This document shows, piece by piece, positions 1-64,000 of a stretch of 64,000 nucleotides of DNA. This DNA comes from Pseudomonas sp. Irchel s3f7 (GTDB lineage: Bacteria > Pseudomonadota > Gammaproteobacteria > Pseudomonadales > Pseudomonadaceae). Position 1 is the first letter of the stretch. Each line of letters opens with the position of its first letter. Location: the NCBI RefSeq assembly GCF_900187615.1, contig NZ_FYDO01000011.1, positions 1 through 64,000 of the forward strand, in the 5' to 3' direction. Below the pieces are notes generated by a model. The model worked only from the letters and a program-made list of their open reading frames with translations, did no database searches and was not told the origin of the DNA. Position numbers and translations under genes: made by a program.

Positions 1-118
1 GGAGTAACTTGTGATGCTGATAATCTGTTGACTAGCAGTCTGACTCCACAAGCACCCACACGAATTGCTTGATTCAGTTGTTAAAGAGCGGTTGGTTAAG
101 ATCTTTCGTCTCAACCGA
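1..118 (-). other. rRNA operon 5' leader (16S gene lies left of the window)
   Basis: Read on the minus strand, this stretch matches the leader that precedes 16S rRNA in Pseudomonas as I remember it, including the boxA antitermination element and the conserved stretch ending in CATCACAAGTTACTCC. The direction and the two promoters upstream of it place the 16S gene roughly 100 bp beyond position 1. No mature rRNA sequence is inside the window. The call rests on recall of the leader and on promoter architecture, not on an alignment. Confidence 0.85.
78..91 (-). promoter_or_regulatory. rrn boxA antitermination element
   Basis: The minus strand reads CCGCTCTTTAACAA, which matches the rrn boxA core (GCTCTTTAACA). 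In rrn transcripts boxA recruits NusB/S10 to make the polymerase resistant to Rho. It sits about 30 nt downstream of the nearer promoter, as expected for an rrn leader. Confidence 0.85.
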
Positions 119-125
119 GGCGCGC

Positions 126-154
126 ATCTTACAGCGCACCTTTTCAAATTGCAA
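126..154 (-). promoter_or_regulatory. rrn promoter, proximal of two
   Basis: On the minus strand a -35 TTGCAA (149-154) and a -10 TAAGAT (126-131) are separated by exactly 17 bp. A GC-rich discriminator (GCGCGCC) follows the -10, typical of stringently controlled rRNA promoters. An A/T-rich UP-like stretch lies upstream (about 155-185). Confidence 0.75.
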
Positions 155-234
155 CCTTAAAAGTTTCTGATTTTTCAATAAAATCAACTACTTAAGCCAA
201 GAGCGACATCACGTTGCTCGTTAGCGGGAGGCGA

Positions 235-262
235 ATAGTACAGCATTAAAATACATGGTCAA
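235..262 (-). promoter_or_regulatory. rrn promoter, distal of two
   Basis: On the minus strand a -35 TTGACC (257-262) and a -10 TACTAT (235-240) are separated by 16 bp and followed by the GC-rich stretch TCGCCTCCCGC. With the proximal promoter it forms a tandem rrn promoter pair, a common arrangement for rRNA operons. Confidence 0.75.
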
Positions 263-637
263 CCCCCCTCTAGAAGTTTTTTCCTTTATCAAAGAGTCAG
301 GTTGCCACTGTGAAAACTTCCAAGGTCTGTACAAAACATCAGGGCAGCAGGCTACCCAGATGTTTGAGTGCCCCGAAGGGATGCTCAACAGTCCGCTTTC
401 GGACTCGCATCATCTCTGGTGCCTTGCTCAGCCGTAGCTGCTCTCCTCCAATACGTCTTCCTGCTACCAGCGTCGAACTCGTCGCTCCGCACTCGGTCGA
501 TTGAGCCCTTTACGGCCCCCATTATCTGCTGATTGCGGGGCATCCGGCGCAGACTGAATGGCACGGAGCTTGCCTCGCAGAAACCGGGGGATGTTTTACC
601 CCCCTGATTGAGCAAAAACGACCCGAGGGTATACGCC
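263..637. other. Intergenic region between rrn promoters and a small ORF
   Basis: I see no convincing gene here. The short open frames on both strands lack ribosome-binding sites and look like chance frames. No RNA gene or repeat was recognised. Confidence 0.5.
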
Positions 638-817
638 ATGCATAGCCTATTTTATGCAACAGCTCATATGACCAGAATTCGTGTACGCCCCGTCGATTTG
701 CTGGAGAAACCTCGCGTTGCAAGGACATCGCTGCTCAACCTTCAGGCAAGCATTTGCACCGGGATGTTGCTTTTCGCGATGGGGATTTCGTTCTCGCTGT
801 GGTTACTCGACAGCTAG
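638..817 (+). CDS. Small hypothetical membrane protein (59 aa)
   Basis: Not recognised. The ATG at 638 has a GAGG about 9 nt upstream. The protein is basic at the N-terminus, and its C-terminal third is one hydrophobic segment (from about TGMLLFAMG to the end) able to span a membrane. A strong stem-loop with a T-run begins 11 nt after the stop, which suggests the frame lies at the end of a real transcript. The GMC oxidoreductase gene converges from the right. Confidence 0.4.
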   Translation: MHSLFYATAHMTRIRVRPVDLLEKPRVARTSLLNLQASICTGMLLFAMGISFSLWLLDS

Positions 818-827
818 AACCGAACAC

Positions 828-875
828 AAAAAGCGCGGCAGTCAAAGGTTGCCCCCGTTACTGCCACGCCTTTTT
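828..875 (+). terminator. Bidirectional Rho-independent terminator
   Basis: The arms GCGCGGCAGT (833-842) and ACTGCCACGC (860-869) pair with one mismatch. The stem is preceded by an A-run and followed by TTTTT, so it can end transcription both of the 638 ORF and of the GMC gene converging from the right. Confidence 0.7.
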
Positions 876-885
876 ACATGGCGAC

Positions 886-2472
886 CTAGTGCCCGTGTCT
901 GATCATGTCAGCAGCCTTTTCGCCAATCATGATGCACACCGAGTTAGGGTTGCCTGAAATCAGCGTGGGCATGACCGATGCGTCGGCAACGCGCAGCCCT
1001 TCAATACCATGCACACGAAGATCCGGGCCTACGACCGAAAGCTCATCCACCCCGATGCGGCAGGTGCCGGAGGGGTGCAGCGCGGCGTGTGCTTCTTCGT
1101 GGCAGAATTTTTTCATCTCTTCCCGGGACCTGACCGCCCCGTCCGGCACATGACGCCTTGCAATGAACGGCTTGAAAGCGGCCTGGGACATGATTTGCTC
1201 ACCCACCAGACAACCGTCCACCAGGCTTTCAATATCGTATGGGTCAGAGAAATAGTTGGGCACGATCCGTGGAGGTGACATCGGGTCGGCTGAGTAGAGT
1301 TCTACATACCCTCTGGACCTTGGACGTATCTGCCCCAGGTTCAACGTGCACCCATTGCCCCCCGGAACAGAGTCAACCCCCTCTTCAATGCCGGCACCCA
1401 CCACCATGAAGTACTGGATATCCGGATGGGCTGCTGCCTTGTCGCCCCACCAGAAAGCCCCGCCTTCAATGAGGTTCGACGCCGCCGGGCCTTGCCTGAA
1501 CAACGCGTATTGCAAACCGGCCATCATTTTCCAAAGGGGCTTTTTGTACCTGTCGTAGCTATGCGGTCCCGTCAGCTCATACACCAGCGACACCTCGATA
1601 TGATCCTGGAGATTCTGGCCGACACCGGGCAAATCCTTGACCACGTTGATGCCATGCTTGGTTAGCTGTGCAGCCGGACCGATGCCGGACAGCATCAACA
1701 ATCGAGGCGAGTTGATGGCGCCGGACGATAAAATGATTTCCTTGTCGGCGTGCATCACGTGACGCACGCCCTTCTCGATGTATTCCACACCGATGGCTTT
1801 GTTGCCTTGGGTCAAGATGCGGATGACGCGACAACCCGTCTTCACCGTCAGGTTCTTGCGCGATTTGGCGGGTGCCAGGTAGGCCACAGCCGCACTGCTG
1901 CGAAAGCCGTTTTTGGCGGTGATCTGGTACAGACCGCAACCTTCAGGCGTACCCGAATTGAAATCCTCGTTGTACGGCAGGCCGTATTGCTGGCAGGCGC
2001 GCAACCAGACTTTGGTCAACGGATGGACATTGATCGGATCGGAAACCCCCAACGGCCCGCCAACGCCATGGGCGTCGTTGCAGAAGCGTTCGTTGTCTTC
2101 GGCTTTTTTGAAGTACGGCAGGACGTCTTTGTAAGACCAGCCGGTCGCACCCTGCTCGGCCCAGCCATCGTAGTCGGCCGGGACACCGCGGATGTAGATC
2201 ATGGCATTGACCGAGCTTCCGCCCCCCAGCACGCTGGCCTGAACCATCGTGGGCGTCTCGGTCCGGCGTTGATCTTCGGTAGGCTCCCACGCATAGCGTT
2301 TGAGCAGCGGGCCTTGCGCCGTTTTGTAGTAGGCGCCGGGAATGTGGATATAGGGGTTGCGATCGCGAGGTCCCTCTTCGAAAAGGACGACAGAGGCCGT
2401 AGCGTCTTCGCTCAGTCTTGAAGCCACGGTGCAACCTGTCGATCCACCTCCGATTACGATGAAATCCACCAT
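886..2472 (-). CDS. GMC family FAD-dependent oxidoreductase (choline dehydrogenase-like)
   Basis: The 528-residue protein is a full-length glucose-methanol-choline oxidoreductase, a family that oxidises alcohols with FAD. It opens with the dinucleotide-binding motif IVIGGGSTGCTVASRL, carries a GGGSSVNAMIYIRG stretch near residues 84-97, and ends with HPSGTCRIG and NPNSVCIMIGEKAA, which hold the catalytic His and Asn of the family. There is no signal peptide, so it is likely cytoplasmic. It is the last gene of a minus-strand run with the epimerase, GH3 and Gfo/Idh genes. A close paralogue lies decayed at 13616-14714. The exact alcohol substrate cannot be read from the sequence. Confidence 0.9.
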   Translation of the reverse strand: MVDFIVIGGGSTGCTVASRLSEDATASVVLFEEGPRDRNPYIHIPGAYYKTAQGPLLKRYAWEPTEDQRRTETPTMVQASVLGGGSSVNAMIYIRGVPADYDGWAEQGATGWSYKDVLPYFKKAEDNERFCNDAHGVGGPLGVSDPINVHPLTKVWLRACQQYGLPYNEDFNSGTPEGCGLYQITAKNGFRSSAAVAYLAPAKSRKNLTVKTGCRVIRILTQGNKAIGVEYIEKGVRHVMHADKEIILSSGAINSPRLLMLSGIGPAAQLTKHGINVVKDLPGVGQNLQDHIEVSLVYELTGPHSYDRYKKPLWKMMAGLQYALFRQGPAASNLIEGGAFWWGDKAAAHPDIQYFMVVGAGIEEGVDSVPGGNGCTLNLGQIRPRSRGYVELYSADPMSPPRIVPNYFSDPYDIESLVDGCLVGEQIMSQAAFKPFIARRHVPDGAVRSREEMKKFCHEEAHAALHPSGTCRIGVDELSVVGPDLRVHGIEGLRVADASVMPTLISGNPNSVCIMIGEKAADMIRHGH

Positions 2473-2616
2473 GACGACCTCAGTTTCTTTTTAGTGTTGA
2501 GAACAAGGCTGCCGAGCGATGGCAGCCCATAACCATTGCAAGCATTGACGTAACCCTGCACAAAAAAGCGCAGGACGGAATCAAACTTGAAAACGTGTGC
2601 TTGTTGAAGAAGCTGC

Positions 2617-3501
2617 TTATTGACCCACAAGCCGGGTCAAGAGTGACTTCAGCTCCTTGGCGACTTCGTAGCTGTTTTGCTGTTGCTGCTTCTTGCAAAA
2701 CAACTCGCAACTCCACCAGCCCTGGTAACCGGTGGCCTTCACCGCAGCCGTCCACTCGGCAAGGTTCAACACCCCACTTCCCGTCGGCACATCCCTGAGA
2801 ATTTCTTCGTTGGGGATACCCCCTTCAAACGGCAGCGAGTCACACACATGCACGCCGTAGATGAGGTCCTTGTTCATCCTGGCAATGTCTTGCGGCTGCA
2901 CGCCGGAGGTAAAGCAATGCCAGTAATCGATGACCATCCTGACGTTATCGCGCTCGGTGCGATCGATGAGCTGAAGTTGATGGTCCAGGCTGTTGAGCGG
3001 AGTCCAGGACAGCGCTTCGAGATAGAGAAGCACGTTGTACTGCTTCGCCAGATCAGCCAGCAAGGCGAGGTTTTTTGCGGTCAACACGTACTGTGTCGCT
3101 TCATCTGAACCCAGCAGACCCGAGTAAAAGGGGCTCTTGCCGTGCTGCTGGAAATCAATCACGGCCTGAACGTTGATGGGTCCGGTGAGCACCTGCACGC
3201 CTTTGGCGCCTGCCAGGTTGGCCAACTGGAAAAGTCGCTCGGCCTCCTTGAGCAAGTCATCGCGCTCAGCCCCCTGGCGCTCTATATCCCTCAGGTAACC
3301 AATGCCCGTGACCGGCACATCATTGAGCAGGTGTTTCAGTTCCGGTTCGCTATACCCCGCCTGCAGCCAGGCTTCCAGTTTTGCGCTGTTGATCTCCAGC
3401 GCATCGAAACCCACAGCCTTTGCGATGTCGATGTCCATCGCAAGGGTCGAGTGCTTTGCAACCGTGGAATGCAGGGCCAGGATATTGTTTTTAGTGTTCA
3501 T
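2617..3501 (-). CDS. Sugar phosphate isomerase/epimerase family TIM-barrel protein
   Basis: The 294-residue protein fits the xylose isomerase-like TIM-barrel family (AP endonuclease family 2; IolE/IolI and tagatose epimerase relatives), which isomerise or dehydrate sugars and inosose-type compounds using a divalent metal. Recognisable barrel segments include NVRMVIDYWHCF and GVHVCDSLPFEGG, which supply Asp/His-type metal ligands. The ATG is preceded by GGAG. It lies 144 bp upstream of the GMC gene in the same direction. A perfect TGACGCAGT inverted repeat stands 83 bp upstream of the start and is probably its operator. Confidence 0.8.
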   Translation of the reverse strand: MNTKNNILALHSTVAKHSTLAMDIDIAKAVGFDALEINSAKLEAWLQAGYSEPELKHLLNDVPVTGIGYLRDIERQGAERDDLLKEAERLFQLANLAGAKGVQVLTGPINVQAVIDFQQHGKSPFYSGLLGSDEATQYVLTAKNLALLADLAKQYNVLLYLEALSWTPLNSLDHQLQLIDRTERDNVRMVIDYWHCFTSGVQPQDIARMNKDLIYGVHVCDSLPFEGGIPNEEILRDVPTGSGVLNLAEWTAAVKATGYQGWWSCELFCKKQQQQNSYEVAKELKSLLTRLVGQ

Positions 3502-3583
3502 GGGACGCTCCTACCGTTGTCATTCATTGTAGAGAGATCAGGTTCAGGTAGAGATTTCGCAGTCACGTAAAATACGGCGCGAA

Positions 3584-3604
3584 CTGACGCAGTCACTGCG
3601 TCAG
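3584..3604. promoter_or_regulatory. Perfect TGACGCAG palindrome, putative operator
   Basis: The arms CTGACGCAGT (3584-3593) and ACTGCGTCAG (3595-3604) form a perfect inverted repeat around one central C. The same TGACGC core recurs in phased copies before other genes of the cluster. The palindrome lies upstream of the epimerase gene. Confidence 0.65.
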
Positions 3605-3621
3605 CTTTCGATGGCTGCCCC

Positions 3622-4635
3622 TCAGGCGTCCGCCAGTGAGGCCAACGCCCGTACCTTGAACGCGGCGGCCAATAGAACCTGGCGGTCCAGCCCCCCCTCA
3701 TGGACGGCCGCAACAATGGCTTCGGCGATGGCATCAAGACCAGACTCACTGGACACCAGCAATAGATGCGCGCCTGCCTTCAGTGAAGCAACGGCCGTGT
3801 CCGTGATGGAGTTACCGCGGAGGATGGACACCGCATCGAGATCATCGGAAATGATCAATCCATCGAAGCCCAGGGTGTCACGCAGAATGCCAATGACTTT
3901 TGACGAGGTAGAGGCTGAATGCTCAGGGTCGATCGCCGGAAAAACTGCTGGCCCCGGCATCACCGCTTTTACACCAGTGGCAATGACGTTCTGGAACACT
4001 TCAAGGTTGTCATGCAGCAATTCCAGTGGCCCGGGAACCGTGGCTTCAGCAATCGCCGGATCTTCTTCAGTGACGTAATGGCCAGGAAAGTGCTTAGCCG
4101 TCGCAATCACTCCAGCACGTTGAACCCCACGGATAAAGGCACAGGACACCCGACTGACCTCAGCCGGATCGGCACCCAGGTGCCGATCGAGCAGCCAGGG
4201 GTTGGGACCGGTCACCACGTCGACAATCGGTGCCAGAAACAGATTGACGCCCAGGCTTCGGGCCGCTTTGGCCATCTCGAAGCATCGATGTTCGATGTCC
4301 TGCGAACTCAATTCCTTGAGTTGCTCTCTCGACGCGATTGCAGGGACCAGTTGATGAAGGCGTTCGATGCCGCCGAGTTCCTGATCCACTGCAATCAGCA
4401 AAGGCGCACCCGCCAAAGCGGCTGCTTGCCGCACGATGTTGATAAAGTCTGCCGGGGTTTCCGCGCCCTTTCGAGCCTCGCTCATGGCTCTGCCCACGTA
4501 CTCGTCCCGTGTCTCGCCCAGCAAAAGGGAAACGCCACCTCGGCTCAGATAACGACGGACATTGTCATCCAGGTTCAAATCCCCGAACGCGGGCAGTAGC
4601 ACCGAATAGGCAGCTCTATAGAGTTCGCTAAACAT
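3622..4635 (-). CDS. Glycoside hydrolase family 3 protein (NagZ-like)
   Basis: The 337-residue protein is the size of a single-domain GH3 beta-N-acetylhexosaminidase. It has the family stretch TAKHFPGHYVTEEDPA near residues 179-194 and GFDGLIISDDLDAVSI near 253-268, the latter holding the likely nucleophile Asp. GH3 enzymes remove terminal beta-linked sugars. It has no signal peptide. It lies between the epimerase and Gfo/Idh genes in one orientation, so a role in freeing a sugar-like unit for this pathway is more likely than peptidoglycan recycling. That role is inference. Confidence 0.8.
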   Translation of the reverse strand: MFSELYRAAYSVLLPAFGDLNLDDNVRRYLSRGGVSLLLGETRDEYVGRAMSEARKGAETPADFINIVRQAAALAGAPLLIAVDQELGGIERLHQLVPAIASREQLKELSSQDIEHRCFEMAKAARSLGVNLFLAPIVDVVTGPNPWLLDRHLGADPAEVSRVSCAFIRGVQRAGVIATAKHFPGHYVTEEDPAIAEATVPGPLELLHDNLEVFQNVIATGVKAVMPGPAVFPAIDPEHSASTSSKVIGILRDTLGFDGLIISDDLDAVSILRGNSITDTAVASLKAGAHLLLVSSESGLDAIAEAIVAAVHEGGLDRQVLLAAAFKVRALASLADA

Positions 4636-4742
4636 TGATTGTCCTCAGTTCCGTAGTGTTGAGCACAACGCTCACTTTTTTGCTGCGTGCAAAACCCTTG
4701 TGTCGCCAAACGAGTCGATAACCCGCTGCCGAGTTACGGGTG

Positions 4743-5912
4743 TCAGCTGTATGGAAAAGGCACCCAGGCACGCCGTCGGCTGGACTCGACACACGCCTGG
4801 GACAGGGCGACGCCGCGCACGCCTTCGTGGATGTCAGGTAGCGCGATGGTGGTCGCCGAGCGCCAACCGGCGCCGGCATCAAGTGCCTCGGCGAAATCGG
4901 CATAGAGAACGGCAAGCGCTTCCAGGTAGCCCTCGGTATTGCCGGCGGGCAAACTGGTGAAGTTCAGCGTCTGGGCGGCGTTATCACTCTGCCCACGGCG
5001 GTAGAGGCGTTCGGCGCCGTCGACAGGCGTAAACCGGAGTATTTCCGGGGACTCTTGACACCATTCGAGCGAGGCCTTGCTGCCGATGATCTTGAAACGC
5101 AGGCCATTACGATGACCAGGCGCTGCGAAACTGGCCCACAGCAAACCGTCTACGCCGCCTTCAAACTCCAGTTGCACCACACAGGTATCGTCCAGTCCCC
5201 AGCCGGGTACGACCGTGGTCAACTTGGCATTCAGGCTTGTGCAGCGACGCCCGCACAGGAACTCCAGCATGTTGAAGGCATGCGTCCCGATATCCCCCAC
5301 GACACCGGTCGGGCCAGCCTTCTGCGGGTCACCGCGCCAGGCAAGGCTTTTGCTCAACGTCGATACACCCGGCGCCAACCACTCCAGCAAGTACTCGACA
5401 TACATGAAACGAATGTCGCCAAGTTCTCCAGCCTGAATACGGCTGCGAGCATCCCTGACCATGGGGTAGCCTTGGTAGGTATAGGTAAGCGTGAAGAACG
5501 TATCGTTCTGATCGGCAATGCTCGCCAACTCAATGGCTTCTTGTGGGCTGTTGACCAATGGCTTGTCGCAAATGACCGGGATTCCCGCCTGCAGAAACAA
5601 GCGACAAGGTTCAAAGTGCAGGTGATTGGGTGTGACGATGACGACCGCCTCTATGGGGTCGGAGCGACGCGACTCGGCAGCGGCCATTTCCTCGAATGAC
5701 AAGTAAATCCGCTCTGGCTGGAGGCCAAGTGCCTCACCCGCTTCCCGGCACTTGTCAGGGCTCGACGAGAAGGCCCCGGCGACAATGTCGAAGCGATTTG
5801 AAAGGCGCATGGCCGCCCGGTGATAACTGGCGAAGTAAGCGCCCTGCCCACCGCCAACCATGCCTACCTTGAATCGCCTTTTCCCGGGAATGTCGCCGGT
5901 TAACCTTGCCAT
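4743..5912 (-). CDS. Gfo/Idh/MocA family NAD(P)-dependent oxidoreductase
   Basis: The 389-residue protein begins with a Rossmann fold (KVGMVGGGQGAYFASYHRAA) and carries the family signature VICDKPLVNSPQEA near residue 135, where Lys and Pro take part in binding and catalysis. Relatives oxidise or reduce sugars and inositols. It is the first gene of the minus-strand operon running to 886 and is divergent from the XRE regulator. The shared 0.5-kb intergenic region contains several TGACGC boxes, suggesting control by that regulator. Confidence 0.85.
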   Translation of the reverse strand: MARLTGDIPGKRRFKVGMVGGGQGAYFASYHRAAMRLSNRFDIVAGAFSSSPDKCREAGEALGLQPERIYLSFEEMAAAESRRSDPIEAVVIVTPNHLHFEPCRLFLQAGIPVICDKPLVNSPQEAIELASIADQNDTFFTLTYTYQGYPMVRDARSRIQAGELGDIRFMYVEYLLEWLAPGVSTLSKSLAWRGDPQKAGPTGVVGDIGTHAFNMLEFLCGRRCTSLNAKLTTVVPGWGLDDTCVVQLEFEGGVDGLLWASFAAPGHRNGLRFKIIGSKASLEWCQESPEILRFTPVDGAERLYRRGQSDNAAQTLNFTSLPAGNTEGYLEALAVLYADFAEALDAGAGWRSATTIALPDIHEGVRGVALSQACVESSRRRAWVPFPYS

Positions 5913-6407
5913 CGCTTAAAGACTCCAATAGTTAACGCTCACTCGCGCACGATCTGCAAATTGAGAACCCCTCTCATCTCCAGCTTTCGAATGCGCGGCG
6001 CTAAGTATCGACGGCGGCTTTTCTCTGCACCATTTCGCACACTATCGATACATGACGCGGACTGACGCAGTCGCCAATTGCACCAGAAAGCAAAGGTCAT
6101 GTTCGTAATCTGGAAATTCCCGTTCAACACCGACGGCTACAGTTGTTACCGGGGCCAGGTGAAGTGTTGCTTTCCGGGCGGTACGGGGGCATGCGTCAAA
6201 GCGCTTACAATCTGACGCATTGACTGATATTGACAGGTTGAACTTAAATATCATGATTGGGCATGGAACATGCTTATTCAAAACATTGAATACTCAAGTG
6301 TTTCTCGGCACAGAGCTATACAAACAGCTATTTCGATAACTGATTTATAACTTATATAACCTATATAACCTTCCGCTCTTAAATCCAGGCCAACATCGAG
6401 ATAAAAA
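5913..6407. other. Divergent regulatory region between Gfo/Idh and XRE regulator genes
   Basis: No gene is seen. The region holds at least four TGACGC-type boxes (listed separately) and, near the regulator start, a tandem 9-bp repeat TATATAACC at 6353-6361 and 6362-6370. The AT-rich stretch 6300-6370 is likely to include the regulator promoter. Confidence 0.6.
6053..6219. promoter_or_regulatory. Cluster of TGACGC boxes, putative operator
   Basis: TGACGC occurs at 6053-6058 and again at 6063-6068, exactly one helical turn apart. A divergent pair follows: ATGCGTCA at 6191-6198 and TGACGCAT at 6213-6220. These lie between the Gfo/Idh operon and the XRE regulator and fit an autoregulated switch. 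Confidence 0.6.
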
Positions 6408-7301
6408 ATGCCCAGCCGAGGAGATTCGTCCCCCATGTCATTAACTGCTGCCACCTCTCACCCTGAGCGACAACAGGTTCGCAGTGACTTGCAAGCCAAC
6501 GTGCAAAAAAACCTGAGTACGCTGGTTGAGTCTTGCCGCTCGGTTGCAGACATGTGCCGCAAAGTGGATGTCAATCGCCAGCAGTTCAACAAGTACCTGG
6601 TGGGCCAGCACGTACCCTCACAGAAAATCCTGCAGAAAATCGGCCGGTATTTCATGATGGAGGCCGAAGATCTTTTCCGGCCGCCCGCCGAGTTCAAGAA
6701 GTTTTATGAAGGCTACGAAAACGAATTGCCGACAGATTTGCGTGCCTCGGCGCAATTCAATCATTTCCTGCCCCTGGCGAAGCAGTCAGCGGATCTGCTC
6801 GAAGACTACCTGGGCGTCTATTACCGGTACCACAACTCATCTATCTATAAAGGCCGAATCCTGCGTTCGGTCACCTGCCTGTATCGGACCGATTCGATGG
6901 TCCAGTACGTCACCGTAGAACGCTTCCCCTTGCTCGATGGCAGTGGAAAGATCGGCTATTCGTTCACTTATCACGGTTTCTGCCTGTTGCTGGGCGATCG
7001 CCTGTTCATGGTCGATTTTGAGGGCAAGCAACGCAATGAAATGACGTTTTCGATTCTCACGCCGCAGCATCGCCGACCGATCCGGTTCCTTTATGGGTTA
7101 GTCACCGGCGTGGCGTCGTCCTCTTTCCGTCAGCCCTTCTCTACCCGTATGGCGCTGGGGCTGGTGGACAAAGGCAAGATCCGTAAACATCACTTACGCA
7201 ATGCAACCGCTGTGCTTCCCAGCGATCAGTCGTTACCGCTGGAAGTGCGCGAGTACATGACCGGCGACAACGCCACTATTGTCTGGGGCGGTCAGGACTG
7301 A
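6408..7301 (+). CDS. XRE-type helix-turn-helix transcriptional regulator
   Basis: The 297-residue protein has an N-terminal Cro/C1-like helix-turn-helix (about residues 38-80: SVADMCRKVDVNRQQFNKYL followed by a second helix pair), then a long C-terminal region of unknown fold that may sense a ligand. The ATG at 6408 has a weak Shine-Dalgarno. The ATG at 6435 is preceded by GAGGAG and is an alternative start. It is divergent from the Gfo/Idh operon, and its own upstream region contains TGACGC boxes that recur before other cluster genes. It is therefore the best candidate for the regulator that binds them (inference). Confidence 0.8.
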   Translation: MPSRGDSSPMSLTAATSHPERQQVRSDLQANVQKNLSTLVESCRSVADMCRKVDVNRQQFNKYLVGQHVPSQKILQKIGRYFMMEAEDLFRPPAEFKKFYEGYENELPTDLRASAQFNHFLPLAKQSADLLEDYLGVYYRYHNSSIYKGRILRSVTCLYRTDSMVQYVTVERFPLLDGSGKIGYSFTYHGFCLLLGDRLFMVDFEGKQRNEMTFSILTPQHRRPIRFLYGLVTGVASSSFRQPFSTRMALGLVDKGKIRKHHLRNATAVLPSDQSLPLEVREYMTGDNATIVWGGQD

Positions 7302-7327
7302 GGCGGCTGAGGCTGCCTGCGCGCTGC

Positions 7328-7561
7328 TCAGGCCTGGCGATGCTGGCCGTCGATGACCGGCGGCGCATCAACAGCAGTGCTGGCCTGCTGCACCGAGGCC
7401 GGCGGGCGTTCGCTGTCCGCGCCCTCGTCATTCATTGCGTTGCGAAAACCCTTGATGGATTCGCCGACATCGGTGCCCAGGTTTTTCAGTTTTTTGGTGC
7501 CGAAGACCAGCACAACCACCACCAGAATGACGATCCAGTGTTTCCAGTCAAAAATGCCCAT
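7328..7561 (-). CDS. tatA: Sec-independent (Tat) translocase subunit TatA
   Basis: The 77-residue protein has the TatA layout: a short N-terminal transmembrane helix ([13 protein letters not shown]), the hinge [10 protein letters not shown], an amphipathic helix ([13 protein letters not shown]) and a polar tail. TatA forms the pore-building oligomer of the twin-arginine pathway for folded proteins. There is no tatB or tatC beside it, so it is an extra copy. The binding protein encoded at 9293 has a twin-arginine signal, which suggests that this copy serves locus-specific export (inference). It lies downstream of the short TPP enzyme in the same direction. Confidence 0.9.
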
Positions 7562-7588
7562 TTTGTGATTCCTCTGCTGAAGGCTTGA

Positions 7589-8692
7589 TTAATTTACCCG
7601 TGAACCGCGGGCGGTAATTATCTCGACCAACGAAGGCCCTTTGCTGTTCAGCGCCTTGATGAAGGCTGGATTGAGTTGCGAAGCATGTTCGACTCTCCAC
7701 GCGTCAAGACCAAAATTTCTGGCGATGCCCGCGAAGTCAGGCGAGTAAGGTTTGCCGTCCGGCAAATTGAATTCCCCGGTCCGATGTTGCCCCACGAGCG
7801 AAACTTGCACATCGCTCAACGACTCAGGCCCGCTGTTGTTGAACACCAGGAACACCACGGGGAGACTGTGCATGACGCAGACCGCCATCTCCTGCATCGA
7901 CTGCAAAAAATCCCCGTCACTGATGGCACACACGACTTGACGTGCCGGCATGGCGAGCTTCGCGCCAATGGCCGCTGGAACTGCCCAACCCACCGTACCG
8001 ACGTTAGCGGTGCAGAAATGACCTCGGTGTTGATAATCCGGGAACATCTCACCGACGGTCTCCTGGAGACTCTGCGTCCCGACCATCAGCAGCGCATCGC
8101 CTTCCAGGACCGAGCTCAGTTGCGCCAAGGGCCTGGGAACCATCAGTGGCGGGATCTCGCTGGCGCCGTTCGCCCGCAAGGTGGCGGGTGGCAAACTGGC
8201 GTCAACCCGGGCGTTCTGAACAGCCGTCGAGATATCCAGGCAGACAGGGCCGATGCGACCACTGAACATCGTATCGAAGGCCTGGCGCAGGGTCTGCGGT
8301 AACTGCTCAATCGACGAAACTCGCACATGCTCTTTGGTGATGCCAGTGGCGGTGAATTCAGGCCAGTCATCGCCGCGATCGGAGTCGCCGCCACTGATCA
8401 CCAGCATGGCCGAGGAATCCGCCAACGCAACCGCGATCCCGCCCAGGGCTTTCGAGATGCCTAGCGGCGCCGGCAGGAGAACAGCCATCGGACGACCGCA
8501 GGCACGAAAATAGCCGTCGGCAAGATGGACTGCGCTTTGCTCCTGTATGACATGAATGAACGGGATGTCGGAGCCTGTCCTCAGCAATGCTTCCACCAAG
8601 GCCCACGAACCGTCACCTGGCACACCGGCAACATAGTCGACTCCGTTCGCTTTCAGCGCTTTCGCAACAATCTGACCACCCGTGAGCTTCAC
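7589..8692 (-). CDS. Two-domain TPP-dependent enzyme lacking the central domain
   Basis: The 367-residue protein aligns with both ends of the 595-residue TPP enzyme encoded at 17538. Residues 1 to about 170 form the PYR domain, with the catalytic Glu in IQEQSAVHLADGY. Residues about 215-367 form the PP domain, starting near GWAVPAAIGAKLA. The roughly 190-residue middle domain is absent. The PP motif reads SDGD and is followed by FNN, so the first Gly of the usual GDG is Ser. The GTG start at 8692 has GGGAG 8 nt upstream. This layout resembles sulfopyruvate and phosphonopyruvate decarboxylases more than acetolactate synthase. The substrate is unknown and reduced TPP binding is possible. Confidence 0.75.
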   Translation of the reverse strand: MKLTGGQIVAKALKANGVDYVAGVPGDGSWALVEALLRTGSDIPFIHVIQEQSAVHLADGYFRACGRPMAVLLPAPLGISKALGGIAVALADSSAMLVISGGDSDRGDDWPEFTATGITKEHVRVSSIEQLPQTLRQAFDTMFSGRIGPVCLDISTAVQNARVDASLPPATLRANGASEIPPLMVPRPLAQLSSVLEGDALLMVGTQSLQETVGEMFPDYQHRGHFCTANVGTVGWAVPAAIGAKLAMPARQVVCAISDGDFLQSMQEMAVCVMHSLPVVFLVFNNSGPESLSDVQVSLVGQHRTGEFNLPDGKPYSPDFAGIARNFGLDAWRVEHASQLNPAFIKALNSKGPSLVEIITARGSRVN

Positions 8693-9292
8693 AGAAAAAA
8701 CTCCCATCGAATACACGCTGGCGCAAGGGCGGATGCACCTTGCTTCGTCTCAAGACCGTCATCGGAGTATTCGCCTGGAACAAACACGGCTCAATTTCGC
8801 ACCCCCCGCAAAAGAGACGCACGTTGACGCAGGTGAACACCGCCCGTCTCCCGTTCAGGCGGGGCTATGGTTATCAGGAGCCTGCTGCGCCGATTAGGTC
8901 ACTTTGATGCGTCAGAGTGCGTCGCTTTTAAAGGGGCTGCGAAATTGAGTGCCCTGCCCGCCAGGCCAATACTCGACCCATGAAAACAACAAGCCGAGCC
9001 TATCAAGCGCTGGGCGCGCCACGTGAAGCCTTCACCTTGCTACCTGAGGAAAGCGGCGCGCAACCAGCTAGGGAAGAGTCAATCGGACCAGTGGAGGCCA
9101 ACTGCGCAATGCTCTGTTTACCAGGCAGCAAAGCGCCACAACCTCCCCAGCAGCATGGAAACAATGCTGGCCATAACTCTGCCGATGTACAGGACTGCAT
9201 GCATAAGGATGTGCCCGGCTAAACCCGCCGAGCCCAAGCCACTTGCAGGTCGCAAATTGTTTGCTAACAACCACCCTAGGCAGGAACTCAAA
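8693..9292. other. Divergent intergenic region between TPP enzyme and ABC transporter genes
   Basis: About 600 bp separate the TPP gene from the transporter operon. The left part holds TGACGC boxes (listed separately). An open frame at 8980-9222 has no ribosome-binding site and unconvincing composition, so I do not call it. Confidence 0.5.
8815..8924. promoter_or_regulatory. Two phased pairs of TGACGC boxes, putative operator
   Basis: AGACGC at 8815-8820 and TGACGC at 8825-8830 are 10 bp apart. On the other strand orientation, TGCGTCA at 8908-8914 and TGCGTCG at 8918-8924 are again 10 bp apart. They sit between the divergent TPP enzyme and ABC transporter operons. Confidence 0.6.
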
Positions 9293-10453
9293 ATGAAAAA
9301 AGAAAAAGAGACGGGTTATGGCTCAACCGGCATCAACCTGGATTCGATCAGCCTGAACCGGCGCACCTTTATGCTGGGGGCAGCAGCATCTGCCGCGGGG
9401 TTGTACATCAGTTCGTTCGTGCCAAGTGCGTTCGCCGCGTCTTCCGGCCATCTGGAGATTCTTGGCTGGGAAGGTGAAACCGGTGATGCGGAGCTGGCCG
9501 ACTGGCGTAAACAGCGGGGCATTACCGTCCGTTCAAGCTATGCCAGCAACCAGGACGACATCACCGCGCGACTGGCCGGCTCCGACCCTGTGCAGCTTGA
9601 CTTGACCATGTATGCGTTGGGCTACGAGACCATCTATCAGGAAATGGGCCTGCTCAAGGCGATCGACACCTCGAAGATCCCGAACTACTCGGCAGAGAAT
9701 ACCGTCCCGCTGTTCTACAAGGGCAGCCGCTGGTACTGGGATGGCAAGCAGTGGGGCATCCCGCTGTTGTGGGGCATGAACACCATCGTCTACAACCCCA
9801 AGAACGTGAAGAAACCAACCGAGTACAAAGACCTGCTTGACCCGAAATTGAAGGGCCGTCTGACCTTTGTCGATGACGGTACTTCCAACTGGTCACTCAT
9901 CGCGATCATTGCCGGTTATGGCGACAAGTTTCCTAACCTGACCCGCGCCGAATTCGACGACGCCTTTGAAAAACTCAAACCGTATCGTGATCAATGCCGA
10001 GTCTTTGCAGCCTCCTCGGGTGACGCCGTTTCGCTGTTGGTATCGGGCGAAGTCGACGCGGTGTTTTCGGCGTCGGCCAACACCCCCAGCGAGACCAAGA
10101 AGCGCGGCGTAGTCACAGAACTGTCGGTGCCCAAAGAAGGGGCTGCCCTTTGGTGTGACGCCCTGTTCATTCCGAAGACAGCCAAGGATATACCGCTCGC
10201 GCTGGAGTTCATCAACAAGACGCTTGAAGCGGATACCCAGGCGAAGATGGCAACCACGATGTTCTCTGGCGTGGTCAACAGCAAGGCTGTACCGCTGCTC
10301 CCCGAAGAGCTGAGAAACACTTTCGACTACGCGAACCTCGACAGCTTTTTCGAGAAGTCGAAGCTCTACGGCCAACCGCCCCTGAGCTCCGACAAGTACG
10401 TGACCTATGCTGAATGGATCGATCAGTGGGCGAACTTCAAAGGCTCGTTCTAA
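9293..10453 (+). CDS. Tat-exported periplasmic substrate-binding protein (PotD-like)
   Basis: The 386-residue protein is an extracellular solute-binding protein of the spermidine/putrescine (PotD/PotF) type. It begins with a twin-arginine signal: LNRRTFMLGAAASAAGLY, then a hydrophobic core and an AFA cleavage site near residue 46. The mature part includes EILGWEGETGDAEL and KGRLTFVDDGTSNWSLIA. The ATG at 9293 is preceded by AGGA. It heads an operon with two permeases and an ATPase. Despite the PotD resemblance, the catabolic neighbours suggest that the ligand is this cluster's own substrate. Confidence 0.85.
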   Translation: MKKEKETGYGSTGINLDSISLNRRTFMLGAAASAAGLYISSFVPSAFAASSGHLEILGWEGETGDAELADWRKQRGITVRSSYASNQDDITARLAGSDPVQLDLTMYALGYETIYQEMGLLKAIDTSKIPNYSAENTVPLFYKGSRWYWDGKQWGIPLLWGMNTIVYNPKNVKKPTEYKDLLDPKLKGRLTFVDDGTSNWSLIAIIAGYGDKFPNLTRAEFDDAFEKLKPYRDQCRVFAASSGDAVSLLVSGEVDAVFSASANTPSETKKRGVVTELSVPKEGAALWCDALFIPKTAKDIPLALEFINKTLEADTQAKMATTMFSGVVNSKAVPLLPEELRNTFDYANLDSFFEKSKLYGQPPLSSDKYVTYAEWIDQWANFKGSF

Positions 10454-10502
10454 CCCCCGCGGCAAACCGGTGGGGTGAAAGAACGGCTTGAGAGGACTGT
10501 AC

Positions 10503-10532
10503 GAGTGAGTGGGTGCCTGCGGGCACACACTC
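10503..10532 (+). other. Intercistronic stem-loop after the binding-protein gene
   Basis: The transcript can fold with GAGTG and GTGCC on the left and GGCAC and CACTC on the right around a short TGCG loop. There is no T-run. Such hairpins behind binding-protein genes often protect the upstream message, so that more binding protein than permease is made. The function is inferred. Confidence 0.4.
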
Positions 10533-10647
10533 CTCTGCTCGATGCCGGATGCTGTCCGTACCGCTCAGGCAGAGCACAGGTCACAACGTGCATGCGCCCG
10601 GCAAGGCGCCTTCGTTATCGAAACAAAAAAGCAAAGGCACAAAAATA

Positions 10648-11583
10648 ATGAACGTAGTCAACAACAGCGAGCCCATCCTCCTCGATGACAGGGATTCCAA
10701 GGCTGGCAAACACATGAAAATCGACAAGAAAACCCTCAGCGGGTATCTGTTGGCGTCGCCTCCACTGTTCTTTCTGGTGGTGTTCTTCCTCATTCCGTCG
10801 CTACTGTTATTGGTCGCGAGTTTCTGGACCGCCAAAACCTTCAGCATGGAACCCGCCGCAACACTGGCCAACTACGCCAAGGCCTTGAGTGCCACCGGGT
10901 TTTACGACTCGCTGTGGATCGCCTTGCAGAACGGTTTCTGGACCGCCGTGCTGTCGACGGTCATCAGTGCGCCGGTGGCCTACTACATTGTCTATCGGAC
11001 GCGCTCCAATGCCGTTCTGTACCTGGCCTTGGTCTCCTGGTTCTCCAGCTACCTGGTACGGGTCTACGCCTGGCGCTCGATTCTGGGTACCAACGGCGTG
11101 ATCAACTCCACCCTGATGCACCTCGGGCTGATCGATCAGCCGCTGGAATGGCTGGTGTTCAGCAAGTTTTCGGTGGTGTTGACTCTGGTGCACATCATGC
11201 TGCCCTTCACCCTGCTGCTGTTGGTATCGGGCTTGCGCGATATCAAGAAGGACTACCTGGAGGCCGCGGCGGACCTGGGTGCCGGCGGCGCCACAATCCT
11301 GTGGCGCGTGATCATGCCTATGGCGCACAAGAGCATCGTCAGCTCCTTCATGTTCACCTTCGTCCTTGCCGCCAGTGACTATGTCACTCCCCAACTGTTG
11401 GGCGGCAGAGATGCGATGACCACGGGCCTGGTGATCGCCAACCAGTTTCGATCGGTCGGCAACTGGCCACTGGGTGCTGCGATGGCCTACTTGCTGCTGC
11501 TGGTTTTCATGCTGGTCTATGCGCTGTTGCTGGGTGTGTTGCGGGCTGCAAACCTGGCACCCGGCAAGCGTTACCACGACTGA
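10648..11583 (+). CDS. ABC transporter permease (PotB-like)
   Basis: This inner-membrane permease has six predicted transmembrane segments, the first at SPPLFFLVVFFLIPSLLLLV. The cytoplasmic EAA loop LEAAADLGAGGATILWRVI near the end contacts the ATPase. The ATG at 10648 is preceded by AAAGG. A second ATG at 10714 is possible and gives the shorter N-tail usual for PotB. It pairs with the next permease to form the transmembrane channel for the solute delivered by the binding protein. Confidence 0.85.
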   Translation: MNVVNNSEPILLDDRDSKAGKHMKIDKKTLSGYLLASPPLFFLVVFFLIPSLLLLVASFWTAKTFSMEPAATLANYAKALSATGFYDSLWIALQNGFWTAVLSTVISAPVAYYIVYRTRSNAVLYLALVSWFSSYLVRVYAWRSILGTNGVINSTLMHLGLIDQPLEWLVFSKFSVVLTLVHIMLPFTLLLLVSGLRDIKKDYLEAAADLGAGGATILWRVIMPMAHKSIVSSFMFTFVLAASDYVTPQLLGGRDAMTTGLVIANQFRSVGNWPLGAAMAYLLLLVFMLVYALLLGVLRAANLAPGKRYHD

Positions 11584-11611
11584 TGACCGCCCATAAAAAA
11601 GGTAACTCGCC

Positions 11612-12403
11612 ATGATCAGGCTCTTCACTTACGTCTACATGCTGTTTCTTTATGCGCCCATCGCGATCATCGCGCTGTTCAGCTTTCATTCGTCGGCTTC
11701 GCTGTCGTTCCCGTTCGAGGGCTTTTCGACTCAATGGTACGAGGCGCTGTTCAGCAGCCTGGACTTCATGACGGCATTGACCAACAGTGCCATCGTCGCC
11801 GCGGGCTCGACCATTCTGACCACCTTGCTGGGGACCTTCTCAGCCCTGGCGCTGATGCGCATGAAGGGTCGGTTCAAATCCATTTTCGCCTTCATGAACT
11901 TCGCTCCCATCGCCTTGCCCGGTTTGTTCCTGGGGATTGCGCTGGTGATTTTCTTCTCGTTGATCGGCCTGCCACGCTCACTGCTGACGGTGATCATCGG
12001 CCATACGTTGTTCACCTTCCCATTCTTTGTCGAGTCCGTACGTTCTCGTCTTGAGTACTTCGATCTGTCGTTCGAAGAAGCCGCTCGCGACTTGGGTGCC
12101 TCACCGCTCAAGGCGTTCTGGCTGGTCACACTGCCCATCATAGGCCCGACGATTGCCGGTGCCGCGATCCTGGCGATCGCACTGTCCCTGGACGAATTCC
12201 TGATCACCGTGTTTGTCACCGGCAGCGACACCACGTTGCCACTCATGATTCTTTCGATGATGCGCCGCGCTGTCAGCCCAACCATCAATGCCGCCTCGGT
12301 ATTCATGCTGGTCGTGACCATTGCCATCATTGTCATCGCCGGCCTGGTCATGACCCTGCGCCGTCGCCGCCTCGAACTTGAACGCGCAGAAACTGCAGAG
12401 TAA
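11612..12403 (+). CDS. ABC transporter permease (PotC-like)
   Basis: The 263-residue protein has six transmembrane segments and the permease EAA motif FEEAARDLGASPLKAFWLVT. It is the second half of the membrane channel, with AAGG upstream of the ATG. It lies 28 bp after the first permease and 5 bp before the ATPase gene, in one operon. Confidence 0.85.
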   Translation: MIRLFTYVYMLFLYAPIAIIALFSFHSSASLSFPFEGFSTQWYEALFSSLDFMTALTNSAIVAAGSTILTTLLGTFSALALMRMKGRFKSIFAFMNFAPIALPGLFLGIALVIFFSLIGLPRSLLTVIIGHTLFTFPFFVESVRSRLEYFDLSFEEAARDLGASPLKAFWLVTLPIIGPTIAGAAILAIALSLDEFLITVFVTGSDTTLPLMILSMMRRAVSPTINAASVFMLVVTIAIIVIAGLVMTLRRRRLELERAETAE

Positions 12404-12408
12404 TCGCC

Positions 12409-13488
12409 ATGACCAACAGCATCGAACTGACCGGAATATCCAAGAGCTACGGTAATCTGACTGCCCTGGGCAAAGTCGACCTGACCGTAAAGCGCAACGA
12501 AATCCTGACGTTGCTGGGCCCAAGTGGCTGCGGCAAGACCACACTGATGCGCATCATCGCCGGCTTCGAAGAGCCCACCACCGGAAAAGTGGTGATCGAT
12601 GGCAAGGACTCCACGGCGCTGGCGCCGGAACATCGCCCGGTCAACATGGTGTTCCAGAAGTACGCCCTGTTCCCGCACCTGGATGTTTTCGACAACGTGG
12701 CGTTCGGCTTGCGCCTGAAGAAAAAACCGCGGGATGAAATCAAGCGTGAAGTGACCAAGGCACTGGAACTGGTGCAACTGGAAAGTTTCAAGAATCGCTG
12801 GATTTCCGAGCTCAGTGGCGGCCAGGCGCAACGGGTCGCCCTGGCTGGGGCCTTGGTTAATCGCCCCGCCGTGCTGTTGCTCGACGAGCCACTGGCGGCA
12901 CTTGACCTGAAGATTCGCCACCACATGCTCAACGAGATCAAACGGATCCACGAAGAGACCTCGACCACCTTCGTTTACGTCACCCATGACCAGGACGAAG
13001 CGATGATTCTCTCCGACCGGGTGGTCCTGCTGAACAAGGGTGGCATCGAGCAGATCGGTGGTCCGCAGGAGATGTACTGGTCACCCCGCACCTTGTTCGC
13101 GGCAAAATTTTTCGGCGACACCAATATCGTCAATGGCACCTATGGACCGAGCGATACCAGCGGTGGTTATGTCGAGTTGCCGTTCGGGCGCTACGCACAC
13201 ACAGCCAAAAACAGCCTGAGTGCCGGGCCGGTCAATGTCTCGATCCGTCCGGAAACCATCTGCCTAGAGCCAGCCAAGGGCAACCCGCTGGCAAACGGGG
13301 CCTTTATCGGAAAGGTCAAAGACACCTCGTTCATCGGCAATCGGGTCATTTACCGCGTCGCCGTAGCCGGCGGAACCATTGACCTCAAATGCCAGCAATT
13401 GCCCACCCCCGGCAGCCTCACACTGCCGCCGGGTGCGGATGTCGCCTTGACCTGCAAACCGGACAGCTTCGTGGTGATACCCGCCTGA
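12409..13488 (+). CDS. ABC transporter ATP-binding protein (PotA-like)
   Basis: The 359-residue ATPase has Walker A GPSGCGKTT, the Q-loop region MVFQKYALFPHL, signature LSGGQAQRVAL, Walker B VLLLDEPLAALD and the switch His in THDQDEA. The C-terminal 120 residues form a TOBE-type regulatory domain. It powers the importer formed by the preceding permeases. A strong terminator follows. Confidence 0.9.
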   Translation: MTNSIELTGISKSYGNLTALGKVDLTVKRNEILTLLGPSGCGKTTLMRIIAGFEEPTTGKVVIDGKDSTALAPEHRPVNMVFQKYALFPHLDVFDNVAFGLRLKKKPRDEIKREVTKALELVQLESFKNRWISELSGGQAQRVALAGALVNRPAVLLLDEPLAALDLKIRHHMLNEIKRIHEETSTTFVYVTHDQDEAMILSDRVVLLNKGGIEQIGGPQEMYWSPRTLFAAKFFGDTNIVNGTYGPSDTSGGYVELPFGRYAHTAKNSLSAGPVNVSIRPETICLEPAKGNPLANGAFIGKVKDTSFIGNRVIYRVAVAGGTIDLKCQQLPTPGSLTLPPGADVALTCKPDSFVVIPA

Positions 13489-13548
13489 ACAGCTTTCGTT
13501 TGAACGACAATCCCTGCTGCATTTCGCGCAGGGTCTGCCAGTAACGCC

Positions 13549-13595
13549 AACGCTGGATCACCTCTTCACCAAGAGTCTGATCCGGCGTTTTTTTT
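13549..13595 (+). terminator. Rho-independent terminator of the PotABCD-like operon
   Basis: The arms AACGCTGGATCA (13549-13560) and TGATCCGGCGTT (13578-13589) pair over 12 bp with one T-G wobble and are followed by a run of T to 13595. It lies 60 bp after the ATPase gene. Confidence 0.85.
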
Positions 13596-13615
13596 GACCT
13601 GAACGGTGAACAACA

Positions 13616-14714
13616 ATGGTCCAATACATCGTGGTCGGGGGTGCAGGACGGTTGCGGGCTGTATCAGATCAACGCCAGCAACGGCCTGCGATCGAGCACT
13701 TCGGTGGCCTATCTCAAACCCGCGCGGCGGCGCTCCAACCTGACGGTAAAGACCAATTGCCGGGTGCTGCGAATCCTGGTCGAGAACGGTCGGGCCACTG
13801 GCGTTGAATACCTTGAGAAAAACCGTAGCCATGTGCTGCGGGCCGATTGCGAAGTGATTGTCAGCGCCGGGGCGATCAACACGCCAAAACTGTTGATGCT
13901 GTCGGGCATTGGTCCCGCGGCTCACCTGCACGACAAGGGTATCAAGTGCATCCATGACCTGCCGGGGGTCGGTCAAAACCTGCAGGATCACATCGAGGTG
14001 TCGTTGATCAATGAACTGCGTCGCCCCTTGAGCTACGACAAGTACAAGACGCCGCACTGGAAGATCGCCGCCGGCTTGCAGTACGCCTTGTTTCGACAAG
14101 GCCCGGTGACCTCCAACGTGGTCGAAGGTGGCGCGTTCTGGCGTACTTCTCTGGCCGAGAACCGCGCGGACGCCCAGTACTGTTTCATGGCCGGGGCCGG
14201 CGTCGAGGCCGGTGTAGGTTCTGTCCCCGGTGGCAACGGCTGCACCTTGAACGTGTGTCAGACCCGCCCCCGTTCCAGCGGATTCCTGCAACTGCGCAGC
14301 GCAGACCCCATGGACTTGCCCCGCATCGAGCCTAATTACCTGACCGACCCGCTCGACGTGGAGTGCATGGCACAGGCCACTGAGTTTGGTCGGCACATCA
14401 TGTCCCAGGCTGCATTGGCCGGCCACATTCTGCGCGAGCACGTGCCCGCAGAACCCTTGCGCACACGTGACGACTATCGGCGCTTCGTGCGCCAGCACGC
14501 CCACGCCGCGCTGCATCCGGTGGGCACCTGCAAGATGGGTACGGACGCCATGGCGGTGGTGAACAACGATCTGCGGGTACACGGCATCAATGGCTTGCGG
14601 ATCGCCGACAACTCCATCGCACCGAGCTTGTGCTCCAGCAACACCAATGCACTGGCAATCATGATCGGCGAGAAAGCGGCTGATCACATTCAGCGTGCTG
14701 ATCAGACCCTGTAG
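13616..14714 (+). pseudogene. GMC oxidoreductase pseudogene with internal deletion
   Basis: The frame from 13616 starts MVQYIVVGG, the same opening as the intact GMC enzyme at 886-2472, and then breaks off. From about 13641, in another frame, the sequence resumes at the counterpart of residue 177 of the intact protein (DGCGLYQINASNG) and runs colinearly to the end (HPVGTCKMG, NTNALAIMIGEKAA). About 165 codons are missing, including most of the FAD-binding domain, and the joint is out of frame. The remaining 357 codons are open and well conserved, so the deletion may be recent. A sequencing or assembly fault cannot be excluded. Confidence 0.8.
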
Positions 14715-14731
14715 CGGCCAACCAATCGCTG

Positions 14732-14933
14732 ATGACGGTCTATTTGATGGAGGCTGAACTCAAAACGCTCTGCACGCCGAGCACCGCCTGGGACTGGAGC
14801 TCAGCCTGGAAGCAATGGCTGCGCCACGCACATGAAAGCGAAATACCTGCTCTGATCCAGTTCGCCAAACGGCTAAAGATTTACTGCCGTCTTTTTCATG
14901 AAGATCAAGAGCGTCTTTCCCGGTAATCCGTGA
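14732..14933 (+). pseudogene. ISL3-family transposase C-terminal remnant
   Basis: The stretch SAWKQWLRHAHESEIPALIQ followed by FAKRLK matches the C-terminal part of ISL3-family transposases as I recall them. The family's usual last residues (MKIKSVFPGNP, stop at 14931-14933) appear in another frame just after it. The central tens of codons between them are lost, so only a dead fragment remains. No terminal inverted repeats were identified. It lies directly behind the GMC pseudogene and may mark the event that damaged this stretch. Confidence 0.6.
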
Positions 14934-14940
14934 AGAACCC

Positions 14941-14967
14941 AAAAAAAAAGCTCCCCGATTGGGGAGC
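14941..14967 (-). terminator. Rho-independent terminator (minus strand)
   Basis: On the minus strand GCTCCCC, a 4-nt loop and GGGGAGC are followed directly by nine T residues (complement of 14941-14949). It would end transcription from the HisD-like gene, whose stop lies about 180 nt upstream, or from a small RNA that includes the hairpin at 14973-15049. Confidence 0.85.
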
Positions 14968-14972
14968 CTGAA

Positions 14973-15049
14973 AACACTTGGCAAGCGGTAAGAGTGACCC
15001 GTAGTACCGAGAAACGACCCTTTTTCCCGCTACCCACTTGCCAAGTGTT
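14973..15049 (-). repeat. 13-bp perfect inverted repeat, possible structured RNA
   Basis: AACACTTGGCAAG (14973-14985) and CTTGCCAAGTGTT (15037-15049) pair perfectly around a 51-nt interior. Read on the minus strand, this big stem-loop is followed 6 nt later by the strong terminator, the layout of a small RNA or a structured 3' UTR. Alternatively it is an IS end or a recombination site. No promoter was identified. Confidence 0.5.
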
Positions 15050-15144
15050 GCAAATAACCCGTGACCCGGTGAGATCCGTCGGTTCGATGTTGGAGAACGA
15101 ACGCTCTCACCCAGACAAACGTTGCGCTCTATAAACGGCAGACA

Positions 15145-16428
15145 TCAGACTGGCTGCTTGTAACGGCGAATGCGGATATCAGCCTGTTCCTTGTGCCCGG
15201 CAAAGCCTTCCATGCCGCACAGGCGCGAGCAGTACTCGCCCACCAGCACAGAGGCCTCGTCCGTCAAGACACGTTGATAAGTGCAGGTCTTGATGAACTT
15301 GCCGACCCACAGGCCGCCGGTGTAACGCGCCGTCCCGGTGGTAGGCAGTGTGTGGTTGGTGCCGATCACCTTGTCGCCGTAAGAGACGTTGGTTCGCTGG
15401 CCGAGAAACAGCGCACCGTAGTTAGTCATGTGCTCCAGGAAATACAGCGGGTCGCGGGTCATGACCTGGACGTGTTCGGAGGCAATGCGGTCCGCTTCCT
15501 GGACCAATTCGTCCACGGTGTCGCACAGGATGATCTCGCCATAGTCACGCCAGGCAACGGAGGCGACCGGCGCGGTCGACAAGATAGCCAACTGACGCTC
15601 GATTTCCGCCGGCAAGGTTTCTGCCAGTTCAGCGCTGTTGGTCAAAAACACCGCTGGCGAGTTGACGCCGTGCTCGGCCTGACCCAGCAAGTCTGCGGCA
15701 ATGATTTCAACGTCGGAACTGTCATCGGCGATCACCAGTGTTTCGGTCGGGCCGGCAATCAGATCGATGCCGATTTTGCCGAACAGCTGGCGCTTGGCTT
15801 CGGCGACAAAGGCGTTGCCCGGGCCGACGATCATATCGACCGGTTTGAAGTCATCGGTGCCCAATGCCAACGCAGCAATAGCCTGAACCCCGCCCACACA
15901 ATAGATTTCATCGGCGCCGGCGAGGTACATGGCCGTCACGATGGCCGGATGAGGCTTGCCGTCGAACGGCGGAGCCGCTGCCACCACACGCTTCACGCCC
16001 GCCACCTTGGCGGTCAATACGCTCATGTGTGCCGACGCCAGCAATGGGTACTTGCCGCCGGGGATGTAGCAGCCCACCGAGTTCACCGGAATGTTGCGAT
16101 GCCCAAGGATCACACCCGGGAGTGTTTCGACTTCGACATCGTGCATTGAGGCTTTCTGCACTTCGGCAAACCGACGGACCTGTGCCTGCGCAAATTTGAT
16201 ATCGCCGATTTCCTGTTCCGAAAGACTCGCGACGCACGCGGCGATCTCATCGTCGGTCAAGCGGAAGGTAGCAGGCTCCCACTTATCAAATTTCTTCGAA
16301 TACTCCCGAACGGCTGCATCACCGTTTTTGGCGACATTGGCAATGATCTGCTCGACCGTATCGCGCACTTGCGAAGCGATTTCGGCTTGGGCTTCGACGG
16401 GCTTACTTTTTTTCAGATAACGAATCAT
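15145..16428 (-). CDS. Histidinol dehydrogenase-like NAD-dependent dehydrogenase (HpsN/HisD family)
   Basis: The 427-residue protein belongs to the histidinol dehydrogenase superfamily: [44 protein letters not shown] and TNHTLPTTG are the family blocks with metal and NAD ligands. Known members outside histidine synthesis include sulfopropanediol 3-dehydrogenase (HpsN). No histidine genes lie nearby and the setting is catabolic, so oxidation of a polyol-like alcohol to a carboxylate is likely. The ATG at 16428 has GGAG 7 nt upstream. An upstream in-frame start at 16485 lacks one. It diverges from the thuA-like operon. Confidence 0.8.
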
Positions 16429-16532
16429 CAATTTGCTCCAGGTGGTTCTTGATGCACGCAACATGCACTCAGCCTTGGCAAACATCTTTTCTCACCCCCC
16501 TGCTCCCGGCAATTTCGCAGCGGCTTTATTGC

Positions 16533-16591
16533 TGACGCGATCTGACGCAGCACAGACGCAAAGTTGAAGCACTGGGGACAGCACTGACGCT
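16533..16591. promoter_or_regulatory. Tandem phased TGACGC boxes, putative operator
   Basis: TGACGC at 16533-16538 and 16543-16548 and AGACGC at 16554-16559 recur with 10- and 11-bp steps. A further TGACGC lies at 16586-16591. The array lies about 105-165 bp upstream of the HisD-like gene and matches the arrays near 6060 and 8820. Confidence 0.6.
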
Positions 16592-16609
16592 CTGGCACAG
16601 GCCATTCCG

Positions 16610-16623
16610 TTATTCGTATAACC
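16610..16623. promoter_or_regulatory. Imperfect LacI-type operator
   Basis: GTTATTCGTATAAC differs by one base from the palindrome found at 16776, 23363 and 23520. A second operator upstream would allow looping with the site at 16776. Confidence 0.5.
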
Positions 16624-16775
16624 TTTTCATATCAAAAGCGCCGCCAACAAAACCGTTCTGTAGTCTGTAGCTATTCTCGCGACCCCCATGAAGCTCCCGG
16701 TCTGATTGGCCACTTCCATAAAAAATACATTCAAGGCATTGACAGCGCCATTTTGAGTGTTAGCTTAAATAAGCA

Positions 16776-16789
16776 GTTATACGTATAAC
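16776..16789. promoter_or_regulatory. Perfect LacI-type operator before the ThuA-like operon
   Basis: GTTATACGTATAAC is a perfect 14-bp palindrome with the central CG typical of LacI/GalR operators. It ends 35 bp before the ThuA-like start. Identical copies precede both MFS genes flanking the LacI regulator gene. Confidence 0.75.
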
Positions 16790-16824
16790 CTAATAATCAT
16801 AACCAACCGAAGAGGTGACCAACC

Positions 16825-17541
16825 GTGAGTCGAGTCTTGTATCTATACGGTGGCTGGCCCGGCCATTTCCCTTATGAAATTGCCGCCTGGGCCCGGACCG
16901 TTTTCCAGGAGCTGGATTTCGACGTTGAAGAGTCCACGGACATCTTCACCTTGGACAGGGATTTGACCGGTTACGACCTGATCGTGATTGGCTGGAACAA
17001 CGCGGTCACCACTGAAACGCTGACTGCCTCGCAGGAAAACCGCTTGCTCGAAGCGATCGAAAGTGGCACCGGCCTGGTGGGTTGGCACGGTGCGGGCGCG
17101 GCCTTTCGTGCAAGCCTCAAATACCACTGGGTACTGGGCGGCTCCTTTCTCGAGCATCCGATGGGCGAAGGCTTCCCCCATCCCTACCAGGTCAACGTCA
17201 TCGACCACACCCATGAGGTCACTCAAGGCGTCGAGGATTTCGAGGTCCGTTCCGAGCAGTACTACATGCAGGTGGATCCGAACATCCATGTGCTCGCCGA
17301 AACCACCTTCGACGGCAACCCGTTCCCATGGATCAAGGGCCACCGCAGCCCGGTCGCTTGGGTACGCCAGTGGGGTCAGGGGCGCGTTTTCTATCACTCC
17401 ATCGGCCACGACACCAGCAACCTGGCTGACCCGAACATCCGCCGCCTGACCAAGCAGGGCCTGAACTGGGCAACCCGCGGCCGCGAAGCAATCACTGGCA
17501 AAACTACCCCGCTTTCATCAACCCAAGGAGTCCTGTCATGA
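16825..17541 (+). CDS. ThuA-like domain protein
   Basis: The 238-residue protein is a ThuA-like, class I glutamine amidotransferase-fold protein. Family marks are the opening VLYLYGGWPGHFP, the GLVGWHGAGAAF turn, the conserved GGSFLEHPMG, and HRSPVAWVRQWGQGRVFYHS. ThuA-like proteins accompany sugar oxidation genes, and some have been linked to keto-sugar processing. The start is a GTG with GAGG 11 nt upstream. It overlaps the following TPP enzyme gene by 4 bp (ATGA), so the two are translationally coupled. Confidence 0.8.
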   Translation: MSRVLYLYGGWPGHFPYEIAAWARTVFQELDFDVEESTDIFTLDRDLTGYDLIVIGWNNAVTTETLTASQENRLLEAIESGTGLVGWHGAGAAFRASLKYHWVLGGSFLEHPMGEGFPHPYQVNVIDHTHEVTQGVEDFEVRSEQYYMQVDPNIHVLAETTFDGNPFPWIKGHRSPVAWVRQWGQGRVFYHSIGHDTSNLADPNIRRLTKQGLNWATRGREAITGKTTPLSSTQGVLS

Positions 17542-19325
17542 GCAAATTGACCGGCAGCCAGATCGTGGCACAAACCCTGAAAAACTACGGCGTCGAGTAT
17601 GTCGCCGGCATTCCCGGCCACGGTATCTGGACACTCACCGACGCCTTTCTCGAAGAAGACTCGAAACTCAAGTTCATCCAGGTCTTCCACGAGCAGAGTG
17701 CCGTGCACCTGGCAGACGGTTACTACCGGGTGTGCGGCAAGCCGATGGCGGCTGTCACGTCCATCGGCGCCGGTGCCACCAACACCATCATTGGTCTCGC
17801 CACGGCCTTCACCGACTCCACCAGCCTCATGCTGATCACCGGTGGGCCGCCCACCCACATGCGCGGCCACGGTTTGCTGCAAGAACTGGAGCGCTACACC
17901 GATAACGATTTCCCGAAAATCGCCGAAGCGGTCACCAAGCGCCATTGGGTCGCCACACGCGTCGAAGAGCTGCCGTTCATGATGCACCGCGCCTGGAGCG
18001 CGATGGTCACCGGCCGTCCTGGCCCGGTGCACATCGAAATTCCGATGGACGTGCAAGCCGAAGCGGCTGAAGTGACGTTGCATGACCTCGAAGAGCGCAC
18101 CCCGATCGGCAAGTCGTTCCCAGACCCGGCGGCCACCGCCCGTGCCGTACAAGAACTGCAAGCCTGCCAGCGCCCGGTGCTCGTGATCGGTGGCGGTGTG
18201 ATTACCGGTGAAGCGCACGCCGAGATCCTGGCCCTGGCCGAAGCGTGGAAAATCCCGGTGGTCACCACCTGGAACGGCAAAAGCGGTTTCCCCGAGGACC
18301 ATGAATTGTTCGCCGGCAGCGTCGGCCAGACCGGCACGATGTGCGGCAACAAAGTGGCTTCCACCGCCGATGTGATTATCGCCGTGGGTTGCCGCTTCAC
18401 CGACTGGTCATCGTCCAGCTATGCCAAGGGCGTGACCTTTGCGATTCCGCCGTCGAAGCTGATTCACATCGACATCGACCCGCACGAAATCGGCAAGAAC
18501 TACCCGGTGACCGTAGGCATCTGCGCCGACGCCAAGTACGCCCTCGCCGCCATCGTCGAAGGCCTCAAGGGTCAGACCGTCGATCGCGAAGCGTACCTTA
18601 GCGATCTGCGTGGCTATCAGAATGAATGGGAAACCAAGCTGGCCGGTCGTCGTGATTCGGACCGTTTCCCGTTCACCTCTCAACGTCCACTGGGTGCGCT
18701 GCGCAAGATTTTCCCGCGGGACACCATCGTGGTAGTCGGCTCCGGCAATACCCAGGGCGCGGTCAAGCAGACCTTCCCGGTCTATACCCCTCGCACTCAC
18801 CTGACCTCCGGCGGGTTCTCCTCCATGGGCTGGGCCGTACCTGCCGCCATCGGCGCCAAGCTGGCTGCACCGAACCAGCCGGTGGTGTGCATCCTGGGTG
18901 ACGGTGACTTCCTGATGACCTCGCAGGAAATTGCGATCTGCGTGACCAATAACATTCCAGTCGTGTTCATGATCCAGAACAATGCCGGGTACATGTCGAT
19001 TCGCGGTGGCCAGCGCAAGCAGACCAGCCGCCATATCGGCACCGAGTTCAACCATCCGGACGGCACGCCATACAGCCCGGACTTCAAGGCGGTGGGCGAA
19101 GCCTTCGGCCTGAAGTCCTACCGTGTGGAGCGCCCGGAAGACCTCGAGCCGATCCTGCAGGAAGCCCTGGATTTGAACGTGCCGGTGCTGATCGAGGTCC
19201 CGACCGACCGCGACGCCGCGGGCCCTTGGGTACCGGGCTGGTGGGACTTCCCGATTCCTGAGTACATCACCGATGAGCGCCAGGACGAATACCGGGAACT
19301 GCGCAACTCCGAACAACACCTATAA
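17538..19325 (+). CDS. Thiamine pyrophosphate-dependent enzyme, acetolactate synthase-like
   Basis: The 595-residue protein has all three domains of the POX/AHAS family: PYR (residues 1-170, catalytic Glu in FHEQSAVHLADGYYR), a central domain (about 190-340) and PP (about 420-560) with GDGDFLMTSQEIAICV leading to QNNAGY, the TPP-Mg motif. Relatives ligate or cleave alpha-keto acids, and IolD-type hydrolases of inositol breakdown belong to the same fold. No small regulatory subunit gene is present, so ordinary branched-chain amino-acid synthesis is unlikely. A shorter two-domain paralogue is encoded at 7589-8692. Confidence 0.85.
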   Translation: MSKLTGSQIVAQTLKNYGVEYVAGIPGHGIWTLTDAFLEEDSKLKFIQVFHEQSAVHLADGYYRVCGKPMAAVTSIGAGATNTIIGLATAFTDSTSLMLITGGPPTHMRGHGLLQELERYTDNDFPKIAEAVTKRHWVATRVEELPFMMHRAWSAMVTGRPGPVHIEIPMDVQAEAAEVTLHDLEERTPIGKSFPDPAATARAVQELQACQRPVLVIGGGVITGEAHAEILALAEAWKIPVVTTWNGKSGFPEDHELFAGSVGQTGTMCGNKVASTADVIIAVGCRFTDWSSSSYAKGVTFAIPPSKLIHIDIDPHEIGKNYPVTVGICADAKYALAAIVEGLKGQTVDREAYLSDLRGYQNEWETKLAGRRDSDRFPFTSQRPLGALRKIFPRDTIVVVGSGNTQGAVKQTFPVYTPRTHLTSGGFSSMGWAVPAAIGAKLAAPNQPVVCILGDGDFLMTSQEIAICVTNNIPVVFMIQNNAGYMSIRGGQRKQTSRHIGTEFNHPDGTPYSPDFKAVGEAFGLKSYRVERPEDLEPILQEALDLNVPVLIEVPTDRDAAGPWVPGWWDFPIPEYITDERQDEYRELRNSEQHL

Positions 19326-19342
19326 GAACTGGAGCGGCTCAA

Positions 19343-20953
19343 ATGAGTGATGCATTGATTACGCATCATGCAGAGCTGAATCCACAATCGGGGGCGTCGC
19401 GCGAACCGCGCGCCCTCGACGTGGTGACACCTGATGCAGATGGCAATATCAATTGTGATGTGGTGATTATCGGCTCGGGCATGGGCGGTTCGACCTTTGC
19501 CCATGCGCTGCGTGACAGCGGACTGGACATTGTCATCGTTGAACGCGGTGATTTCCTGCCGCGAGAAATACAGAACTGGAGCACCGAATCGGTCTTCGGC
19601 CAAGGCCGTTATCGCAATGCCGAACAATGGCTGGACGAATCCAACCGACCCTTTTCACCAGGCGTTTTTTATTACGTCGGCGGCAACACCAAATTCTACG
19701 GCGCGATGCTGCCACGGTTTCGCGAAGCCGACTTTGCCGAAATCCAGCACGCCGAAGGCCTCTCCCCGGCCTGGCCGATCAGCTATGCGGACCTGGAGCC
19801 TTGGTACGCCGAGGCGGAAAAACTCTACCGCGTGCATGGCGCGGCAGGCGTAGATCCCAGCGAGCCCTGGCGCTCAGGCCCCTATCCAAGACCTGCGCTC
19901 AAACATGACCCTGCCCTGGCCTCCCTGGAGCAGAGCATGCGCCGGTCCGGGCTCAAGCCTTTTGTGATGCCGGCGGCAGTGGACTATGGCGATGGCGGTG
20001 ACTGCGTACTGTGCTCAACCTGCGATGGGTACCCTTGCCTGCTGGACGCCAAGGCTGACGCAGAGACCAGCGCGTTGAGACCGGCCTTGCGCAGTGCAAC
20101 CGTCAGGCTGTTGACCCGCACCACGATCAACCAACTGAAGACAGTGGCAGACGGGCGGACGGTCACTGAGGCCCACGGCCTGATCGAGGGTCGTGCCGTG
20201 ACGCTGCGTGCCAAGCGCTTCGTACTGGCCTGCGGAGCCGTGAACAGCGCGGCGCTGTTGCTCAAGTCGGCCAACGATCAGCACCCCGAAGGCCTGGGCA
20301 ACAGCTCAGGGCAAGTGGGTCGCAATTACATGGTGCACAACAGCACGTTCATGCTGGCGGTAGACCCCCGACGCAAGAACAAGGTGGTCTTCCAGAAGAC
20401 CCTGGCCCTCAACGACTGGTACAGCGCCGGTGCGAACAATGTGTTCCCCCTGGGTAATGTGCAGATGCTGGGGAAAATTCGCGAACCCATGATCAGTTCC
20501 ATGCGTCCGTGGCTGCCGAAATTCGCCTCGCGATACATCACCGATCACAGTGTCGACCTGTACCTGACGTCGGAAGACCTGCCCACCCAAGACAATCGGG
20601 TCACCTATGACGCGCAACGGGGTGCGATCAAGGTCCATTGGACACCCAACAACCTCAAAGCCCATGAAGGCCTGGTGAACAAGACCAGCCGTGTCATGCG
20701 AGCCGCGGGCTATCCGCTGATCCTCAAGGCGCGCATGGGCATTGCCACCAACTCGCATCAATGCGGTACGGCGGTCATGGGCAAGGACCCGGCGTCGAGC
20801 GTGCTGGACCTCAACTGCAAGATGCACGACCTGGACAATGTCTGGGTGGTCGACAGTTCGTTCTTCCCGTCCTCGGCCGCGGTCAATCCGGCACTCACCA
20901 TCGCCGCCAACGCCCTGCGGGTCGCGGCGAACTTCAAACACGAAGTGTCCTGA
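19343..20953 (+). CDS. GMC family oxidoreductase (second type)
   Basis: The 536-residue FAD enzyme differs from the 886-2472 protein. It has VVIIGSGMGGSTFAHALRDS for FAD binding, then GGNTKFYGAMLPRFRE, a Cys-rich stretch (CVLCSTCDGYPC) and a C-terminal SFFPSSAAVNPALTIAANAL with the catalytic region. It resembles the membrane-associated gluconate/glucoside dehydrogenase large-subunit branch. It is the last gene of the ThuA-TPP-GMC operon, 17 bp after the TPP gene, and probably oxidises the pathway's sugar or polyol. Confidence 0.85.
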   Translation: MSDALITHHAELNPQSGASREPRALDVVTPDADGNINCDVVIIGSGMGGSTFAHALRDSGLDIVIVERGDFLPREIQNWSTESVFGQGRYRNAEQWLDESNRPFSPGVFYYVGGNTKFYGAMLPRFREADFAEIQHAEGLSPAWPISYADLEPWYAEAEKLYRVHGAAGVDPSEPWRSGPYPRPALKHDPALASLEQSMRRSGLKPFVMPAAVDYGDGGDCVLCSTCDGYPCLLDAKADAETSALRPALRSATVRLLTRTTINQLKTVADGRTVTEAHGLIEGRAVTLRAKRFVLACGAVNSAALLLKSANDQHPEGLGNSSGQVGRNYMVHNSTFMLAVDPRRKNKVVFQKTLALNDWYSAGANNVFPLGNVQMLGKIREPMISSMRPWLPKFASRYITDHSVDLYLTSEDLPTQDNRVTYDAQRGAIKVHWTPNNLKAHEGLVNKTSRVMRAAGYPLILKARMGIATNSHQCGTAVMGKDPASSVLDLNCKMHDLDNVWVVDSSFFPSSAAVNPALTIAANALRVAANFKHEVS

Positions 20954-20962
20954 GCGGCAAGC

Positions 20963-20989
20963 GCTGCGGTGTAGTGATTACACCGCAGC
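20963..20989. terminator. Hairpin between convergent genes
   Basis: GCTGCGGTGTA, a 5-nt loop and TACACCGCAGC form a perfect 11-bp stem between the stops of the GMC gene (+) and the LacI gene (-). There is no clear T-run, so it may stop transcription only in part. Confidence 0.55.
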
Positions 20990-21007
20990 CTGATGCCATG
21001 AGCGCGG

Positions 21008-22102
21008 TTAAACGCCCGGTACCTTCTGGGTTGAACCACGCACGATCAGTTTGGTGGCGAAAATCTTCTGCTCAGGCTCAAGCCGGGTGTCGGCCGGTGC
21101 ATTGAGCTGCTCGGTCAAAAGCCTCGCGGCGTAGACGCCCTTCTCCACCATGGGTTGGCCAATAGTCGTCAGGCCCAATTGCACCGCTTCGGGAATGTCG
21201 TCGAAACCGATCACCGACAGGTCTTGCGGAACCTTGCGATTGAGCGCGTGAGCCGTCTTCATGCAAGCGATCGCCATCACATCGGAACAGGCCACCACCG
21301 CCGTGACGTCGCTGGACGTCAGCAGGGTGAACGCGGCCGCTTGCCCGGACGTCGAATCCAGTCCACCTGCTTCGATAATGCTCAGGTCCTCGAATGCCAG
21401 GCCCGCCGCATTCGCCGCCTCGACGTAGCCGGTCAGCCGCTCCCTGACAATGCGCTCACTGGCATGCTTGAAACGCTGCGGATCGATCGGACCGCGATAA
21501 CCATCAGGGTTCAGACGGTCAATGATGATCCCTATTTTGCGGTGCCCCAGATCCAGCAAGTGCTGCACCTGAGTGCGGGCGGCCCCACGGTCATCGATCC
21601 CGACAAAAAAAGCACCTTCCACCAGCGGCGAATCGATCACCACAAACGGAATGTTCTGTTTCACCACCGCCAGTACCGCAGGGTGGTCATCGGGCAGGGT
21701 CGAGATGATCAAGCCATCAACCAACCCTCGCAGCGCCAGGCTGCCGTGATTGGCTGCCGGTGTCCGACCGACCAACCGGTTGTTGTTGAGAGGGAACAAC
21801 GTCAGCGCAACGTTCTCCAGTTCGCCCACCTCGCTGATCCCGCGCAGCAAGGCAACGGTGCAAGGGTCGGCGAACGCCAGGGACAACTTGTCCATCATCA
21901 TCAACCCGATCGCCCCGATCTTGCCCGAGCGAAGGCTCCGGCCAAGCACATTGGGTCCCGGGTAGCCCAGCGACGCGGCTACGGCAAGGATATGCTCACG
22001 TTGGGCCTCGGACAGCTTGGATGGGCGATTGTAAGCGTAAGACACCGCAGGCTGAGACACCCCCGCCGCCAGTGCTACATCTTTCATTGAAACGGATGCC
22101 AT
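21008..22102 (-). CDS. LacI family transcriptional regulator
   Basis: The 364-residue protein has the LacI DNA-binding head (MKDVALAAGVSQPAVSYAYN, residues 6-25, and the hinge helix at LGRSLRSG) and a periplasmic-binding-protein-like sensor domain. It probably represses in the absence of a sugar-like ligand. The palindrome GTTATACGTATAAC, typical in form for this family, lies before the ThuA operon and before both MFS genes. These are the predicted targets. The MFS gene at 22165 lies just upstream in the same direction. Confidence 0.85.
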   Translation of the reverse strand: MASVSMKDVALAAGVSQPAVSYAYNRPSKLSEAQREHILAVAASLGYPGPNVLGRSLRSGKIGAIGLMMMDKLSLAFADPCTVALLRGISEVGELENVALTLFPLNNNRLVGRTPAANHGSLALRGLVDGLIISTLPDDHPAVLAVVKQNIPFVVIDSPLVEGAFFVGIDDRGAARTQVQHLLDLGHRKIGIIIDRLNPDGYRGPIDPQRFKHASERIVRERLTGYVEAANAAGLAFEDLSIIEAGGLDSTSGQAAAFTLLTSSDVTAVVACSDVMAIACMKTAHALNRKVPQDLSVIGFDDIPEAVQLGLTTIGQPMVEKGVYAARLLTEQLNAPADTRLEPEQKIFATKLIVRGSTQKVPGV

Positions 22103-22164
22103 CGCTTGCTTCCCAACCTTGTTGAAAACCTCGTGCGAGGTCAGTGATAAAAAACGCCACGCGC

Positions 22165-23334
22165 TCAGTGTAACTGTTGAGGCGAAACCTTCGGAACCAG
22201 TCGAGTGGCAGTGACAAGGACCGCGATCATCAGCGCGGCAACGACGAGCAGCGCCAGGGGCAGGCTGCTGGCATGGGCGACAAACCCGATGGCGGCCGGG
22301 CCCATTAAAATCCCGAGGTAACCCAGGCTGGTGGCAGCGGCAATGGCCAGTTCGCCAGGCATGGTCTTTTGCGCACCTGCCAGCGACAAATAAACCGGAG
22401 CGATGTTGGCCAGACCGGCGCCAATCACCGCAAACCCCACCAGGTTCAACAGCCAGTCATTGGCCAACACGACCATCGCGAACCCCAACATGACCACGAG
22501 TCCACCGCCAATCAGCACCACCCGTGCCCCCAGCTTCAGCAGTATCCGGTCACCGTTCAATCGCCCCAGCGCCATCATCACTGCAAACACGGCGTAACCC
22601 AGGCCGGCCAGAGAATGCTGGACGCCTCGCTCGTCAGCCAGGAACACCGCGCTCCAGTCGAGAATCGCCCCTTCGGCCAGGAAGGCGAACAGACACAGCA
22701 TGCCCAGCAGTAAAACCTTTCGGGTCGGCCGGACAAAAATCGGGCTGCCTTCGTCACCGCTGCGCCCCAGCAACTGACGGCCATGGGTCAGGACGAAGGC
22801 GACCAGGATTACCATGACCGCACTGCTGGCCATCAACGGCGTGGCGCCCAGCCATAACAACGCGGTAATACCTGCCGCACTGATAATCGCGCCGAGGCTG
22901 AACAGGCCATGGAAACCGGACATGAGTGAACGTCCCGTCGCGCGCTCGACCATCACGCCCTGAACGTTCATGGTCACGTCGACCGACCCGCACCCTGCCC
23001 CAAATACCACCAAGGCGAACATCAAACCGATAAAGGAATGAGTCGTCGCCAACAAAGGCAAGGTCAGCAGCACCAGCGCAATGCCCACGTGCATCGTAAA
23101 ACGACAGCCCCGGCGCGCGTTGAGAATGCCGGCCAGTGGCATCATCACCAACGAGCCCAAGCCCAGGCACAGCAACAGCAGCCCCAGGGCCGCGTCGTCA
23201 ACCCCAGCCCGGCTGCGCGCATAGGGCACCAGGGGCGCCCAGGCACCCATACACAGCCCTGACAACAGGAACGTCGATCGATAGGCCAACATATGAGGCA
23301 TGGCGCACGGCAGTAGCAATTCTTGAGACGACAC
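22165..23334 (-). CDS. MFS transporter
   Basis: The 389-residue protein has about 12 hydrophobic segments and MFS features such as LNARRGCRF between helices 2 and 3 and GSVDVTMNVQGVMVE in helix 4. It resembles the YbjJ/FucP-like branch, so a small sugar, cyclitol or breakdown product is a plausible substrate. The GTG start has GAGG 5 nt upstream. A perfect LacI-type operator lies about 30 bp upstream. Confidence 0.8.
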   Translation of the reverse strand: MSSQELLLPCAMPHMLAYRSTFLLSGLCMGAWAPLVPYARSRAGVDDAALGLLLLCLGLGSLVMMPLAGILNARRGCRFTMHVGIALVLLTLPLLATTHSFIGLMFALVVFGAGCGSVDVTMNVQGVMVERATGRSLMSGFHGLFSLGAIISAAGITALLWLGATPLMASSAVMVILVAFVLTHGRQLLGRSGDEGSPIFVRPTRKVLLLGMLCLFAFLAEGAILDWSAVFLADERGVQHSLAGLGYAVFAVMMALGRLNGDRILLKLGARVVLIGGGLVVMLGFAMVVLANDWLLNLVGFAVIGAGLANIAPVYLSLAGAQKTMPGELAIAAATSLGYLGILMGPAAIGFVAHASSLPLALLVVAALMIAVLVTATRLVPKVSPQQLH

Positions 23335-23362
23335 GAAAACCTCTGTGCTCGGATCAATTCAA

Positions 23363-23376
23363 GTTATACGTATAAC
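23363..23376. promoter_or_regulatory. Perfect LacI-type operator before the minus-strand MFS gene
   Basis: GTTATACGTATAAC lies 29 bp upstream of the MFS start at 23334. It is identical to the sites at 16776 and 23520. Confidence 0.75.
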
Positions 23377-23481
23377 CCAAATTGACCTGTTCGACCACAG
23401 GCCACGTTAAAAACTGATCGCCCCGCCGAGCATATCTGCATGCCAGATGTCACCTGAATGGCAATCGCCTCCCAGAAACAG

Positions 23482-23533
23482 TTGACATCAATGCCGTCAC
23501 CGATGTTATTTTTGAATGAGTTATACGTATAAC
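23482..23533 (+). promoter_or_regulatory. Promoter with overlapping LacI-type operator
   Basis: A -35 TTGACA (23482-23487) and a -10-like TTATTT (23506-23511, 18-bp spacing) are followed by the perfect palindrome GTTATACGTATAAC at 23520-23533, where the transcript would start. This placement suits repression by steric block of the MFS gene at 23556. Confidence 0.65.
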
Positions 23534-23555
23534 TCTAGTACGACTCAGCTTTTGC

Positions 23556-24869
23556 ATGAACACCCCCCACAAAAACAACAGGGACAAATGCAGCGTGATG
23601 AATAACGTTCAAAAAACACCGATCCCCACACGCATCCGCAAGGCGCGTATTGCGACCTTCCTCGGCTTCATGATGATCGGCGCAATGATGTACATCTGGT
23701 CGACCGGGGTGAGTGTCTTCAGGACACAACTGGGTTTTACCGGTGAGCTGGGTGATGCCAACTTCGGCCTGATCGCGCTCGGGGTCGGCGTCGGCTCAGC
23801 GGCGGGAGCCCTGCTGGTCGGCCGTTTGCTGGACAGCTTCGGTGCAAAACCGGTGATCACCTTCTGCGCCCTTGCCTACCCTCTGTCCATCATTCCGTTG
23901 GGTTTCGTCAGCGGTTTCTGGTTTGCAATGAGTTTTGGCGTGGTGCTGGGTTTGCTGCGCGGCGCGCTGGATACCGCGTTGAATGCCCATGGTGTGCAAG
24001 TCGAGCGGTTTTATCGGCGCTCGATCATGTCCGGCTTCCACGCGTTCTATTCGCTGGGTGGTTTTCTGCTCGGGATGGCCTGCAGTTGGCTGACGGGTTT
24101 CTACACCGACAGCGTCAAGGTGCCGTTTACCGTGCTGGGCATCGCCATGCTGATCGTCGGCTGTGTGTTCAGCCGCTGGCTGCTGGGCAAGCATGACGTT
24201 CCCGACGCGGCTTCAGGCGACTGGCAAACAGACGCTCAGTCAGCGGAGGAAATCGGCAAGGGTCCATCGACCAAAACGCTGTTGGTGATGATTGCACTTG
24301 GCGCACTGTTGTTGGGCAGCATGATGGGTGAAAACGCGATTGCCGACTGGGGCCAGGAATACATTCGCCGCGAGTTCTCGACCTCGACGTCCACCGCAGG
24401 CATGGCGGTGTCGATATTCGTCGGTGCGGCGTTCATCGGGCGCCTGTTCGGCGACCGGCTGGCGGCGGCCTTTGGTAACGCTCAAGTGGTGTTCGCCTGC
24501 GGCACAGTCTGTGTACTGGGCATGACCCTCACCATCGTTGGCGGCACGGTCGTTACCGGCATTCTCGGCTTTGCGTTGTTCGGTCTCGGACTTTCCTGCA
24601 TCGCGCCGCTGATGATTTCCGCAGCCGGACGCCGGGACCCACAACATGCCGGTCGCAACATCGGCATCGTCAATTGCATCGGCTTCTCCGGCATGCTCGT
24701 GGGACCCGCCGCCATCACCGTGATCGTCAGCCATTTCGGCCTGGAGTCACTGATGTTTTTCCCATTGATCATGCTTGGCCTGCTCGCAACATTTGGCCCG
24801 CTGCTGATGAGAGCGCCAAAAACCGCCAAGGGCGTCAAACAGTCCGCCGCAAGCACCACCCGCGCCTAG
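23556..24869 (+). CDS. MFS transporter
   Basis: The 437-residue protein has about 12 transmembrane segments and shares layout with the neighbouring MFS protein (for example SGFHAFYSLGGFLLG against SGFHGLFSLGAIISA), so the two are diverged paralogues. It may carry the same or a related compound. The ATG at 23556 has no clear Shine-Dalgarno, and the ATG at 23598 is an alternative start. Its promoter carries a LacI-type operator. Confidence 0.8.
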   Translation: MNTPHKNNRDKCSVMNNVQKTPIPTRIRKARIATFLGFMMIGAMMYIWSTGVSVFRTQLGFTGELGDANFGLIALGVGVGSAAGALLVGRLLDSFGAKPVITFCALAYPLSIIPLGFVSGFWFAMSFGVVLGLLRGALDTALNAHGVQVERFYRRSIMSGFHAFYSLGGFLLGMACSWLTGFYTDSVKVPFTVLGIAMLIVGCVFSRWLLGKHDVPDAASGDWQTDAQSAEEIGKGPSTKTLLVMIALGALLLGSMMGENAIADWGQEYIRREFSTSTSTAGMAVSIFVGAAFIGRLFGDRLAAAFGNAQVVFACGTVCVLGMTLTIVGGTVVTGILGFALFGLGLSCIAPLMISAAGRRDPQHAGRNIGIVNCIGFSGMLVGPAAITVIVSHFGLESLMFFPLIMLGLLATFGPLLMRAPKTAKGVKQSAASTTRA

Positions 24870-25084
24870 ATCATCGGCGAACTGCTGACGATACGCAGCG
24901 CCGGGGGGGCTATCTGCCGACTGACCGCAATATCGTCGGCGCCACGATGAATCCAGCGGGTATCGCCATCGCCCTTCAGGTGCTTTTTTGCTTCAGGGGA
25001 ATACTGGCGGTATTCCGCATCCAGCAAGAGGTCTTTATCAAGATCAAAGGGCAGCGCCCACAGGCTCATGCCGTTGCACCACAT
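24866..25084 (-). CDS. Hypothetical small protein (72 aa)
   Basis: Not recognised. The frame begins one base after the diguanylate cyclase stop, with GGAAG about 10 nt upstream, and its composition is protein-like: charged, with LPFDLDKDLLLDAEYRQY near the N-terminus. It could be the tail gene of the cyclase operon. It overlaps the end of the convergent MFS gene by 4 bp. Nothing shows its function. Confidence 0.35.
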   Translation of the reverse strand: MWCNGMSLWALPFDLDKDLLLDAEYRQYSPEAKKHLKGDGDTRWIHRGADDIAVSRQIAPPALRIVSSSPMI

Positions 25085-25085
25085 C

Positions 25086-26804
25086 CTATGCTGCTTCCGG
25101 CGGCAGAGGGGCAAACACCTCGACGGCATTCCTGCCGCCCTTCTTGACGCGGTACATGGCTTCGTCGCCATAGCGCAGCAAATCGCGCAAATTGTCAGCC
25201 AGGTCGGGAAATATCACCACGCCAATGCTTGATGAAATGGAGAGTGTTACACCGTTATCCATGACAAAAGGTTGTTCAAGTACCAGGCGGATTTTCTCGG
25301 CGACCACAACGGCATCTTCTGCATTTCGGGCATCCGGCAGGAGAATGACGAATTCATCACCGCCAATGCGCGAGGCGGTATCAGACTCGCGCAGCACAGA
25401 CCCCATACGGGATGCGACCTGGGCCAATAACCAATCTCCGGCCTCATGCCCGTGTTGGTCATTGACCGCCTTGAACTTGTCCAGGTCAATAAACAGTAAC
25501 GACAGCTTGCGTTTTTCCCGCTTGGCGAGCGCGATCAGTTGTCCCAGCCGATCTTCCATCATTCGGCGGTTCGGCAAACCGGTCATTCGGTCGTAGAAAG
25601 CCAGTTTGCGGATGGCTTCCTCAGCAACCTTACGCTCAGTGATGTCCATGGCGATGCCAATCATTGCGGGTCGACCGTTAAGAGACATACTCGATCCGTA
25701 TACCGCCAGATCGAACAACGATCCATCTATCCTGCGGGCTCGGTATTCGCTGGCCAGGCCCTCGATCCCGCCATCTGGGCTCAAGCGTTTTTGCAGATTG
25801 TCATTGAGTAGATCGTGATCACCTTCCGCCACCAGATCGAACACGCTCAGCGATTCAACGAGTTTATGTTGCTCAACGCCGAACATCTGAGCGATTCGTG
25901 TATTGGCAAACACTAATTTGTGATCCTGGATGATGTAGATGCCGACTGCTGAAGTTTCCGCCACGCCGCGAAACATCGATTCAGCACGCATGAGGTTCAG
26001 GTGTTCCTGCTCGAGGTTGCCAACCAGGGTACCGATCCGCTTTGCGGAGTCATTAAAGGCATCCGCCAACTGACCCACCTCATCATTGGGCCAGTGTTCG
26101 ATATGGACTTGATAGTTGCCGTTTGCCAGTTCGCGACTGCCCTGCGCGAGCCTCAGCACCGGACGAACGAAGCTTCGCCGGACAATCAGCCACGTCCCTC
26201 CCAGGAACAGTATGTCTATCACCAACAACAGATAAGCTATATTCAGCTCGACTTCCTGCTCGCGGTGCATCTCCTTTATCAGTGAGATCATCAGCTGATC
26301 GACATCGTCGAGCAAACGTTGTGAATTCTCGGCAAGCGCGCCTATCTGCCTTGCCTCCGGAGGGAAGTTACCGTCGCGCAGCAGCGCCGACTCGATATCT
26401 TCGCGGTAGCGCTGCCAGGCGATGCTGATCTCTTCTAATTTGAGCTGCTGTGGCGGTGTCATTTGCCGTATCTGATCGCTATTTGTGTTTCCTCGGTGCA
26501 TCAGCGTACTGACCGCATCCTCATAGCTCTTGATGTCTGACATCGCAGCCTCCTTGCCGGGAGACCATCCGTTCAAAAAGCTGCTGGTGTTGAGCGCCAT
26601 CCGGTGACCCAGGTAACGCATTTTGCCCGCAACCCGCATCGTTTCGTCAAAACCGGTGAATTCCGCGAACATGGCGTGCACGACCAGGATGTTGCCAAGC
26701 CCGAGCATCAGCAGCGCCAGGAACACAATCCCGATTTTCTTGCCAAGTCCAAAACGGGGCACGGTGGAGGGGCTGGAAGGGCTGGGCTTAAGTTCTTCTG
26801 TCAT
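25086..26804 (-). CDS. Membrane diguanylate cyclase with HAMP and PAS domains
   Basis: The 572-residue protein makes the second messenger c-di-GMP. In order it has a transmembrane helix (about residues 22-45), a PilJ-type periplasmic sensor helix bundle, a second membrane helix (about 190-210), a HAMP linker, a PAS domain with a following DITERK segment, and a GGDEF domain. The active-site motif is intact (RIGGDEFVILL). The inhibitory RxxD site (RESD) lies exactly five residues before it, so feedback inhibition is expected. The ATG at 26804 is chosen over a TTG at 26825, which has no ribosome-binding site. Confidence 0.88.
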   Translation of the reverse strand: MTEELKPSPSSPSTVPRFGLGKKIGIVFLALLMLGLGNILVVHAMFAEFTGFDETMRVAGKMRYLGHRMALNTSSFLNGWSPGKEAAMSDIKSYEDAVSTLMHRGNTNSDQIRQMTPPQQLKLEEISIAWQRYREDIESALLRDGNFPPEARQIGALAENSQRLLDDVDQLMISLIKEMHREQEVELNIAYLLLVIDILFLGGTWLIVRRSFVRPVLRLAQGSRELANGNYQVHIEHWPNDEVGQLADAFNDSAKRIGTLVGNLEQEHLNLMRAESMFRGVAETSAVGIYIIQDHKLVFANTRIAQMFGVEQHKLVESLSVFDLVAEGDHDLLNDNLQKRLSPDGGIEGLASEYRARRIDGSLFDLAVYGSSMSLNGRPAMIGIAMDITERKVAEEAIRKLAFYDRMTGLPNRRMMEDRLGQLIALAKREKRKLSLLFIDLDKFKAVNDQHGHEAGDWLLAQVASRMGSVLRESDTASRIGGDEFVILLPDARNAEDAVVVAEKIRLVLEQPFVMDNGVTLSISSSIGVVIFPDLADNLRDLLRYGDEAMYRVKKGGRNAVEVFAPLPPEAA

Positions 26805-27503
26805 GTTTTTTTGACTCGTTCTCAAGCTGGCTGGACTAGCACCTGAGAGGCAGTTCGTTCATCCCTATGAGCCAGAAACAGGTACTGAAAATAGATATAG
26901 CACTTAGCCAGCAAACCACCAAACCAAGACGGCGTTTATCAGACGTAAACAGACGTTGCGGCAGGCCACAACCTGTCAGCTGACATCACAATTCTCGCGC
27001 TCCTCTTACCGTTCTGCGTCGGCTTAGCCAAGAGCTGCCATAGTAGGGCATCTATTCAACAAAACCGCTCTGAAATAGGTTGAGTCGCCCGCCGATGAAC
27101 GATGAAAAACGCTGAAAATTTATGAAAGGCCCCCTTTAAACGCCGCCCCTTACTTGTCTCACAGCCCACCGGGGCTTGGTTCAGACTGAATCGCCCCGGG
27201 TTTCGTAGACACCTCCACGCCTCAAAATGAGGCCAATTAGGAGGTGCCATGAGCAAACCGCGTTACCCCGGCCCCGTGCATATCCGATCAAAATGATTAC
27301 CTATGCCTGTTGCCAAGCACGCGTGCATCGCAATACGTTTGTGCAAGCCGTTCGTGGCAGGTCCCGCAAACGAGGAGAGCCAGAGCGCAGCAACCGAAAA
27401 GTACCTCTCCAATTCACATAGACAGGCATCACTCGCAGGATCGCTTTCAGTGCGGGCCCTTTGACAGCGGCTGCTGAACCTACATTCTTTTATCGAGATA
27501 CCG
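26805..27503. other. Intergenic region without recognisable genes
   Basis: About 700 bp between the cyclase and LysR genes. Short open frames occur on both strands, but none has a good start or protein-like composition. I see no tRNA, repeat or clear terminator. Confidence 0.45.
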
Positions 27504-28409
27504 ATGCTTGATCTCAACGACCTGTACTACTTTAAGCTCCTTGCAGAACGTGGCAGCTTCACTGCTGCGGCGGAAATTCTTTCCATACCGACCGGTACAC
27601 TAAGCCGCAGGCTGAAAGCCCTGGAAAACCATCTCGGCCTGCGCCTGATTGACCGCACCACTCGCCGGTTCGCTCTCACCGAGGCCGGCGAACAGCTCTA
27701 TCTCTACGCCCGGAAAATTGTCGAACAGACCGAGTCGGCCGAAGCTCATCTGCGCGGCGTGTTGGGCGAACCCGCAGGGCGTGTCCGGATGACCTGCCCG
27801 CAAGGGGTCCTGCGTTCGCTGCTTGCGCCACTGCTGCCGGAATTCCTTGCCCGCTATCCCCAAGTCAGCGTCGACATCATCGCAAGCAGCCGTTACACCG
27901 ATCTAATTGCAGACGGCTTTGATCTTGGCCTGCGTTCGCATGAACAGGACCTGGTCGAGTCGTCGATGGTCGCGCGCCAACTGGCCACCTTGCAGATGGT
28001 GCTGGTAGCCAGCCCCCACTACTTTGGCGAGCGTCGGACTGCCAATCCTACAGATGTAGATGGAGTCGACGGTCTTCACCTGGCGACGCATAGCAGCTTA
28101 AGCGTCTGGACGTTGCGGGGGCCGGGCGAAGAACAGGCCACGGTACGGTTAAAAAACCGTCTCGGCTCAGACGATGTTTCGCTGCTCAAGGCAGCAGCTA
28201 TTGCAGGCCAGGGCGTTGCCGTCGTGCCACTGCATACCTGCCGGACGGAACTGGCCGATGGAACGCTCGTGCGGGTCCTTCCCCAATGGGAGGTTTCTCG
28301 ACGAACATTGAGCTTGATCCTGCCCTCCGCCAGAGGGCTGATGCCAGCGGTTCGGGCCTTTGCCGATTTTCTGATCGAGCGTTTGCCCAGCGCGGTTGAA
28401 GGACCGTAG
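27504..28409 (+). CDS. LysR family transcriptional regulator
   Basis: The 301-residue protein has the LysR helix-turn-helix at residues 3-60 (YYFKLLAERGSFTAAAEILS, TLSRRLKALENHLGLRLIDR) and an effector-binding domain of the usual length. It is followed in the same direction by an SDR and a small monooxygenase gene, which it may control. Regulators of this family often control quinone or aromatic stress genes. Confidence 0.85.
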   Translation: MLDLNDLYYFKLLAERGSFTAAAEILSIPTGTLSRRLKALENHLGLRLIDRTTRRFALTEAGEQLYLYARKIVEQTESAEAHLRGVLGEPAGRVRMTCPQGVLRSLLAPLLPEFLARYPQVSVDIIASSRYTDLIADGFDLGLRSHEQDLVESSMVARQLATLQMVLVASPHYFGERRTANPTDVDGVDGLHLATHSSLSVWTLRGPGEEQATVRLKNRLGSDDVSLLKAAAIAGQGVAVVPLHTCRTELADGTLVRVLPQWEVSRRTLSLILPSARGLMPAVRAFADFLIERLPSAVEGP

Positions 28410-28653
28410 CCGTAATGTCAAATCGGGGGAGATTTCTTCCCTAGGGAAAAAATCTTTCTCGTTTCCCCGTCTTATTCCCATTACATGTTCAAACGTACCC
28501 TACGGGCTCTTTCATTCTGGATGCCGGCGGATCATAGAGTCATCGCCGTTGAAGTCCGGTGAATTCCCGATGCGCTAGCCATTCCGTTGGCCCCTTGGTC
28601 TTGGTTGTATCCAGCGCATAGATGAGCCAGAAGCAACCTATCTTCAGGAGCAA

Positions 28654-29403
28654 ATGATGAAGCTTGTAAACAGAATTGCGGTTGTTACCGGAGGCTCACG
28701 TGGCATCGGCGCTGCCATCGCCCGAAAGCTCGCAGCTGAGGGCGCAATCGTTGCGGTTGTCTATCAATCCGGATTCGATCAGGCACAGTCGGTGGTTCGG
28801 GCGATCAGGGAGGCGGGGGGAGCGGCAGAGGCTTTTGCTGCGGATGTAGCGGACGCATCCGCTGTGCGCAGTGCTATCGACATGATCGTCGCGCGTTTTG
28901 GCCGCATCGATATTCTGGTGAACAACGCCGGCATTTTCGAGGGACGCAATTTTGCGGACATCGATGCGGACCATGTGAGCCGGCTCTTTGCCGTCAACAT
29001 GAGTAGCGTATTGCACATGATGCAGGCAGCGGTTCCGCATTTTCCGTCCACCGGCGGGCGCGTTGTGAACGTCTCGACTAACTTGATCTATTCCCCCCGT
29101 CCAGGTACGGCCATTTATGCAGCCAGCAAGGCGGCAGTGTCCGTATTGACAAATGGTTTTGCAAAGGAACTCGGCGCGCGTGGGATCACGGTGAATGCGG
29201 TAGCGCCCTCGATGACCAGCACGGACATGACTGCGGCGACGCCCGACGTGCGTCGGCAAGCGGTGATCGCAGCGACACCCGCAGCGCGTATCGGTGAGCC
29301 CGAGGACATCGCGGACGTGGTCGTATTCCTTGCTTCGGACGAATCGCGCTGGATCACGGGGCGCACGCTCCTGACCGATGGCGGCTTGACTGACTCACTT
29401 TGA
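28654..29403 (+). CDS. Short-chain dehydrogenase/reductase
   Basis: The 249-residue enzyme has the classical SDR cofactor motif TGGSRGIGAA (residues 12-21), NNAG, the catalytic Ser region (VNVSTNL) and YAASK with catalytic Tyr and Lys. The C-terminal WITGRTLLTDGGL is also typical. Two consecutive ATGs (28654, 28657) follow AGGAG. It is encoded 11 bp before the monooxygenase gene, so they form an operon. The substrate is unknown. Confidence 0.87.
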   Translation: MMKLVNRIAVVTGGSRGIGAAIARKLAAEGAIVAVVYQSGFDQAQSVVRAIREAGGAAEAFAADVADASAVRSAIDMIVARFGRIDILVNNAGIFEGRNFADIDADHVSRLFAVNMSSVLHMMQAAVPHFPSTGGRVVNVSTNLIYSPRPGTAIYAASKAAVSVLTNGFAKELGARGITVNAVAPSMTSTDMTAATPDVRRQAVIAATPAARIGEPEDIADVVVFLASDESRWITGRTLLTDGGLTDSL

Positions 29404-29414
29404 GTTGAACAGTT

Positions 29415-29708
29415 ATGTATGTTCTCACGGTAGAGCTAAAGATCCGGTCTGAGCGTCTCGCGGACTTTCTGCACGAGCTGTCGAATTTGCGCACGCTGAT
29501 CGAACGTGAGCCTGACTGCCTGGGGTTTGACGTGCTGCAGAGCGAGGATTGTCCCCATCATGTGTTACTCGTTGAAACATGGAGTAGTCGAGCATATTTT
29601 GAAAATGTACAGATGAAACGTCCCTATTACGCCCTCTATTTTGCGCGAGTCCATCCTATGTGGAACGCGGAGCGTCAACTGCATCACTGGTCCGCGGTCG
29701 CCCCTTGA
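29415..29708 (+). CDS. Antibiotic biosynthesis monooxygenase (ABM) domain protein
   Basis: The 97-residue protein has the ferredoxin-like ABM fold pattern: an N-terminal strand YVLTVELKIRSER, then REPDCLGFDVLQSEDCPHHVLLVETW. Relatives include the quinol monooxygenase YgiN and heme-degrading enzymes. With the adjacent SDR it may handle a quinone-like or small aromatic compound. Confidence 0.75.
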   Translation: MYVLTVELKIRSERLADFLHELSNLRTLIEREPDCLGFDVLQSEDCPHHVLLVETWSSRAYFENVQMKRPYYALYFARVHPMWNAERQLHHWSAVAP

Positions 29709-29812
29709 CGACGTGATCCCAGGGTCCGCAGGCCGCCGGGGAAGCGTTTTTTAGCATGTTACTTGCGGATGTTATTTGTTCAACCACAAAAACCATAATA
29801 AGGAAATCTTTC

Positions 29813-31069
29813 ATGTTGCACTCTGATCATTCATCAATCGCTGAGCGACGCCGTGTTCAGGCGGTGACGTGCGTTTCGGCACTGGTGCTGTCGTTAATAG
29901 TTTGTTCGAGCCACGCGGATACAACGAAGCCCTACCGCCATGCACAGGAGCCGATTGGTGACGTCGAGACTATGTACAACGGCAAGCTCAGCGAAGACAT
30001 GGCCGTTAACACCTTCCGCAACATTGATCGCTTGTTCCCTGTGCGCACCATCAAGGCCGGCGGTCATCCCTTTCCATTACCGCGCAGCGGCCAGCCGCTC
30101 GGGCCAGTTGCCTTTGACTACAAAGGTAAGCAATACAGCCTCGATGACTACGTCACGCTTAACCATGTAACGGGTCTGTTGGTGCTCAAGGACGGTAAAG
30201 TCGTTACTGAACGCTATGAAAAGGGCAATACCGCGGACACCCGGTGGATGTCGATGTCGGTGGCCAAGTCCATCACCTCGACGCTGGTGGGCGCAGCGTT
30301 GCAAGACGGTTCGATCAAAAGCCTGGATGACAAAGTAACCAAATACCTGCCTTCACTGGCTGGCAGTGGTTACGAACAGGCGACGGTACGCCAGGTGCTG
30401 GCCATGCGCTCTGGGGTCAAGTGGAGTGAGAAATACGCGGATCCGACCTCAGACCGGCGAATGATGCTCAAGCTGCAAATCGCGCAAGTACCCGGCTCGG
30501 CACTCAAGTACATGGCCACACGGCCAAGCATCGCGACCCCAGGTACGCTGACCAACTACAGCACCGGGGAAACACAAGTACTGGGGCAATTGGTCAGCGC
30601 CGCCACGGGCAAGCCATTGGCGAATTACTTGAGTGAAAAAATCTGGGCACCGTATGGCATGCAAAGCGACGCCAACTGGTGGCTCGACGGCCCCAATGGC
30701 AATGAGGTGGGCGGCAGCGGTATCAGTGCGACGCTTGAAGATTACGGGCGCTTCGGACAGTTCGTACTCAGCGGCGGCAAGGCCGGCGACAAGCAGGTAC
30801 TGCCCAAAGACTGGATGAGTTTCGTCAGTACAACCACTGGCGCGGATGCGGCATATGGCGACTTTGCTTCCATGTGGTGGCCTGCCTGGACAGAGGCTTC
30901 GAAGGCAGATAAAGCGTTCACCGCTGCCGGCATTTTTGGTCAGTACGTCTACATCAATCCAACCCACAATGTGGTGATTGTGGTGTGGCAAGCACAGACC
31001 AAATCCACCGGTGGCGAGGTCATCGACGACATGGTCGCCTTTGACGCCATCACCAAGGCCGCTCAATAA
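29813..31069 (+). CDS. Serine hydrolase, beta-lactamase class C family
   Basis: The 418-residue protein has an N-terminal signal sequence (hydrophobic TCVSALVLSLIVCSSHA) and a class C beta-lactamase/DD-peptidase fold. The catalytic SxxK is SVAKS in RWMSMSVAKSITSTLVG, and YST supplies the Tyr of the second motif. It is probably a periplasmic esterase or amidase rather than a true beta-lactamase. The ATG at 29813 follows AAGGAAA. A longer frame upstream has no such site. Confidence 0.85.
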   Translation: MLHSDHSSIAERRRVQAVTCVSALVLSLIVCSSHADTTKPYRHAQEPIGDVETMYNGKLSEDMAVNTFRNIDRLFPVRTIKAGGHPFPLPRSGQPLGPVAFDYKGKQYSLDDYVTLNHVTGLLVLKDGKVVTERYEKGNTADTRWMSMSVAKSITSTLVGAALQDGSIKSLDDKVTKYLPSLAGSGYEQATVRQVLAMRSGVKWSEKYADPTSDRRMMLKLQIAQVPGSALKYMATRPSIATPGTLTNYSTGETQVLGQLVSAATGKPLANYLSEKIWAPYGMQSDANWWLDGPNGNEVGGSGISATLEDYGRFGQFVLSGGKAGDKQVLPKDWMSFVSTTTGADAAYGDFASMWWPAWTEASKADKAFTAAGIFGQYVYINPTHNVVIVVWQAQTKSTGGEVIDDMVAFDAITKAAQ

Positions 31070-31120
31070 GCGCAATGCTGTTCGCTTAAGGATTGAATCC
31101 GGTAAGCGAAGTGAAACCCT

Positions 31121-31230
31121 TGTGGCAGTTGTCGAGCCTCAGCGAGGCTGCAATAGCGGTGGGCAAGGCAACATCTATGTTTGCCACGCCAGCCCCATCG
31201 CAGCCTGGCTGGGGCTCGACAACTCCCACC
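31121..31230. repeat. Inverted pair of REP-like sequences (REPIN-like)
   Basis: The segment GTTGTCGAGCCTCAGCGAGG near 31129 recurs in inverted form as GGCTGGGGCTCGACAAC (about 31206-31222), with GGCTGCAATAG against its counterpart CATCGCAGCC. Each half can form a small hairpin. The pair has the layout of Pseudomonas REPINs and lies in the gap between convergent genes, where such elements usually sit. Confidence 0.55.
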
Positions 31231-31310
31231 TTTTGTTCATAGTTCATGAGCGAATGGGGCCGGACTCATCCATCCAGTCCAGCCCCATATTCGCGCCCTC
31301 ACAAAATGGC

Positions 31311-32369
31311 TCAGACCTTCTTGCGCAAGAACCCTTGCTGGGCACCGTTGCGGTTAGGCGCGAAGCCATTGGCCTCCAGGCTTTCTTCCACAGTGTCATA
31401 GAACACGCCGATCTTGCTGATCTCGCGCGCCTGCTGGGCGGTGGCGATCGGGCGACCGAACTCGCGGGAAATGCGCACCAGTTGCTCGATCTGCTCAACG
31501 GTGGACATTTTATCCGTTTGCGCCTGGTTCCAGAGGTTATCCTCGATGCCGCAGCGCACGTGCAGGCCCATCGCAATGCCCATCATGTTGACCGGCAGCA
31601 CGTTACGCGTCGAGCTTTCCACGGTAAGCACTGCGCCGTCCGGCACGGCACGCACGATGTTGGCCAGGCTGTAGATGTTAGGCACGTCCATCCCGCCGCC
31701 GATCGCCACCCAGTTCATGACCAGCGGGCCCTTGTAGATGCCGCGGCGCATCAGGCGCTCGACCGAGTCGAAGCTATTGATGTTGTAGCACTGGAAGGCA
31801 CTCTGGATGCCCGCGGCCGTTAGGCGTCGCACGTGCTCTTCCACCCAGCCCGGCTGCGCCGGCACCGTCATTTCCTTGTAGGCGCTGTAGACAGCAGGGT
31901 CTTCCATCGAGGTGCCCTTGATGTCGGCGTCATCCCAGTGCTCGACGACGTTCATCTGCGAGGTGTTCACGGTGACCGTAACCTGGTCCGGCTTGGGATC
32001 GAGTTCGGCCAGCATATGGCGCGTATCGTCGCTCAACCACTTGGCCGCGGCGCCCTCGGTTTCCGGCGCAAAGCTGATCGAGCCGCCGACTTGAATAATC
32101 ATCTCTGGAACGGCTTCACGCACACCGGCGATCAGTTCGTTGAACTTCGACAGGCGCTTGGAGCCCTTGCCGTCCAGTTCACGCACGTGCAAATGCAGCA
32201 CGGTAGCCCCAGCGTTGTAGCAATCCACGGCCTTCTGCACCTGCTCGGCCATGGACACCGGAATGTCCTCGGGGAAATCTGAAGGCTGCCACGACGGTGC
32301 ATACGGCGCTGCAGTGATGATCAGAGGCTGCTGGTTCTCGACAAAGAGGTGGCCATCAAGGAAGTTCAT
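31311..32369 (-). CDS. Beta-keto acid cleavage enzyme (BKACE, DUF849)
   Basis: The 352-residue protein belongs to the family of 3-keto-5-aminohexanoate cleavage enzymes, Zn-dependent TIM barrels that react a beta-keto acid with acetyl-CoA. Recognisable parts are PLIITAAPYAPSWQ at the N-terminus, GATVLHLHVRELDG with the HxH zinc ligands, and IIQVGGSISFAPETEG. Known substrates include dehydrocarnitine and 3-keto-5-aminohexanoate. It is the most downstream of the minus-strand catabolic genes but is separated from the next by an IS remnant, so it may no longer be co-transcribed with them. Confidence 0.85.
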   Translation of the reverse strand: MNFLDGHLFVENQQPLIITAAPYAPSWQPSDFPEDIPVSMAEQVQKAVDCYNAGATVLHLHVRELDGKGSKRLSKFNELIAGVREAVPEMIIQVGGSISFAPETEGAAAKWLSDDTRHMLAELDPKPDQVTVTVNTSQMNVVEHWDDADIKGTSMEDPAVYSAYKEMTVPAQPGWVEEHVRRLTAAGIQSAFQCYNINSFDSVERLMRRGIYKGPLVMNWVAIGGGMDVPNIYSLANIVRAVPDGAVLTVESSTRNVLPVNMMGIAMGLHVRCGIEDNLWNQAQTDKMSTVEQIEQLVRISREFGRPIATAQQAREISKIGVFYDTVEESLEANGFAPNRNGAQQGFLRKKV

Positions 32370-32589
32370 ATAGGGGTCTCTAAAATACTTATTATTGTTG
32401 AGCGGAACGTCAGCAAGGCTTGGTGCCGATTATGGTGGCGCGTTCCATCTTGCGATGACAGGGTAGGTATGTTGGCTGATTGGACTGTAAGCCGAGGGCC
32501 TGATCAGTCGCTTTTCATCAGGCGACAATGGCATTTCATTTCATGACATATGTTGCGAAAAGTGAATTTCTAGCATGGGCGCCGGTGGA

Positions 32590-32689
32590 CCGGTTTTTAG
32601 TGTGGATTCAACCGGTGGGCGCAACACAACTAAATTCTGTGTAAGCAGAAGGAGTGTTGCAGATGAAGCAGAGACCTCGGATCTATTAC
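32590..32689 (+). mobile_element. IS30-family left-end remnant
   Basis: A leader-like stretch, then GGAG and an ATG at 32663 encoding MKQRPRIYY, match the start of IS30-family transposases as I recall them. The match stops after about nine codons, where IS1182-type sequence begins in the same frame. It is a short remnant, and the outer end is not exactly determined. Confidence 0.45.
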
Positions 32690-33233
32690 AACTACGGCAC
32701 TCGCTCAGAGCGGCGGTTACGCGAAGAGGCCCATTTGAACCTGGCGTATCACTGGTTTTGCCGGTTGAGCCTTTAAGACGAAGTACCCAATCACTCGACC
32801 TTTTCCAATAACCGCCATGGCCGTTTTCTGGGCAGTGATCTGTTTCGCTGGTTATTCAATGAAGTGCTGCGTCGCTGCATGGACGCTGGCCTTGTCAAGG
32901 GTGAAGGCTGTGCTGTGGACGCCTGCATCATCAAGGCGGATGAGAGTCGGCAGCGCGGCATACCGGGCGATGAACAGATCAACGGGAGCGATCCGGCCCT
33001 GAGCAGCCTCGCTGTGCGTGAATATCTTGAGGCACTCGACGAAGAGGCTCTGGCCGAAACACTGCCGAAGTGTTTGTCGCTGAATGATCCACAAGCCTGC
33101 TGGACCGCAGCTCCAGGTGGGCCCGCGTTCTACGCTTACTCCACGAATATCTGATCGATACCGAGCAAGGCGTCATCTTGGATGTGGAACCCACACCGGC
33201 TCATCGCACGGCGGAGGTCGAGAGAGGAGCCTG
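32690..33233 (+). pseudogene. IS1182-family transposase fragment
   Basis: The translation GTRSERRLREEAHLNLAY, then FCRL and (after an in-frame TAA near 32776) DEVPNHSTFSNNRHGRF and CMDAGLVKGEGCAVDACIIK, follows an IS1182-type DDE transposase. A frameshift near 33147 separates a last piece, LIDTEQGVILDVEPTPAHR. Both ends of the element are missing. The fragment is joined directly to the IS30 remnant. Confidence 0.75.
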
Positions 33234-33335
33234 AAGGAGTGCCCCTAGGCAAGCCTCAAAAATCCACGCCTTTTAAGCAGGAGCAATACGTCGGCTCGCT
33301 CCGTAAACTGGAAATCAGCAAGCCGTTGAAACGCA

Positions 33336-34082
33336 TCACGTCGACAAGGCAACCCGTCCTATCCCGGCAAACTCAACTTCCACTTGCACCCCGGCCGATG
33401 CCCAGTAGATGCCGGTCCAGCTACCAGTAGCCACCAGATCACCGGCTCGCAACGGGCTGCCCATTGCTGCAGCGTGACGCGCCAGCCACGGCAGCGAACT
33501 CAGCGGCTCACCGAATGGATGGCTGCCTACGCCGACGAACTCAGGCTCCCCGGCCACCCGCAACGTCACCTGTTGTCTTGACCAATCCGGTATTTCCCCC
33601 AACGTTTGCGGTGCACCAAGTATCAGCGCGCGGTTGAGTTGCTGGTCGGCCAGCCGAAGCAGTGGCGCGGCCTGGTCACCCTGCAGCCAGCGCGTGCCAC
33701 ACAGCTCGATGCCCGGCATCCACACATCGACCGCCGCACAGGCCATGGCCAGATCAGTGTGTTCGTCGAGGTCGCGGGACAGGCGCACGATCAGTTCTCC
33801 CTCGATCCCGAAACCGAAGGCATCGCCCGGAGGAACCTGCCAACCCGACGGGTGTACCGCCATTGCAGGTACTCCGGCGGTGCTGATCAGCCCTCCGGGC
33901 GCGCCGCCCAGTTTCCAGGCCGCTGGTGGCCCGGGGGCGATCCAGCCGAGGGCATCCGCTACCTGGTGCTGCACGGCATAGGCTTCGGCTTCGCTAGCCA
34001 GTTCCAGGGTTGGCAACGGTTGTTGGCGACCCTCACGCCAACCACGAATCAGGCTGGCGGCCACCTGCGCGACCGCACTCAC
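33336..34082 (-). CDS. 2-oxopent-4-enoate hydratase / fumarylacetoacetate hydrolase family protein
   Basis: The 248-residue protein resembles 2-keto-4-pentenoate hydratases: AYAVQHQVADALG, AWKLGGAPG, FGFGIEGELIVRL with the metal-binding Glu pair, and a late GDLVATGSWTG. These enzymes hydrate dienoates or decarboxylate oxo-acids in ring-cleavage pathways. I choose the GTG at 34082, which overlaps the hydantoinase stop (GTGA) and implies translational coupling. The ATG at 34136 lies inside the upstream gene and lacks a good Shine-Dalgarno. Confidence 0.75.
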   Translation of the reverse strand: MSAVAQVAASLIRGWREGRQQPLPTLELASEAEAYAVQHQVADALGWIAPGPPAAWKLGGAPGGLISTAGVPAMAVHPSGWQVPPGDAFGFGIEGELIVRLSRDLDEHTDLAMACAAVDVWMPGIELCGTRWLQGDQAAPLLRLADQQLNRALILGAPQTLGEIPDWSRQQVTLRVAGEPEFVGVGSHPFGEPLSSLPWLARHAAAMGSPLRAGDLVATGSWTGIYWASAGVQVEVEFAGIGRVALST

Positions 34083-35515
34083 AAATCCAGCTCGGTCTTG
34101 CGTCGGCGCAGTTGCGCGGGCGCCGGGCGCTCGCATGGCAGAAACCGGCCGCGACCCGCCTCACCGCGCGGCTCGCCGTCCCAGACCACCTCACCGCGAG
34201 ACAGGGTCATGGCCGGCCAGGCGCTCAGCGTCATGCCGGCGTAAGGCGTGTAATCGACGTTGTGGTGCAGCATTTCGTTGCTCAGGTGAACCGACTCACC
34301 TTCGTTCCAGATCACCAGGTCGGCATCAGCACCAATGGCGATGCTGCCCTTGCGCGGATACAACCCATACATCTTGGCGGCATTTGTGGAGGTCAGCGCG
34401 ACAAAGCTTTGCGCGGTGATGCGCCCACTGCGCACGCCTTCGGACCAGAGCAGTGCCATGCGGGTTTCGACACCGGGAATGCCGTTGGCGATCTGGTCGA
34501 ACGACACCTCTTCACCGTGGGCCTTCTTGCCATCCGGGCCATCGAAACGAAAGGGTGCGTGGTCGGACGAAAAAATCTCGAACGAGCCGTTCTCCAGGCC
34601 ATCCCAGATCACCTGCTGGTTTGCGGCATCGCGCGGCGGCGGGCTGCAGATGCACTTGGCACCTTCGAAGCTGTCGTCACACCCCAGCGAGTCAGCGGTC
34701 AGGAACAGGTACTGCGGGCAGGTTTCGGCGTACACCTTCAGCCCCAGGCTCTGGGCCCAGCGAATCTGTTCCACGGCCTCGCGACCCGACACGTGCACGA
34801 TCAGGATCGGCACATCCACCAACTCGGCAAGGGCGATGGCACGATGGGTCGCCTCGCGCTCCACCAGCATCGGCCGCGACGCGGCGTGGTAGCGCGGTGC
34901 AGTCAGCCCGGCCGCCAGTAATCGCTCGGTGAGCCAGGCGATGCAGTCGCTGTTCTCGGCGTGGAGCATCACCATGGCGCCCTCACGGCGCGCGACCGAC
35001 AACGTCTCGAGAATCTCCCGGTCGCCCAGTTTCAGCGCATCGTAGGTCATATAGATTTTGAACGAGGTATAGCCCTCGGCAATCAAGGCCGGCAGTTCTT
35101 CACGCAGCACCTGCGGGGTAGGGTCGGTGACGATCAGGTGGAAGGCATAATCGATCACCGGCTTGTTACCCGCCCGACGATGGTAGTCATCGACGGCAGA
35201 GCGCAGGCTTTCGCCCTTCTGCTGGCAGGCGAACGGGATGACAGTGGTGGTGCCGCCGCAGGCCGCCGAGACCGTGCCGCTGAAGAAGTCATCGGCCATC
35301 ACCGAGCCGTCGCCCGTCGGCTGGTCGAGGTGCACGTGGCTGTCGATGCCACCGGGGGTGACATGCCGGCCTGCCGCGTCGATTTCCTGGAGACCATGCG
35401 CCAGATCCAGGCCAAGGGAGACGATGCGCCCATCACGAATGCCGATATCGCTGGTGAACGTGTCCGCGGCGGTTACCACGCGGGCGTTGCGAATCACCGT
35501 ATCAAAAGGTTGCAT
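34079..35515 (-). CDS. Dihydropyrimidinase/hydantoinase-like cyclic amidohydrolase
   Basis: The 478-residue protein has the amidohydrolase marks DSHVHLDQPTG (HxH metal ligands), SFKIYMTYD with the Lys that becomes carboxylated, later metal-ligand His residues (MLHAENSD, LIVHVSG) and the metal Asp in FSSDHAPFR. It opens cyclic amides such as dihydropyrimidines or hydantoins to N-carbamoyl acids. GGAGG precedes the ATG. Its neighbours (aminotransferase, PuuE-like deacetylase, hydratase) point to catabolism of a cyclic ureide-type compound. Confidence 0.85.
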   Translation of the reverse strand: MQPFDTVIRNARVVTAADTFTSDIGIRDGRIVSLGLDLAHGLQEIDAAGRHVTPGGIDSHVHLDQPTGDGSVMADDFFSGTVSAACGGTTTVIPFACQQKGESLRSAVDDYHRRAGNKPVIDYAFHLIVTDPTPQVLREELPALIAEGYTSFKIYMTYDALKLGDREILETLSVARREGAMVMLHAENSDCIAWLTERLLAAGLTAPRYHAASRPMLVEREATHRAIALAELVDVPILIVHVSGREAVEQIRWAQSLGLKVYAETCPQYLFLTADSLGCDDSFEGAKCICSPPPRDAANQQVIWDGLENGSFEIFSSDHAPFRFDGPDGKKAHGEEVSFDQIANGIPGVETRMALLWSEGVRSGRITAQSFVALTSTNAAKMYGLYPRKGSIAIGADADLVIWNEGESVHLSNEMLHHNVDYTPYAGMTLSAWPAMTLSRGEVVWDGEPRGEAGRGRFLPCERPAPAQLRRRKTELDL

Positions 35516-35625
35516 ACCAGCCCTCCTCCAGAAGTAACCGGCCCCGGCCGGTCAGGCGGCGCATGTCTACGCCCGTGTTTTTCAACATGTCCGGGACCAC
35601 GGTGGTAACGGTGTCGAATACCCGC

Positions 35626-36759
35626 TTAGCTAACCATCACCTCGTCCAGCGCCTGCTCGAGGGTGCTGACGGTGCACTCGATATTGTGCAGCTTTTCGAG
35701 TCCGAACAGACCGATGCGGAAGGTCTGGAAGTCGGCCGGCTCGTCGCATTGCAACGGCACTCCAGCGGCGATCTGCAGGCCGTGGTCGGCAAATTTCTTG
35801 CCGCTCTTGATGTCGGCATCATCGGTGTAGCTCACCACGACGCCAGGGGCCTGAAAGCCGGTGGCGGCCACGCTTTTGAAGCCTTTGCCGGTCAACATTG
35901 CGCGCACCCGATCGCCCAGTGCCTGTTGCTCGCCGCGGACCTTGTCGAAACCGTAGGCTTGGGTCTCTTTCATCACTTCGTTGAATCGCGCAAGGGAATC
36001 ACTGGGCATGGTCGCATGGTAGGCATGTCCGCCCTGTTCGTAGGCCTGCATGATCTGCAGCCACTTTTTCAGGTCGCAGGCGAAGCTGCTGCTTTGCGTC
36101 TGCTGAATGCGCTCGAGTGCCAAAGCACTGAACATCACCAGGGCGCAACAAGGGGAGGCGCTCCAGCCTTTCTGCGGTGCGCTGATCAGCAGGTCGACTG
36201 CGCATTTGTGCATATCAACCCAGATCGTGCCTGAGGCGATGCAGTCCAGCACGAACAGGCCACCCACCGCATGCACGGCGTCGCCGACGGCCCGCAGGTA
36301 GTCGTCGGGCAGGATAATCCCTGATGAGGTTTCAACGTGGGGGGCGAAGACAATCTGCGGCCTCGAAGCGGCAATGGCTGCCAGCACTTCGTCCAGAGGG
36401 GGTGGGGCGTAGGCAGCCTGGCGACCCGCGTCGATCGGTCGGGCTTTGAGCACCGTAGTGGCCGCCGGGATGTTGCCCATCTCAAGGATCTGGCTCCAGC
36501 GATAACTGAACCAGCCGTTGCGTATCACCAGGCATTGCTGGTCGGTGGCGAACTGTCGCGCCACCGCTTCCATGCCGAATGTGCCGCTGCCCGGGACCAC
36601 CGCAACAGCCTGGGCGTTGTAGACCTGTTTCAGGGTCGTGGAAATGTTCTTCATCACACCTTGAAAGGACTGCGACATGTGGTTGAGCGAGCGGTCGGTG
36701 TAGACCACGGAGTACTCGACCAGCCCCTCAGGATCGATACTGGGATATAGCTTTGACAT
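35626..36759 (-). CDS. PLP-dependent class V aminotransferase
   Basis: The 377-residue protein belongs to the alanine-glyoxylate / 2-aminoethylphosphonate-pyruvate aminotransferase group. VVPGSGTFGMEAVARQF binds the cofactor phosphate, LDCIASGTIWVDMHK holds the ring-binding Asp, and SAPQKGWSASP holds the PLP Lys. AGGAG lies before the ATG. It would transfer an amino group from the pathway intermediate to a small keto acid such as pyruvate or glyoxylate. Confidence 0.85.
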   Translation of the reverse strand: MSKLYPSIDPEGLVEYSVVYTDRSLNHMSQSFQGVMKNISTTLKQVYNAQAVAVVPGSGTFGMEAVARQFATDQQCLVIRNGWFSYRWSQILEMGNIPAATTVLKARPIDAGRQAAYAPPPLDEVLAAIAASRPQIVFAPHVETSSGIILPDDYLRAVGDAVHAVGGLFVLDCIASGTIWVDMHKCAVDLLISAPQKGWSASPCCALVMFSALALERIQQTQSSSFACDLKKWLQIMQAYEQGGHAYHATMPSDSLARFNEVMKETQAYGFDKVRGEQQALGDRVRAMLTGKGFKSVAATGFQAPGVVVSYTDDADIKSGKKFADHGLQIAAGVPLQCDEPADFQTFRIGLFGLEKLHNIECTVSTLEQALDEVMVS

Positions 36760-36936
36760 GGGGTGACTCCTTTGGCAGAGATGTCAGTGGTATCGACCCT
36801 GCCCTAAGCCTTGGCAAATGACAAGATTGCTCGGGATTGAATGGCGACTTCTGTCGAGCGGCTGGCTGTTCCCCCTGAACTCTTTCACCACAGTGGGGAT
36901 AGCATCATTTTTTGATCCGGCGTGATTGCCACGCAA

Positions 36937-37833
36937 TCACGCTCGTTCAAGCCAGGCACGGGCAATTTCTTCGCGCGTGGCAAACCAGACACCGCCGTGT
37001 TGCTTGGCAAACTCGATAAATTGCTTGATCGCCCTTACCCGCCCGGGACGGCCCACCATACGTGGGTGCAGTCCAATCGACATCATGCGGGGTCCGTCAG
37101 CCGACTCCTCATAAAGGACCTCGAAGCTTTCTTTCATGTATTCGAAAAAGTCCGATGCCTGCGAAAGCCCCGGAGAATTCCAGTAGCGGAAATCGTTCAC
37201 GTCGGCGGTGTAAGGCACCACCAAGTGACGCTTACCTTCAACCTCGACAAAGTAGGGAACGTCGTCGTTGTAGGCATCGGAATCGTAGAGAAAACCGCCC
37301 TCTTCCGCGACCAGCCGTCGGGTGTTGACGCTGGCGCCATAGCGGCAATACCAGCCCACAGGGCGTTTGCCACAGGTGCGCTCGAACGATTCGATTGCCA
37401 GGCGCATGTGCTCACGCTCCTGTTCTTCGGTCAGGCGAAACACTTCCTCCCAGCGATATCCGTGGCTGCAAATTTCATGACCACCGGCTACCGCCGCACG
37501 GGCGACATCGGGGTTCTGCTCAAACGCCACTGCGCAGGCATGAAACGTCGCCCGAACCGATTGCTGGTCGAGAATATCCAGAATTCGCCAGATTCCGACG
37601 CGGGAACCGTACTCGTACATCGATTCCATTGCCAGATTGCGGGTGCCGTCGGGTATGGCGTAACTGCCCCATTCGGTCATCGACTCCTGGTCCGGGTCGC
37701 CCATGGCCAGCGAACGCTCGGAACCTTCTTCGTAGTTGATGACGAGGCTGACGGCCAAACGCGCACCATTTGGCCAAGTGCCTTGAGGGCGTTTTTTACC
37801 GTAACCGATCAAATCGCGGGCAGGTGAAACCAT
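36937..37833 (-). CDS. Polysaccharide deacetylase family protein (PuuE allantoinase-like)
   Basis: The 298-residue protein has a NodB-like fold with VSLVINYEEGSE (where many relatives have D-D), ATFHACAVAFEQNP, and HEICSHGYRWEE holding the metal His residues. It resembles the PuuE group of metal-independent allantoinases from Pseudomonas, which open the hydantoin ring of allantoin. No uricase or OHCU decarboxylase gene lies beside it, so another cyclic amide is possible. AGGAG lies upstream of the ATG. Confidence 0.8.
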   Translation of the reverse strand: MVSPARDLIGYGKKRPQGTWPNGARLAVSLVINYEEGSERSLAMGDPDQESMTEWGSYAIPDGTRNLAMESMYEYGSRVGIWRILDILDQQSVRATFHACAVAFEQNPDVARAAVAGGHEICSHGYRWEEVFRLTEEQEREHMRLAIESFERTCGKRPVGWYCRYGASVNTRRLVAEEGGFLYDSDAYNDDVPYFVEVEGKRHLVVPYTADVNDFRYWNSPGLSQASDFFEYMKESFEVLYEESADGPRMMSIGLHPRMVGRPGRVRAIKQFIEFAKQHGGVWFATREEIARAWLERA

Positions 37834-37885
37834 CGGAATGTACTCCTGAAATTCTGACTATTGGATCAAGGGTAAAAACAGGGGT

Positions 37886-38746
37886 TTAACAGTCGATATC
37901 GTTCAACCGGTCATGACTCAGGGAACCCCACTCCCGAAACGCCAGCCCCATGGCCAGGGTTTGGGCAATGCAGAACGAAGCTGTGAGAGAACGAAAGCCC
38001 AGCAATTCGGCGTCGTTGACCTCAATCACCGTATCGGCCATCTGCCCGATAGGACTCAGAACGCTGTCAGTGATCGCCACCAGCGTCACACCCGCCTCCC
38101 GTGCCTGGCGACAGGCTTCAACGGTGTCATGGGCGTACGGCGGGAAGCTTATAGCTATCAACAAATCATCATCGGCTATGGCACTGACCTGCTCCGGCAA
38201 CGTGCCGCCAGCACCGCTGATGTGCACGGTACGTTGACCAATGCGGCTCAATGCATAACTGAGGTACGCCGCCACCGGAAACGCGCGACGCATGCCGATC
38301 ACGAAGGTGGTACGAGCCACTTGCAGATGGGCGATCGCGGCTTCGATATTGGCCTGTTCGCCGCCTTCAGCCAGGTGTTCCAGAGAAACGATGTTGGCCT
38401 GGCTGAACTCCCGCAAAATCCCGCCGACGTCACTCGGGTCCTCCAGCAACGTCTCACCGCCATAGTGCCGAATACGTTCGCTGTGGGTGTCGGCAACCTG
38501 TTGCAGCGGTGCGCGAAACAATCGTTGCAAGTCCTTGAAACCTGAAAACCCAAGGGCCTGAGCCAGCCGAATATAAGCGGAAGGCGCGATGCTTGAACGC
38601 TTACCCAGTTCGGCCACCGTATTGAGTGCAACCTCATGCGGGTTGTCGATCAGGAATCGTGCAGCATCGCGCAGGCGACCTGTCAGTTGTTCGTGCTGGG
38701 CCGCAATACTGTCACGCAGCTCTGCAAGGGTTTCAGGTAAGGCCAT
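37886..38746 (-). CDS. MurR/RpiR family transcriptional regulator
   Basis: The 286-residue protein has the RpiR N-terminal HTH (about residues 1-80; LNTVAELGKRSSIAPSAYIR) and a C-terminal SIS domain (about 125-260; TFVIGMRRAFPVAAYLSYAL and DDLLIAISFPPY) that binds phosphosugars or related ligands. The ATG at 38746 is preferred over a TTG two codons upstream. It sits between the two halves of the catabolic cluster and is its likely regulator. Confidence 0.85.
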   Translation of the reverse strand: MALPETLAELRDSIAAQHEQLTGRLRDAARFLIDNPHEVALNTVAELGKRSSIAPSAYIRLAQALGFSGFKDLQRLFRAPLQQVADTHSERIRHYGGETLLEDPSDVGGILREFSQANIVSLEHLAEGGEQANIEAAIAHLQVARTTFVIGMRRAFPVAAYLSYALSRIGQRTVHISGAGGTLPEQVSAIADDDLLIAISFPPYAHDTVEACRQAREAGVTLVAITDSVLSPIGQMADTVIEVNDAELLGFRSLTASFCIAQTLAMGLAFREWGSLSHDRLNDIDC

Positions 38747-38782
38747 GATCAAGGCTCGTCAAAATGGAAGTGTGTACGCCGG

Positions 38783-40018
38783 TCAACGCAACGCATTGAT
38801 GGTTTGATCCAGCGCCGTGATGAGGCGGTCGACTTCTTCCAGCGTGTTGTAATGCGCCAACGACACCCGCACTACCCCACCAAACTGGGCAAGCCCAAGG
38901 GCTTCGATAAGGCGCCGCGCATAGAAGTCACCAAAACGAATGCCGATCCGGTGCTCATCGACCCTGCGCACAACAAACTCCGAGCGAATGCCTTCAACCA
39001 CGAAACTGATGGTTGGCACTCGATTGGGGGTATGCGCTTTGCCAATGATCCGAACACCCTCGCGCTGGCGCAAAAACGCCAGTAGACGCTCGGCGAGCAA
39101 ATCTTCCTGCACCTCGAAGGCATCGAACGCAGCCTGCATGCACTGGCGCTCGCTGCCTTGTGCTCCAAGCCGGGTGCCGATGTCGAGCAAGTAGTCGGTA
39201 ATGCCAATGCAGCCGAATGACAACTCGTAGTTGACGTTGCCCGGCTGCAATTTGTAAGGCACAACGTCCTGGCCGATGAAAAAGTGATTGAGGCTCGGCA
39301 ACTCCAGCAACAAATTACGGCGCCCCCAGAGCACGGCAAAGTGCGGGCCGAACGTTTTATAGAAGCTATAGACGTAGAAATCGGCGTCGCTGGCCTGAAC
39401 ATCGACCAGACGGTGTGGCGCATAAGCGACGGCGTCCACGCACAGCTTGGCGCCCACCGCATGGACACGCCGCGCAACCTCGGCGACGGGATTGACCGAG
39501 CCGAGAATGTTCGAGGTGTGGGTCATCGCAACATAGCGGGTTTTGTCATTGAGCAAGACCTGCAGGTCATCGAGCTCCAGCTCACAACTGTCGAGATTGA
39601 CCTGCCACACGCGCAAGGTCGCACCACGGCTTTCGCACAGTTTGACCCATGGGCCGATGTTGGCCTCGTGATCGCAATTGGTGACGATAATTTCATCACC
39701 CGGAACGATTGACGGGGCGATGGCGCGACACAAAATTTGCAACAAGTGGGTGGTCGAGCCGCCCATGATCACTTCTTCGGGATGTTCAGCATTGATCAAC
39801 TGCATGACCGAGTGGCGCGCCTGCATCACTCGCTCGCCAGCGACAACGGAAGGCTGGTAAGAAGCGCCCAGTTGCACACTGTTGTTCAGCAGGTAATCAC
39901 AGACCCGCCCAGCCACGGTGCCCAGTACCATCGAACCACCGGCGTTATCCATGTAGACATAACCATCGGCCAGTGCTGGAAATTGCTTGCGAACATAATC
40001 GATATCGAGAGGATTCAC
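38783..40018 (-). CDS. Cysteine desulfurase-like class V aminotransferase
   Basis: The 411-residue PLP enzyme has YMDNAGGSMV at the N-terminus, MGGSTTHLLQIL for phosphate binding and YSFYKTFGPHFAVLWG with the PLP Lys. It belongs to the SufS/CsdA/isopenicillin N epimerase-like group. No suf or isc genes are near, so a lyase or racemase role on the transported amino acid is more likely. The GTG at 40018 has GGAG 8 nt upstream. The TTG of the longer frame (40042) lacks one. Confidence 0.82.
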   Translation of the reverse strand: MNPLDIDYVRKQFPALADGYVYMDNAGGSMVLGTVAGRVCDYLLNNSVQLGASYQPSVVAGERVMQARHSVMQLINAEHPEEVIMGGSTTHLLQILCRAIAPSIVPGDEIIVTNCDHEANIGPWVKLCESRGATLRVWQVNLDSCELELDDLQVLLNDKTRYVAMTHTSNILGSVNPVAEVARRVHAVGAKLCVDAVAYAPHRLVDVQASDADFYVYSFYKTFGPHFAVLWGRRNLLLELPSLNHFFIGQDVVPYKLQPGNVNYELSFGCIGITDYLLDIGTRLGAQGSERQCMQAAFDAFEVQEDLLAERLLAFLRQREGVRIIGKAHTPNRVPTISFVVEGIRSEFVVRRVDEHRIGIRFGDFYARRLIEALGLAQFGGVVRVSLAHYNTLEEVDRLITALDQTINALR

Positions 40019-40038
40019 TCTACTTTCTCCAGCCTGAG

Positions 40039-40773
40039 TCAATGGTGCAAGATGGCCTGAAGGAACGCTTGTGTGCGAGGTTCCTTAGGTGCGGTAAAAA
40101 ACGGTTCCGGGATGTTCTGCTCAACAATGCGTCCACTTTCCATGAAGATCACCCGGTCGGCGACCCGACGGGCAAAGCCCATTTCGTGAGTGACCACGAC
40201 CATCGTGACGCCGGAGCGAGCAAGGTTCTGCATGACATCGAGGACCTCGCCAACCATTTCCGGGTCCAGTGCCGACGTCGGTTCGTCGAATAGAATTGCG
40301 CGAGGTTCCATGGCCATGGTGCGGGCAATAGCAACACGCTGCTGTTGGCCGCCAGACAATTGGCTCGGGTATTTGTGCGCGTGATCGCCCATACCGACCT
40401 TCACCAATAGCTCCTTGGCCCTGGCGTGCGCGTCACGCCGACTCAACCCGCGAACACGGATCGGCGCCAGCGACACATTGTCGAGCACAGTGAGGTGCGG
40501 ATAGAGGTTGAAACTCTGAAACACCATGCCCACTTCACTACGGATGGCGCTCAGTCGCGGACCGTTTTCAACCCGCTCACCCCCTACACGAATATCGCCT
40601 TGTTGGTAGTCTTCAAGCAGATTGATGCAGCGAATCAAGGTCGATTTTCCCGAACCTGACGGGCCAAGAATGACCACCACTTCACCCTCTTCAACCTGCA
40701 GGTTGATATCGCTTAACGCCTTGAAGTTGCCGTAGTACTTGTCGAGTTTTTCAATGTCGATCAACGTGCTCAT
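40039..40773 (-). CDS. Polar amino-acid ABC transporter ATP-binding protein
   Basis: The 244-residue ATPase has Walker [23 protein letters not shown], Walker [14 protein letters not shown] and [13 protein letters not shown], the pattern of the GlnQ/GltL branch. GGAGG precedes the ATG, and the gene overlaps the permease gene by 4 bp. It energises uptake of an amino acid or amine-like compound, probably the substrate of the adjacent enzymes. Confidence 0.9.
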
Positions 40774-41447
40774 GCAGTTTTTCCTCCAGAGGCATTACGC
40801 CGCTCAACCCAGCTGACCATCTGCACCAACGGCAACAGCAGCAACAGGTACAGCAAGGCAGCCCCTACCAGCGGTGTCGGGTTGGCCGCCAGTGCCTGAG
40901 CCTGGGTGGCCTGCTTTAGCAAGTCAGGCATCGCAACCACCGAGGCAAGCGCGGTGTCTTTCATGACGTTGATGCAATTGCTGGTCATGGGCGGCATTAC
41001 GATGCGAATGGCCTGCGGCAAAACGACGTCGCGCATGGTGTTGAAAAAGCTCATGCCCTGAGAAGCCGATGCTTCGAACTGGCCACGGGGAATGGCTTCG
41101 ATGCCCGAACGAAAAATCTCCGCACTGTAGGCGCATGAGACCAAAGAGAGTGCACTGGCAGCAGCAGCAAAAGACGACAGTCGAATGCCGACAAAAGGCA
41201 GCGCGTAATAGATCAGCACCAGCAAAACCAGCAACGGAATGGAGCGCATGATATCGATGTAGATGCGCGCAAGTGCTCGAACAGGTGCGTAGGAGTACAA
41301 CCGCAGCAACGCCAGCAAAAGCCCGCCCACCAAGCCCAGGGCAATACTCACCACCCCCAGCACAATGGTCACGCCCAGACCGCGCATCATCAGCGGAAGC
41401 GACTCGACGAGTACGTTCCAGTTAAAAAATGTCTGCAAAAGATCCAT
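40770..41447 (-). CDS. Polar amino-acid ABC transporter permease
   Basis: The 225-residue protein has about five transmembrane segments and the HisM/GlnP-type permease motif [27 protein letters not shown]. Only one permease gene is present, so the channel is probably a homodimer. GAGG lies before the ATG. It is the middle gene of the binding protein-permease-ATPase operon. Confidence 0.88.
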
Positions 41448-41511
41448 GGGATACCTCGGTCATTACAAGTGGCGAACAGGTGTCGCCACTTACATGCAGC
41501 ATCGGCAGGGC

Positions 41512-42288
41512 TTACTTGAGGACCGCGGTCACTTTCATGGTGCTCGAATCCTTATCGGCTTCGGTGCCAAACCACTGTTTGTGGATCTTTCCAAGTGTGC
41601 CGTCTTCTTTCATCTTGCTGATGATGTCGTTGACCTGATCAGTCATTGCCCAGCCTTTGGCGTGCATCAGCGAGTAACGTTCACCGGTGGGAATACGCGC
41701 GACGATGGTGTATTGCGGCTTGTCCTTGATGTAGTAGAGCAGCGCCGGAATATCGCTGAGGTAGCCATCGATGCGCCCGGACGCCAGGTCAAGCATCGCT
41801 GGCGAAAGCCCTTCGTATCGCGAGACATCGGCGAACTTGTATTCGTCCTTGTGTTGGCCGATCCACATGTCGCCGGTCGAGCCGGTATCGACGCCAACCA
41901 CTTTGCCGTTCATGTCGGTCAGGCTCTTGACCTTGGACGTGGTCAGTGCGGTGAGGGACTGATCACTGTCAAAGTAAGGCTGTGCGAAGGCAACCGATTC
42001 CAGGCGTTTCGGGGTGATGGTGATGGATGAGATAGCGATGTCAACACGCTTCGATTGCACGGCACTGAACAGGCCGTTGAAGGGAATATTGACGAACTCG
42101 ACGCTTTTTCCGGCTCGTTTGGCGACCTCTTTTACGACATCAACTTCGAAGCCGACAAACTCACCTTTGGAATCCTGAAATTCCCAAGGCACGTTGCCCA
42201 CGTTAGCACCTACGGTCCAGTCCGCGGCCCAGGCTGGCAGTGCAACTGCGGCGGTCATGAACAATCCCAACATCACTTTCGCTTTCAT
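41512..42288 (-). CDS. Periplasmic amino-acid-binding protein (SBP family 3)
   Basis: The 258-residue protein has a Sec signal peptide (MKAKVMLGLFMTAAVALPAWA) and the family 3 fold: VPWEFQDSKGEFVGFEVDVVKEVAKR, a ligand-binding DIAISSITITPKR and YKFADVSRYEG. It captures the solute for the adjacent permease and ATPase. It is the first gene of the transporter operon. Confidence 0.9.
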   Translation of the reverse strand: MKAKVMLGLFMTAAVALPAWAADWTVGANVGNVPWEFQDSKGEFVGFEVDVVKEVAKRAGKSVEFVNIPFNGLFSAVQSKRVDIAISSITITPKRLESVAFAQPYFDSDQSLTALTTSKVKSLTDMNGKVVGVDTGSTGDMWIGQHKDEYKFADVSRYEGLSPAMLDLASGRIDGYLSDIPALLYYIKDKPQYTIVARIPTGERYSLMHAKGWAMTDQVNDIISKMKEDGTLGKIHKQWFGTEADKDSSTMKVTAVLK

Positions 42289-42505
42289 GTTTGCTCCCGA
42301 TTGTTTGTTTTTTAGGTGCTAACAGCGGTTGATCTCGTACAACTAGGGACGAGAGTAAATCACTGGAGTATTTATTTCAATGCCTTTTATCTGTGGATTT
42401 TTTACTCCAAAATCGTCTTCAGCTTTCCTTAAACGTCACGTCCAAAAGGCTAGTTACGGTCAGAACCCTCGTAAATCATTGCGATACGGCTGTCGCGCTG
42501 GGTCT

Positions 42506-42600
42506 GCTTCCAGGGTTTAGCGTCGCGGAGCGAGTGAGGGAAAACGCCCTAACGGCCCGAAAACAAGGCGTCAGGCAAGACCATCTGACATGCGAAAAAA
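42506..42600. repeat. Dispersed ~95-bp repeat, copy 1
   Basis: From GCTTCCAGGGTTTAGCG to CATCTGACATGCGAAAAA this segment matches 54333-54425, with conserved blocks at both ends and in the middle (GCGGAG, AAAACGCCCTAA, CCCG-AAAC) and scattered changes between. It lies in the 353-bp gap between the amino-acid transporter and PPK2 genes. The rest of the gap shows nothing recognisable. Confidence 0.7.
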
Positions 42601-42641
42601 TGCTGCTCTCCAATCGAAGGGCGCCTCGCTCCAGCCTCTCT

Positions 42642-43559
42642 TTAATAGACTTGAGGAACGATGAGTTCCGGTGGCGTCGGACTGCGGGAGTAATCCTCCT
42701 GTCTTACGCGTTGCGGTAGTTCGATCACCGGTAACTCTACTTCTTCATAGGGCATCTGCCCGAGCAGGTGGTGGATGCAGTTAAGTCTTGCTTTCTTCTT
42801 ATCATCGGCTTGCACCACCCACCATGGCGCTTCGGCGATGTGGGTGCGTTCCAGCATTACTTCCTTGGCCTTGGTATAGGCTTCCCAGCGCCGACGGGAC
42901 TCCAGATCCATTGGGCTGAGTTTCCACTGCTTGAGCGGGTCGTGAATGCGACTGAGAAAGCGCAGGTGCTGTTCCTGGTCGGAAATGGAGAACCAATATT
43001 TGATTAGCTGAATGCCGGAGCGTGCAAGCATTCTTTCGAACTCTGGCACAGTGCGGAAGAACTCTTCGTACTGATCGGCGTTGCAAAAACCCATCACCTG
43101 TTCGACGCCTGCGCGATTGTACCAACTACGGTCGAAGAGCACGATCTCACCCGCTGCCGGCAGGTGTGAGACGTAGCGCTGGAAGTACCACTGAGTACGT
43201 TCGCGGTCATTGGGTGCAGGCAACGCGGCAACTCGACACACGCGAGGATTGAGCCGTTGGGTAATGCGCTTGATGACACCACCTTTGCCCGCGGCATCAC
43301 GACCTTCGAACAGAATGACTACTTTGTGGCCTGTCTTTACCACCCAGCTTTGCAGCTTCACCAATTCGCCTTGCAGGCGGAATAGTTCGCTGAAATAAAC
43401 TCTTCGAGCTTCCTTCTCACTTCCTTCCTCTACCTGCTCATCGAACAGAGCATTCAGGTCAGTGCCGTCTTCGGATAATTCCAGTTCCAGCTCTTCGTCA
43501 CTGTGATCAAGCAGCTCGCGGCGGATGCGCTGTATCAGTGTGTCTTCGGTTGATAGCAT
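42642..43559 (-). CDS. ppk2: Polyphosphate kinase 2 (PPK2)
   Basis: The 305-residue protein is a one-domain PPK2, which moves phosphate between polyphosphate and nucleotides. It has Walker A VILFEGRDAAGKGG, Walker B VLFDRSWYNRAGVEQVMGF and the lid region RWEAYTKAKEVML. The gene faces away from pstS, so polyphosphate turnover and phosphate uptake genes share one regulatory region. Confidence 0.92.
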   Translation of the reverse strand: MLSTEDTLIQRIRRELLDHSDEELELELSEDGTDLNALFDEQVEEGSEKEARRVYFSELFRLQGELVKLQSWVVKTGHKVVILFEGRDAAGKGGVIKRITQRLNPRVCRVAALPAPNDRERTQWYFQRYVSHLPAAGEIVLFDRSWYNRAGVEQVMGFCNADQYEEFFRTVPEFERMLARSGIQLIKYWFSISDQEQHLRFLSRIHDPLKQWKLSPMDLESRRRWEAYTKAKEVMLERTHIAEAPWWVVQADDKKKARLNCIHHLLGQMPYEEVELPVIELPQRVRQEDYSRSPTPPELIVPQVY

Positions 43560-43716
43560 AGGAGCAACTCGCGTCGGGAAGGGCCTGACTCAGTGTTAGT
43601 CGTACTTGGTTACGAAGTAATTACAAAAACTTTTGCTTCAAAGCAGGCCCGTATCAAGGGCGGCTACGGGTGCAAGGCGATATCGAGCTGGCAGACAAGT
43701 CAATCAGCGAGATCTT

Positions 43717-43734
43717 GTGCCATCGGACTTTCAT
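43717..43734 (+). promoter_or_regulatory. Putative Pho box upstream of pstS
   Basis: GTGCCAT, four bases and CTTTCAT match the PhoB box layout (two CTGTCAT half-sites 4 bp apart) at 5 and 6 of 7 positions. It is about 60 bp before the pstS start, with a weak -10 (TAACAAGAT) about 8 bp further on. The position fits activation by PhoB under phosphate limitation. Confidence 0.55.
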
Positions 43735-43793
43735 AAAGGCGTAACAAGATTGTTGCAGAGTTTCGGAGCCCGCTATCACAAGGAGTTCCTTCG

Positions 43794-44825
43794 ATGAAAA
43801 ATTTGATGAAGTCTGTTGCGCTCGCCATTACGGTTTCTCTTTGTGCAACCTCAGTGTCTTTCGCTGCTGAAAGCGTTCGACTGACAGGTTCCGGCGCCAG
43901 TTTTCCGGCTCCGATTTACCTCACTTGGTTCAAGGATTTCAGCAAGAAAACCGCTGGCGTCACCGTGGATTATCAATCCAAGGGCAGCGGTGCAGGTGTG
44001 CAGGACTTTTTGAACAAAACGGTCGATTTCGCCGCCAGCGACTCGGCGATGAAAGACGAGGACATCGCCAAGGTTGCCGAAGGCGCGCAGTTGCTGCCGA
44101 TGACAGCGGGTGAAATCGTCCTGGCCTATAACCTGCCAGGCAGTCCTAAAGGGCTGAAATTGCCACGCGATGTTTACTCCAACATCTTCCTGGGCAAGAT
44201 CACCCAATGGAATGACCCGCAGATCGTCGCGGCCAACCCGGAGCTGAAACTGCCTGCTACACCGATCACCGTTGTCGTGCGTGCAGATTCCAGCGGCACC
44301 ACCGCGGTATTCACCAAGCACTTGGCGGCAATCAACCCGGCGTTCAAGCAGGAGTTAGGTGAAGGCAACACCGTCAACTGGCCAGCCAGCGACAAATTCA
44401 TCAAATCGCCTAAAAACGATGGCGTGACCGCTACCGTACGTCAGACCCCGGGCGCCATTGGCTACATCGAGTACGGCTTCGCCAAGTTGGCCAAGGTCGA
44501 CTTTGCCCAATTGCAGAACAAGGCCGGTCACTACGTTGTGCCGAATGCCGAGAGCGGTGCCGAAGCTCTGGCTGCGGTGAAGATGCCTGAAAGCCTGGTG
44601 GCCTGGCTGCCTGATCCGGATGGCGCCAAGTCCTACCCGATCACTTCCTACACCTGGATGATCTTCCGCAAGCAGAACGAAAGCCCGGCCAAGGCCAAAG
44701 CCATGCGTGAAATGGTTGAGTACAGCCTGACTGAAGGTCAGAAAATCGCCGATTCGATGGGCTACATCCCCCTGCCGCAATCGGTCGTCGATCAGGTTCG
44801 CAAAGCTTCCGCCAACATCCAGTGA
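43794..44825 (+). CDS. pstS: Phosphate ABC transporter substrate-binding protein PstS
   Basis: The 343-residue protein has a Sec signal peptide (MKNLMKSVALAITVSLCATSVSFAAE) and the PstS core: VRLTGSGASFPAPIYLTWF, DFAASDSAMKDEDIAK and VVVRADSSGTTAVFTKHL, which bind phosphate through Ser, Arg, Asp and Thr. AAGGAG lies before the ATG. A stem-loop separates it from pstC. Confidence 0.95.
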   Translation: MKNLMKSVALAITVSLCATSVSFAAESVRLTGSGASFPAPIYLTWFKDFSKKTAGVTVDYQSKGSGAGVQDFLNKTVDFAASDSAMKDEDIAKVAEGAQLLPMTAGEIVLAYNLPGSPKGLKLPRDVYSNIFLGKITQWNDPQIVAANPELKLPATPITVVVRADSSGTTAVFTKHLAAINPAFKQELGEGNTVNWPASDKFIKSPKNDGVTATVRQTPGAIGYIEYGFAKLAKVDFAQLQNKAGHYVVPNAESGAEALAAVKMPESLVAWLPDPDGAKSYPITSYTWMIFRKQNESPAKAKAMREMVEYSLTEGQKIADSMGYIPLPQSVVDQVRKASANIQ

Positions 44826-44837
44826 CGCTCGCGAGAC

Positions 44838-44869
44838 CTCTCGGCGTGTGCTTCCAGCCTCGCCGAGAG
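44838..44869 (+). other. Intercistronic stem-loop between pstS and pstC
   Basis: CTCTCGGCG and CGCCGAGAG form a perfect 9-bp stem around a 14-nt loop, 13 nt after the pstS stop. The T-run is poor, so it more likely attenuates read-through or protects pstS mRNA, giving excess binding protein. Confidence 0.55.
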
Positions 44870-44895
44870 CGTTCTCCCCTACGCCGGAATAGCCC

Positions 44896-45861
44896 ATGAA
44901 CAAGCCATTTGTCGTACCGGTCAATCCGGATTCCGCCTGCCGTCCACCGTCTGCAAAGGATTTTCTGGTTGATCGCACCTTCCGCGCACTGGCGCGCATC
45001 GGTGTGGTTCTCGTTCTGGCGCTGGTCTTTGCCTTGGTGTTCGAGGTGGGACGCAAAGCACTTCCAGGCATGGAGAAACACGGTTTTGACGTCCTTTTGG
45101 GAACCGTGTGGGACGTGAACCAGGGCAAGTACGGCATCCTGCCGGCCATTTGGGGCACGCTCTACAGCGCCTTCATCGCCTTGATGATCGCAGGCTTTTT
45201 CGGCGTCAGCATGGCGATTTTCCTGACCCAGGATTTCCTGCCCGCGAAACTGGCGGCCGTTTTTCGCACCATTGTCGAATTGCTCGCGGCCATTCCCAGC
45301 GTCGTTTATGGCCTGTGGGGCATCTACGTGGTGATCCCGGCCATTCGTCCCCTCACGGATTGGCTGAACAGTGAACTTGGCTGGATCCCCTTTTTCGGCA
45401 CGACCTTGAGTGGCCCGGGGCTGTTACCTGCCGCGCTGGTGCTTGCCATCATGATTCTGCCGACCATTGCCGCTGTTTCGCAGGATGCCCTCACCGGCGT
45501 TCCGATGAAAACCAAGCAGGCGGCCTATGGCATGGGAACCACCCACTGGGAAGCGATTCTCAAGGTCATGGTGCCCTCCGCTGCCACCGGCATTTTTGGC
45601 TCGCTGGTGCTGGGTCTGGGTCGGGCCTTGGGTGAAACGATGGCCCTGGCCATGTTGGTAGGCAACTCGAACAACATTTCCCTTTCTCTGTTTGCACCCG
45701 CCAACACGCTCGCGGCCTTGTTGGCGCTGAACTTCCCCGAGGCGGGACCGACCGAGATCGAGGTGTTGATGTATGCAGCACTGGTCCTGATGCTGATCAC
45801 CCTGATCGTGAACGTCATCGGCTCCATGATCATGGTCTATGCCCAGCGTGGTACTAAATGA
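44896..45861 (+). CDS. pstC: Phosphate ABC transporter permease PstC
   Basis: The 321-residue membrane protein has six predicted helices and the permease motif KQAAYGMGTTHWEAILKVM, plus ELLAAIPSVVYGLWGI typical of PstC. With PstA it forms the phosphate channel. Its stop overlaps the pstA start (ATGATG), so translation is coupled. Confidence 0.93.
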   Translation: MNKPFVVPVNPDSACRPPSAKDFLVDRTFRALARIGVVLVLALVFALVFEVGRKALPGMEKHGFDVLLGTVWDVNQGKYGILPAIWGTLYSAFIALMIAGFFGVSMAIFLTQDFLPAKLAAVFRTIVELLAAIPSVVYGLWGIYVVIPAIRPLTDWLNSELGWIPFFGTTLSGPGLLPAALVLAIMILPTIAAVSQDALTGVPMKTKQAAYGMGTTHWEAILKVMVPSAATGIFGSLVLGLGRALGETMALAMLVGNSNNISLSLFAPANTLAALLALNFPEAGPTEIEVLMYAALVLMLITLIVNVIGSMIMVYAQRGTK

Positions 45862-46754
45862 TGACTGACATCACTTCTTCGACAGCCGCTTTGCCCAGTC
45901 TGCAGCGCAAGTTTGAAGGACGCGCCCTGCGCAGCCTGGTGTTAACTACGCTGGTCTGGGCTGGCGCCCTGCTGGCCAGCGTGCCCCTGATTTCCGTGCT
46001 CTACATGCTGATCACACGTGGTGGTGCCCGCCTCAGCGTAGAGGTGTTCACCGAACTGCCGCCGACCGGCTTCGAGACGGGTGGCGGCTTCGGCAACGCG
46101 ATGGCAGGCACCTTCGTTATGGTCGGTATCGCCGCTGCCATCGCGGTTCCGGTCGGCATCATGGCGGCCATCTTTCTGGCTGAGCTTGGGCCGGACAGCA
46201 AGCTGGCCAACGCCGCGCGCTTTGCCGCCAAGATGCTCACCGGATTGCCTTCGATTTTGGCGGGGGTTTTTGCCTACGCCCTGGTGGTGATGACCACGGG
46301 CACCTACTCGGCACCGGCAGGTGGCGTGGCGCTGGCAGTATTGATGCTGCCCATCGTTGTGCTGACGGCTGAAGAATCGATGAGGATGGTGCCCAAGATC
46401 ATGAAGGATGCTGCCTACGGTATGGGCTGCACCCGATCGCAGGTGATCTGGAAAATCGTACTGCCTACCGGCCTGCCAGCGATCCTGACCGGCGTGATGC
46501 TGGCGGTGGCCCGTGCAGCCGGCGAAACCGCGCCGCTGTTGTTTACCGCCCTGTTCAGCAATTACTGGATCTACCACGACGGCAGCCTGGCGGTGATGAA
46601 TCCGACCGCATCGCTCGCCGTACTGATCTACAACTTCTCCGGCATGCCGTTCGACAATCAGCTTGAGCTCGCATGGGCGGCCTCGCTGGTGTTGGTGATG
46701 ATCGTGCTGATCGTGAATATCGTCAGCCGAATCTTCGGCAAGCCAAAGTTTTAA
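45858..46754 (+). CDS. pstA: Phosphate ABC transporter permease PstA
   Basis: The 298-residue protein has six transmembrane helices, the PstA-type segment [20 protein letters not shown] and the EAA-like loop [20 protein letters not shown]. It is the partner of PstC. It is followed 17 bp later by pstB. Confidence 0.93.
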
Positions 46755-46771
46755 GAATGGGAGCACATAGT

Positions 46772-47590
46772 GTGAATGTATTATCTGCGCAAAAAGTTGC
46801 CCCGCTCGAGACACAGGTCCCTGTGGTCATGGACTGCAAGCTGGACAAGATTTTCTACGGCAATTTCATGGCGGTGCGTGACAGCCATGTGCCGATCGAA
46901 AAAAACAAGATCACCGGATTCATCGGTCCTTCGGGCTGCGGAAAGAGTACCGTACTGCGCAGCCTCAACCGGATGAATGACCTAGTCAAAGGCTTTCGCT
47001 TCGAGGGTCATGTGCATTTCCTCGGGCAAGACGTTTATGGCAAGGGCGTTGATCCCGTGGTCGTGCGCCGCTATATCGGGATGGTGTTTCAACAACCAAA
47101 CCCGTTCTCGATGAGCATCTTCGATAACGTCGCTTTTGGCCTACGCCTCAATCGCTACCAGGGCGATCTGGGCGACCGCGTCAAGCACGCCCTGCAGGGC
47201 GCCGCGCTGTGGGATGAAGTCAAGGACAAGCTCAAGGTCAGCGGTCTGTCCCTCTCAGGGGGCCAGCAGCAACGACTCTGTATCGCCCGCGCCATCGCCA
47301 CCGAACCGGAAGTCCTGTTGCTGGATGAGCCGTGCTCGGCACTCGACCCGATTGCCACCCGCCGCGTCGAGGAATTGATGGTCGAGTTGAAGAAGGATTA
47401 CACCATCGCTCTGGTCACCCACAATATGCAGCAGGCGATCCGTGTCGCTGACACGACGGCATTTTTCTCGGTGGATATTTCACAGGGCACGCGTACCGGC
47501 TATCTGGTTGAGATGGGTCCCACGGCCCAGATATTCGACAATCCGCGCGAGCAAATGACCAGCGATTACATCAGCGGAAAATTCAGCTAG
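46772..47590 (+). CDS. pstB: Phosphate ABC transporter ATP-binding protein PstB
   Basis: The 272-residue ATPase has Walker [30 protein letters not shown], signature [14 protein letters not shown] and Walker [14 protein letters not shown], with the PstB-typical THNMQQA. The GTG at 46772 has GGGAG 8 nt upstream and is preferred over an ATG at 46757. No phoU gene follows, unlike many pst operons. A Fic-like gene takes its place. Confidence 0.92.
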
Positions 47591-47627
47591 GCAAAAACCG
47601 TCCGGTCAGACCGAATGCAGCCAAGGG

Positions 47628-47658
47628 CCAAACGACATTGGCATGCATTTGGTCGTTT
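47628..47658 (+). terminator. Weak stem-loop after pstB
   Basis: AAACGAC (47630-47636) and GTCGTTT (47652-47658) form a 7-bp stem with a TTTT run within its right arm. It may partly end the pst transcript before the Fic-like gene. Confidence 0.4.
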
Positions 47659-47691
47659 TACCTTCCCACCCCTCTTTCATCAGGATTGCCA

Positions 47692-48390
47692 ATGTCTGCA
47701 AAGCGTCGTCTTGATTTGTCTGCGATTGAACGTGCGCTGCGTGAGGTGCAAAGTCGTTTTGCTGAGCTCAGCAGGCACTTCACCGAGCCACGAGATCCCT
47801 TGACGGACGAAGTGCTTCAGAACGTGCTTGATGGCTATGCCCTGATTGACGACTACATTGCACGTGGCGTCGACCTGTTTGATCTTCAGCAGTTGAATCT
47901 GATGCTGGAGATCAATGCCACGGTCCTGTGCGGTCGAGACCCGGCGCGCCGGCTGGAATTCGCTCAACACCTTGCTGCCACCGAGGAACACTTCTTCAAC
48001 AACGTGGAGGGTGGAATCAAAGACTTGTTCAATTGGTACAGCGCGTATCGCAGTGAATCAGTCTGGAAGCGTGCCGCGGGTGTGTACGTGCGCATCCTGA
48101 GCAAGCCGCAATTGTTCATAGAAGGCAACAACCGCAGTGGGTCGCTCATCGTCAGCTATTTGCTCATGCGCGCAGGTTTACCGCCGTTCGTGCTGACGCT
48201 GGAAAACGCCGAGGGCTATTTCAACCCATCCTCAGTCATACGCAACTCCGCCAAGCATGGAATCAAGGCGCTGTACGAACTGCCCAAGATCAAGAAAAAA
48301 TATGCAGCCTTCCTGGAAGAACAGGCGCCTGATCCAATGAAGTTTTTTCTCAAAGACAAGCCCTTGCCCGTCCATCAGGAAGGCCGTTGA
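47692..48390 (+). CDS. Fic-like domain protein with degenerate active-site motif
   Basis: The 232-residue protein is not a family I know by name. Its residues 138-163 (KPQLFIEGNNRSGSLIVSYL and onward) align with the Fic core HPFxEGNGR followed by a helix. The Phe, Glu-Gly-Asn and Arg are kept, but the catalytic His is Gln and the second Gly is Asn. Fic proteins transfer AMP or phosphate to partner proteins, and without the His the usual chemistry is doubtful. The ATG at 47692 has AGGA 6 nt upstream. The gene lies behind pstB and overlaps a HAD gene by one base, so the two probably act together. Confidence 0.6.
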   Translation: MSAKRRLDLSAIERALREVQSRFAELSRHFTEPRDPLTDEVLQNVLDGYALIDDYIARGVDLFDLQQLNLMLEINATVLCGRDPARRLEFAQHLAATEEHFFNNVEGGIKDLFNWYSAYRSESVWKRAAGVYVRILSKPQLFIEGNNRSGSLIVSYLLMRAGLPPFVLTLENAEGYFNPSSVIRNSAKHGIKALYELPKIKKKYAAFLEEQAPDPMKFFLKDKPLPVHQEGR

Positions 48391-49025
48391 TGAGCTGGCA
48401 TCCAATGCTCGCTAAATGCCGAACTTTCGGCAGCCGTGTATGGCAAGCCATCCAGTGTGCCATCCCGATGCCCGTGTTCAGGCGTCCGCGCATACGGATT
48501 TCGTTCGATATCGATGACACGCTGGCCTGCCAACTCCACCAGTGCGCAGTAGAGAAAAACCAGCTGCCGGCCTGTGTCCACCGTTGGCTGGGTGAGCCGT
48601 TGCGTATCGGAACACGCTCCCTGACCCGAGAGTTACGTCGCCAGGGCTGCAGTATCTGGGTCTACACGTCATCGGGTCGCACGCCTTCCTACATCCGGCG
48701 TTGGCTATTACTTTACGGTATCCGCGTCGACGGCGTGGTCAACAGTGTGCGGCATAACCATGCCCTGACGATGCATGGGCTGTCGAACTCCCCTTCGAAA
48801 TTTCCGCCAGCATTCGATATCGACTTGCATGTCGATGATTCCGAAGGTGTGCAGATTGAAGGTCATGACCACGGTTTTCGCGTGGTTGTCGTACATCCGG
48901 AAGACGAGCGCTGGGCACAGAGAGTCTTGGATGCAGTAGCTGAACTCCAGGCGCAGCTAGCTTGGCAGCAACCGCTCAGACACAAGGCGCCAGCGCAACA
49001 ACGCTCGGAAGTTTTTTCCTCCTGA
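48390..49025 (+). CDS. HAD-superfamily hydrolase-like protein
   Basis: The 211-residue protein has HAD motif I as FDIDDTLACQL (nucleophile Asp and general acid), motif II in WVYTSSGRTPSYI, and a late acidic motif IDLHVDDSEGVQ. A Lys for motif III is not obvious. It is probably a phosphatase or phosphate-binding protein. Its ATG overlaps the stop of the Fic-like gene (TGATG). Its N-terminal 30 residues are basic and not part of the fold. Confidence 0.65.
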   Translation: MSWHPMLAKCRTFGSRVWQAIQCAIPMPVFRRPRIRISFDIDDTLACQLHQCAVEKNQLPACVHRWLGEPLRIGTRSLTRELRRQGCSIWVYTSSGRTPSYIRRWLLLYGIRVDGVVNSVRHNHALTMHGLSNSPSKFPPAFDIDLHVDDSEGVQIEGHDHGFRVVVVHPEDERWAQRVLDAVAELQAQLAWQQPLRHKAPAQQRSEVFSS

Positions 49026-49264
49026 TTTTTAGTACATCTGAAATATTTAGATCGCTCGCTGAGCGATCACCAATTCACACTGGGCGTAGTTGAGCTCAAT
49101 TGGAATCGATGAAAAAAACCAGTCAGCATTAGGCAGTCTTTGGCCTTCTGCCTGTATCTACAGTTTTTAAGAACGGTGTTAGATGCCGCTCCAGTACGAA
49201 GAGCCGGAACAAAAGCATAGGTTGTGAGCTCTCTTCGGCGTATTCAAAAAAGTCACGTACAAAC

Positions 49265-49293
49265 AAAAACGCCGCTTATTGAGCGGCGTTTTT
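49265..49293. terminator. Bidirectional Rho-independent terminator
   Basis: AAAAACGCCGC, a 7-nt loop and GCGGCGTTTTT form a perfect stem with A- and T-runs on either side. It serves the convergent HAD (+) and saccharopine dehydrogenase-like (-) genes. Confidence 0.9.
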
Positions 49294-49321
49294 GCAGCAG
49301 GCAATGAAGCTCAGTTGTATG

Positions 49322-50575
49322 TTACGAGCCTTCGGCGTTACCGCTCCAGGGGCGGTCTCCATTCTCATCCTTGATGCGGGTCGGCAGGCCCATCACGTCC
49401 AGCGCCCTGAGGAACGGCATAGCCGGCAGCTCTTCGACGTTGGCCATGCGTTGCACGTCCCACTCGCCGCGGGCGACCAGCAGCGCTGCAGCCACTGGCG
49501 GCACGCCAGCCGTATAGGAAATGCCTTGGCTGTCGGTTTCTGCGTAGGCTTCTTCATGGTCGGCCACGTTGTAGATGAACACCTCGCGCGGCTGCCCATC
49601 TTTGGTGCCCTTGATCAGGTCGCCGATGCAGGTCTTGCCAGTGTAGCCAGGCGCCAGCGAGCTCGGGTCAGGCAGCACGGCCTTGACCACTTTCAGCGGC
49701 ACGACTTCCAGGCCTTCGGCGGTCTTGACCGGTTGCTCGGAGAGCAAGCCAAGGTTCCTGAGTACGGTGAACACATTGATGTAGTGCTCGCCGAAGCTCA
49801 TCCAGAAACGCACGTTGGGCACGTCGAGGTTTTTCGACAGCGAGTGCACTTCATCGTGGCCGGTCAGGTACAGGTTCTGCGCGCCTACGACCGGCAGGTC
49901 ATCAGTACGCTTGACCTCGAACATAGTGTTGCTGGTCCACTGACTGTTCTGCCAGCTCCAGACCTGTCCGGTGAACTCGCGGAAATTGATTTCCGGGTCG
50001 AAATTGGTGGCGAAATACTTGCCATGGGAGCCGGCATTGACGTCGAGAATGTCGATCGAATCAATGCGGTCGAAATACTGTTGTTGTGCCAGCGCCGCAT
50101 AGGCGTTGACCACACCCGGGTCGAAGCCCACACCGAGAATGGCGGTGATGTTCTTCTCTTGGCATTCCTGCAGGTGGTTCCACTCGTAGTTGCCATACCA
50201 GGGCGGCGTCTCGCAGATTTTGCCCGGTTCTTCGTGAATGGCGGTGTCCAGATAGGCCACGCCGGCATCGATGCAGGCGCGCAGCACCGACATGTTTAGG
50301 AAGGCGGAACCGACGTTGATGACGATCTGCGATCCGGTTTCGCGGATCAGCGCCTTGGTCGCTTCGACATCCAGGGCGTTCAGCGAGAATGCCTGGATTT
50401 CGGCGGGCTGTTTGAGGCTGCCCTTAGCCTTGACGCTGTCGATGATGGCCTGGCATTTGGAGATGTTGCGCGACGCGATAGCGATACGACCAAGTTCGTC
50501 GTTGTGCTGCGCGCACTTGTGGGCCACCACCTTGGCGACACCTCCTGCACCAATGATAAGAACGTTCTTTTTCAA
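49322..50575 (-). CDS. Carboxynorspermidine dehydrogenase-like (saccharopine dehydrogenase family)
   Basis: The 417-residue protein has a Rossmann start (VLIIGAGGVAKVVAHKCAQH) and the saccharopine dehydrogenase fold, with AILGVGFDPGVVNAYAALAQ typical of carboxynorspermidine/carboxyspermidine synthases. These condense aspartate semialdehyde with a diamine using NADPH. The start appears to be TTG with GGAG 11 nt upstream, because no nearby ATG fits. It is encoded right after the decarboxylase of the same pathway. Confidence 0.85.
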   Translation of the reverse strand: MKKNVLIIGAGGVAKVVAHKCAQHNDELGRIAIASRNISKCQAIIDSVKAKGSLKQPAEIQAFSLNALDVEATKALIRETGSQIVINVGSAFLNMSVLRACIDAGVAYLDTAIHEEPGKICETPPWYGNYEWNHLQECQEKNITAILGVGFDPGVVNAYAALAQQQYFDRIDSIDILDVNAGSHGKYFATNFDPEINFREFTGQVWSWQNSQWTSNTMFEVKRTDDLPVVGAQNLYLTGHDEVHSLSKNLDVPNVRFWMSFGEHYINVFTVLRNLGLLSEQPVKTAEGLEVVPLKVVKAVLPDPSSLAPGYTGKTCIGDLIKGTKDGQPREVFIYNVADHEEAYAETDSQGISYTAGVPPVAAALLVARGEWDVQRMANVEELPAMPFLRALDVMGLPTRIKDENGDRPWSGNAEGS

Positions 50576-50604
50576 TTGCTTTACTTCTCCTTTATCTGTC
50601 CGTT

Positions 50605-51702
50605 TCAGGAAAGGCTGGACAGATAGTCTTCAAAATCGAATTGACGAACCACCTCGACGGTACCGTCGAGTTGTTTCACTGCGATGGACGGCATTTTCAG
50701 GCCGTTGAACCAGTTCTTCTTGACCATGGTGTAGCCCGCGGTATCGACGAACGACAGGCGGTCGCCGATGGCCAGCGGTTTATCAAACTGATACTCGCCG
50801 AAGATGTCCCCGGCCAGGCACGACTTGCCGCACACCATGTAGGTATGCTCGCCGTCGCTCGGCGCCAATTTGGCGTTGAGGCGGTAGATCAGCAGGTCCA
50901 GCAAGTGGGCTTCGATGGAGCTGTCCACCACCGCCAGGTGCTTGCCATTGTACAGGGTGTCGAGCACGGTCACTTCCAGCGAGGCACTGTTAGTGATCGC
51001 CGCTTCGCCCGGCTCCAGGTAAACCTGCACGCCATATTTTTGCGAGAAGGCCTTGAGCCGCGCGCAGAACGCGTCCAGCGCGTAGCCTTCGCCGGTGAAG
51101 TGAATGCCGCCGCCCAGGCTCACCCAGTTGACCTTGTGCAGCAGCTCGCCGAAGCGTTCTTCGATGGTGCACAGCATTTGGTCGAACAGGCCGAAATCGC
51201 CGTTCTCACAGTTGTTGTGGAACATGAAGCCAGAGATCTGATCGATCACGCCTTCGATCTTCACCGGGTCCCACTCGCCCAGCCGGCTGAACGGGCGCGC
51301 CGGGTCGGCCAGCAGGTAGTCGGAGCTGCTTACTTGCGGGTTGACCCGCAGGCCGCGGACCTTGCCTTGCGAGCGCTCGGCAAAGCGTTGCAGCTGGCTG
51401 ATGGAGTTGAAGATGATCTTGTCGCTGTTGTCGAGCATCTCTTCGATCTCGTCATCGGCCCAAGCCACGCTGTAGGCGTGGGTCTCGCCTTCGAACTTCT
51501 GACGACCGAGCTTGAGCTCGTACAGGGACGACGAGGTGGTGCCGTCCATGTATTGTTGCATCAGGTCGAACACCGACCAGGTCGCGAAGCACTTGAGCGC
51601 CAGCAGGGCCTTGGCCCCCGACTGCTCGCGCACATAGGCGATCTTCTGCATGTTGACCAGCAGCTTCTGTTTGTCGATGAGGTAGTACGGCGTTTTGATC
51701 AT
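50605..51702 (-). CDS. nspC: Carboxynorspermidine decarboxylase
   Basis: The 365-residue PLP enzyme has the alanine racemase-like barrel of group IV decarboxylases. The PLP Lys lies in KALLALKCFATW, and YLEPGEAAITNSASL and HTYMVCGKSCLAGDIFGEY hold cofactor and substrate residues. It decarboxylates carboxynorspermidine or carboxyspermidine to the triamine. The ATG at 51702 has AGGAGG 7 nt upstream. With the dehydrogenase it gives an aspartate-semialdehyde route to spermidine-type polyamines. Confidence 0.88.
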   Translation of the reverse strand: MIKTPYYLIDKQKLLVNMQKIAYVREQSGAKALLALKCFATWSVFDLMQQYMDGTTSSSLYELKLGRQKFEGETHAYSVAWADDEIEEMLDNSDKIIFNSISQLQRFAERSQGKVRGLRVNPQVSSSDYLLADPARPFSRLGEWDPVKIEGVIDQISGFMFHNNCENGDFGLFDQMLCTIEERFGELLHKVNWVSLGGGIHFTGEGYALDAFCARLKAFSQKYGVQVYLEPGEAAITNSASLEVTVLDTLYNGKHLAVVDSSIEAHLLDLLIYRLNAKLAPSDGEHTYMVCGKSCLAGDIFGEYQFDKPLAIGDRLSFVDTAGYTMVKKNWFNGLKMPSIAVKQLDGTVEVVRQFDFEDYLSSLS

Positions 51703-51906
51703 TTCAAGGCCTCCTGCAAGGCCAGCCAAAAAAGGATAGGCATTGTGCCTTCGCTGACTACATATCGAAAGAGCTAGAAGGTACAGCTCACTGAGTCTAT
51801 ATATCCACGTGATTCGAGCGTCCAGAACGTGACTTACTACGACGCGTAACTCACGGATATAAAGGCGAATGCAAGCGAGGGCAGTCAGCTTTAGACAATA
51901 GACACT

Positions 51907-52140
51907 TCATGGCACCAAAAGCGCTTGGTCGATCTCAATAGATGGAATGGCTACTTCCTTGCGTTTACTGGCCAGCCAAATCCTTGTTTTGCTCACATCA
52001 AAAATTTGCCCCTGCTCCATCAGTGCCAACACGAGCGCATCGGAAACTCGATAGTGGCCACAGGCGGGACAATCTCTTTCCTCCCACGGGCCACGGCACC
52101 GAATGCGTTCAGCGACACCTGCACAAATAAGACAGCTCAT
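51907..52140 (-). CDS. Small zinc-ribbon hypothetical protein (77 aa)
   Basis: Not recognised. The frame from the ATG at 52140 has CLIC at residues 3-6 and CPACG about 20 residues later, a likely zinc ribbon, followed by a helical stretch (SDALVLALMEQGQIFDVSKT). The Shine-Dalgarno (GGTGAT) is weak. The function is unknown. Confidence 0.45.
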   Translation of the reverse strand: MSCLICAGVAERIRCRGPWEERDCPACGHYRVSDALVLALMEQGQIFDVSKTRIWLASKRKEVAIPSIEIDQALLVP

Positions 52141-52565
52141 GGGATCACCATTGTTTTTTTTCCAGTCTGTACCTATAAGTTGTTGGAAGGTGTAAACAAT
52201 GAGCAATCGTTCATCGGGTTTATCGGAGCTCTTGGTTCTGATTTTACCAGTGAGCGTATCTTGGAGCAGACGATGTCATTATCTCCCTATGGACCAGGCG
52301 CCGGGGATCGGAAAATGGATCTGTGGATACGTTTTTTGATGCAGCGGCTACTGGAGCGACCGCCAGTAGCAAAAGCTAAACGTATGGCTGCGTTGTGCAG
52401 CAATTTTGCTTGCTGGTAAGTTTTATGAGTGAGCGCAAGCTTTCCTTCAAAGTGAATCGAGAAACTCATTCAGTCCGCTGCTGGCCGCTTGAATCCACAT
52501 GCCAATAGCGGTCATTGGAATGCAAGTCTAACAACAGTTTGTAGTCGTTTTCACTGAATCCAAGC
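52141..52565. other. Intergenic region, nothing recognised
   Basis: About 425 bp between the zinc-ribbon gene and the ArsC-like gene, AT-richer than the flanks. No frame has a convincing start, and no repeat or RNA was seen. Confidence 0.4.
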
Positions 52566-52979
52566 TCACTGCCTTGTCTTCACTGTGACAAACATTTTGA
52601 TGCGGTCGTGAATCTCTTGGAGTGCATGGCGGAAAGGCTCATGTTTCTCACTGGTCGTCGGGTCCTCAAAACACCACACGATCACCTCACCGGAGGACGG
52701 CATCCGTGAAGCGTCTTCCGAGGATTTATCACACAGTGTGATCACGTAGTGAAACTGCTGCCCGTCAAATTCATTAATCGATTTGCTACGCAGACCGTTG
52801 GTCTCTATGCCGATATGTTCGAGAGATTCTACGGTTCGAGGATCAACCTCACCGGGCTCAAGGCCAGCGCTGAAAGCTTCGAAGCTTGAAGAGTCAGTGT
52901 GGCGAAGCATAGCCTCGGCCAGCAACGAACGGACGTCATTTTTAGCGCAGACAAACAGCACCCGAATTTTGTCAGCCAT
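52566..52979 (-). CDS. Low-molecular-weight phosphatase / arsenate reductase ArsC-like protein
   Basis: The 137-residue protein has the CX5R active-site loop as VLFVCAKNDVRSLLAEAML (C-A-K-N-D-V-R), where typical ArsC has CxxNSCRS. The later FEDPTTSEK replaces the usual DP acid motif. It either reduces arsenate in the thioredoxin-coupled way or dephosphorylates phosphotyrosine. GAGGAG lies 6 nt before the ATG. No other ars genes are near. Confidence 0.75.
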   Translation of the reverse strand: MADKIRVLFVCAKNDVRSLLAEAMLRHTDSSSFEAFSAGLEPGEVDPRTVESLEHIGIETNGLRSKSINEFDGQQFHYVITLCDKSSEDASRMPSSGEVIVWCFEDPTTSEKHEPFRHALQEIHDRIKMFVTVKTRQ

Positions 52980-53121
52980 TTCTTTCTCCTCGCTCGAACA
53001 GTGATCCGAGAAAACGCCCTGTTCAGTTAAGCAGCGTTTTGATCGCCCACCTTCAAGTCGATAGAATGCATTATTTCCAGATCTTTCAATTCTCGGCAGC
53101 CGCCGGCCGTAACAGTAGCGT

Positions 53122-53820
53122 TCACTCAGTTGCCGCCTCCAGCACATGCAAGAGATCAACGAACTGGCCTGTCAGCTTGTGATGCCTGTCGAGGTAGATC
53201 AAGGGCAAGCACCGCTCATGAGATTCACGCATCTTGACCGAGCTGCTGAGATACACCGGAAGAATCGGCAGCCCTTCCCCGATGAGTTCCTCGACCAGAT
53301 TGCGGTGAACGCCAGTGGTGCTGACGTAGTGATTGATGACAATTCCTTCAACGGCCAGTGATTCATTATGGTCAGCCTGAAGTTCGGTTTCCTGTGCCAG
53401 CACCTGGTACAACGCTTGGCGAGCGAAGGTATCGCAATCAAATGGAATCAAAACCGCATCGGCGGCGATGAGCGCACTGAACGCATAGAAATTCATCGCC
53501 GGCGGCGTATCGATGTAAATCCGGTCGTAGTCTTGTGAAATGTCATCCAACAGCCGGCGCAGCTTGTTTATCTTGAACTTCGCTTCCAGCTTGGGCTGTA
53601 AATCCGAAAGCTCGTGGCTGGCAGTGATGAGGTGAAGATTGTCGTAGGGTGTCTCAACGATATGAGCGCGACATTTTTTGGCTGCCGGCCCAGAAGACAG
53701 CGTTTGCTTGAAAAAGTCCGCAATACCCACCGAAATATCATCCCCGGTCAGGCCGGTGAGGTAATACGTGGAGTTGGCCTGGGCGTCCAGGTCGACAACC
53801 AGCGTCCGGTACACACCGCA
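53122..53820 (-). pseudogene. ParA-family ATPase remnant lacking the P-loop
   Basis: From YRTLVVDLDAQANSTYYLTG to the end the translation matches a ParA-like ATPase: Walker A', Walker B as YDRIYIDTPPA, and the C-terminal SSSVKMRESHERCLPLIYLD. The expected start with the KGGVGKS P-loop is missing. Upstream DNA only faintly recalls it (a GGTCGGTGCCAAATCC stretch), out of place and without a start codon. The open frame continues to 53991 but that part has no ParA character. The gene is probably inactivated by small deletions and frameshifts. Confidence 0.75.
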
Positions 53821-53991
53821 GTAGCGGCGCCGCTCAATGCCGTTGTCCTGTGAGTTAGCAGCGGATTTGGCACCGACCAGGACCTTGCAAGAGATTCCGA
53901 GCTGACCGCTAGAAGCCGCGGCCGACGGATCTTTCGAGGGTTCAGCGGCACTCAATCGGTGCCAACTACCTGCAAAATGGTTTGTCACCAA

Positions 53992-54332
53992 AACAGCAAG
54001 AAGTCGGGTGAATTTGCGGTCTGTTTGGCACTGCGGTTGGGGCCCAAAAACGTCGAATTTGGAGGTATAGGTCAGGCTCTCGGACGCGATGGTTTGATTC
54101 CAAATCGGCCCCTGGGCCTTGTGATCAAAGGGTCGTCAGAAGGCCCACAGCCCGTCAGCAATCAATTCGAATAGGATGCGCCCTCCCCGCGCTCTGTTCC
54201 GTTTCCCTAGCGCACAATCGGAAGTCCGGCTTTCGCTGCTTCCGTTTGTCTTCAAAGGCACGGCCCGCGTGACGTACAGCCGGTTTCGCTGATTTAGGAT
54301 GGTGACCTTTAAGAACGAAGAATCGGAACTGA
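53992..54332. other. Intergenic region, nothing recognised
   Basis: No gene is supported between the ParA remnant and the second copy of the 95-bp repeat. The base composition and short frames look like non-coding or decayed DNA. Confidence 0.4.
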
Positions 54333-54425
54333 GCTTCCAGGGTTTAGCGCCGCGGAGCCCTGAGGAAAAACGCCCTAATCGCCCGGAAACAGTGCGCTTT
54401 CCAAGGCTATCTGACATGCGAAAAA
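54333..54425. repeat. Dispersed ~95-bp repeat, copy 2
   Basis: This copy runs from GCTTCCAGGGTTTAGCG to TATCTGACATGCGAAAAA and matches 42506-42600 with about the same length and order of blocks. It lies about 190 bp left of the tRNA fragment, just outside the island. Confidence 0.7.
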
Positions 54426-54571
54426 GCTGAGAAAGGAAGAGAATTATCAAACAGGATTGGTGCCAAAGGCAGCGCGAAAAAGGGCCAAAAACGGCGTGAA
54501 CTCACACTTTGTATCAGCCAAAGATTCCACCCAGAGCCAGTCGTTTTGTAGGGGTAAAAACGATAAAAAAT

Positions 54572-54607
54572 AAAAAAGGGTCGCGAGATAAAATCTCGCA
54601 ACCCTTT
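54572..54607 (-). terminator. Terminator of the original tRNA-Pro transcript
   Basis: On the minus strand AAAGGGTTGCGAGA, a short TTTTA loop and TCTCGCGACCCTTT form a long stem with one mismatch and end in a T-run. It lies 9 nt after the tRNA 3' end, as expected behind a tRNA gene. This marks the left flank as the original chromosome. Confidence 0.8.
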
Positions 54608-54615
54608 GAATTATA

Positions 54616-54660
54616 TGGTCGGGACGGAGTGATTCGAACACTCGACCCCTAGCACCCCAT
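54616..54660 (-). other. Island attachment site: 3' 45 nt of tRNA-Pro(GGG)
   Basis: The minus strand reads from ATGGGGTGCTAGGGG through the T-arm (GTGTTCGAATCAC) to the CCA end. This is the 3' part of a tRNA whose anticodon loop would be GGG (proline). The 5' half is absent: sequence changes right after the anticodon loop start. The integrase gene begins 160 bp away, so this is an att half-site duplicated on integration. The intact tRNA should be at the far (right) end of the island, outside the window. Confidence 0.85.
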
Positions 54661-54820
54661 CTCCTTTTTCATACTTCTTGAAAGACTCCGAAATTTCACT
54701 CTGGATTTTTCTAAGCTAGTATTTACTTGAGCTCCAGCGGTGTTCTGCTCTACGAGAGTCCAGTAACGTCCATCAAGAGCCGACGTTTTTGTGGGGGTAA
54801 AAGTAGGGGGAGTCCATTTT

Positions 54821-56275
54821 ATGGCCAAAATCACCATCAAAGAACTCGAGTCGCTGACCGCCAACGATGCCGGACGCATCCTCCGGGAAGATGGCAATCT
54901 CGCAGGTCGAATTTCCCTGCGTAAGGACGGCGTGTCGGTCAGCTTTTTCTATCGCTATCGGTGGGGCGACCAGAACAAAGAATACGCCTGCGGGTCTTGG
55001 CCACGCAAATCCCTGACGGACATCCGTAAGGCGCGTAACCAGGCCCGGGCACTCATTGATGAGCAGATCAATCCCAACGAGCACAAGAAAACCGCCAAGG
55101 CACAGGCTCATGCCGCGACGAACGCAAAAGCCGATCAGGAAAAATCGACGAAGGTCCAAACTCTGACCGTCCAGGATCTGGCCAAGGCCTGGCTGCTGGA
55201 TGGCGTCGCGCGTAAAGACGGCAATGCCGAGTTGCAACGGCGCCTTAACAAGGACCTTTTGCCAGCCCTCGGCAAGACCGCGGTGAACAATGTGTCCGAG
55301 CACGATATTCGGGCGCTGATCCGCACCGTGGTCAACCGCGGCGCTTACCGACAAGCCATCAGTTTTTTCGCCGACCTCACCCAGATGTTTAGTTGGGCCA
55401 GAAAGCGTCAGCCCTGGCGGGCCTTATTGATCGAGGGCGATCCGACTGAACTGGTCGACATCTCCCCCCTGATCCCTGCCGACTACGAAGCGGAACGAAG
55501 CCGCATCCTTTCGCCGGCGGAGCTGTTGGAACTGCACAACCGCTTCCAGCAAATGACCGCCGATTACAGCGCCCTCCCCGCCGGGCAAAAGTACGAAGGC
55601 ATTCGGCCATTGAAAAAAGAAACCCAACTCGCGCTCTGGATCAGCCTGGGCACCCTGTGTCGGATTGGCGAGTTGCTGCAGGCCGAATGGAAAAATGTCG
55701 ATCTGGACCAGCAGACCTGGTTCCTCCCCAGTGAAAACGTCAAAGGCACCCGCGGCAAGAAACAGGACCACCATGTTTTCCTCTCCCCCTTCGCCCTGCA
55801 TTTCTTTCAGGAACTCAAGACCCTGACAGGACATTCACAGTGGTGCTTTCCCAACAAGCAGGATGATGGGCATGTGGACGTGAAAGTGGTGAGCAAGCAG
55901 GTGGGCGACCGCCAGGCCCGGTTTAAAAACCGCAAAGCCCTTTCAAGACGGCGCCATGACGATACGCTGGTGCTAGCCGACGGCCAGAACGGTGACTGGA
56001 CGCCGCATGACCTGCGCCGCACCGGCGCGACCATGATGCAGGCCTTGGGCGTTAGCTTGGATGTTATCGATCGCTGTCAAAACCATGTGCTGGCTGGCTC
56101 CCGGGTGAGACGCCACTATCTGCATCACGATTATGCCGAAGAGAAGAAGCTCGCCTGGAACCTGTTGGGCGATCGACTCAGTGCCGTTCTTTCCTCAACC
56201 TACGAGCACCCACCGATCGTGTCGATGATGTCTTTTCCAGCGTGTACCGCGACCGGATCCCTACCGCCTTCATAA
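54821..56275 (+). CDS. Tyrosine-type site-specific integrase of the genomic island
   Basis: The 484-residue protein has an N-terminal arm-binding/DUF4102-like domain, a core-binding domain (about residues 120-210) and a catalytic domain with Arg in LGTLCRIGELLQAEW, the HxLRR box in PHDLRRTGATMM and the Tyr nucleophile near RRHYLHHDY. All are intact, so it may be active. The ATG at 54821 follows GGGGGAG at 8 nt. An upstream start lacks a good site. Its att half-site is the tRNA-Pro fragment beside it. Confidence 0.9.
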   Translation: MAKITIKELESLTANDAGRILREDGNLAGRISLRKDGVSVSFFYRYRWGDQNKEYACGSWPRKSLTDIRKARNQARALIDEQINPNEHKKTAKAQAHAATNAKADQEKSTKVQTLTVQDLAKAWLLDGVARKDGNAELQRRLNKDLLPALGKTAVNNVSEHDIRALIRTVVNRGAYRQAISFFADLTQMFSWARKRQPWRALLIEGDPTELVDISPLIPADYEAERSRILSPAELLELHNRFQQMTADYSALPAGQKYEGIRPLKKETQLALWISLGTLCRIGELLQAEWKNVDLDQQTWFLPSENVKGTRGKKQDHHVFLSPFALHFFQELKTLTGHSQWCFPNKQDDGHVDVKVVSKQVGDRQARFKNRKALSRRRHDDTLVLADGQNGDWTPHDLRRTGATMMQALGVSLDVIDRCQNHVLAGSRVRRHYLHHDYAEEKKLAWNLLGDRLSAVLSSTYEHPPIVSMMSFPACTATGSLPPS

Positions 56276-56586
56276 GTCGGTGTCTTTAGTGCTGAGTCCT
56301 TATAGTTTCGTGGAAATCGCCGAGCGTTTTCTTCAGATCGATCCCGGCCTGTTGACGCCAATGCCGAATTGCCCCACGTGGCTATGTGAGACGAACCCAC
56401 CTCAAAATCAGCATTAATCTGGAAGAGGTAACGGTGCGAGGAATCAGACTGGGTCAGTGAATCTCTCCCACCAGGCCAATTTGGCGTCGGCACCGACAAT
56501 CTACCCACTGAAAGTCAATCCAAGCGACACACTTTGACGCACCCACTCGGCAACCTAGCGCTATTGGTCACCAGCAGGATAACGCT
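56276..56586. other. Gap downstream of the integrase, nothing recognised
   Basis: The 310 bp contain a minus-strand frame without a credible start. No repeat or RNA gene was identified. Confidence 0.4.
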
Positions 56587-56796
56587 ATGCCAGTCTCTCC
56601 GCGTCCGTTCACCCTCGTCTGTGCTTGCTGCTCTTGGAAGGAAACTATCCTGCCTCATAGCCATTTGGCAGCGCTCAGCCAAGACACATGTATGAGTTGC
56701 CCCGAGTGCCGCAACCCTTCGCTTGAGCGCCGAGAGGCGAGCCGTCATGAAGTTCTCAGAACCCGCCTCGATGAATTTCTCATCCTCAACAAGTGA
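56587..56796 (+). CDS. Small zinc-ribbon protein (69 aa)
   Basis: The protein has two Cys pairs (CACC near residue 12 and CPECRNPSLERR near 38) spaced as in a zinc ribbon, followed by a helical tail. AGGA lies 7 nt before the ATG. Similar short proteins are common in Pseudomonas genomes as far as I recall, but no function is known to me. Confidence 0.5.
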   Translation: MPVSPRPFTLVCACCSWKETILPHSHLAALSQDTCMSCPECRNPSLERREASRHEVLRTRLDEFLILNK

Positions 56797-56868
56797 AGCT
56801 TGAATGTCGCGACACAGGTTTTCGCTCCATCGTGGAAAATGAGCAAAAAAGCCTAGGGGAACCCGACT

Positions 56869-56988
56869 ATGAAAAACCTGTTTGCTGTCATCGGATTGTG
56901 TGTGGTGCTGAAGAAAAGCTACGAATTTTACCGGGAGTACAGCGAACTCAAGCGCGACAGGCAACGGCCCCCGTCTTCGGCCTCTTGA
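56869..56988 (+). CDS. Small hypothetical protein with one N-terminal membrane segment (39 aa)
   Basis: ATG at 56869 with AGGGGA about 8 nt upstream. The protein starts MKNLFAVIGLCVVLKK, a likely membrane anchor, and continues with an acidic-basic helix (YEFYREYSELKRDRQR). It lies in the same direction as the zinc-ribbon gene. It is too short for confident prediction, but the start signals and composition are good. Confidence 0.45.
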   Translation: MKNLFAVIGLCVVLKKSYEFYREYSELKRDRQRPPSSAS

Positions 56989-57149
56989 GTCAAGGCACCG
57001 GGCCACGATCATTCTCAAGTTCCATACGCCGCTGCTGAAAGACTTTGGTCTTATGCAACCCATATATAGATGGCACATAGCTATCCAAGTGAGTAGCATC
57101 GACGCCAGCTTGATGTTCGTCAATTGAGATGCAGAACAAGGAAGTCATC

Positions 57150-58160
57150 ATGTCCCAAGCGAAAGACACGCTACTCAGGCTATTCGCATTATTGCGCCTG
57201 ATCCCCACCGAGCCGCAGCGTATTGCAACACCTACCCTGCTCGAAAAGCTTCGAGAACGGGGCTTTTCCGTGACCCTGCGTTCAATTCAGCGCGACTTGA
57301 ACCGGTTGTCGATCCCCTTCTCGTTACAGTGCAACGACAGCGAGGTTCCTTTCCGCTGGAGCTTCACCCGTGATGCGCCATTGAAGCTGGAAGACATGGA
57401 TGCCTCCACGGCATTGGCGCTGTATCTCTCGGAAAGTCATTTGAACAACCTGCTGCCCCAGACTGTTTTGGCCCAGCTAGGTCCACAGTTCAGACGAGCG
57501 CGTAATTTCCTTGGTGATCTCGGCCACAACGGATTGGCCGATTGGGCGCGACGGGTTCGAGCGATCCCCAACGGAAAAACCTTACTGCCTGCTGCGATTG
57601 CTCCCGAGGTGTGGGCGCAGGTGTCTGCTGCCTTACTGGAGCGAAGGCAACTGGAGGTTTCCTATCGGAGCCGAAGCAAAAGCGAACTCAAGCAGTTTCG
57701 CTTGCATCCCGCCGGTTTGGTATCGCGGCATGCCATCAGCTACTTGCTGGCATCCGTGGATGGCTATGACGACCTGCGTCAATTCGCGCTGCATCGTATC
57801 CAGCATATGCACGTGCTCGACGAACCCGCGGTGCTGCACGCTGGCTTCGATGTCGACGATTACATCGCGAGTGGCATATTCAGCCATCGCCAGACCGACA
57901 CCCAGGTGGAGTTGGTTGCGGATGTTCATCCGCAGATTGCCTTCCTCCTCGACGAGACACCACTGAGTCACAGACAGACGCTCAGCGATATTCCTTCCAA
58001 CACCTGGAAACGCCTGCACGCGTGGGTACCACTGGATCGCGAAACGCTGTGGTGGATCTTCGGCTTGAACGACAACATTCGTGTCCATGCCCCGCAGGTC
58101 TGGGTCGAGGAAATCCGTCAACGAGTGAGCGCGATGCTGACGCTCTATCGGGAGGCCTAG
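57150..58160 (+). CDS. WYL-domain transcriptional regulator
   Basis: The 336-residue protein has an N-terminal winged HTH (LLRLFALLRLIPTEPQRIAT, LRERGFSVTLRSIQRDLNRL) and a WYL-type Sm-fold ligand domain (about residues 165-240; LEVSYRSRSKSELKQFRLHP, where I-S-Y stands for the W-Y-L triad), then a WCX-like C-terminal extension. AAGGA lies before the ATG. WYL repressors such as BrxR and CapW control many anti-phage systems. This one directly precedes the WXG100/FtsK operon and likely regulates it. Confidence 0.82.
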   Translation: MSQAKDTLLRLFALLRLIPTEPQRIATPTLLEKLRERGFSVTLRSIQRDLNRLSIPFSLQCNDSEVPFRWSFTRDAPLKLEDMDASTALALYLSESHLNNLLPQTVLAQLGPQFRRARNFLGDLGHNGLADWARRVRAIPNGKTLLPAAIAPEVWAQVSAALLERRQLEVSYRSRSKSELKQFRLHPAGLVSRHAISYLLASVDGYDDLRQFALHRIQHMHVLDEPAVLHAGFDVDDYIASGIFSHRQTDTQVELVADVHPQIAFLLDETPLSHRQTLSDIPSNTWKRLHAWVPLDRETLWWIFGLNDNIRVHAPQVWVEEIRQRVSAMLTLYREA

Positions 58161-58345
58161 TTGACCCGCATTGGACACCATCGTTGCTCATCCGATAACG
58201 CTTCAAGGATTACACCTGAGCAATCCCCATGGATAAGCCTCGGGAAATCCTGCCGTTACTTGTTTCTCTGGGTGCCTGGCAGTGAACAACGTGGCGGCAT
58301 GGCGACCAGCCAACCCATTTCATTAATTCTCAAGGAGTCTTGTCT

Positions 58346-59083
58346 ATGAGCAACACCCCATTCGATCCGTCGAAATTCACGGTACCGAAAGCCAAACCGG
58401 TGCCGGTAATTCTGTTGCTCGATATCAGCGGCAGCATGGAGAGCGAAGGAAAAATCCACAGCTTGAATGATGCTGTACGCGATATGCTCAATGTGTTCCA
58501 GGACACAGAGAGCGGTGAGACTGAAATCTGGGTTTCGATCATCACTTTCGGTGCACAAGTCGAGCTGCATCAGCCGCTGATCAGTGCTGGCGACATCCGT
58601 TGGCAGGACCTTTCAGCGGGTGGGATGACGCCGCTCGGTGTCGCCCTCAAGATGGCGAAAGCGATGATTGAGGATAAGGATGTCGTGCCATCACGCGCCT
58701 ATCGCCCCACGGTTGTGTTGGTCTCCGATGGGCAGCCGAGCGACGATTGGGAAGGCCCGTTGAATGCGTTCGTCAACGATGGACGCTCCGCAAAATGCGA
58801 CCGCATGGCGATGGCCATCGGTGCCGGTGCAGACGAGGCTGTACTCGGAAAATTCATTGAAGGTACTGCGAACGGTCTCTTCTACTCCGAGAACGCTAAA
58901 CAGCTACGGGATTTCTTCAAGTTCGTCACCATGTCGGTGACCATTCGCACAAAGTCACAGACGCCGAATATCCTGCCTGATGCGAGCGTCATTGATATCC
59001 AGCCAGCCACGATCGACGCTCGGCAGGAGCATGTAAAATCGGTGACACCGAAATCCTCGGATGAAGATGGAGGATATTGGTAA
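58346..59083 (+). CDS. VWA-domain protein (TerY-like)
   Basis: The 245-residue protein is essentially one von Willebrand A domain. The MIDAS metal site is complete in outline: LLLDISGSM (DxSxS), GGMTPLGVAL (Thr) and VLVSDGQPSDDW (Asp). It resembles TerY-type VWA proteins of bacterial conflict systems. AAGGAG lies 8-9 nt before the ATG. Its stop overlaps the next start (TAATG). It may act as a metal-dependent adaptor in the assembly of the complex encoded downstream. Confidence 0.82.
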   Translation: MSNTPFDPSKFTVPKAKPVPVILLLDISGSMESEGKIHSLNDAVRDMLNVFQDTESGETEIWVSIITFGAQVELHQPLISAGDIRWQDLSAGGMTPLGVALKMAKAMIEDKDVVPSRAYRPTVVLVSDGQPSDDWEGPLNAFVNDGRSAKCDRMAMAIGAGADEAVLGKFIEGTANGLFYSENAKQLRDFFKFVTMSVTIRTKSQTPNILPDASVIDIQPATIDARQEHVKSVTPKSSDEDGGYW

Positions 59084-59352
59084 TGGCACAGGCAATCGCA
59101 GACCCGGACGAACTCGAGCGCTTTGCGTATTCGTTGCAACAGTTCACTGATTCACTCAACGATGCCGTCAGCAGCCTTAACGGTGCATTCGCTTCGCTCG
59201 GTGACACTTGGCAGGACGATAAACGAGCGCAGTTTGAAGAAGAGTACAACGCGCTCCTCCAGCAGCTGCATCAGTTCGATGCCAACGTGACAGAGCAGGT
59301 TCCGTACTTGAACGCACTTGCCTCACGCCTGCGCGATTACTTGCAAAGCTAG
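59083..59352 (+). CDS. WXG100-like small helical protein
   Basis: The 89-residue protein is all-helical, of the length of ESAT-6/WXG100 proteins, with the central turn at residues 39-51 as LGDTWQDDKRAQF. Trp and the downstream Phe are kept, and the Gly of WxG is Asp. WXG100 proteins are secreted as helical hairpin dimers by type VII (ESX) machines. It is translationally coupled to the VWA gene and followed at 16 bp by the coiled-coil gene. Confidence 0.75.
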   Translation: MAQAIADPDELERFAYSLQQFTDSLNDAVSSLNGAFASLGDTWQDDKRAQFEEEYNALLQQLHQFDANVTEQVPYLNALASRLRDYLQS

Positions 59353-59368
59353 GGGCGCGGGAGTCGCA

Positions 59369-60679
59369 ATGGCACAGGTTTCAATTGGACAAGTGGAGAA
59401 TCTGGAAGACCTCGTGCGCGGATTGCAGTCCGTACTCGAGGTACTGGAATCCTCATGCCGCGAACAGATCGCTTTTGCGGAACAGAAATCCGAAGAAGCT
59501 CGCGACGAAACACAGAACAGCGAGAGCTTGTTGGACAGTGCCACCCGGCAAGAGCAGGCAGTGCAGCAAGAAGTTGATGACGCTCAGGAGGCGTTGGCCA
59601 GCAGTCAAAGTGCGCTCGATTCCGCCCAATATTCGCTGTCGGCCTGCCTTTCTCAACCGAGTGATGATGATGAAACTCATCCCGACTGCTCCGATGAGTA
59701 CGCTTGCGTTGCTGACTTCGAAGCCGATGTCGAGCAGGCTCAAGGCATGCTGGAACAAGCAAAAGCAGATTTCGAGCTAGCCACGGAAAATCGTCAAGCG
59801 ATGGAACAGCGCCTGGAACTCGCGAGACAGGCGCAAGCGATGGCGGAACAAACGCTGGTACAGGCTCAACAGGAATGCAATGCACGGCTGGCATCTGTCG
59901 GCCGGGCTGTTGAAGTTGGCACTGCTCGGTTGACTGCCGCACAACAGGCACTGAATGCATACCTGGCGACGAATCCGTCCGCTGGACAGTTTCATGCCTG
60001 GCTGAAATGGGACCCCACTCAACAGGGCGGCCCCATCACACCGGACATATTGCGAGACCGGATGAACCTGTCGTCAGAACATCAACGGATGCTTCAGGAC
60101 TATCTATACGACCGCAACCCTGGGTATCGGAAACTGGTTGACCGCTATCGCGGCCAATGGGCAGACGCGAAGGGCGACGCCGAGCGCAACATCGTCGCAC
60201 GCAAGGCTCGTATACATCTGAGTGGTGAATTTGGGGAGCAAATAGCGCGGCACGCACTTGCACCTCTGGGCGGACGAATCGAGACACAAGGTCGCACGTT
60301 CGTTGGCGACGATGGACGCTACACAAAAACAGATCTACTGATAACCGACTTACGAGTCCCGATCATTTTGGGACGTGGCGAGGGCATGGGAGCTCCTGTG
60401 GGAGGCTCGATGGCGTTCGAGGTGAAATGCGGGAAGGCGCAGTACCTCTATTCGCAGATGGATCACATGGTTTTCCAGTCCCAAGGACACAAGCAGGCGG
60501 ATGCGCAATGCACGCTTTGCTCGCGAGATATCCAGGACCTTTCACCAGAGAAGCAGAAAGAATTGCGCGATACCTTGCGCGAAGCAGGTTCGCCGATGGT
60601 GGGAATGTTGCCCAGTAAGAACGAAATAGATAAGTCCTGCCTTGATTTCATCCGCCCAAACGAGGAGGAGCAGCCATGA
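59369..60679 (+). CDS. Coiled-coil protein with C-terminal PD-(D/E)XK-like domain
   Basis: Of the 436 residues, 1-95 and 115-200 form long alanine/glutamine-rich coiled coils split by a Cys/Asp-rich loop (about 98-113). Residues about 280-436 are globular: GEFGEQIARHALAPLGG (helix with Glu), Asp322 in RYTKTDLLI and EVK at 351-353, the order expected of a PD-(D/E)XK nuclease fold. A CxxC (CTLC) follows. The N-terminus resembles long WXG/LXG-type substrates. It could be a nuclease effector of the adjacent secretion-like machine, or a nuclease component of a defence complex. GGGAG lies before the ATG. Confidence 0.65.
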   Translation: MAQVSIGQVENLEDLVRGLQSVLEVLESSCREQIAFAEQKSEEARDETQNSESLLDSATRQEQAVQQEVDDAQEALASSQSALDSAQYSLSACLSQPSDDDETHPDCSDEYACVADFEADVEQAQGMLEQAKADFELATENRQAMEQRLELARQAQAMAEQTLVQAQQECNARLASVGRAVEVGTARLTAAQQALNAYLATNPSAGQFHAWLKWDPTQQGGPITPDILRDRMNLSSEHQRMLQDYLYDRNPGYRKLVDRYRGQWADAKGDAERNIVARKARIHLSGEFGEQIARHALAPLGGRIETQGRTFVGDDGRYTKTDLLITDLRVPIILGRGEGMGAPVGGSMAFEVKCGKAQYLYSQMDHMVFQSQGHKQADAQCTLCSRDIQDLSPEKQKELRDTLREAGSPMVGMLPSKNEIDKSCLDFIRPNEEEQP

Positions 60680-61017
60680 AAGTGCGATACGCAATTATCA
60701 GTCCAGACACTCTCGCCCAAGTCCGGACGGAGATTGAAAGACTTCAACAAGCGGTCAACGCCGGGGATATGGACGGCGTGGATGCGGCCACGGCGCAATT
60801 ATTGGAATTGACGGCGCACTGTCAGTCGATCGATTTGTCCGAGGAAGATTGGCGAGCGTTTCTGACTCGAGTCAGGAGCATGAATCCTGAGTTTAAATCC
60901 AACTATCTATTGCCAGGCGAAGTTTGCGCCTCGATTTTTCCTTCCATCACCGCTGACGACTCTGTACTCGAGCTTCCTATTGATGGTGATACGGCGGAGG
61001 AAGAGATCGATGTTTGA
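60676..61017 (+). CDS. Hypothetical acidic protein of the WXG100/FtsK operon
   Basis: Not recognised. The 113-residue protein has an N-terminal helix pair (SPDTLAQVRTEIERLQQAVN) and an acidic C-terminal tail (DGDTAEEEIDV). It overlaps both neighbours (ATGA at the start, 8 bp at the end), so it is part of the operon. It could be a chaperone or an immunity protein to the nuclease-like protein, by position only. Confidence 0.65.
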   Translation: MKVRYAIISPDTLAQVRTEIERLQQAVNAGDMDGVDAATAQLLELTAHCQSIDLSEEDWRAFLTRVRSMNPEFKSNYLLPGEVCASIFPSITADDSVLELPIDGDTAEEEIDV

Positions 61018-61240
61018 CGATGTTTTTGGAATGGCGATTTTGTGCGCCGAAAACTTTCGCGAAGCAGCACACGATTCATTTGGTCTTTCCATTTCCACCG
61101 AGGTGCTCGAGCCGATTCTCAAGGAAATCGATTCGCTGCGCATTTTCAATGAGGAATTCCAGCGCCAGGCACTCAATCTTGATAAGACCCTGGAGAGCGC
61201 GCGACTCATCCAGAGCACAAATCCTGGGAATGAAAAATGA
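61010..61240 (+). CDS. Small hypothetical helical protein of the WXG100/FtsK operon
   Basis: Not recognised. The 76-residue acidic protein has two helices (VFGMAILCAENFREAAHDSF and VLEPILKEIDSLRIFNEEFQ). GGAGGAA lies about 9 nt before the ATG. Its stop overlaps the start of the ATPase gene (ATGA). The size and coupling resemble accessory or substrate-like proteins of ESX loci. Confidence 0.6.
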   Translation: MFDDVFGMAILCAENFREAAHDSFGLSISTEVLEPILKEIDSLRIFNEEFQRQALNLDKTLESARLIQSTNPGNEK

Positions 61241-64000
61241 ATGGAACTCAGCGATTGTCCAAAACTACGATGACCGCGATAAATAAAGCTGTCGCTGATT
61301 ATCAAGAGGGTCTGGCGCGCATTGACCGCGAGTTCGATGCCCTCTCCCACCGGATAGAACAATCGATTCTGGACTTGTCTGGCGATGCAGCGAACCATCG
61401 AAGCAAATTGAACGAAGAGGCAATGCAGCACCTCGCGTACGAAAGCAAGCAAGCGAGCGGCAACCGGGAAAAGAGGACATTGAATTGGCAATCGACCTTC
61501 GCTCGAGAATGGGAAAAAATCGCCGCTGAAACCGGACGTTGGGGTTTTCAGCTTCGCCGACAACAGCCCGCGTTTGTGGATTTCGGGCCAAATTGCCCTT
61601 TGATGGCATCGGATATTCCGACACATCTATCGTTTGGTTCGCATCGAGTTGCCTTTGAGGAACTCTCCTGCGTTGTCCCGCACACCCCTACATTCCCCCT
61701 CGCACGCGCCCTTGTCCTATCGGAGGACAACGCAGCACACAAGCACTTGATACATCAACTCCTGTTACGGTTACTGTCAGCCCTGCCGCCGGGCCGGTTG
61801 GAGTTAACGCTCATTGACCCTCTGCAATTGGGACAATCGATCGGACCGTTTCTGCCGCTTCTGAAAGTGCCGCAATTGGTGCCGCAACAACGCGTGCTGA
61901 CTCGCGCAGACGAAATCGAAGCAGCCCTTGGCAAACTGCAAGACGAGGTCGAGGAGCTGATTCAACATCGGTTCACCGACCAGTCACCCAACTGGTTAGA
62001 GTACAACGCGCACAACGTCGACAATCCCCTGCGTTACAAGGTCGTATTGCTTTTTGACGCTCCAGAACAACTTTCGGACAAGAGCCTCTGGTTCCTTGAG
62101 CGGCTCTGCGTGAACGGTCCACGCTGCGGTGTACTGCCCATCCTCGCGATTGACGGGCATCGCATGGAAGACCGGCGATATGAAAAATTTCGCACCACGC
62201 TGGAAACATCGACCATGGGCACTGACGCACTGTTGCGTGGTGCTGACTACGGATGCAACGGGCTGTCGTTGACCTACCAGCCAGAACAATGGCTCGCGCA
62301 AGACTTTTTGGCCGGATTCATCTCCACGGTTGCCGAGCATTACGCCGCGACGGCACGCTTGCGCAAATCAATGCCTGACCTCTGGACGAATTTCGGGAAA
62401 GGCGCGACCACCCGCAGCGGCTTCAGTATTCCAATCGGATGGACGTCCGTCGGTGAGCAGGTGCCACTGATCCTGGGTGCAACGACCTCCGAGCATCACG
62501 CACTGCTTGCAGGTAAAACGGGCTCTGGCAAGTCCAACCTGCTCCATGTGCTGATTCAAACGCTGTGCGAGAAATACTCGCCGGCAGAAGTTGATCTCTA
62601 CTTGCTGGATTACAAAGAATCTACGGAATTCAATATCTATGCAGACCCACCACTTCCTCACGCCCGTTTGGTCGCCACGGAAAGCGATCCCGAATACGGC
62701 GTAACGGTGCTGAGGCATCTCGTGGATGAGCTGGAAGAACGAGCGCGTATTTTCAAGAAAGCGGAAGTTCGTGATTTTGCTGAATACCGCGCGGCGAGCA
62801 GCGAGCGACTACCACGGATTCTTTTGGTCGTAGATGAGTTCCAGGTTCTCTTTGCAGGGCAGCGCCAGGTCGCAGAGGCGGCAGAACAACTGCTCTCACA
62901 GTTGTTAAAACAGGGCCGCTCATTCGGTATCCACATCCTGCTTGCGACGCAAACCCTGAAAGGCATTAATGCACTGTCAATCGCAAGCATAATTACCCAA
63001 CTGGGATGCCGTATCGCGCTGGCGTGCGGTCAGGAAGATTCCGCGATGATCCTCGGTGCAAACAACTGGGCGGCGGCTGAACTCAAGAGCCCTCCCGAGG
63101 GCATCATCAATAATGCCAACGGTGCGAAATCCGGCAATGTAAAGCTGCTGATTCCACTGGCAGAAAACACACTCTGCCGCGAACACATTGCAACATTGGC
63201 GGGATATGCGACACAGCATGGCATGGCCGGCAAGACGCGAATTTTCAGCGGAGCCAATCTGCCGCAGTTGCCTTCATCCAGTGAATATCAAACGATTTGC
63301 GGACAAGACGACACCCTGCTTTTAGGTGAGCGGCTGACATTCGATGCCCAAAGGCTGACGATCCCGCTCACCCGACGCTCAGCGTTCAATGTCCTGTTCA
63401 GCGGCTACAACGACCAAATTCACGACGGGTTGTTGGCCGCTACGCTTTGCAGCATTACGTTCCAAGACAGCTTCGATGAGATTGTCTATTTCAATGGGCG
63501 TGGTGTTGCACCAGGCGGTGGATTTTCCGCCGCAGCGCAGGCGCTCGGCGCACGTCTAAAGATGTTTGACGACATTGCCGCGCTACCACTGCAGGCGATA
63601 GCCGACGGTATCGGGACGCGCCGCGTCGCGTTGATCATCGATGGTCTCGACGCCGAGAAAGCACTTCATCCGTCATCCGCATTCAGAGCCCCCAAACCTG
63701 GTGACCCCCCTTCACCCGCTGACCTGCTGAAGCGCCTGGCTGAAGAAGGACCACGCAAGGGGATATTCGTATTTGCATTCGTTGACCGTTGGCAACGCTG
63801 CGCTGGTGCTTGCAAGGATCTCTTCGCATCTTTCGAGTTACGCGTGGCGTATTGCATGAACGAGGACGATGGGGGATCACTCGTGAGTGGTGGTATTGGC
63901 AAGTTCAAAGGCATCGAAAAGCCAAATCGCGCCGTTTTCGTCAACAGAATGACAAACGAAATCGCATGGTTCCGGCCCTACATTCAAAAGAACTCTCAAT
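61237..64000 (+). CDS. EssC/FtsK-like multi-domain ATPase (runs past the window)
   Basis: The frame is open from the ATG at 61237 to the window end (921 codons, no stop). Residues 1-120 are helical. About 150-390 resemble an FtsK/SpoIIIE domain without a P-loop. About 400-640 are a canonical domain with Walker A AGKTGSGKSNLLH (Lys432), LLDYKES and Walker B ILLVVDEFQVLF (Asp533, Glu534), then LLATQTLKG. From about 690 a third, degenerate domain starts (FNVLFSGYND). Tandem FtsK domains with one active are the hallmark of EssC/EccC, the motor of type VII secretion. No membrane segment is evident so far. Translation is coupled to the preceding gene. Confidence 0.82.
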   Translation, partial: MNGTQRLSKTTMTAINKAVADYQEGLARIDREFDALSHRIEQSILDLSGDAANHRSKLNEEAMQHLAYESKQASGNREKRTLNWQSTFAREWEKIAAETGRWGFQLRRQQPAFVDFGPNCPLMASDIPTHLSFGSHRVAFEELSCVVPHTPTFPLARALVLSEDNAAHKHLIHQLLLRLLSALPPGRLELTLIDPLQLGQSIGPFLPLLKVPQLVPQQRVLTRADEIEAALGKLQDEVEELIQHRFTDQSPNWLEYNAHNVDNPLRYKVVLLFDAPEQLSDKSLWFLERLCVNGPRCGVLPILAIDGHRMEDRRYEKFRTTLETSTMGTDALLRGADYGCNGLSLTYQPEQWLAQDFLAGFISTVAEHYAATARLRKSMPDLWTNFGKGATTRSGFSIPIGWTSVGEQVPLILGATTSEHHALLAGKTGSGKSNLLHVLIQTLCEKYSPAEVDLYLLDYKESTEFNIYADPPLPHARLVATESDPEYGVTVLRHLVDELEERARIFKKAEVRDFAEYRAASSERLPRILLVVDEFQVLFAGQRQVAEAAEQLLSQLLKQGRSFGIHILLATQTLKGINALSIASIITQLGCRIALACGQEDSAMILGANNWAAAELKSPPEGIINNANGAKSGNVKLLIPLAENTLCREHIATLAGYATQHGMAGKTRIFSGANLPQLPSSSEYQTICGQDDTLLLGERLTFDAQRLTIPLTRRSAFNVLFSGYNDQIHDGLLAATLCSITFQDSFDEIVYFNGRGVAPGGGFSAAAQALGARLKMFDDIAALPLQAIADGIGTRRVALIIDGLDAEKALHPSSAFRAPKPGDPPSPADLLKRLAEEGPRKGIFVFAFVDRWQRCAGACKDLFASFELRVAYCMNEDDGGSLVSGGIGKFKGIEKPNRAVFVNRMTNEIAWFRPYIQKNSQ

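Follow-up and report, generated by a model that had tools for sequence, protein, structure and literature searches.

Among described systems, the closest to the operon studied here is the EssC-type extended Type III-A CoCoNuT, which Bell et al. 2024 (eLife RP94800, PMC11090510) described as a predicted system. A literature search for experiments on, or a characterization of, this system found none. In addition, a footnote in PMC3482391 (2012) describes mobile sets of WXG and ATPase genes resembling type VII secretion systems in Proteobacteria and other phyla, in which only the middle ATPase domain is active. For H. pylori, PMC4978471 (2016) describes WXG100/FtsK and TerY-P clusters, in which FtsK occurs with an HNH/EndoVII nuclease and WXG100 with a DnaK homologue, and infers an ancestral TerY-P cluster that included an LHH nuclease. 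The accessible portions of these two sources do not present the nuclease as a toxin that can be swapped and is paired with an immunity protein.

We analyzed a window of 64,000 nucleotides from Pseudomonas sp. Irchel s3f7 (contig NZ_FYDO01000011.1, positions 1 to 64,000). The features relevant to the operon are as follows.

54507..54660, no strand: left attachment repeat, which duplicates the 3′ part of tRNA-Pro(ggg) together with the DNA that follows it; its counterpart lies at contig 87242-87395
54791..56275, plus strand: island tyrosine integrase (Pfam Phage_integrase 1.2e-15, Arm-DNA-bind_3 7.9e-10)
57129..58160, plus strand: WYL-domain regulator (Pfam WYL 4.8e-15, WCX 9e-6)
58346..59083, plus strand: VWA1, TerY-like (Pfam VWA_2 7.7e-11)
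59083..59352, plus strand: WXG100-like protein (Pfam WXG100 7.1e-8), its start overlapping the VWA1 stop codon
59369..60679, plus strand: effector (“ccn”) with a helical hairpin, a helical linker and a D-ExK nuclease-like domain
60676..61017, plus strand: sm1, a small acidic protein (pI 4.1) of alpha/beta type, located in the immunity slot
61010..61240, plus strand: sm2, a small conserved protein encoded upstream of the ATPase (52 loci by profile)
61237..64000, plus strand: soluble EccC/EssC-like ATPase of 921 aa (Pfam FtsK_SpoIIIE 4.2e-32), stop at 64002, just beyond the window

The Pfam run used the frames as first listed, some of which have an upstream TTG start; comparison with Caballeronia genes places the likely ATG starts at 58346, 59083, 59369 and 61010. 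All genes named in the initial annotation are present, the WYL, VWA_2, WXG100 and FtsK_SpoIIIE proteins by Pfam and the coiled-coil protein by its conserved residues and its model. The operon is carried by a tRNA-Pro integrative island of ~33 kb, the repeats of which are identical at 148/154 bases (blastn). A mobile island at a tRNA gene had been correctly recognized, but the intact tRNA-Pro(ggg) lies at 87351-87427 on the minus strand of the contig; ARAGORN found no tRNA gene in the window, where the repeat is only a partial copy.

Extension of the sequence to the right of position 64000 completed the ATPase and added eight further genes, ending at 79638. The order on the contig is WYL, VWA1, WXG100-like, hairpin/D-ExK effector, sm1, sm2 and EssC-like ATPase, then CARF/D-ExK (63999-65792), VWA2 (65789-66259), PP2C (66256-66975) and a kinase with a zinc ribbon (66968-68311), and finally CnuH helicase (68308-71766), CnuE (71760-73715), CnuB GTPase (73719-76274) and CnuC/CD (76210-79638). 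Because gene order, domains and motifs match the published layout, we regard it as near certain, as judged by sequence comparison, that the window operon is the 5′ extension, of the EssC type, of a Type III-A CoCoNuT defence operon. A defence context, at which the initial annotation had hinted, is supported, and its statement that the combination matches no nameable system does not hold (PMC11090510). The annotation had counted identification as a named, characterized defence or secretion system as evidence against its own view, and this applies in part: the system is named and predicted, but a characterization was absent from the literature found.

The available text of Bell et al. (PMC11090510) shares with the window operon the duplicated VWA, the TerY-P genes, the CARF-D-ExK protein, CnuH/E/B and a putative CnuC, an EssC homologue lacking transmembrane helices and with one ATPase domain predicted to be active, a WXG100-like protein, and a coiled coil with a D-ExK domain followed by a small acidic protein. 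As in the CoCoNuT extension, the EssC homologue, the WXG100-like protein, the coiled coil with D-ExK and the CARF-D-ExK gene lie between the VWA genes, with sm2 as a putative second protein of the WXG100 type; the published layout has a 2xCARF-D-ExK protein, and the second CARF domain is likewise putative here. The TerY-P triad is present (Pfam PP2C_2 8.7e-46, Pkinase 1.3e-8 and a weak VWA2 match at 0.032), and a further VWA gene, VWA1, lies at the 5′ end; MIDAS-type residues (DISGS, T, D) in VWA1 and CxxC...CxxC at the kinase C-terminus are visible by eye. The gene directly after the ATPase matched PADLOC CARF_PDDEXK (1.2e-275) and Pfam Card1_endonuc (1.7e-9). The operon resembles the Type III CRISPR CARF nucleases Can1, Can2 and Card1 in this protein, but differs from them in that no CRISPR gene was found among the island proteins scanned and the gene lies between the ATPase and VWA2.

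CnuH, a UPF1-like SF1 helicase that precedes CnuE as in the published layout, matched Pfam AAA_12 (2.5e-35) and, below cut-off, the IGHMBP2 family (1e-38). The HEPN assignment of CnuE is by motif only: in RxxxxH at 415 the H is conserved in 34/34 rows and the R in 28/34, and in RxH at 620 each residue is conserved in 30/34. CnuC matched DUF2357 (1.3e-4) and CSD (0.027), both under the Pfam cut-offs, and had no Hsp70/HEAT match at E 0.1. CnuB, in the published layout an McrB-like GTPase fused to a long coiled coil, had no Pfam GTPase match; by eye, its N-terminus looks like a coiled coil, and it contains GVSGTGKS at 449 and NQDE, an NxD motif, at 587. NQDE was also seen in L011, L012 and L053 and was not found in L031, L035 and L052, where the fetched frames are shorter, probably ended by the locus edge. 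The extension used for comparison is carried by E. coli ET734, and a reservation attaches to the CnuB of that strain.

As an instance of a published prediction, the window operon is not a new system. What the comparison of relatives adds is the suggestion that the effector gene is a slot for exchangeable toxins; the available part of the account by Bell et al. (PMC11090510) contains neither the exchangeable C-terminus nor the relatives bearing SUKH genes. If the slot is real, the function of the module can be tested by simple toxin/immunity assays, and interbacterial toxins and anti-phage restriction would be linked within one operon.

The effector had no Pfam match above cut-off. Its AlphaFold2 model (mean pLDDT 91.1) shows helices 6-94 and 108-201, which form the hairpin, a helical linker and an alpha/beta D-ExK nuclease-like domain at ~301-428. 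Residues D322, E351 and K353 are invariant in 26/26 aligned rows, in support of the nuclease-like C-terminus noted initially. Relatives (80 of 121 were sampled) keep the hairpin and bear other C-termini in the same position, namely WHH/colicin-type domains, an LHH domain and one domain without family assignment. Examples are L059 (Colicin-DNase 9.2e-21, WHH 1.5e-15; SMI1_KNR4 1.1e-5), L065 (WHH 9.4e-12; SMI1_KNR4 2.2e-8) and L134 (LHH 9.1e-23; SUKH_5 1.6e-10), and the effectors of L059 and L134 sit within VWA/PP2C/kinase/CnuH operons of unchanged gene order. The equivalence of the Helicobacter WHH hairpins rests on position, since their match to the D-ExK hairpin profile is weak or absent. Three loci with a uracil-DNA-glycosylase-like effector (for example L062, UDG 1.1e-9) differ in gene order; we do not count them as the same position, because the effector lies behind the ATPase and not before it, the TerY-P triad was not seen and no immunity gene is evident.

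In the WHH/colicin-type and LHH relatives, SUKH immunity genes occupy the position of sm1. A profile based on five of the 16 WHH loci detected a SUKH-like gene in 16/16 of them and in none of the other loci, and the single LHH relative (1/1) carries a SUKH-type gene. The sm1 gene itself is present in 27/36 D-ExK loci and in 0/20 loci with another effector, which makes it a candidate immunity partner of the D-ExK domain. Between L036, a Spirochaeta MAG, and E. coli ET734, a joint replacement covers the nuclease domain and almost the whole of sm1, within flanking DNA that is 83% and 87% identical; the ATPases are 92% identical, the WXG proteins 98% and effector residues 1-197 73%. L036 is a MAG contig, and the sole clean swap may therefore reflect a chimaeric assembly.

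Alternatively, sm1 may imitate DNA in order to target HU or a factor of the phage, and not be a nuclease inhibitor; its co-replacement in L036 would then be incidental. Bell et al. (PMC11090510), in the portion available, likened the protein in this place to HU-binding DNA mimics, and the acidity of sm1 and its absence from nine of the 36 D-ExK loci are consistent with this; the four of the nine that were inspected (L048, L052, L142 and L143, the last of which duplicates L053) have no gene in its place. Its restriction to D-ExK loci, its loss along with the nuclease domain in L036 and the SUKH genes in the same position argue against it. We consider this reading, which is compatible with any of the others, somewhat unlikely. 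The sm1 model (pLDDT 82.6) gave no clear PDB match, which does not decide between the two readings.

Overall, the constant N-terminus, the D-ExK, WHH, LHH or unassigned domain in the same position and the swap between near-identical operons resemble a polymorphic toxin. It is likely that the effector gene is such a slot, with the nuclease as a predicted exchangeable toxin domain, sometimes accompanied by an immunity gene. The effector label changes five times on the ATPase tree, where the minimum for five states is four; this is slow for an arms-race toxin and counts against the slot, as do the nine D-ExK loci that lack sm1. SUKH proteins with WHH or LHH domains are best known from secreted polymorphic toxins, and export to rivals therefore fits equally. 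The contact-dependent toxin that the initial annotation offered as an alternative gains indirect support, because the nuclease slot of relatives holds polymorphic-toxin domains and immunity genes.

These features bear on a reduced type VII-like secretion system, in which the ATPase would export the WXG100-like protein and the nuclease, either to attack neighbouring cells or as defensive secretion, by way of a channel that is borrowed or of unknown kind. LXG toxins are hairpin-fused effectors with exchangeable C-termini (PMC9600955, as far as available). The relatives resemble them in both respects and carry SUKH genes. The ATPase belongs to the EccC/EssC family by profile: NCBIfam EccCa (5.2e-30) and EssC (6.3e-27) matched under their cut-offs, and the solved structures 4nh0 (3.7e-50), YukB 9qks (2.4e-37) and EccC5 7np7 (2.1e-33) outscored FtsK. 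Three stretches of its profile match chain 4nh0, in keeping with the “tandem FtsK” of the initial annotation, but there is only one Walker A, at ~426-433, as in 55/56 ATPases with a length of 780 aa or more (counting duplicates). The accessible part of PMC3482391 terms such sets, which like the window operon combine WXG with an ATPase with one active domain, mobile versions of the type VII system, and that of Bell et al. (PMC11090510) favours secretion, by a different mechanism.

Against export, the window module has no membrane segment by simple hydropathy (strongest hydrophobic 19-mer 1.63), and values of at least 1.8 occur in only 0/63 WXG, 0/63 sm2, 1/63 ATPases, 1/50 effectors and 1/32 sm1 of the relatives. 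None of EccB/D/E or EssA/EssB/EsaA is among the listed Pfam matches of 18 island proteins (up to 25 families listed for the helicase; CnuE through NCBIfam only). In WXG100 proteins, a C-terminal YxxxD/E serves as the signal for export. Of 66 WXG100-like matches (E < 1e-20, duplicates included; no positive control), 0/66 have it within their last 30 residues, while the pattern is present in 9/67 sm2 matches; the WXG motif itself is WxD in 66/66 and WxG in 0/66. No immunity gene is evident in the UDG forms and in some of the D-ExK forms. The module also differs from type VII systems in its Gram-negative host, which has an outer membrane, and in its setting within a CoCoNuT operon. Secretion by the window module thus appears doubtful, given the missing membrane segment and export signal, and we judge the secretion reading unlikely. 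Of the “type VII machine”, the ATPase and the WXG100-like protein are supported, but membership is not. The effector slot may also matter for the question of whether WXG100 proteins that lack membrane machinery are secreted at all.

The second small protein, sm2, had no match in NCBIfam and PHROGs searches and is perhaps the second, motif-less WXG100-like protein that Bell et al. (PMC11090510) mention in the available text. Of the “two small acidic proteins” annotated, sm1 fits the description, but sm2, with a pI of 5.4 calculated for the longer form starting at TTG, is less acidic.

The motor could instead be a DNA-pumping restriction device, in which an FtsK-like hexamer translocates DNA and delivers it to the nuclease joined to it, in the manner of SspH or of HerA-nuclease pairs, with the WXG100-like proteins as assembly factors. 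The motor domain matched PADLOC SspH (3.3e-26) and mad8 (2.4e-22), and the identified close-family warheads are DNA enzymes by family, although PF12639 is described as DNase/tRNase. However, the type VII structures rank ahead of FtsK, and exchange of the C-terminus alongside immunity genes is typical of toxins; HerA partners are not known to be built in this way. We regard this reading as improbable.

Our best guess is that the module is an intracellular DNA-attacking arm. A cytosolic, non-exporting mode of action, with the ATPase freeing the nuclease upon infection, seems to us about as probable as its opposite. In the logic of the slot, which we hold to be likely, the hairpin would dock onto both the ATPase and its WXG100-like partner; the exchangeable warhead would attack nucleic acid, mostly DNA, and sm1, or SUKH in relatives, would restrain it. 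Infection may be sensed through CARF ligands and a TerY-P phosphorylation switch; the cytosolic ATPase would then pull the hairpin or strip the inhibitor, without export, and the freed nuclease would turn on the DNA of phage or host. RNA and DNA would meanwhile be targets of CnuH/CnuE and the CARF nuclease. Stated most fully, the idea is that CoCoNuT operons may have turned a motor of the secretion family, along with its WXG100 partners, inward as a soluble, infection-triggered toxin-release device, with swappable DNA-attacking warheads (D-ExK, WHH and LHH, and UDG-like in side branches) drawn from the interbacterial toxin arsenal, partly with immunity genes; we hold this version tentatively, at somewhat less than an even chance. 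The whole explanation, combining CoCoNuT identity, toxin-slot logic and cytosolic release, is to us evenly balanced.

Relative to the available text of Bell et al. (PMC11090510), the WxD motif differs, and the WYL regulator and the tRNA-Pro island are local features; WYL occurs there solely within a reference title. Among the loci searched, the regulator's own profile matches only the window locus and P. veronii L033, and L021 carries a different WYL-domain gene upstream.

Every gene that the initial annotation had placed at 57150-64000 was found to be real, and the operon continues to the right of position 64000. In the 180,848-bp contig, of which the window represents the first 64 kb, the ATPase gene stops at 64002, and eight further operon genes lie downstream. 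Three convergent genes beyond these, on the same tRNA-Pro island, correspond to the PADLOC candidate system PDC-M27 A/B/C.

Features of the downstream part of the operon and of the tRNA-Pro island
54507-54660: left island end, a 154-bp copy of the tRNA-Pro gene end, adjoining an integrase
63999-65792: CARF-D-ExK protein
65789-66259: second VWA protein (VWA2)
66256-66975: PP2C
66968-68311: kinase with a CxxC...CxxC ribbon
68308-71766: SF1 helicase
71760-73715: 651-aa protein (CnuE)
73719-76274: coiled-coil protein with GTPase
76210-79638: DUF2357 protein
80324-86429 (contig C49), minus strand: PDC-M27 C/B/A matches, namely an SNF2-type helicase, a PLD protein and an unknown protein (1497.7, 825 and 632.9 bits, PADLOC)
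87351-87427: right island end, intact tRNA-Pro(ggg)

The arrangement had been described as matching no system that could be named; it has a name, and its layout was predicted in the accessible text of Bell et al. 2024 (PMC11090510). According to that text, Type III-A CoCoNuTs carry between two VWA genes an EssC-like ATPase, two WXG100 proteins, a coiled-coil protein with D-ExK and a DNA-mimic-like small protein, together with a 2xCARF-D-ExK protein, TerY-P and the CoCoNuT core. The content of the window operon agrees with this list, in which the assignment of sm2, the second small protein behind the effector, as a WXG100 protein and the second CARF domain are putative. The GTPase has NQDE as a shortened NxD motif, and in CnuE the motifs RxxxxH (position 415) and RxH (position 620) are mostly conserved across 34 homologues. 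In Pfam searches, DUF2357 and the cold-shock domain gave weak matches only, and no Hsp70-like part was detected in the DUF2357 protein; with this reservation, the window operon is a member of Type III-A. Because the layout has been published, we rejected the operon as a stand-alone novelty, and the earlier interpretation holds only in part, whereas the observation behind it stands. Such ATPases were remarked on in 2012 as mobile versions of T7SS (PMC3482391), and an H. pylori island was described with WXG100, FtsK and HNH or LHH nucleases inside and beside TerY-P clusters (PMC4978471), as far as the accessible parts of these papers extend. The window operon is thus of a known kind with a predicted function, and its effector slot gives a testable point. 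In the literature covered, namely titles and abstract openings of mostly non-subscription papers, no listed paper seems to present this nuclease as an exchangeable domain that has an immunity partner.

The WYL regulator was rejected as a fixed part of the operon, since the gene upstream of VWA1 varies. The slot holds WYL in the window and in the related loci L033 and L021, RtcR in L012 (E. coli ET734) and L044, an NE0113-type CARF gene in L045 and a type III restriction subunit-like gene in L025 (near copies by eye).

The profile of the ATPase was compared with solved chains, and matched 4nh0 (deposited as FtsK/SpoIIIE, and which we take to be EccC) at 3.7e-50, YukB at 2.4e-37 and EccC5 at 2.1e-33, with FtsK lower; the NCBIfam EccC/EssC models also match it, below their cut-offs. 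These matches assign the ATPase to the EccC/EssC family. Exactly one Walker A is present in 55 of 56 ATPases among the best 80 of 121 relatives, in agreement with the accessible text of Bell et al. (PMC11090510). Simple hydropathy revealed no membrane segment in the window ATPase, and in the best 80 of 121 relatives a value of at least 1.8 was reached by one protein each among 63 ATPases, 50 effectors and 32 sm1 proteins. The type VII export motif near the C-terminus, YxxxD/E, was found there in none of the 66 WXG matches, in a search that had no positive control for the motif; all 66 have WxD in place of WxG, and YxxxD/E is present in 9 of 67 sm2 matches. Because the membrane segment and the motif on the WXG matches are both missing, we do not count the operon as a T7SS, and the label "ESX/type VII-like" is appropriate to its parts but not to the system.

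The AlphaFold model of the effector, based on a 23-row alignment and with a mean pLDDT of 91.1, has a hairpin of two ~90-residue helices (residues 6-94 and 108-201). A helical linker follows, and then a mixed alpha/beta domain at residues 301-428 containing D322, E351 and K353. Foldseek returned nothing for the nuclease fold at E 0.001 (PspGI, 3bm3, was a weak match with probability 0.75 and E 0.04), and the VIA rows span the hairpin (1-204) only, with many unrelated long hairpins among them; the nuclease assignment is therefore drawn from the order of the strands together with the D-ExK residues. The model of sm1, the small acidic protein behind the effector, shows a small alpha/beta fold and an acidic tail of low confidence. 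It gave no PDB match at E 0.001, and the best VIA hit (Z 4.8) was a designed protein; a SUKH fold and an HU-mimic fold are both possible for it.

When a profile of the 59369-60679 protein is aligned with its relatives, the match extends to the C-terminus in most of them, and in several it covers the N-terminal ~200 residues only. The effector of L059 (Campylobacter sp. US33a) ends in a Colicin-DNase/WHH domain (Pfam, 9.2e-21 and 1.5e-15) and has a SUKH-type gene (SMI1_KNR4, 1.1e-5) behind it, ahead of sm2, ATPase, VWA2, PP2C, kinase and helicase. In the same gene setting, L134 has an LHH effector (9.1e-23) and then SUKH_5 (1.6e-10). A uracil-DNA-glycosylase-like C-terminus was found in L062 (8605-9693, 1.1e-9), in L058 (4116-5180, 0.0014, below the cut-off) and, by eye, in L144 (10286-11374). 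In these three loci the effector lies behind the ATPase with no immunity gene evident; L062 and L144 have VWA1-like genes only, and the L058 contig is short. This unusual type of C-terminal domain, or warhead, could target modified or uracil-containing DNA. In L036 (a Spirochaeta MAG), the effector (2162-3397) combines the conserved hairpin with a C-terminus of no assigned family, in a VWA/TerY-P setting; this C-terminus has no Pfam match above the cut-off and no PHROGs match, and is a candidate new warhead.

Stand-alone modules of Helicobacter, which are without the TerY-P triad, have WHH and SUKH in unchanged position (9.4e-12 and 2.2e-8 in L065), and the effector profile matches their hairpins weakly or not at all. 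L065 (6982-7995 and 8673-9677) and L073 each contain two effector genes with different hairpins and a nearly equal WHH C-terminus, and a single SUKH gene lies between the two; such pairs point to copying of the cassette. In these modules the WXG gene is preceded by an Hsp70-like gene, recognized by eye (e.g. VAIDFGTKST; L065 3547-6027, L070 4553-7213, L013 6215-8101). The L065 protein has no Pfam match, and the gene may be a relative of the Hsp70-like portion of CnuCD. HExxH proteins (AHESAH, VHEIGH) adjoin distant EssC-like modules (L066 12662-13879, L077 13084-13848), which suggests metallopeptidase warheads in the wider family.

The effectors were counted in the best 80 of 121 relatives, which gave 79 loci. 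Eight of these are duplicates, and of the remaining 71, 56 are labelled and 15 unlabelled, the latter including L047 and L138, which represent one Comamonas place. The counts retain five WHH loci with in-frame ATPase stops (L130, L132, L133, L135, L136), the WHH loci L071 and L073, in which the ATPase is split, and the D-ExK locus L048, with its effector in two frames. The distant EssC-like loci L014-L016 and L077-L098, some with HExxH-type effectors among those listed, were excluded from all effector counts. With labels set by one profile and by patterns chosen after reading the sequences, and Pfam confirmation for representatives only, the 56 loci comprise 36 D-ExK, 15 WHH, 3 UDG, 1 LHH and 1 unknown effector. 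Among these relatives (best 80 of 121), sm1 accompanies 27 of the 36 D-ExK effectors and none of the 20 with another warhead. A SUKH profile made from five Helicobacter proteins gave 16 matches in all, which fall one apiece in the 16 WHH loci that were present when duplicates were still included; the LHH neighbour was recognized as SUKH by Pfam only. Nine D-ExK loci have no sm1, and in the four of them that were read in detail (L048, L052, L142, L143) its position is empty, which argues against a simple toxin/immunity picture.

The comparison of L036 with ET734 is the clearest case and points to the unit of exchange. The two loci are 92% identical in the ATPase, 98% in WXG and 87% in sm2, and their effectors are 73% identical over residues 1-197 with no similarity beyond. 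DNA identity is 83% until about L036 position 2751 and returns at 87% from 3457. The replaced 1.06 kb of ET734 (L012 21358-22419) spans the D-ExK domain and almost the whole of sm1, and thus the nuclease domain and sm1 were swapped as one cassette, unless the L036 MAG contig is chimaeric. An ATPase tree was calculated from 53 rows, 49 of them labelled, after 26 duplicate, partial, broken or distant rows had been dropped. The effector label changes 5 times over the 49 labelled rows of this tree, in which long branches meet (including L052, L058, L059, L060, L065 and L134), and the minimum possible is 4, which indicates that warhead exchange is real but slow.

The best supported interpretation is a cytosolic effector arm of CoCoNuT. 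The hairpin would be the part by which the motor and the WXG100-like protein grip the effector, the warhead would attack DNA, an inhibitor would restrain the warhead in some lineages, and the trigger would come from CARF and TerY-P. Judged by family, the warheads identified in the close family are DNA-directed, PF12639 being described as DNase/tRNase. Together with the several loci that lack an evident immunity gene, this favours a conditional effector acting inside the cell over an anti-kin weapon. Export stays a live rival because WHH and LHH toxins guarded by SUKH are otherwise known from secreted systems.

Wide spread in the genus was not found: matches that span the greater part of the ATPase came from 3 of 298 genus genomes, the window's own included, and motor-domain matches only (~1e-15) from two more, and 2 of 99 family genomes, again including the window's own, contain the effector. 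One of 72,556 plasmid records has the ATPase at a coverage of at least 80%. Wider draws, each including its centre genome, were searched with ATPase profile A3 at E 1e-60. This profile matched 2 of 369 class genomes and 2 of 398 phylum genomes, both times the window's own and the same partial match. It also matched 11 of 248 genomes in the order of a Campylobacter relative, 10 of 397 in the Lachnospiraceae family draw (four near full length) and 3 of 81 in the Fibrobacter family draw (two near full length). A phage origin was rejected: of 76 pattern matches in viral_contigs none was confirmed as a relative, and the phage collection gave one unannotated record with 27.8% identity over 55% of the ATPase.

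In the order of L059, 5 of the 11 matching genomes (G858, G925, G986, G845, G936) have an ATPase gene interrupted by in-frame stops, and all three stop codons occur among the five; in others the gene is intact. A non-standard code is proposed for Helicobacter CoCoNuTs in the accessible text of Bell et al. (PMC11090510); for the stops in this order, simple decay is the more likely explanation.

The window DNA is partly matched in 4 of 5,426 E. coli genomes, and the WXG-effector-sm1-sm2 stretch of ET734 is matched in E. coli only by ET734 itself. There (L012 3312-42024) the CoCoNuT is preceded by a BREX cluster in which IS1X2 and IS3 are inserted and brxC, pglX and pglZ are incomplete, and an RtcR-type sigma-54 regulator stands between the two. 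The CnuB frame has 688 aa, compared with 851 in the operon of the window, and a separate frame of 175 aa comes next; the CoCoNuT core of ET734 may not be intact.

In Comamonas testosteroni (L047 9968-11251, L138 8283-9566), the ATPase is reduced to its C-terminal 427 aa. VWA1, WXG, effector, sm1 and sm2 were not found before it, and CARF, VWA2, PP2C, kinase and helicase are kept, so that the locus reads as a natural deletion of the extension.
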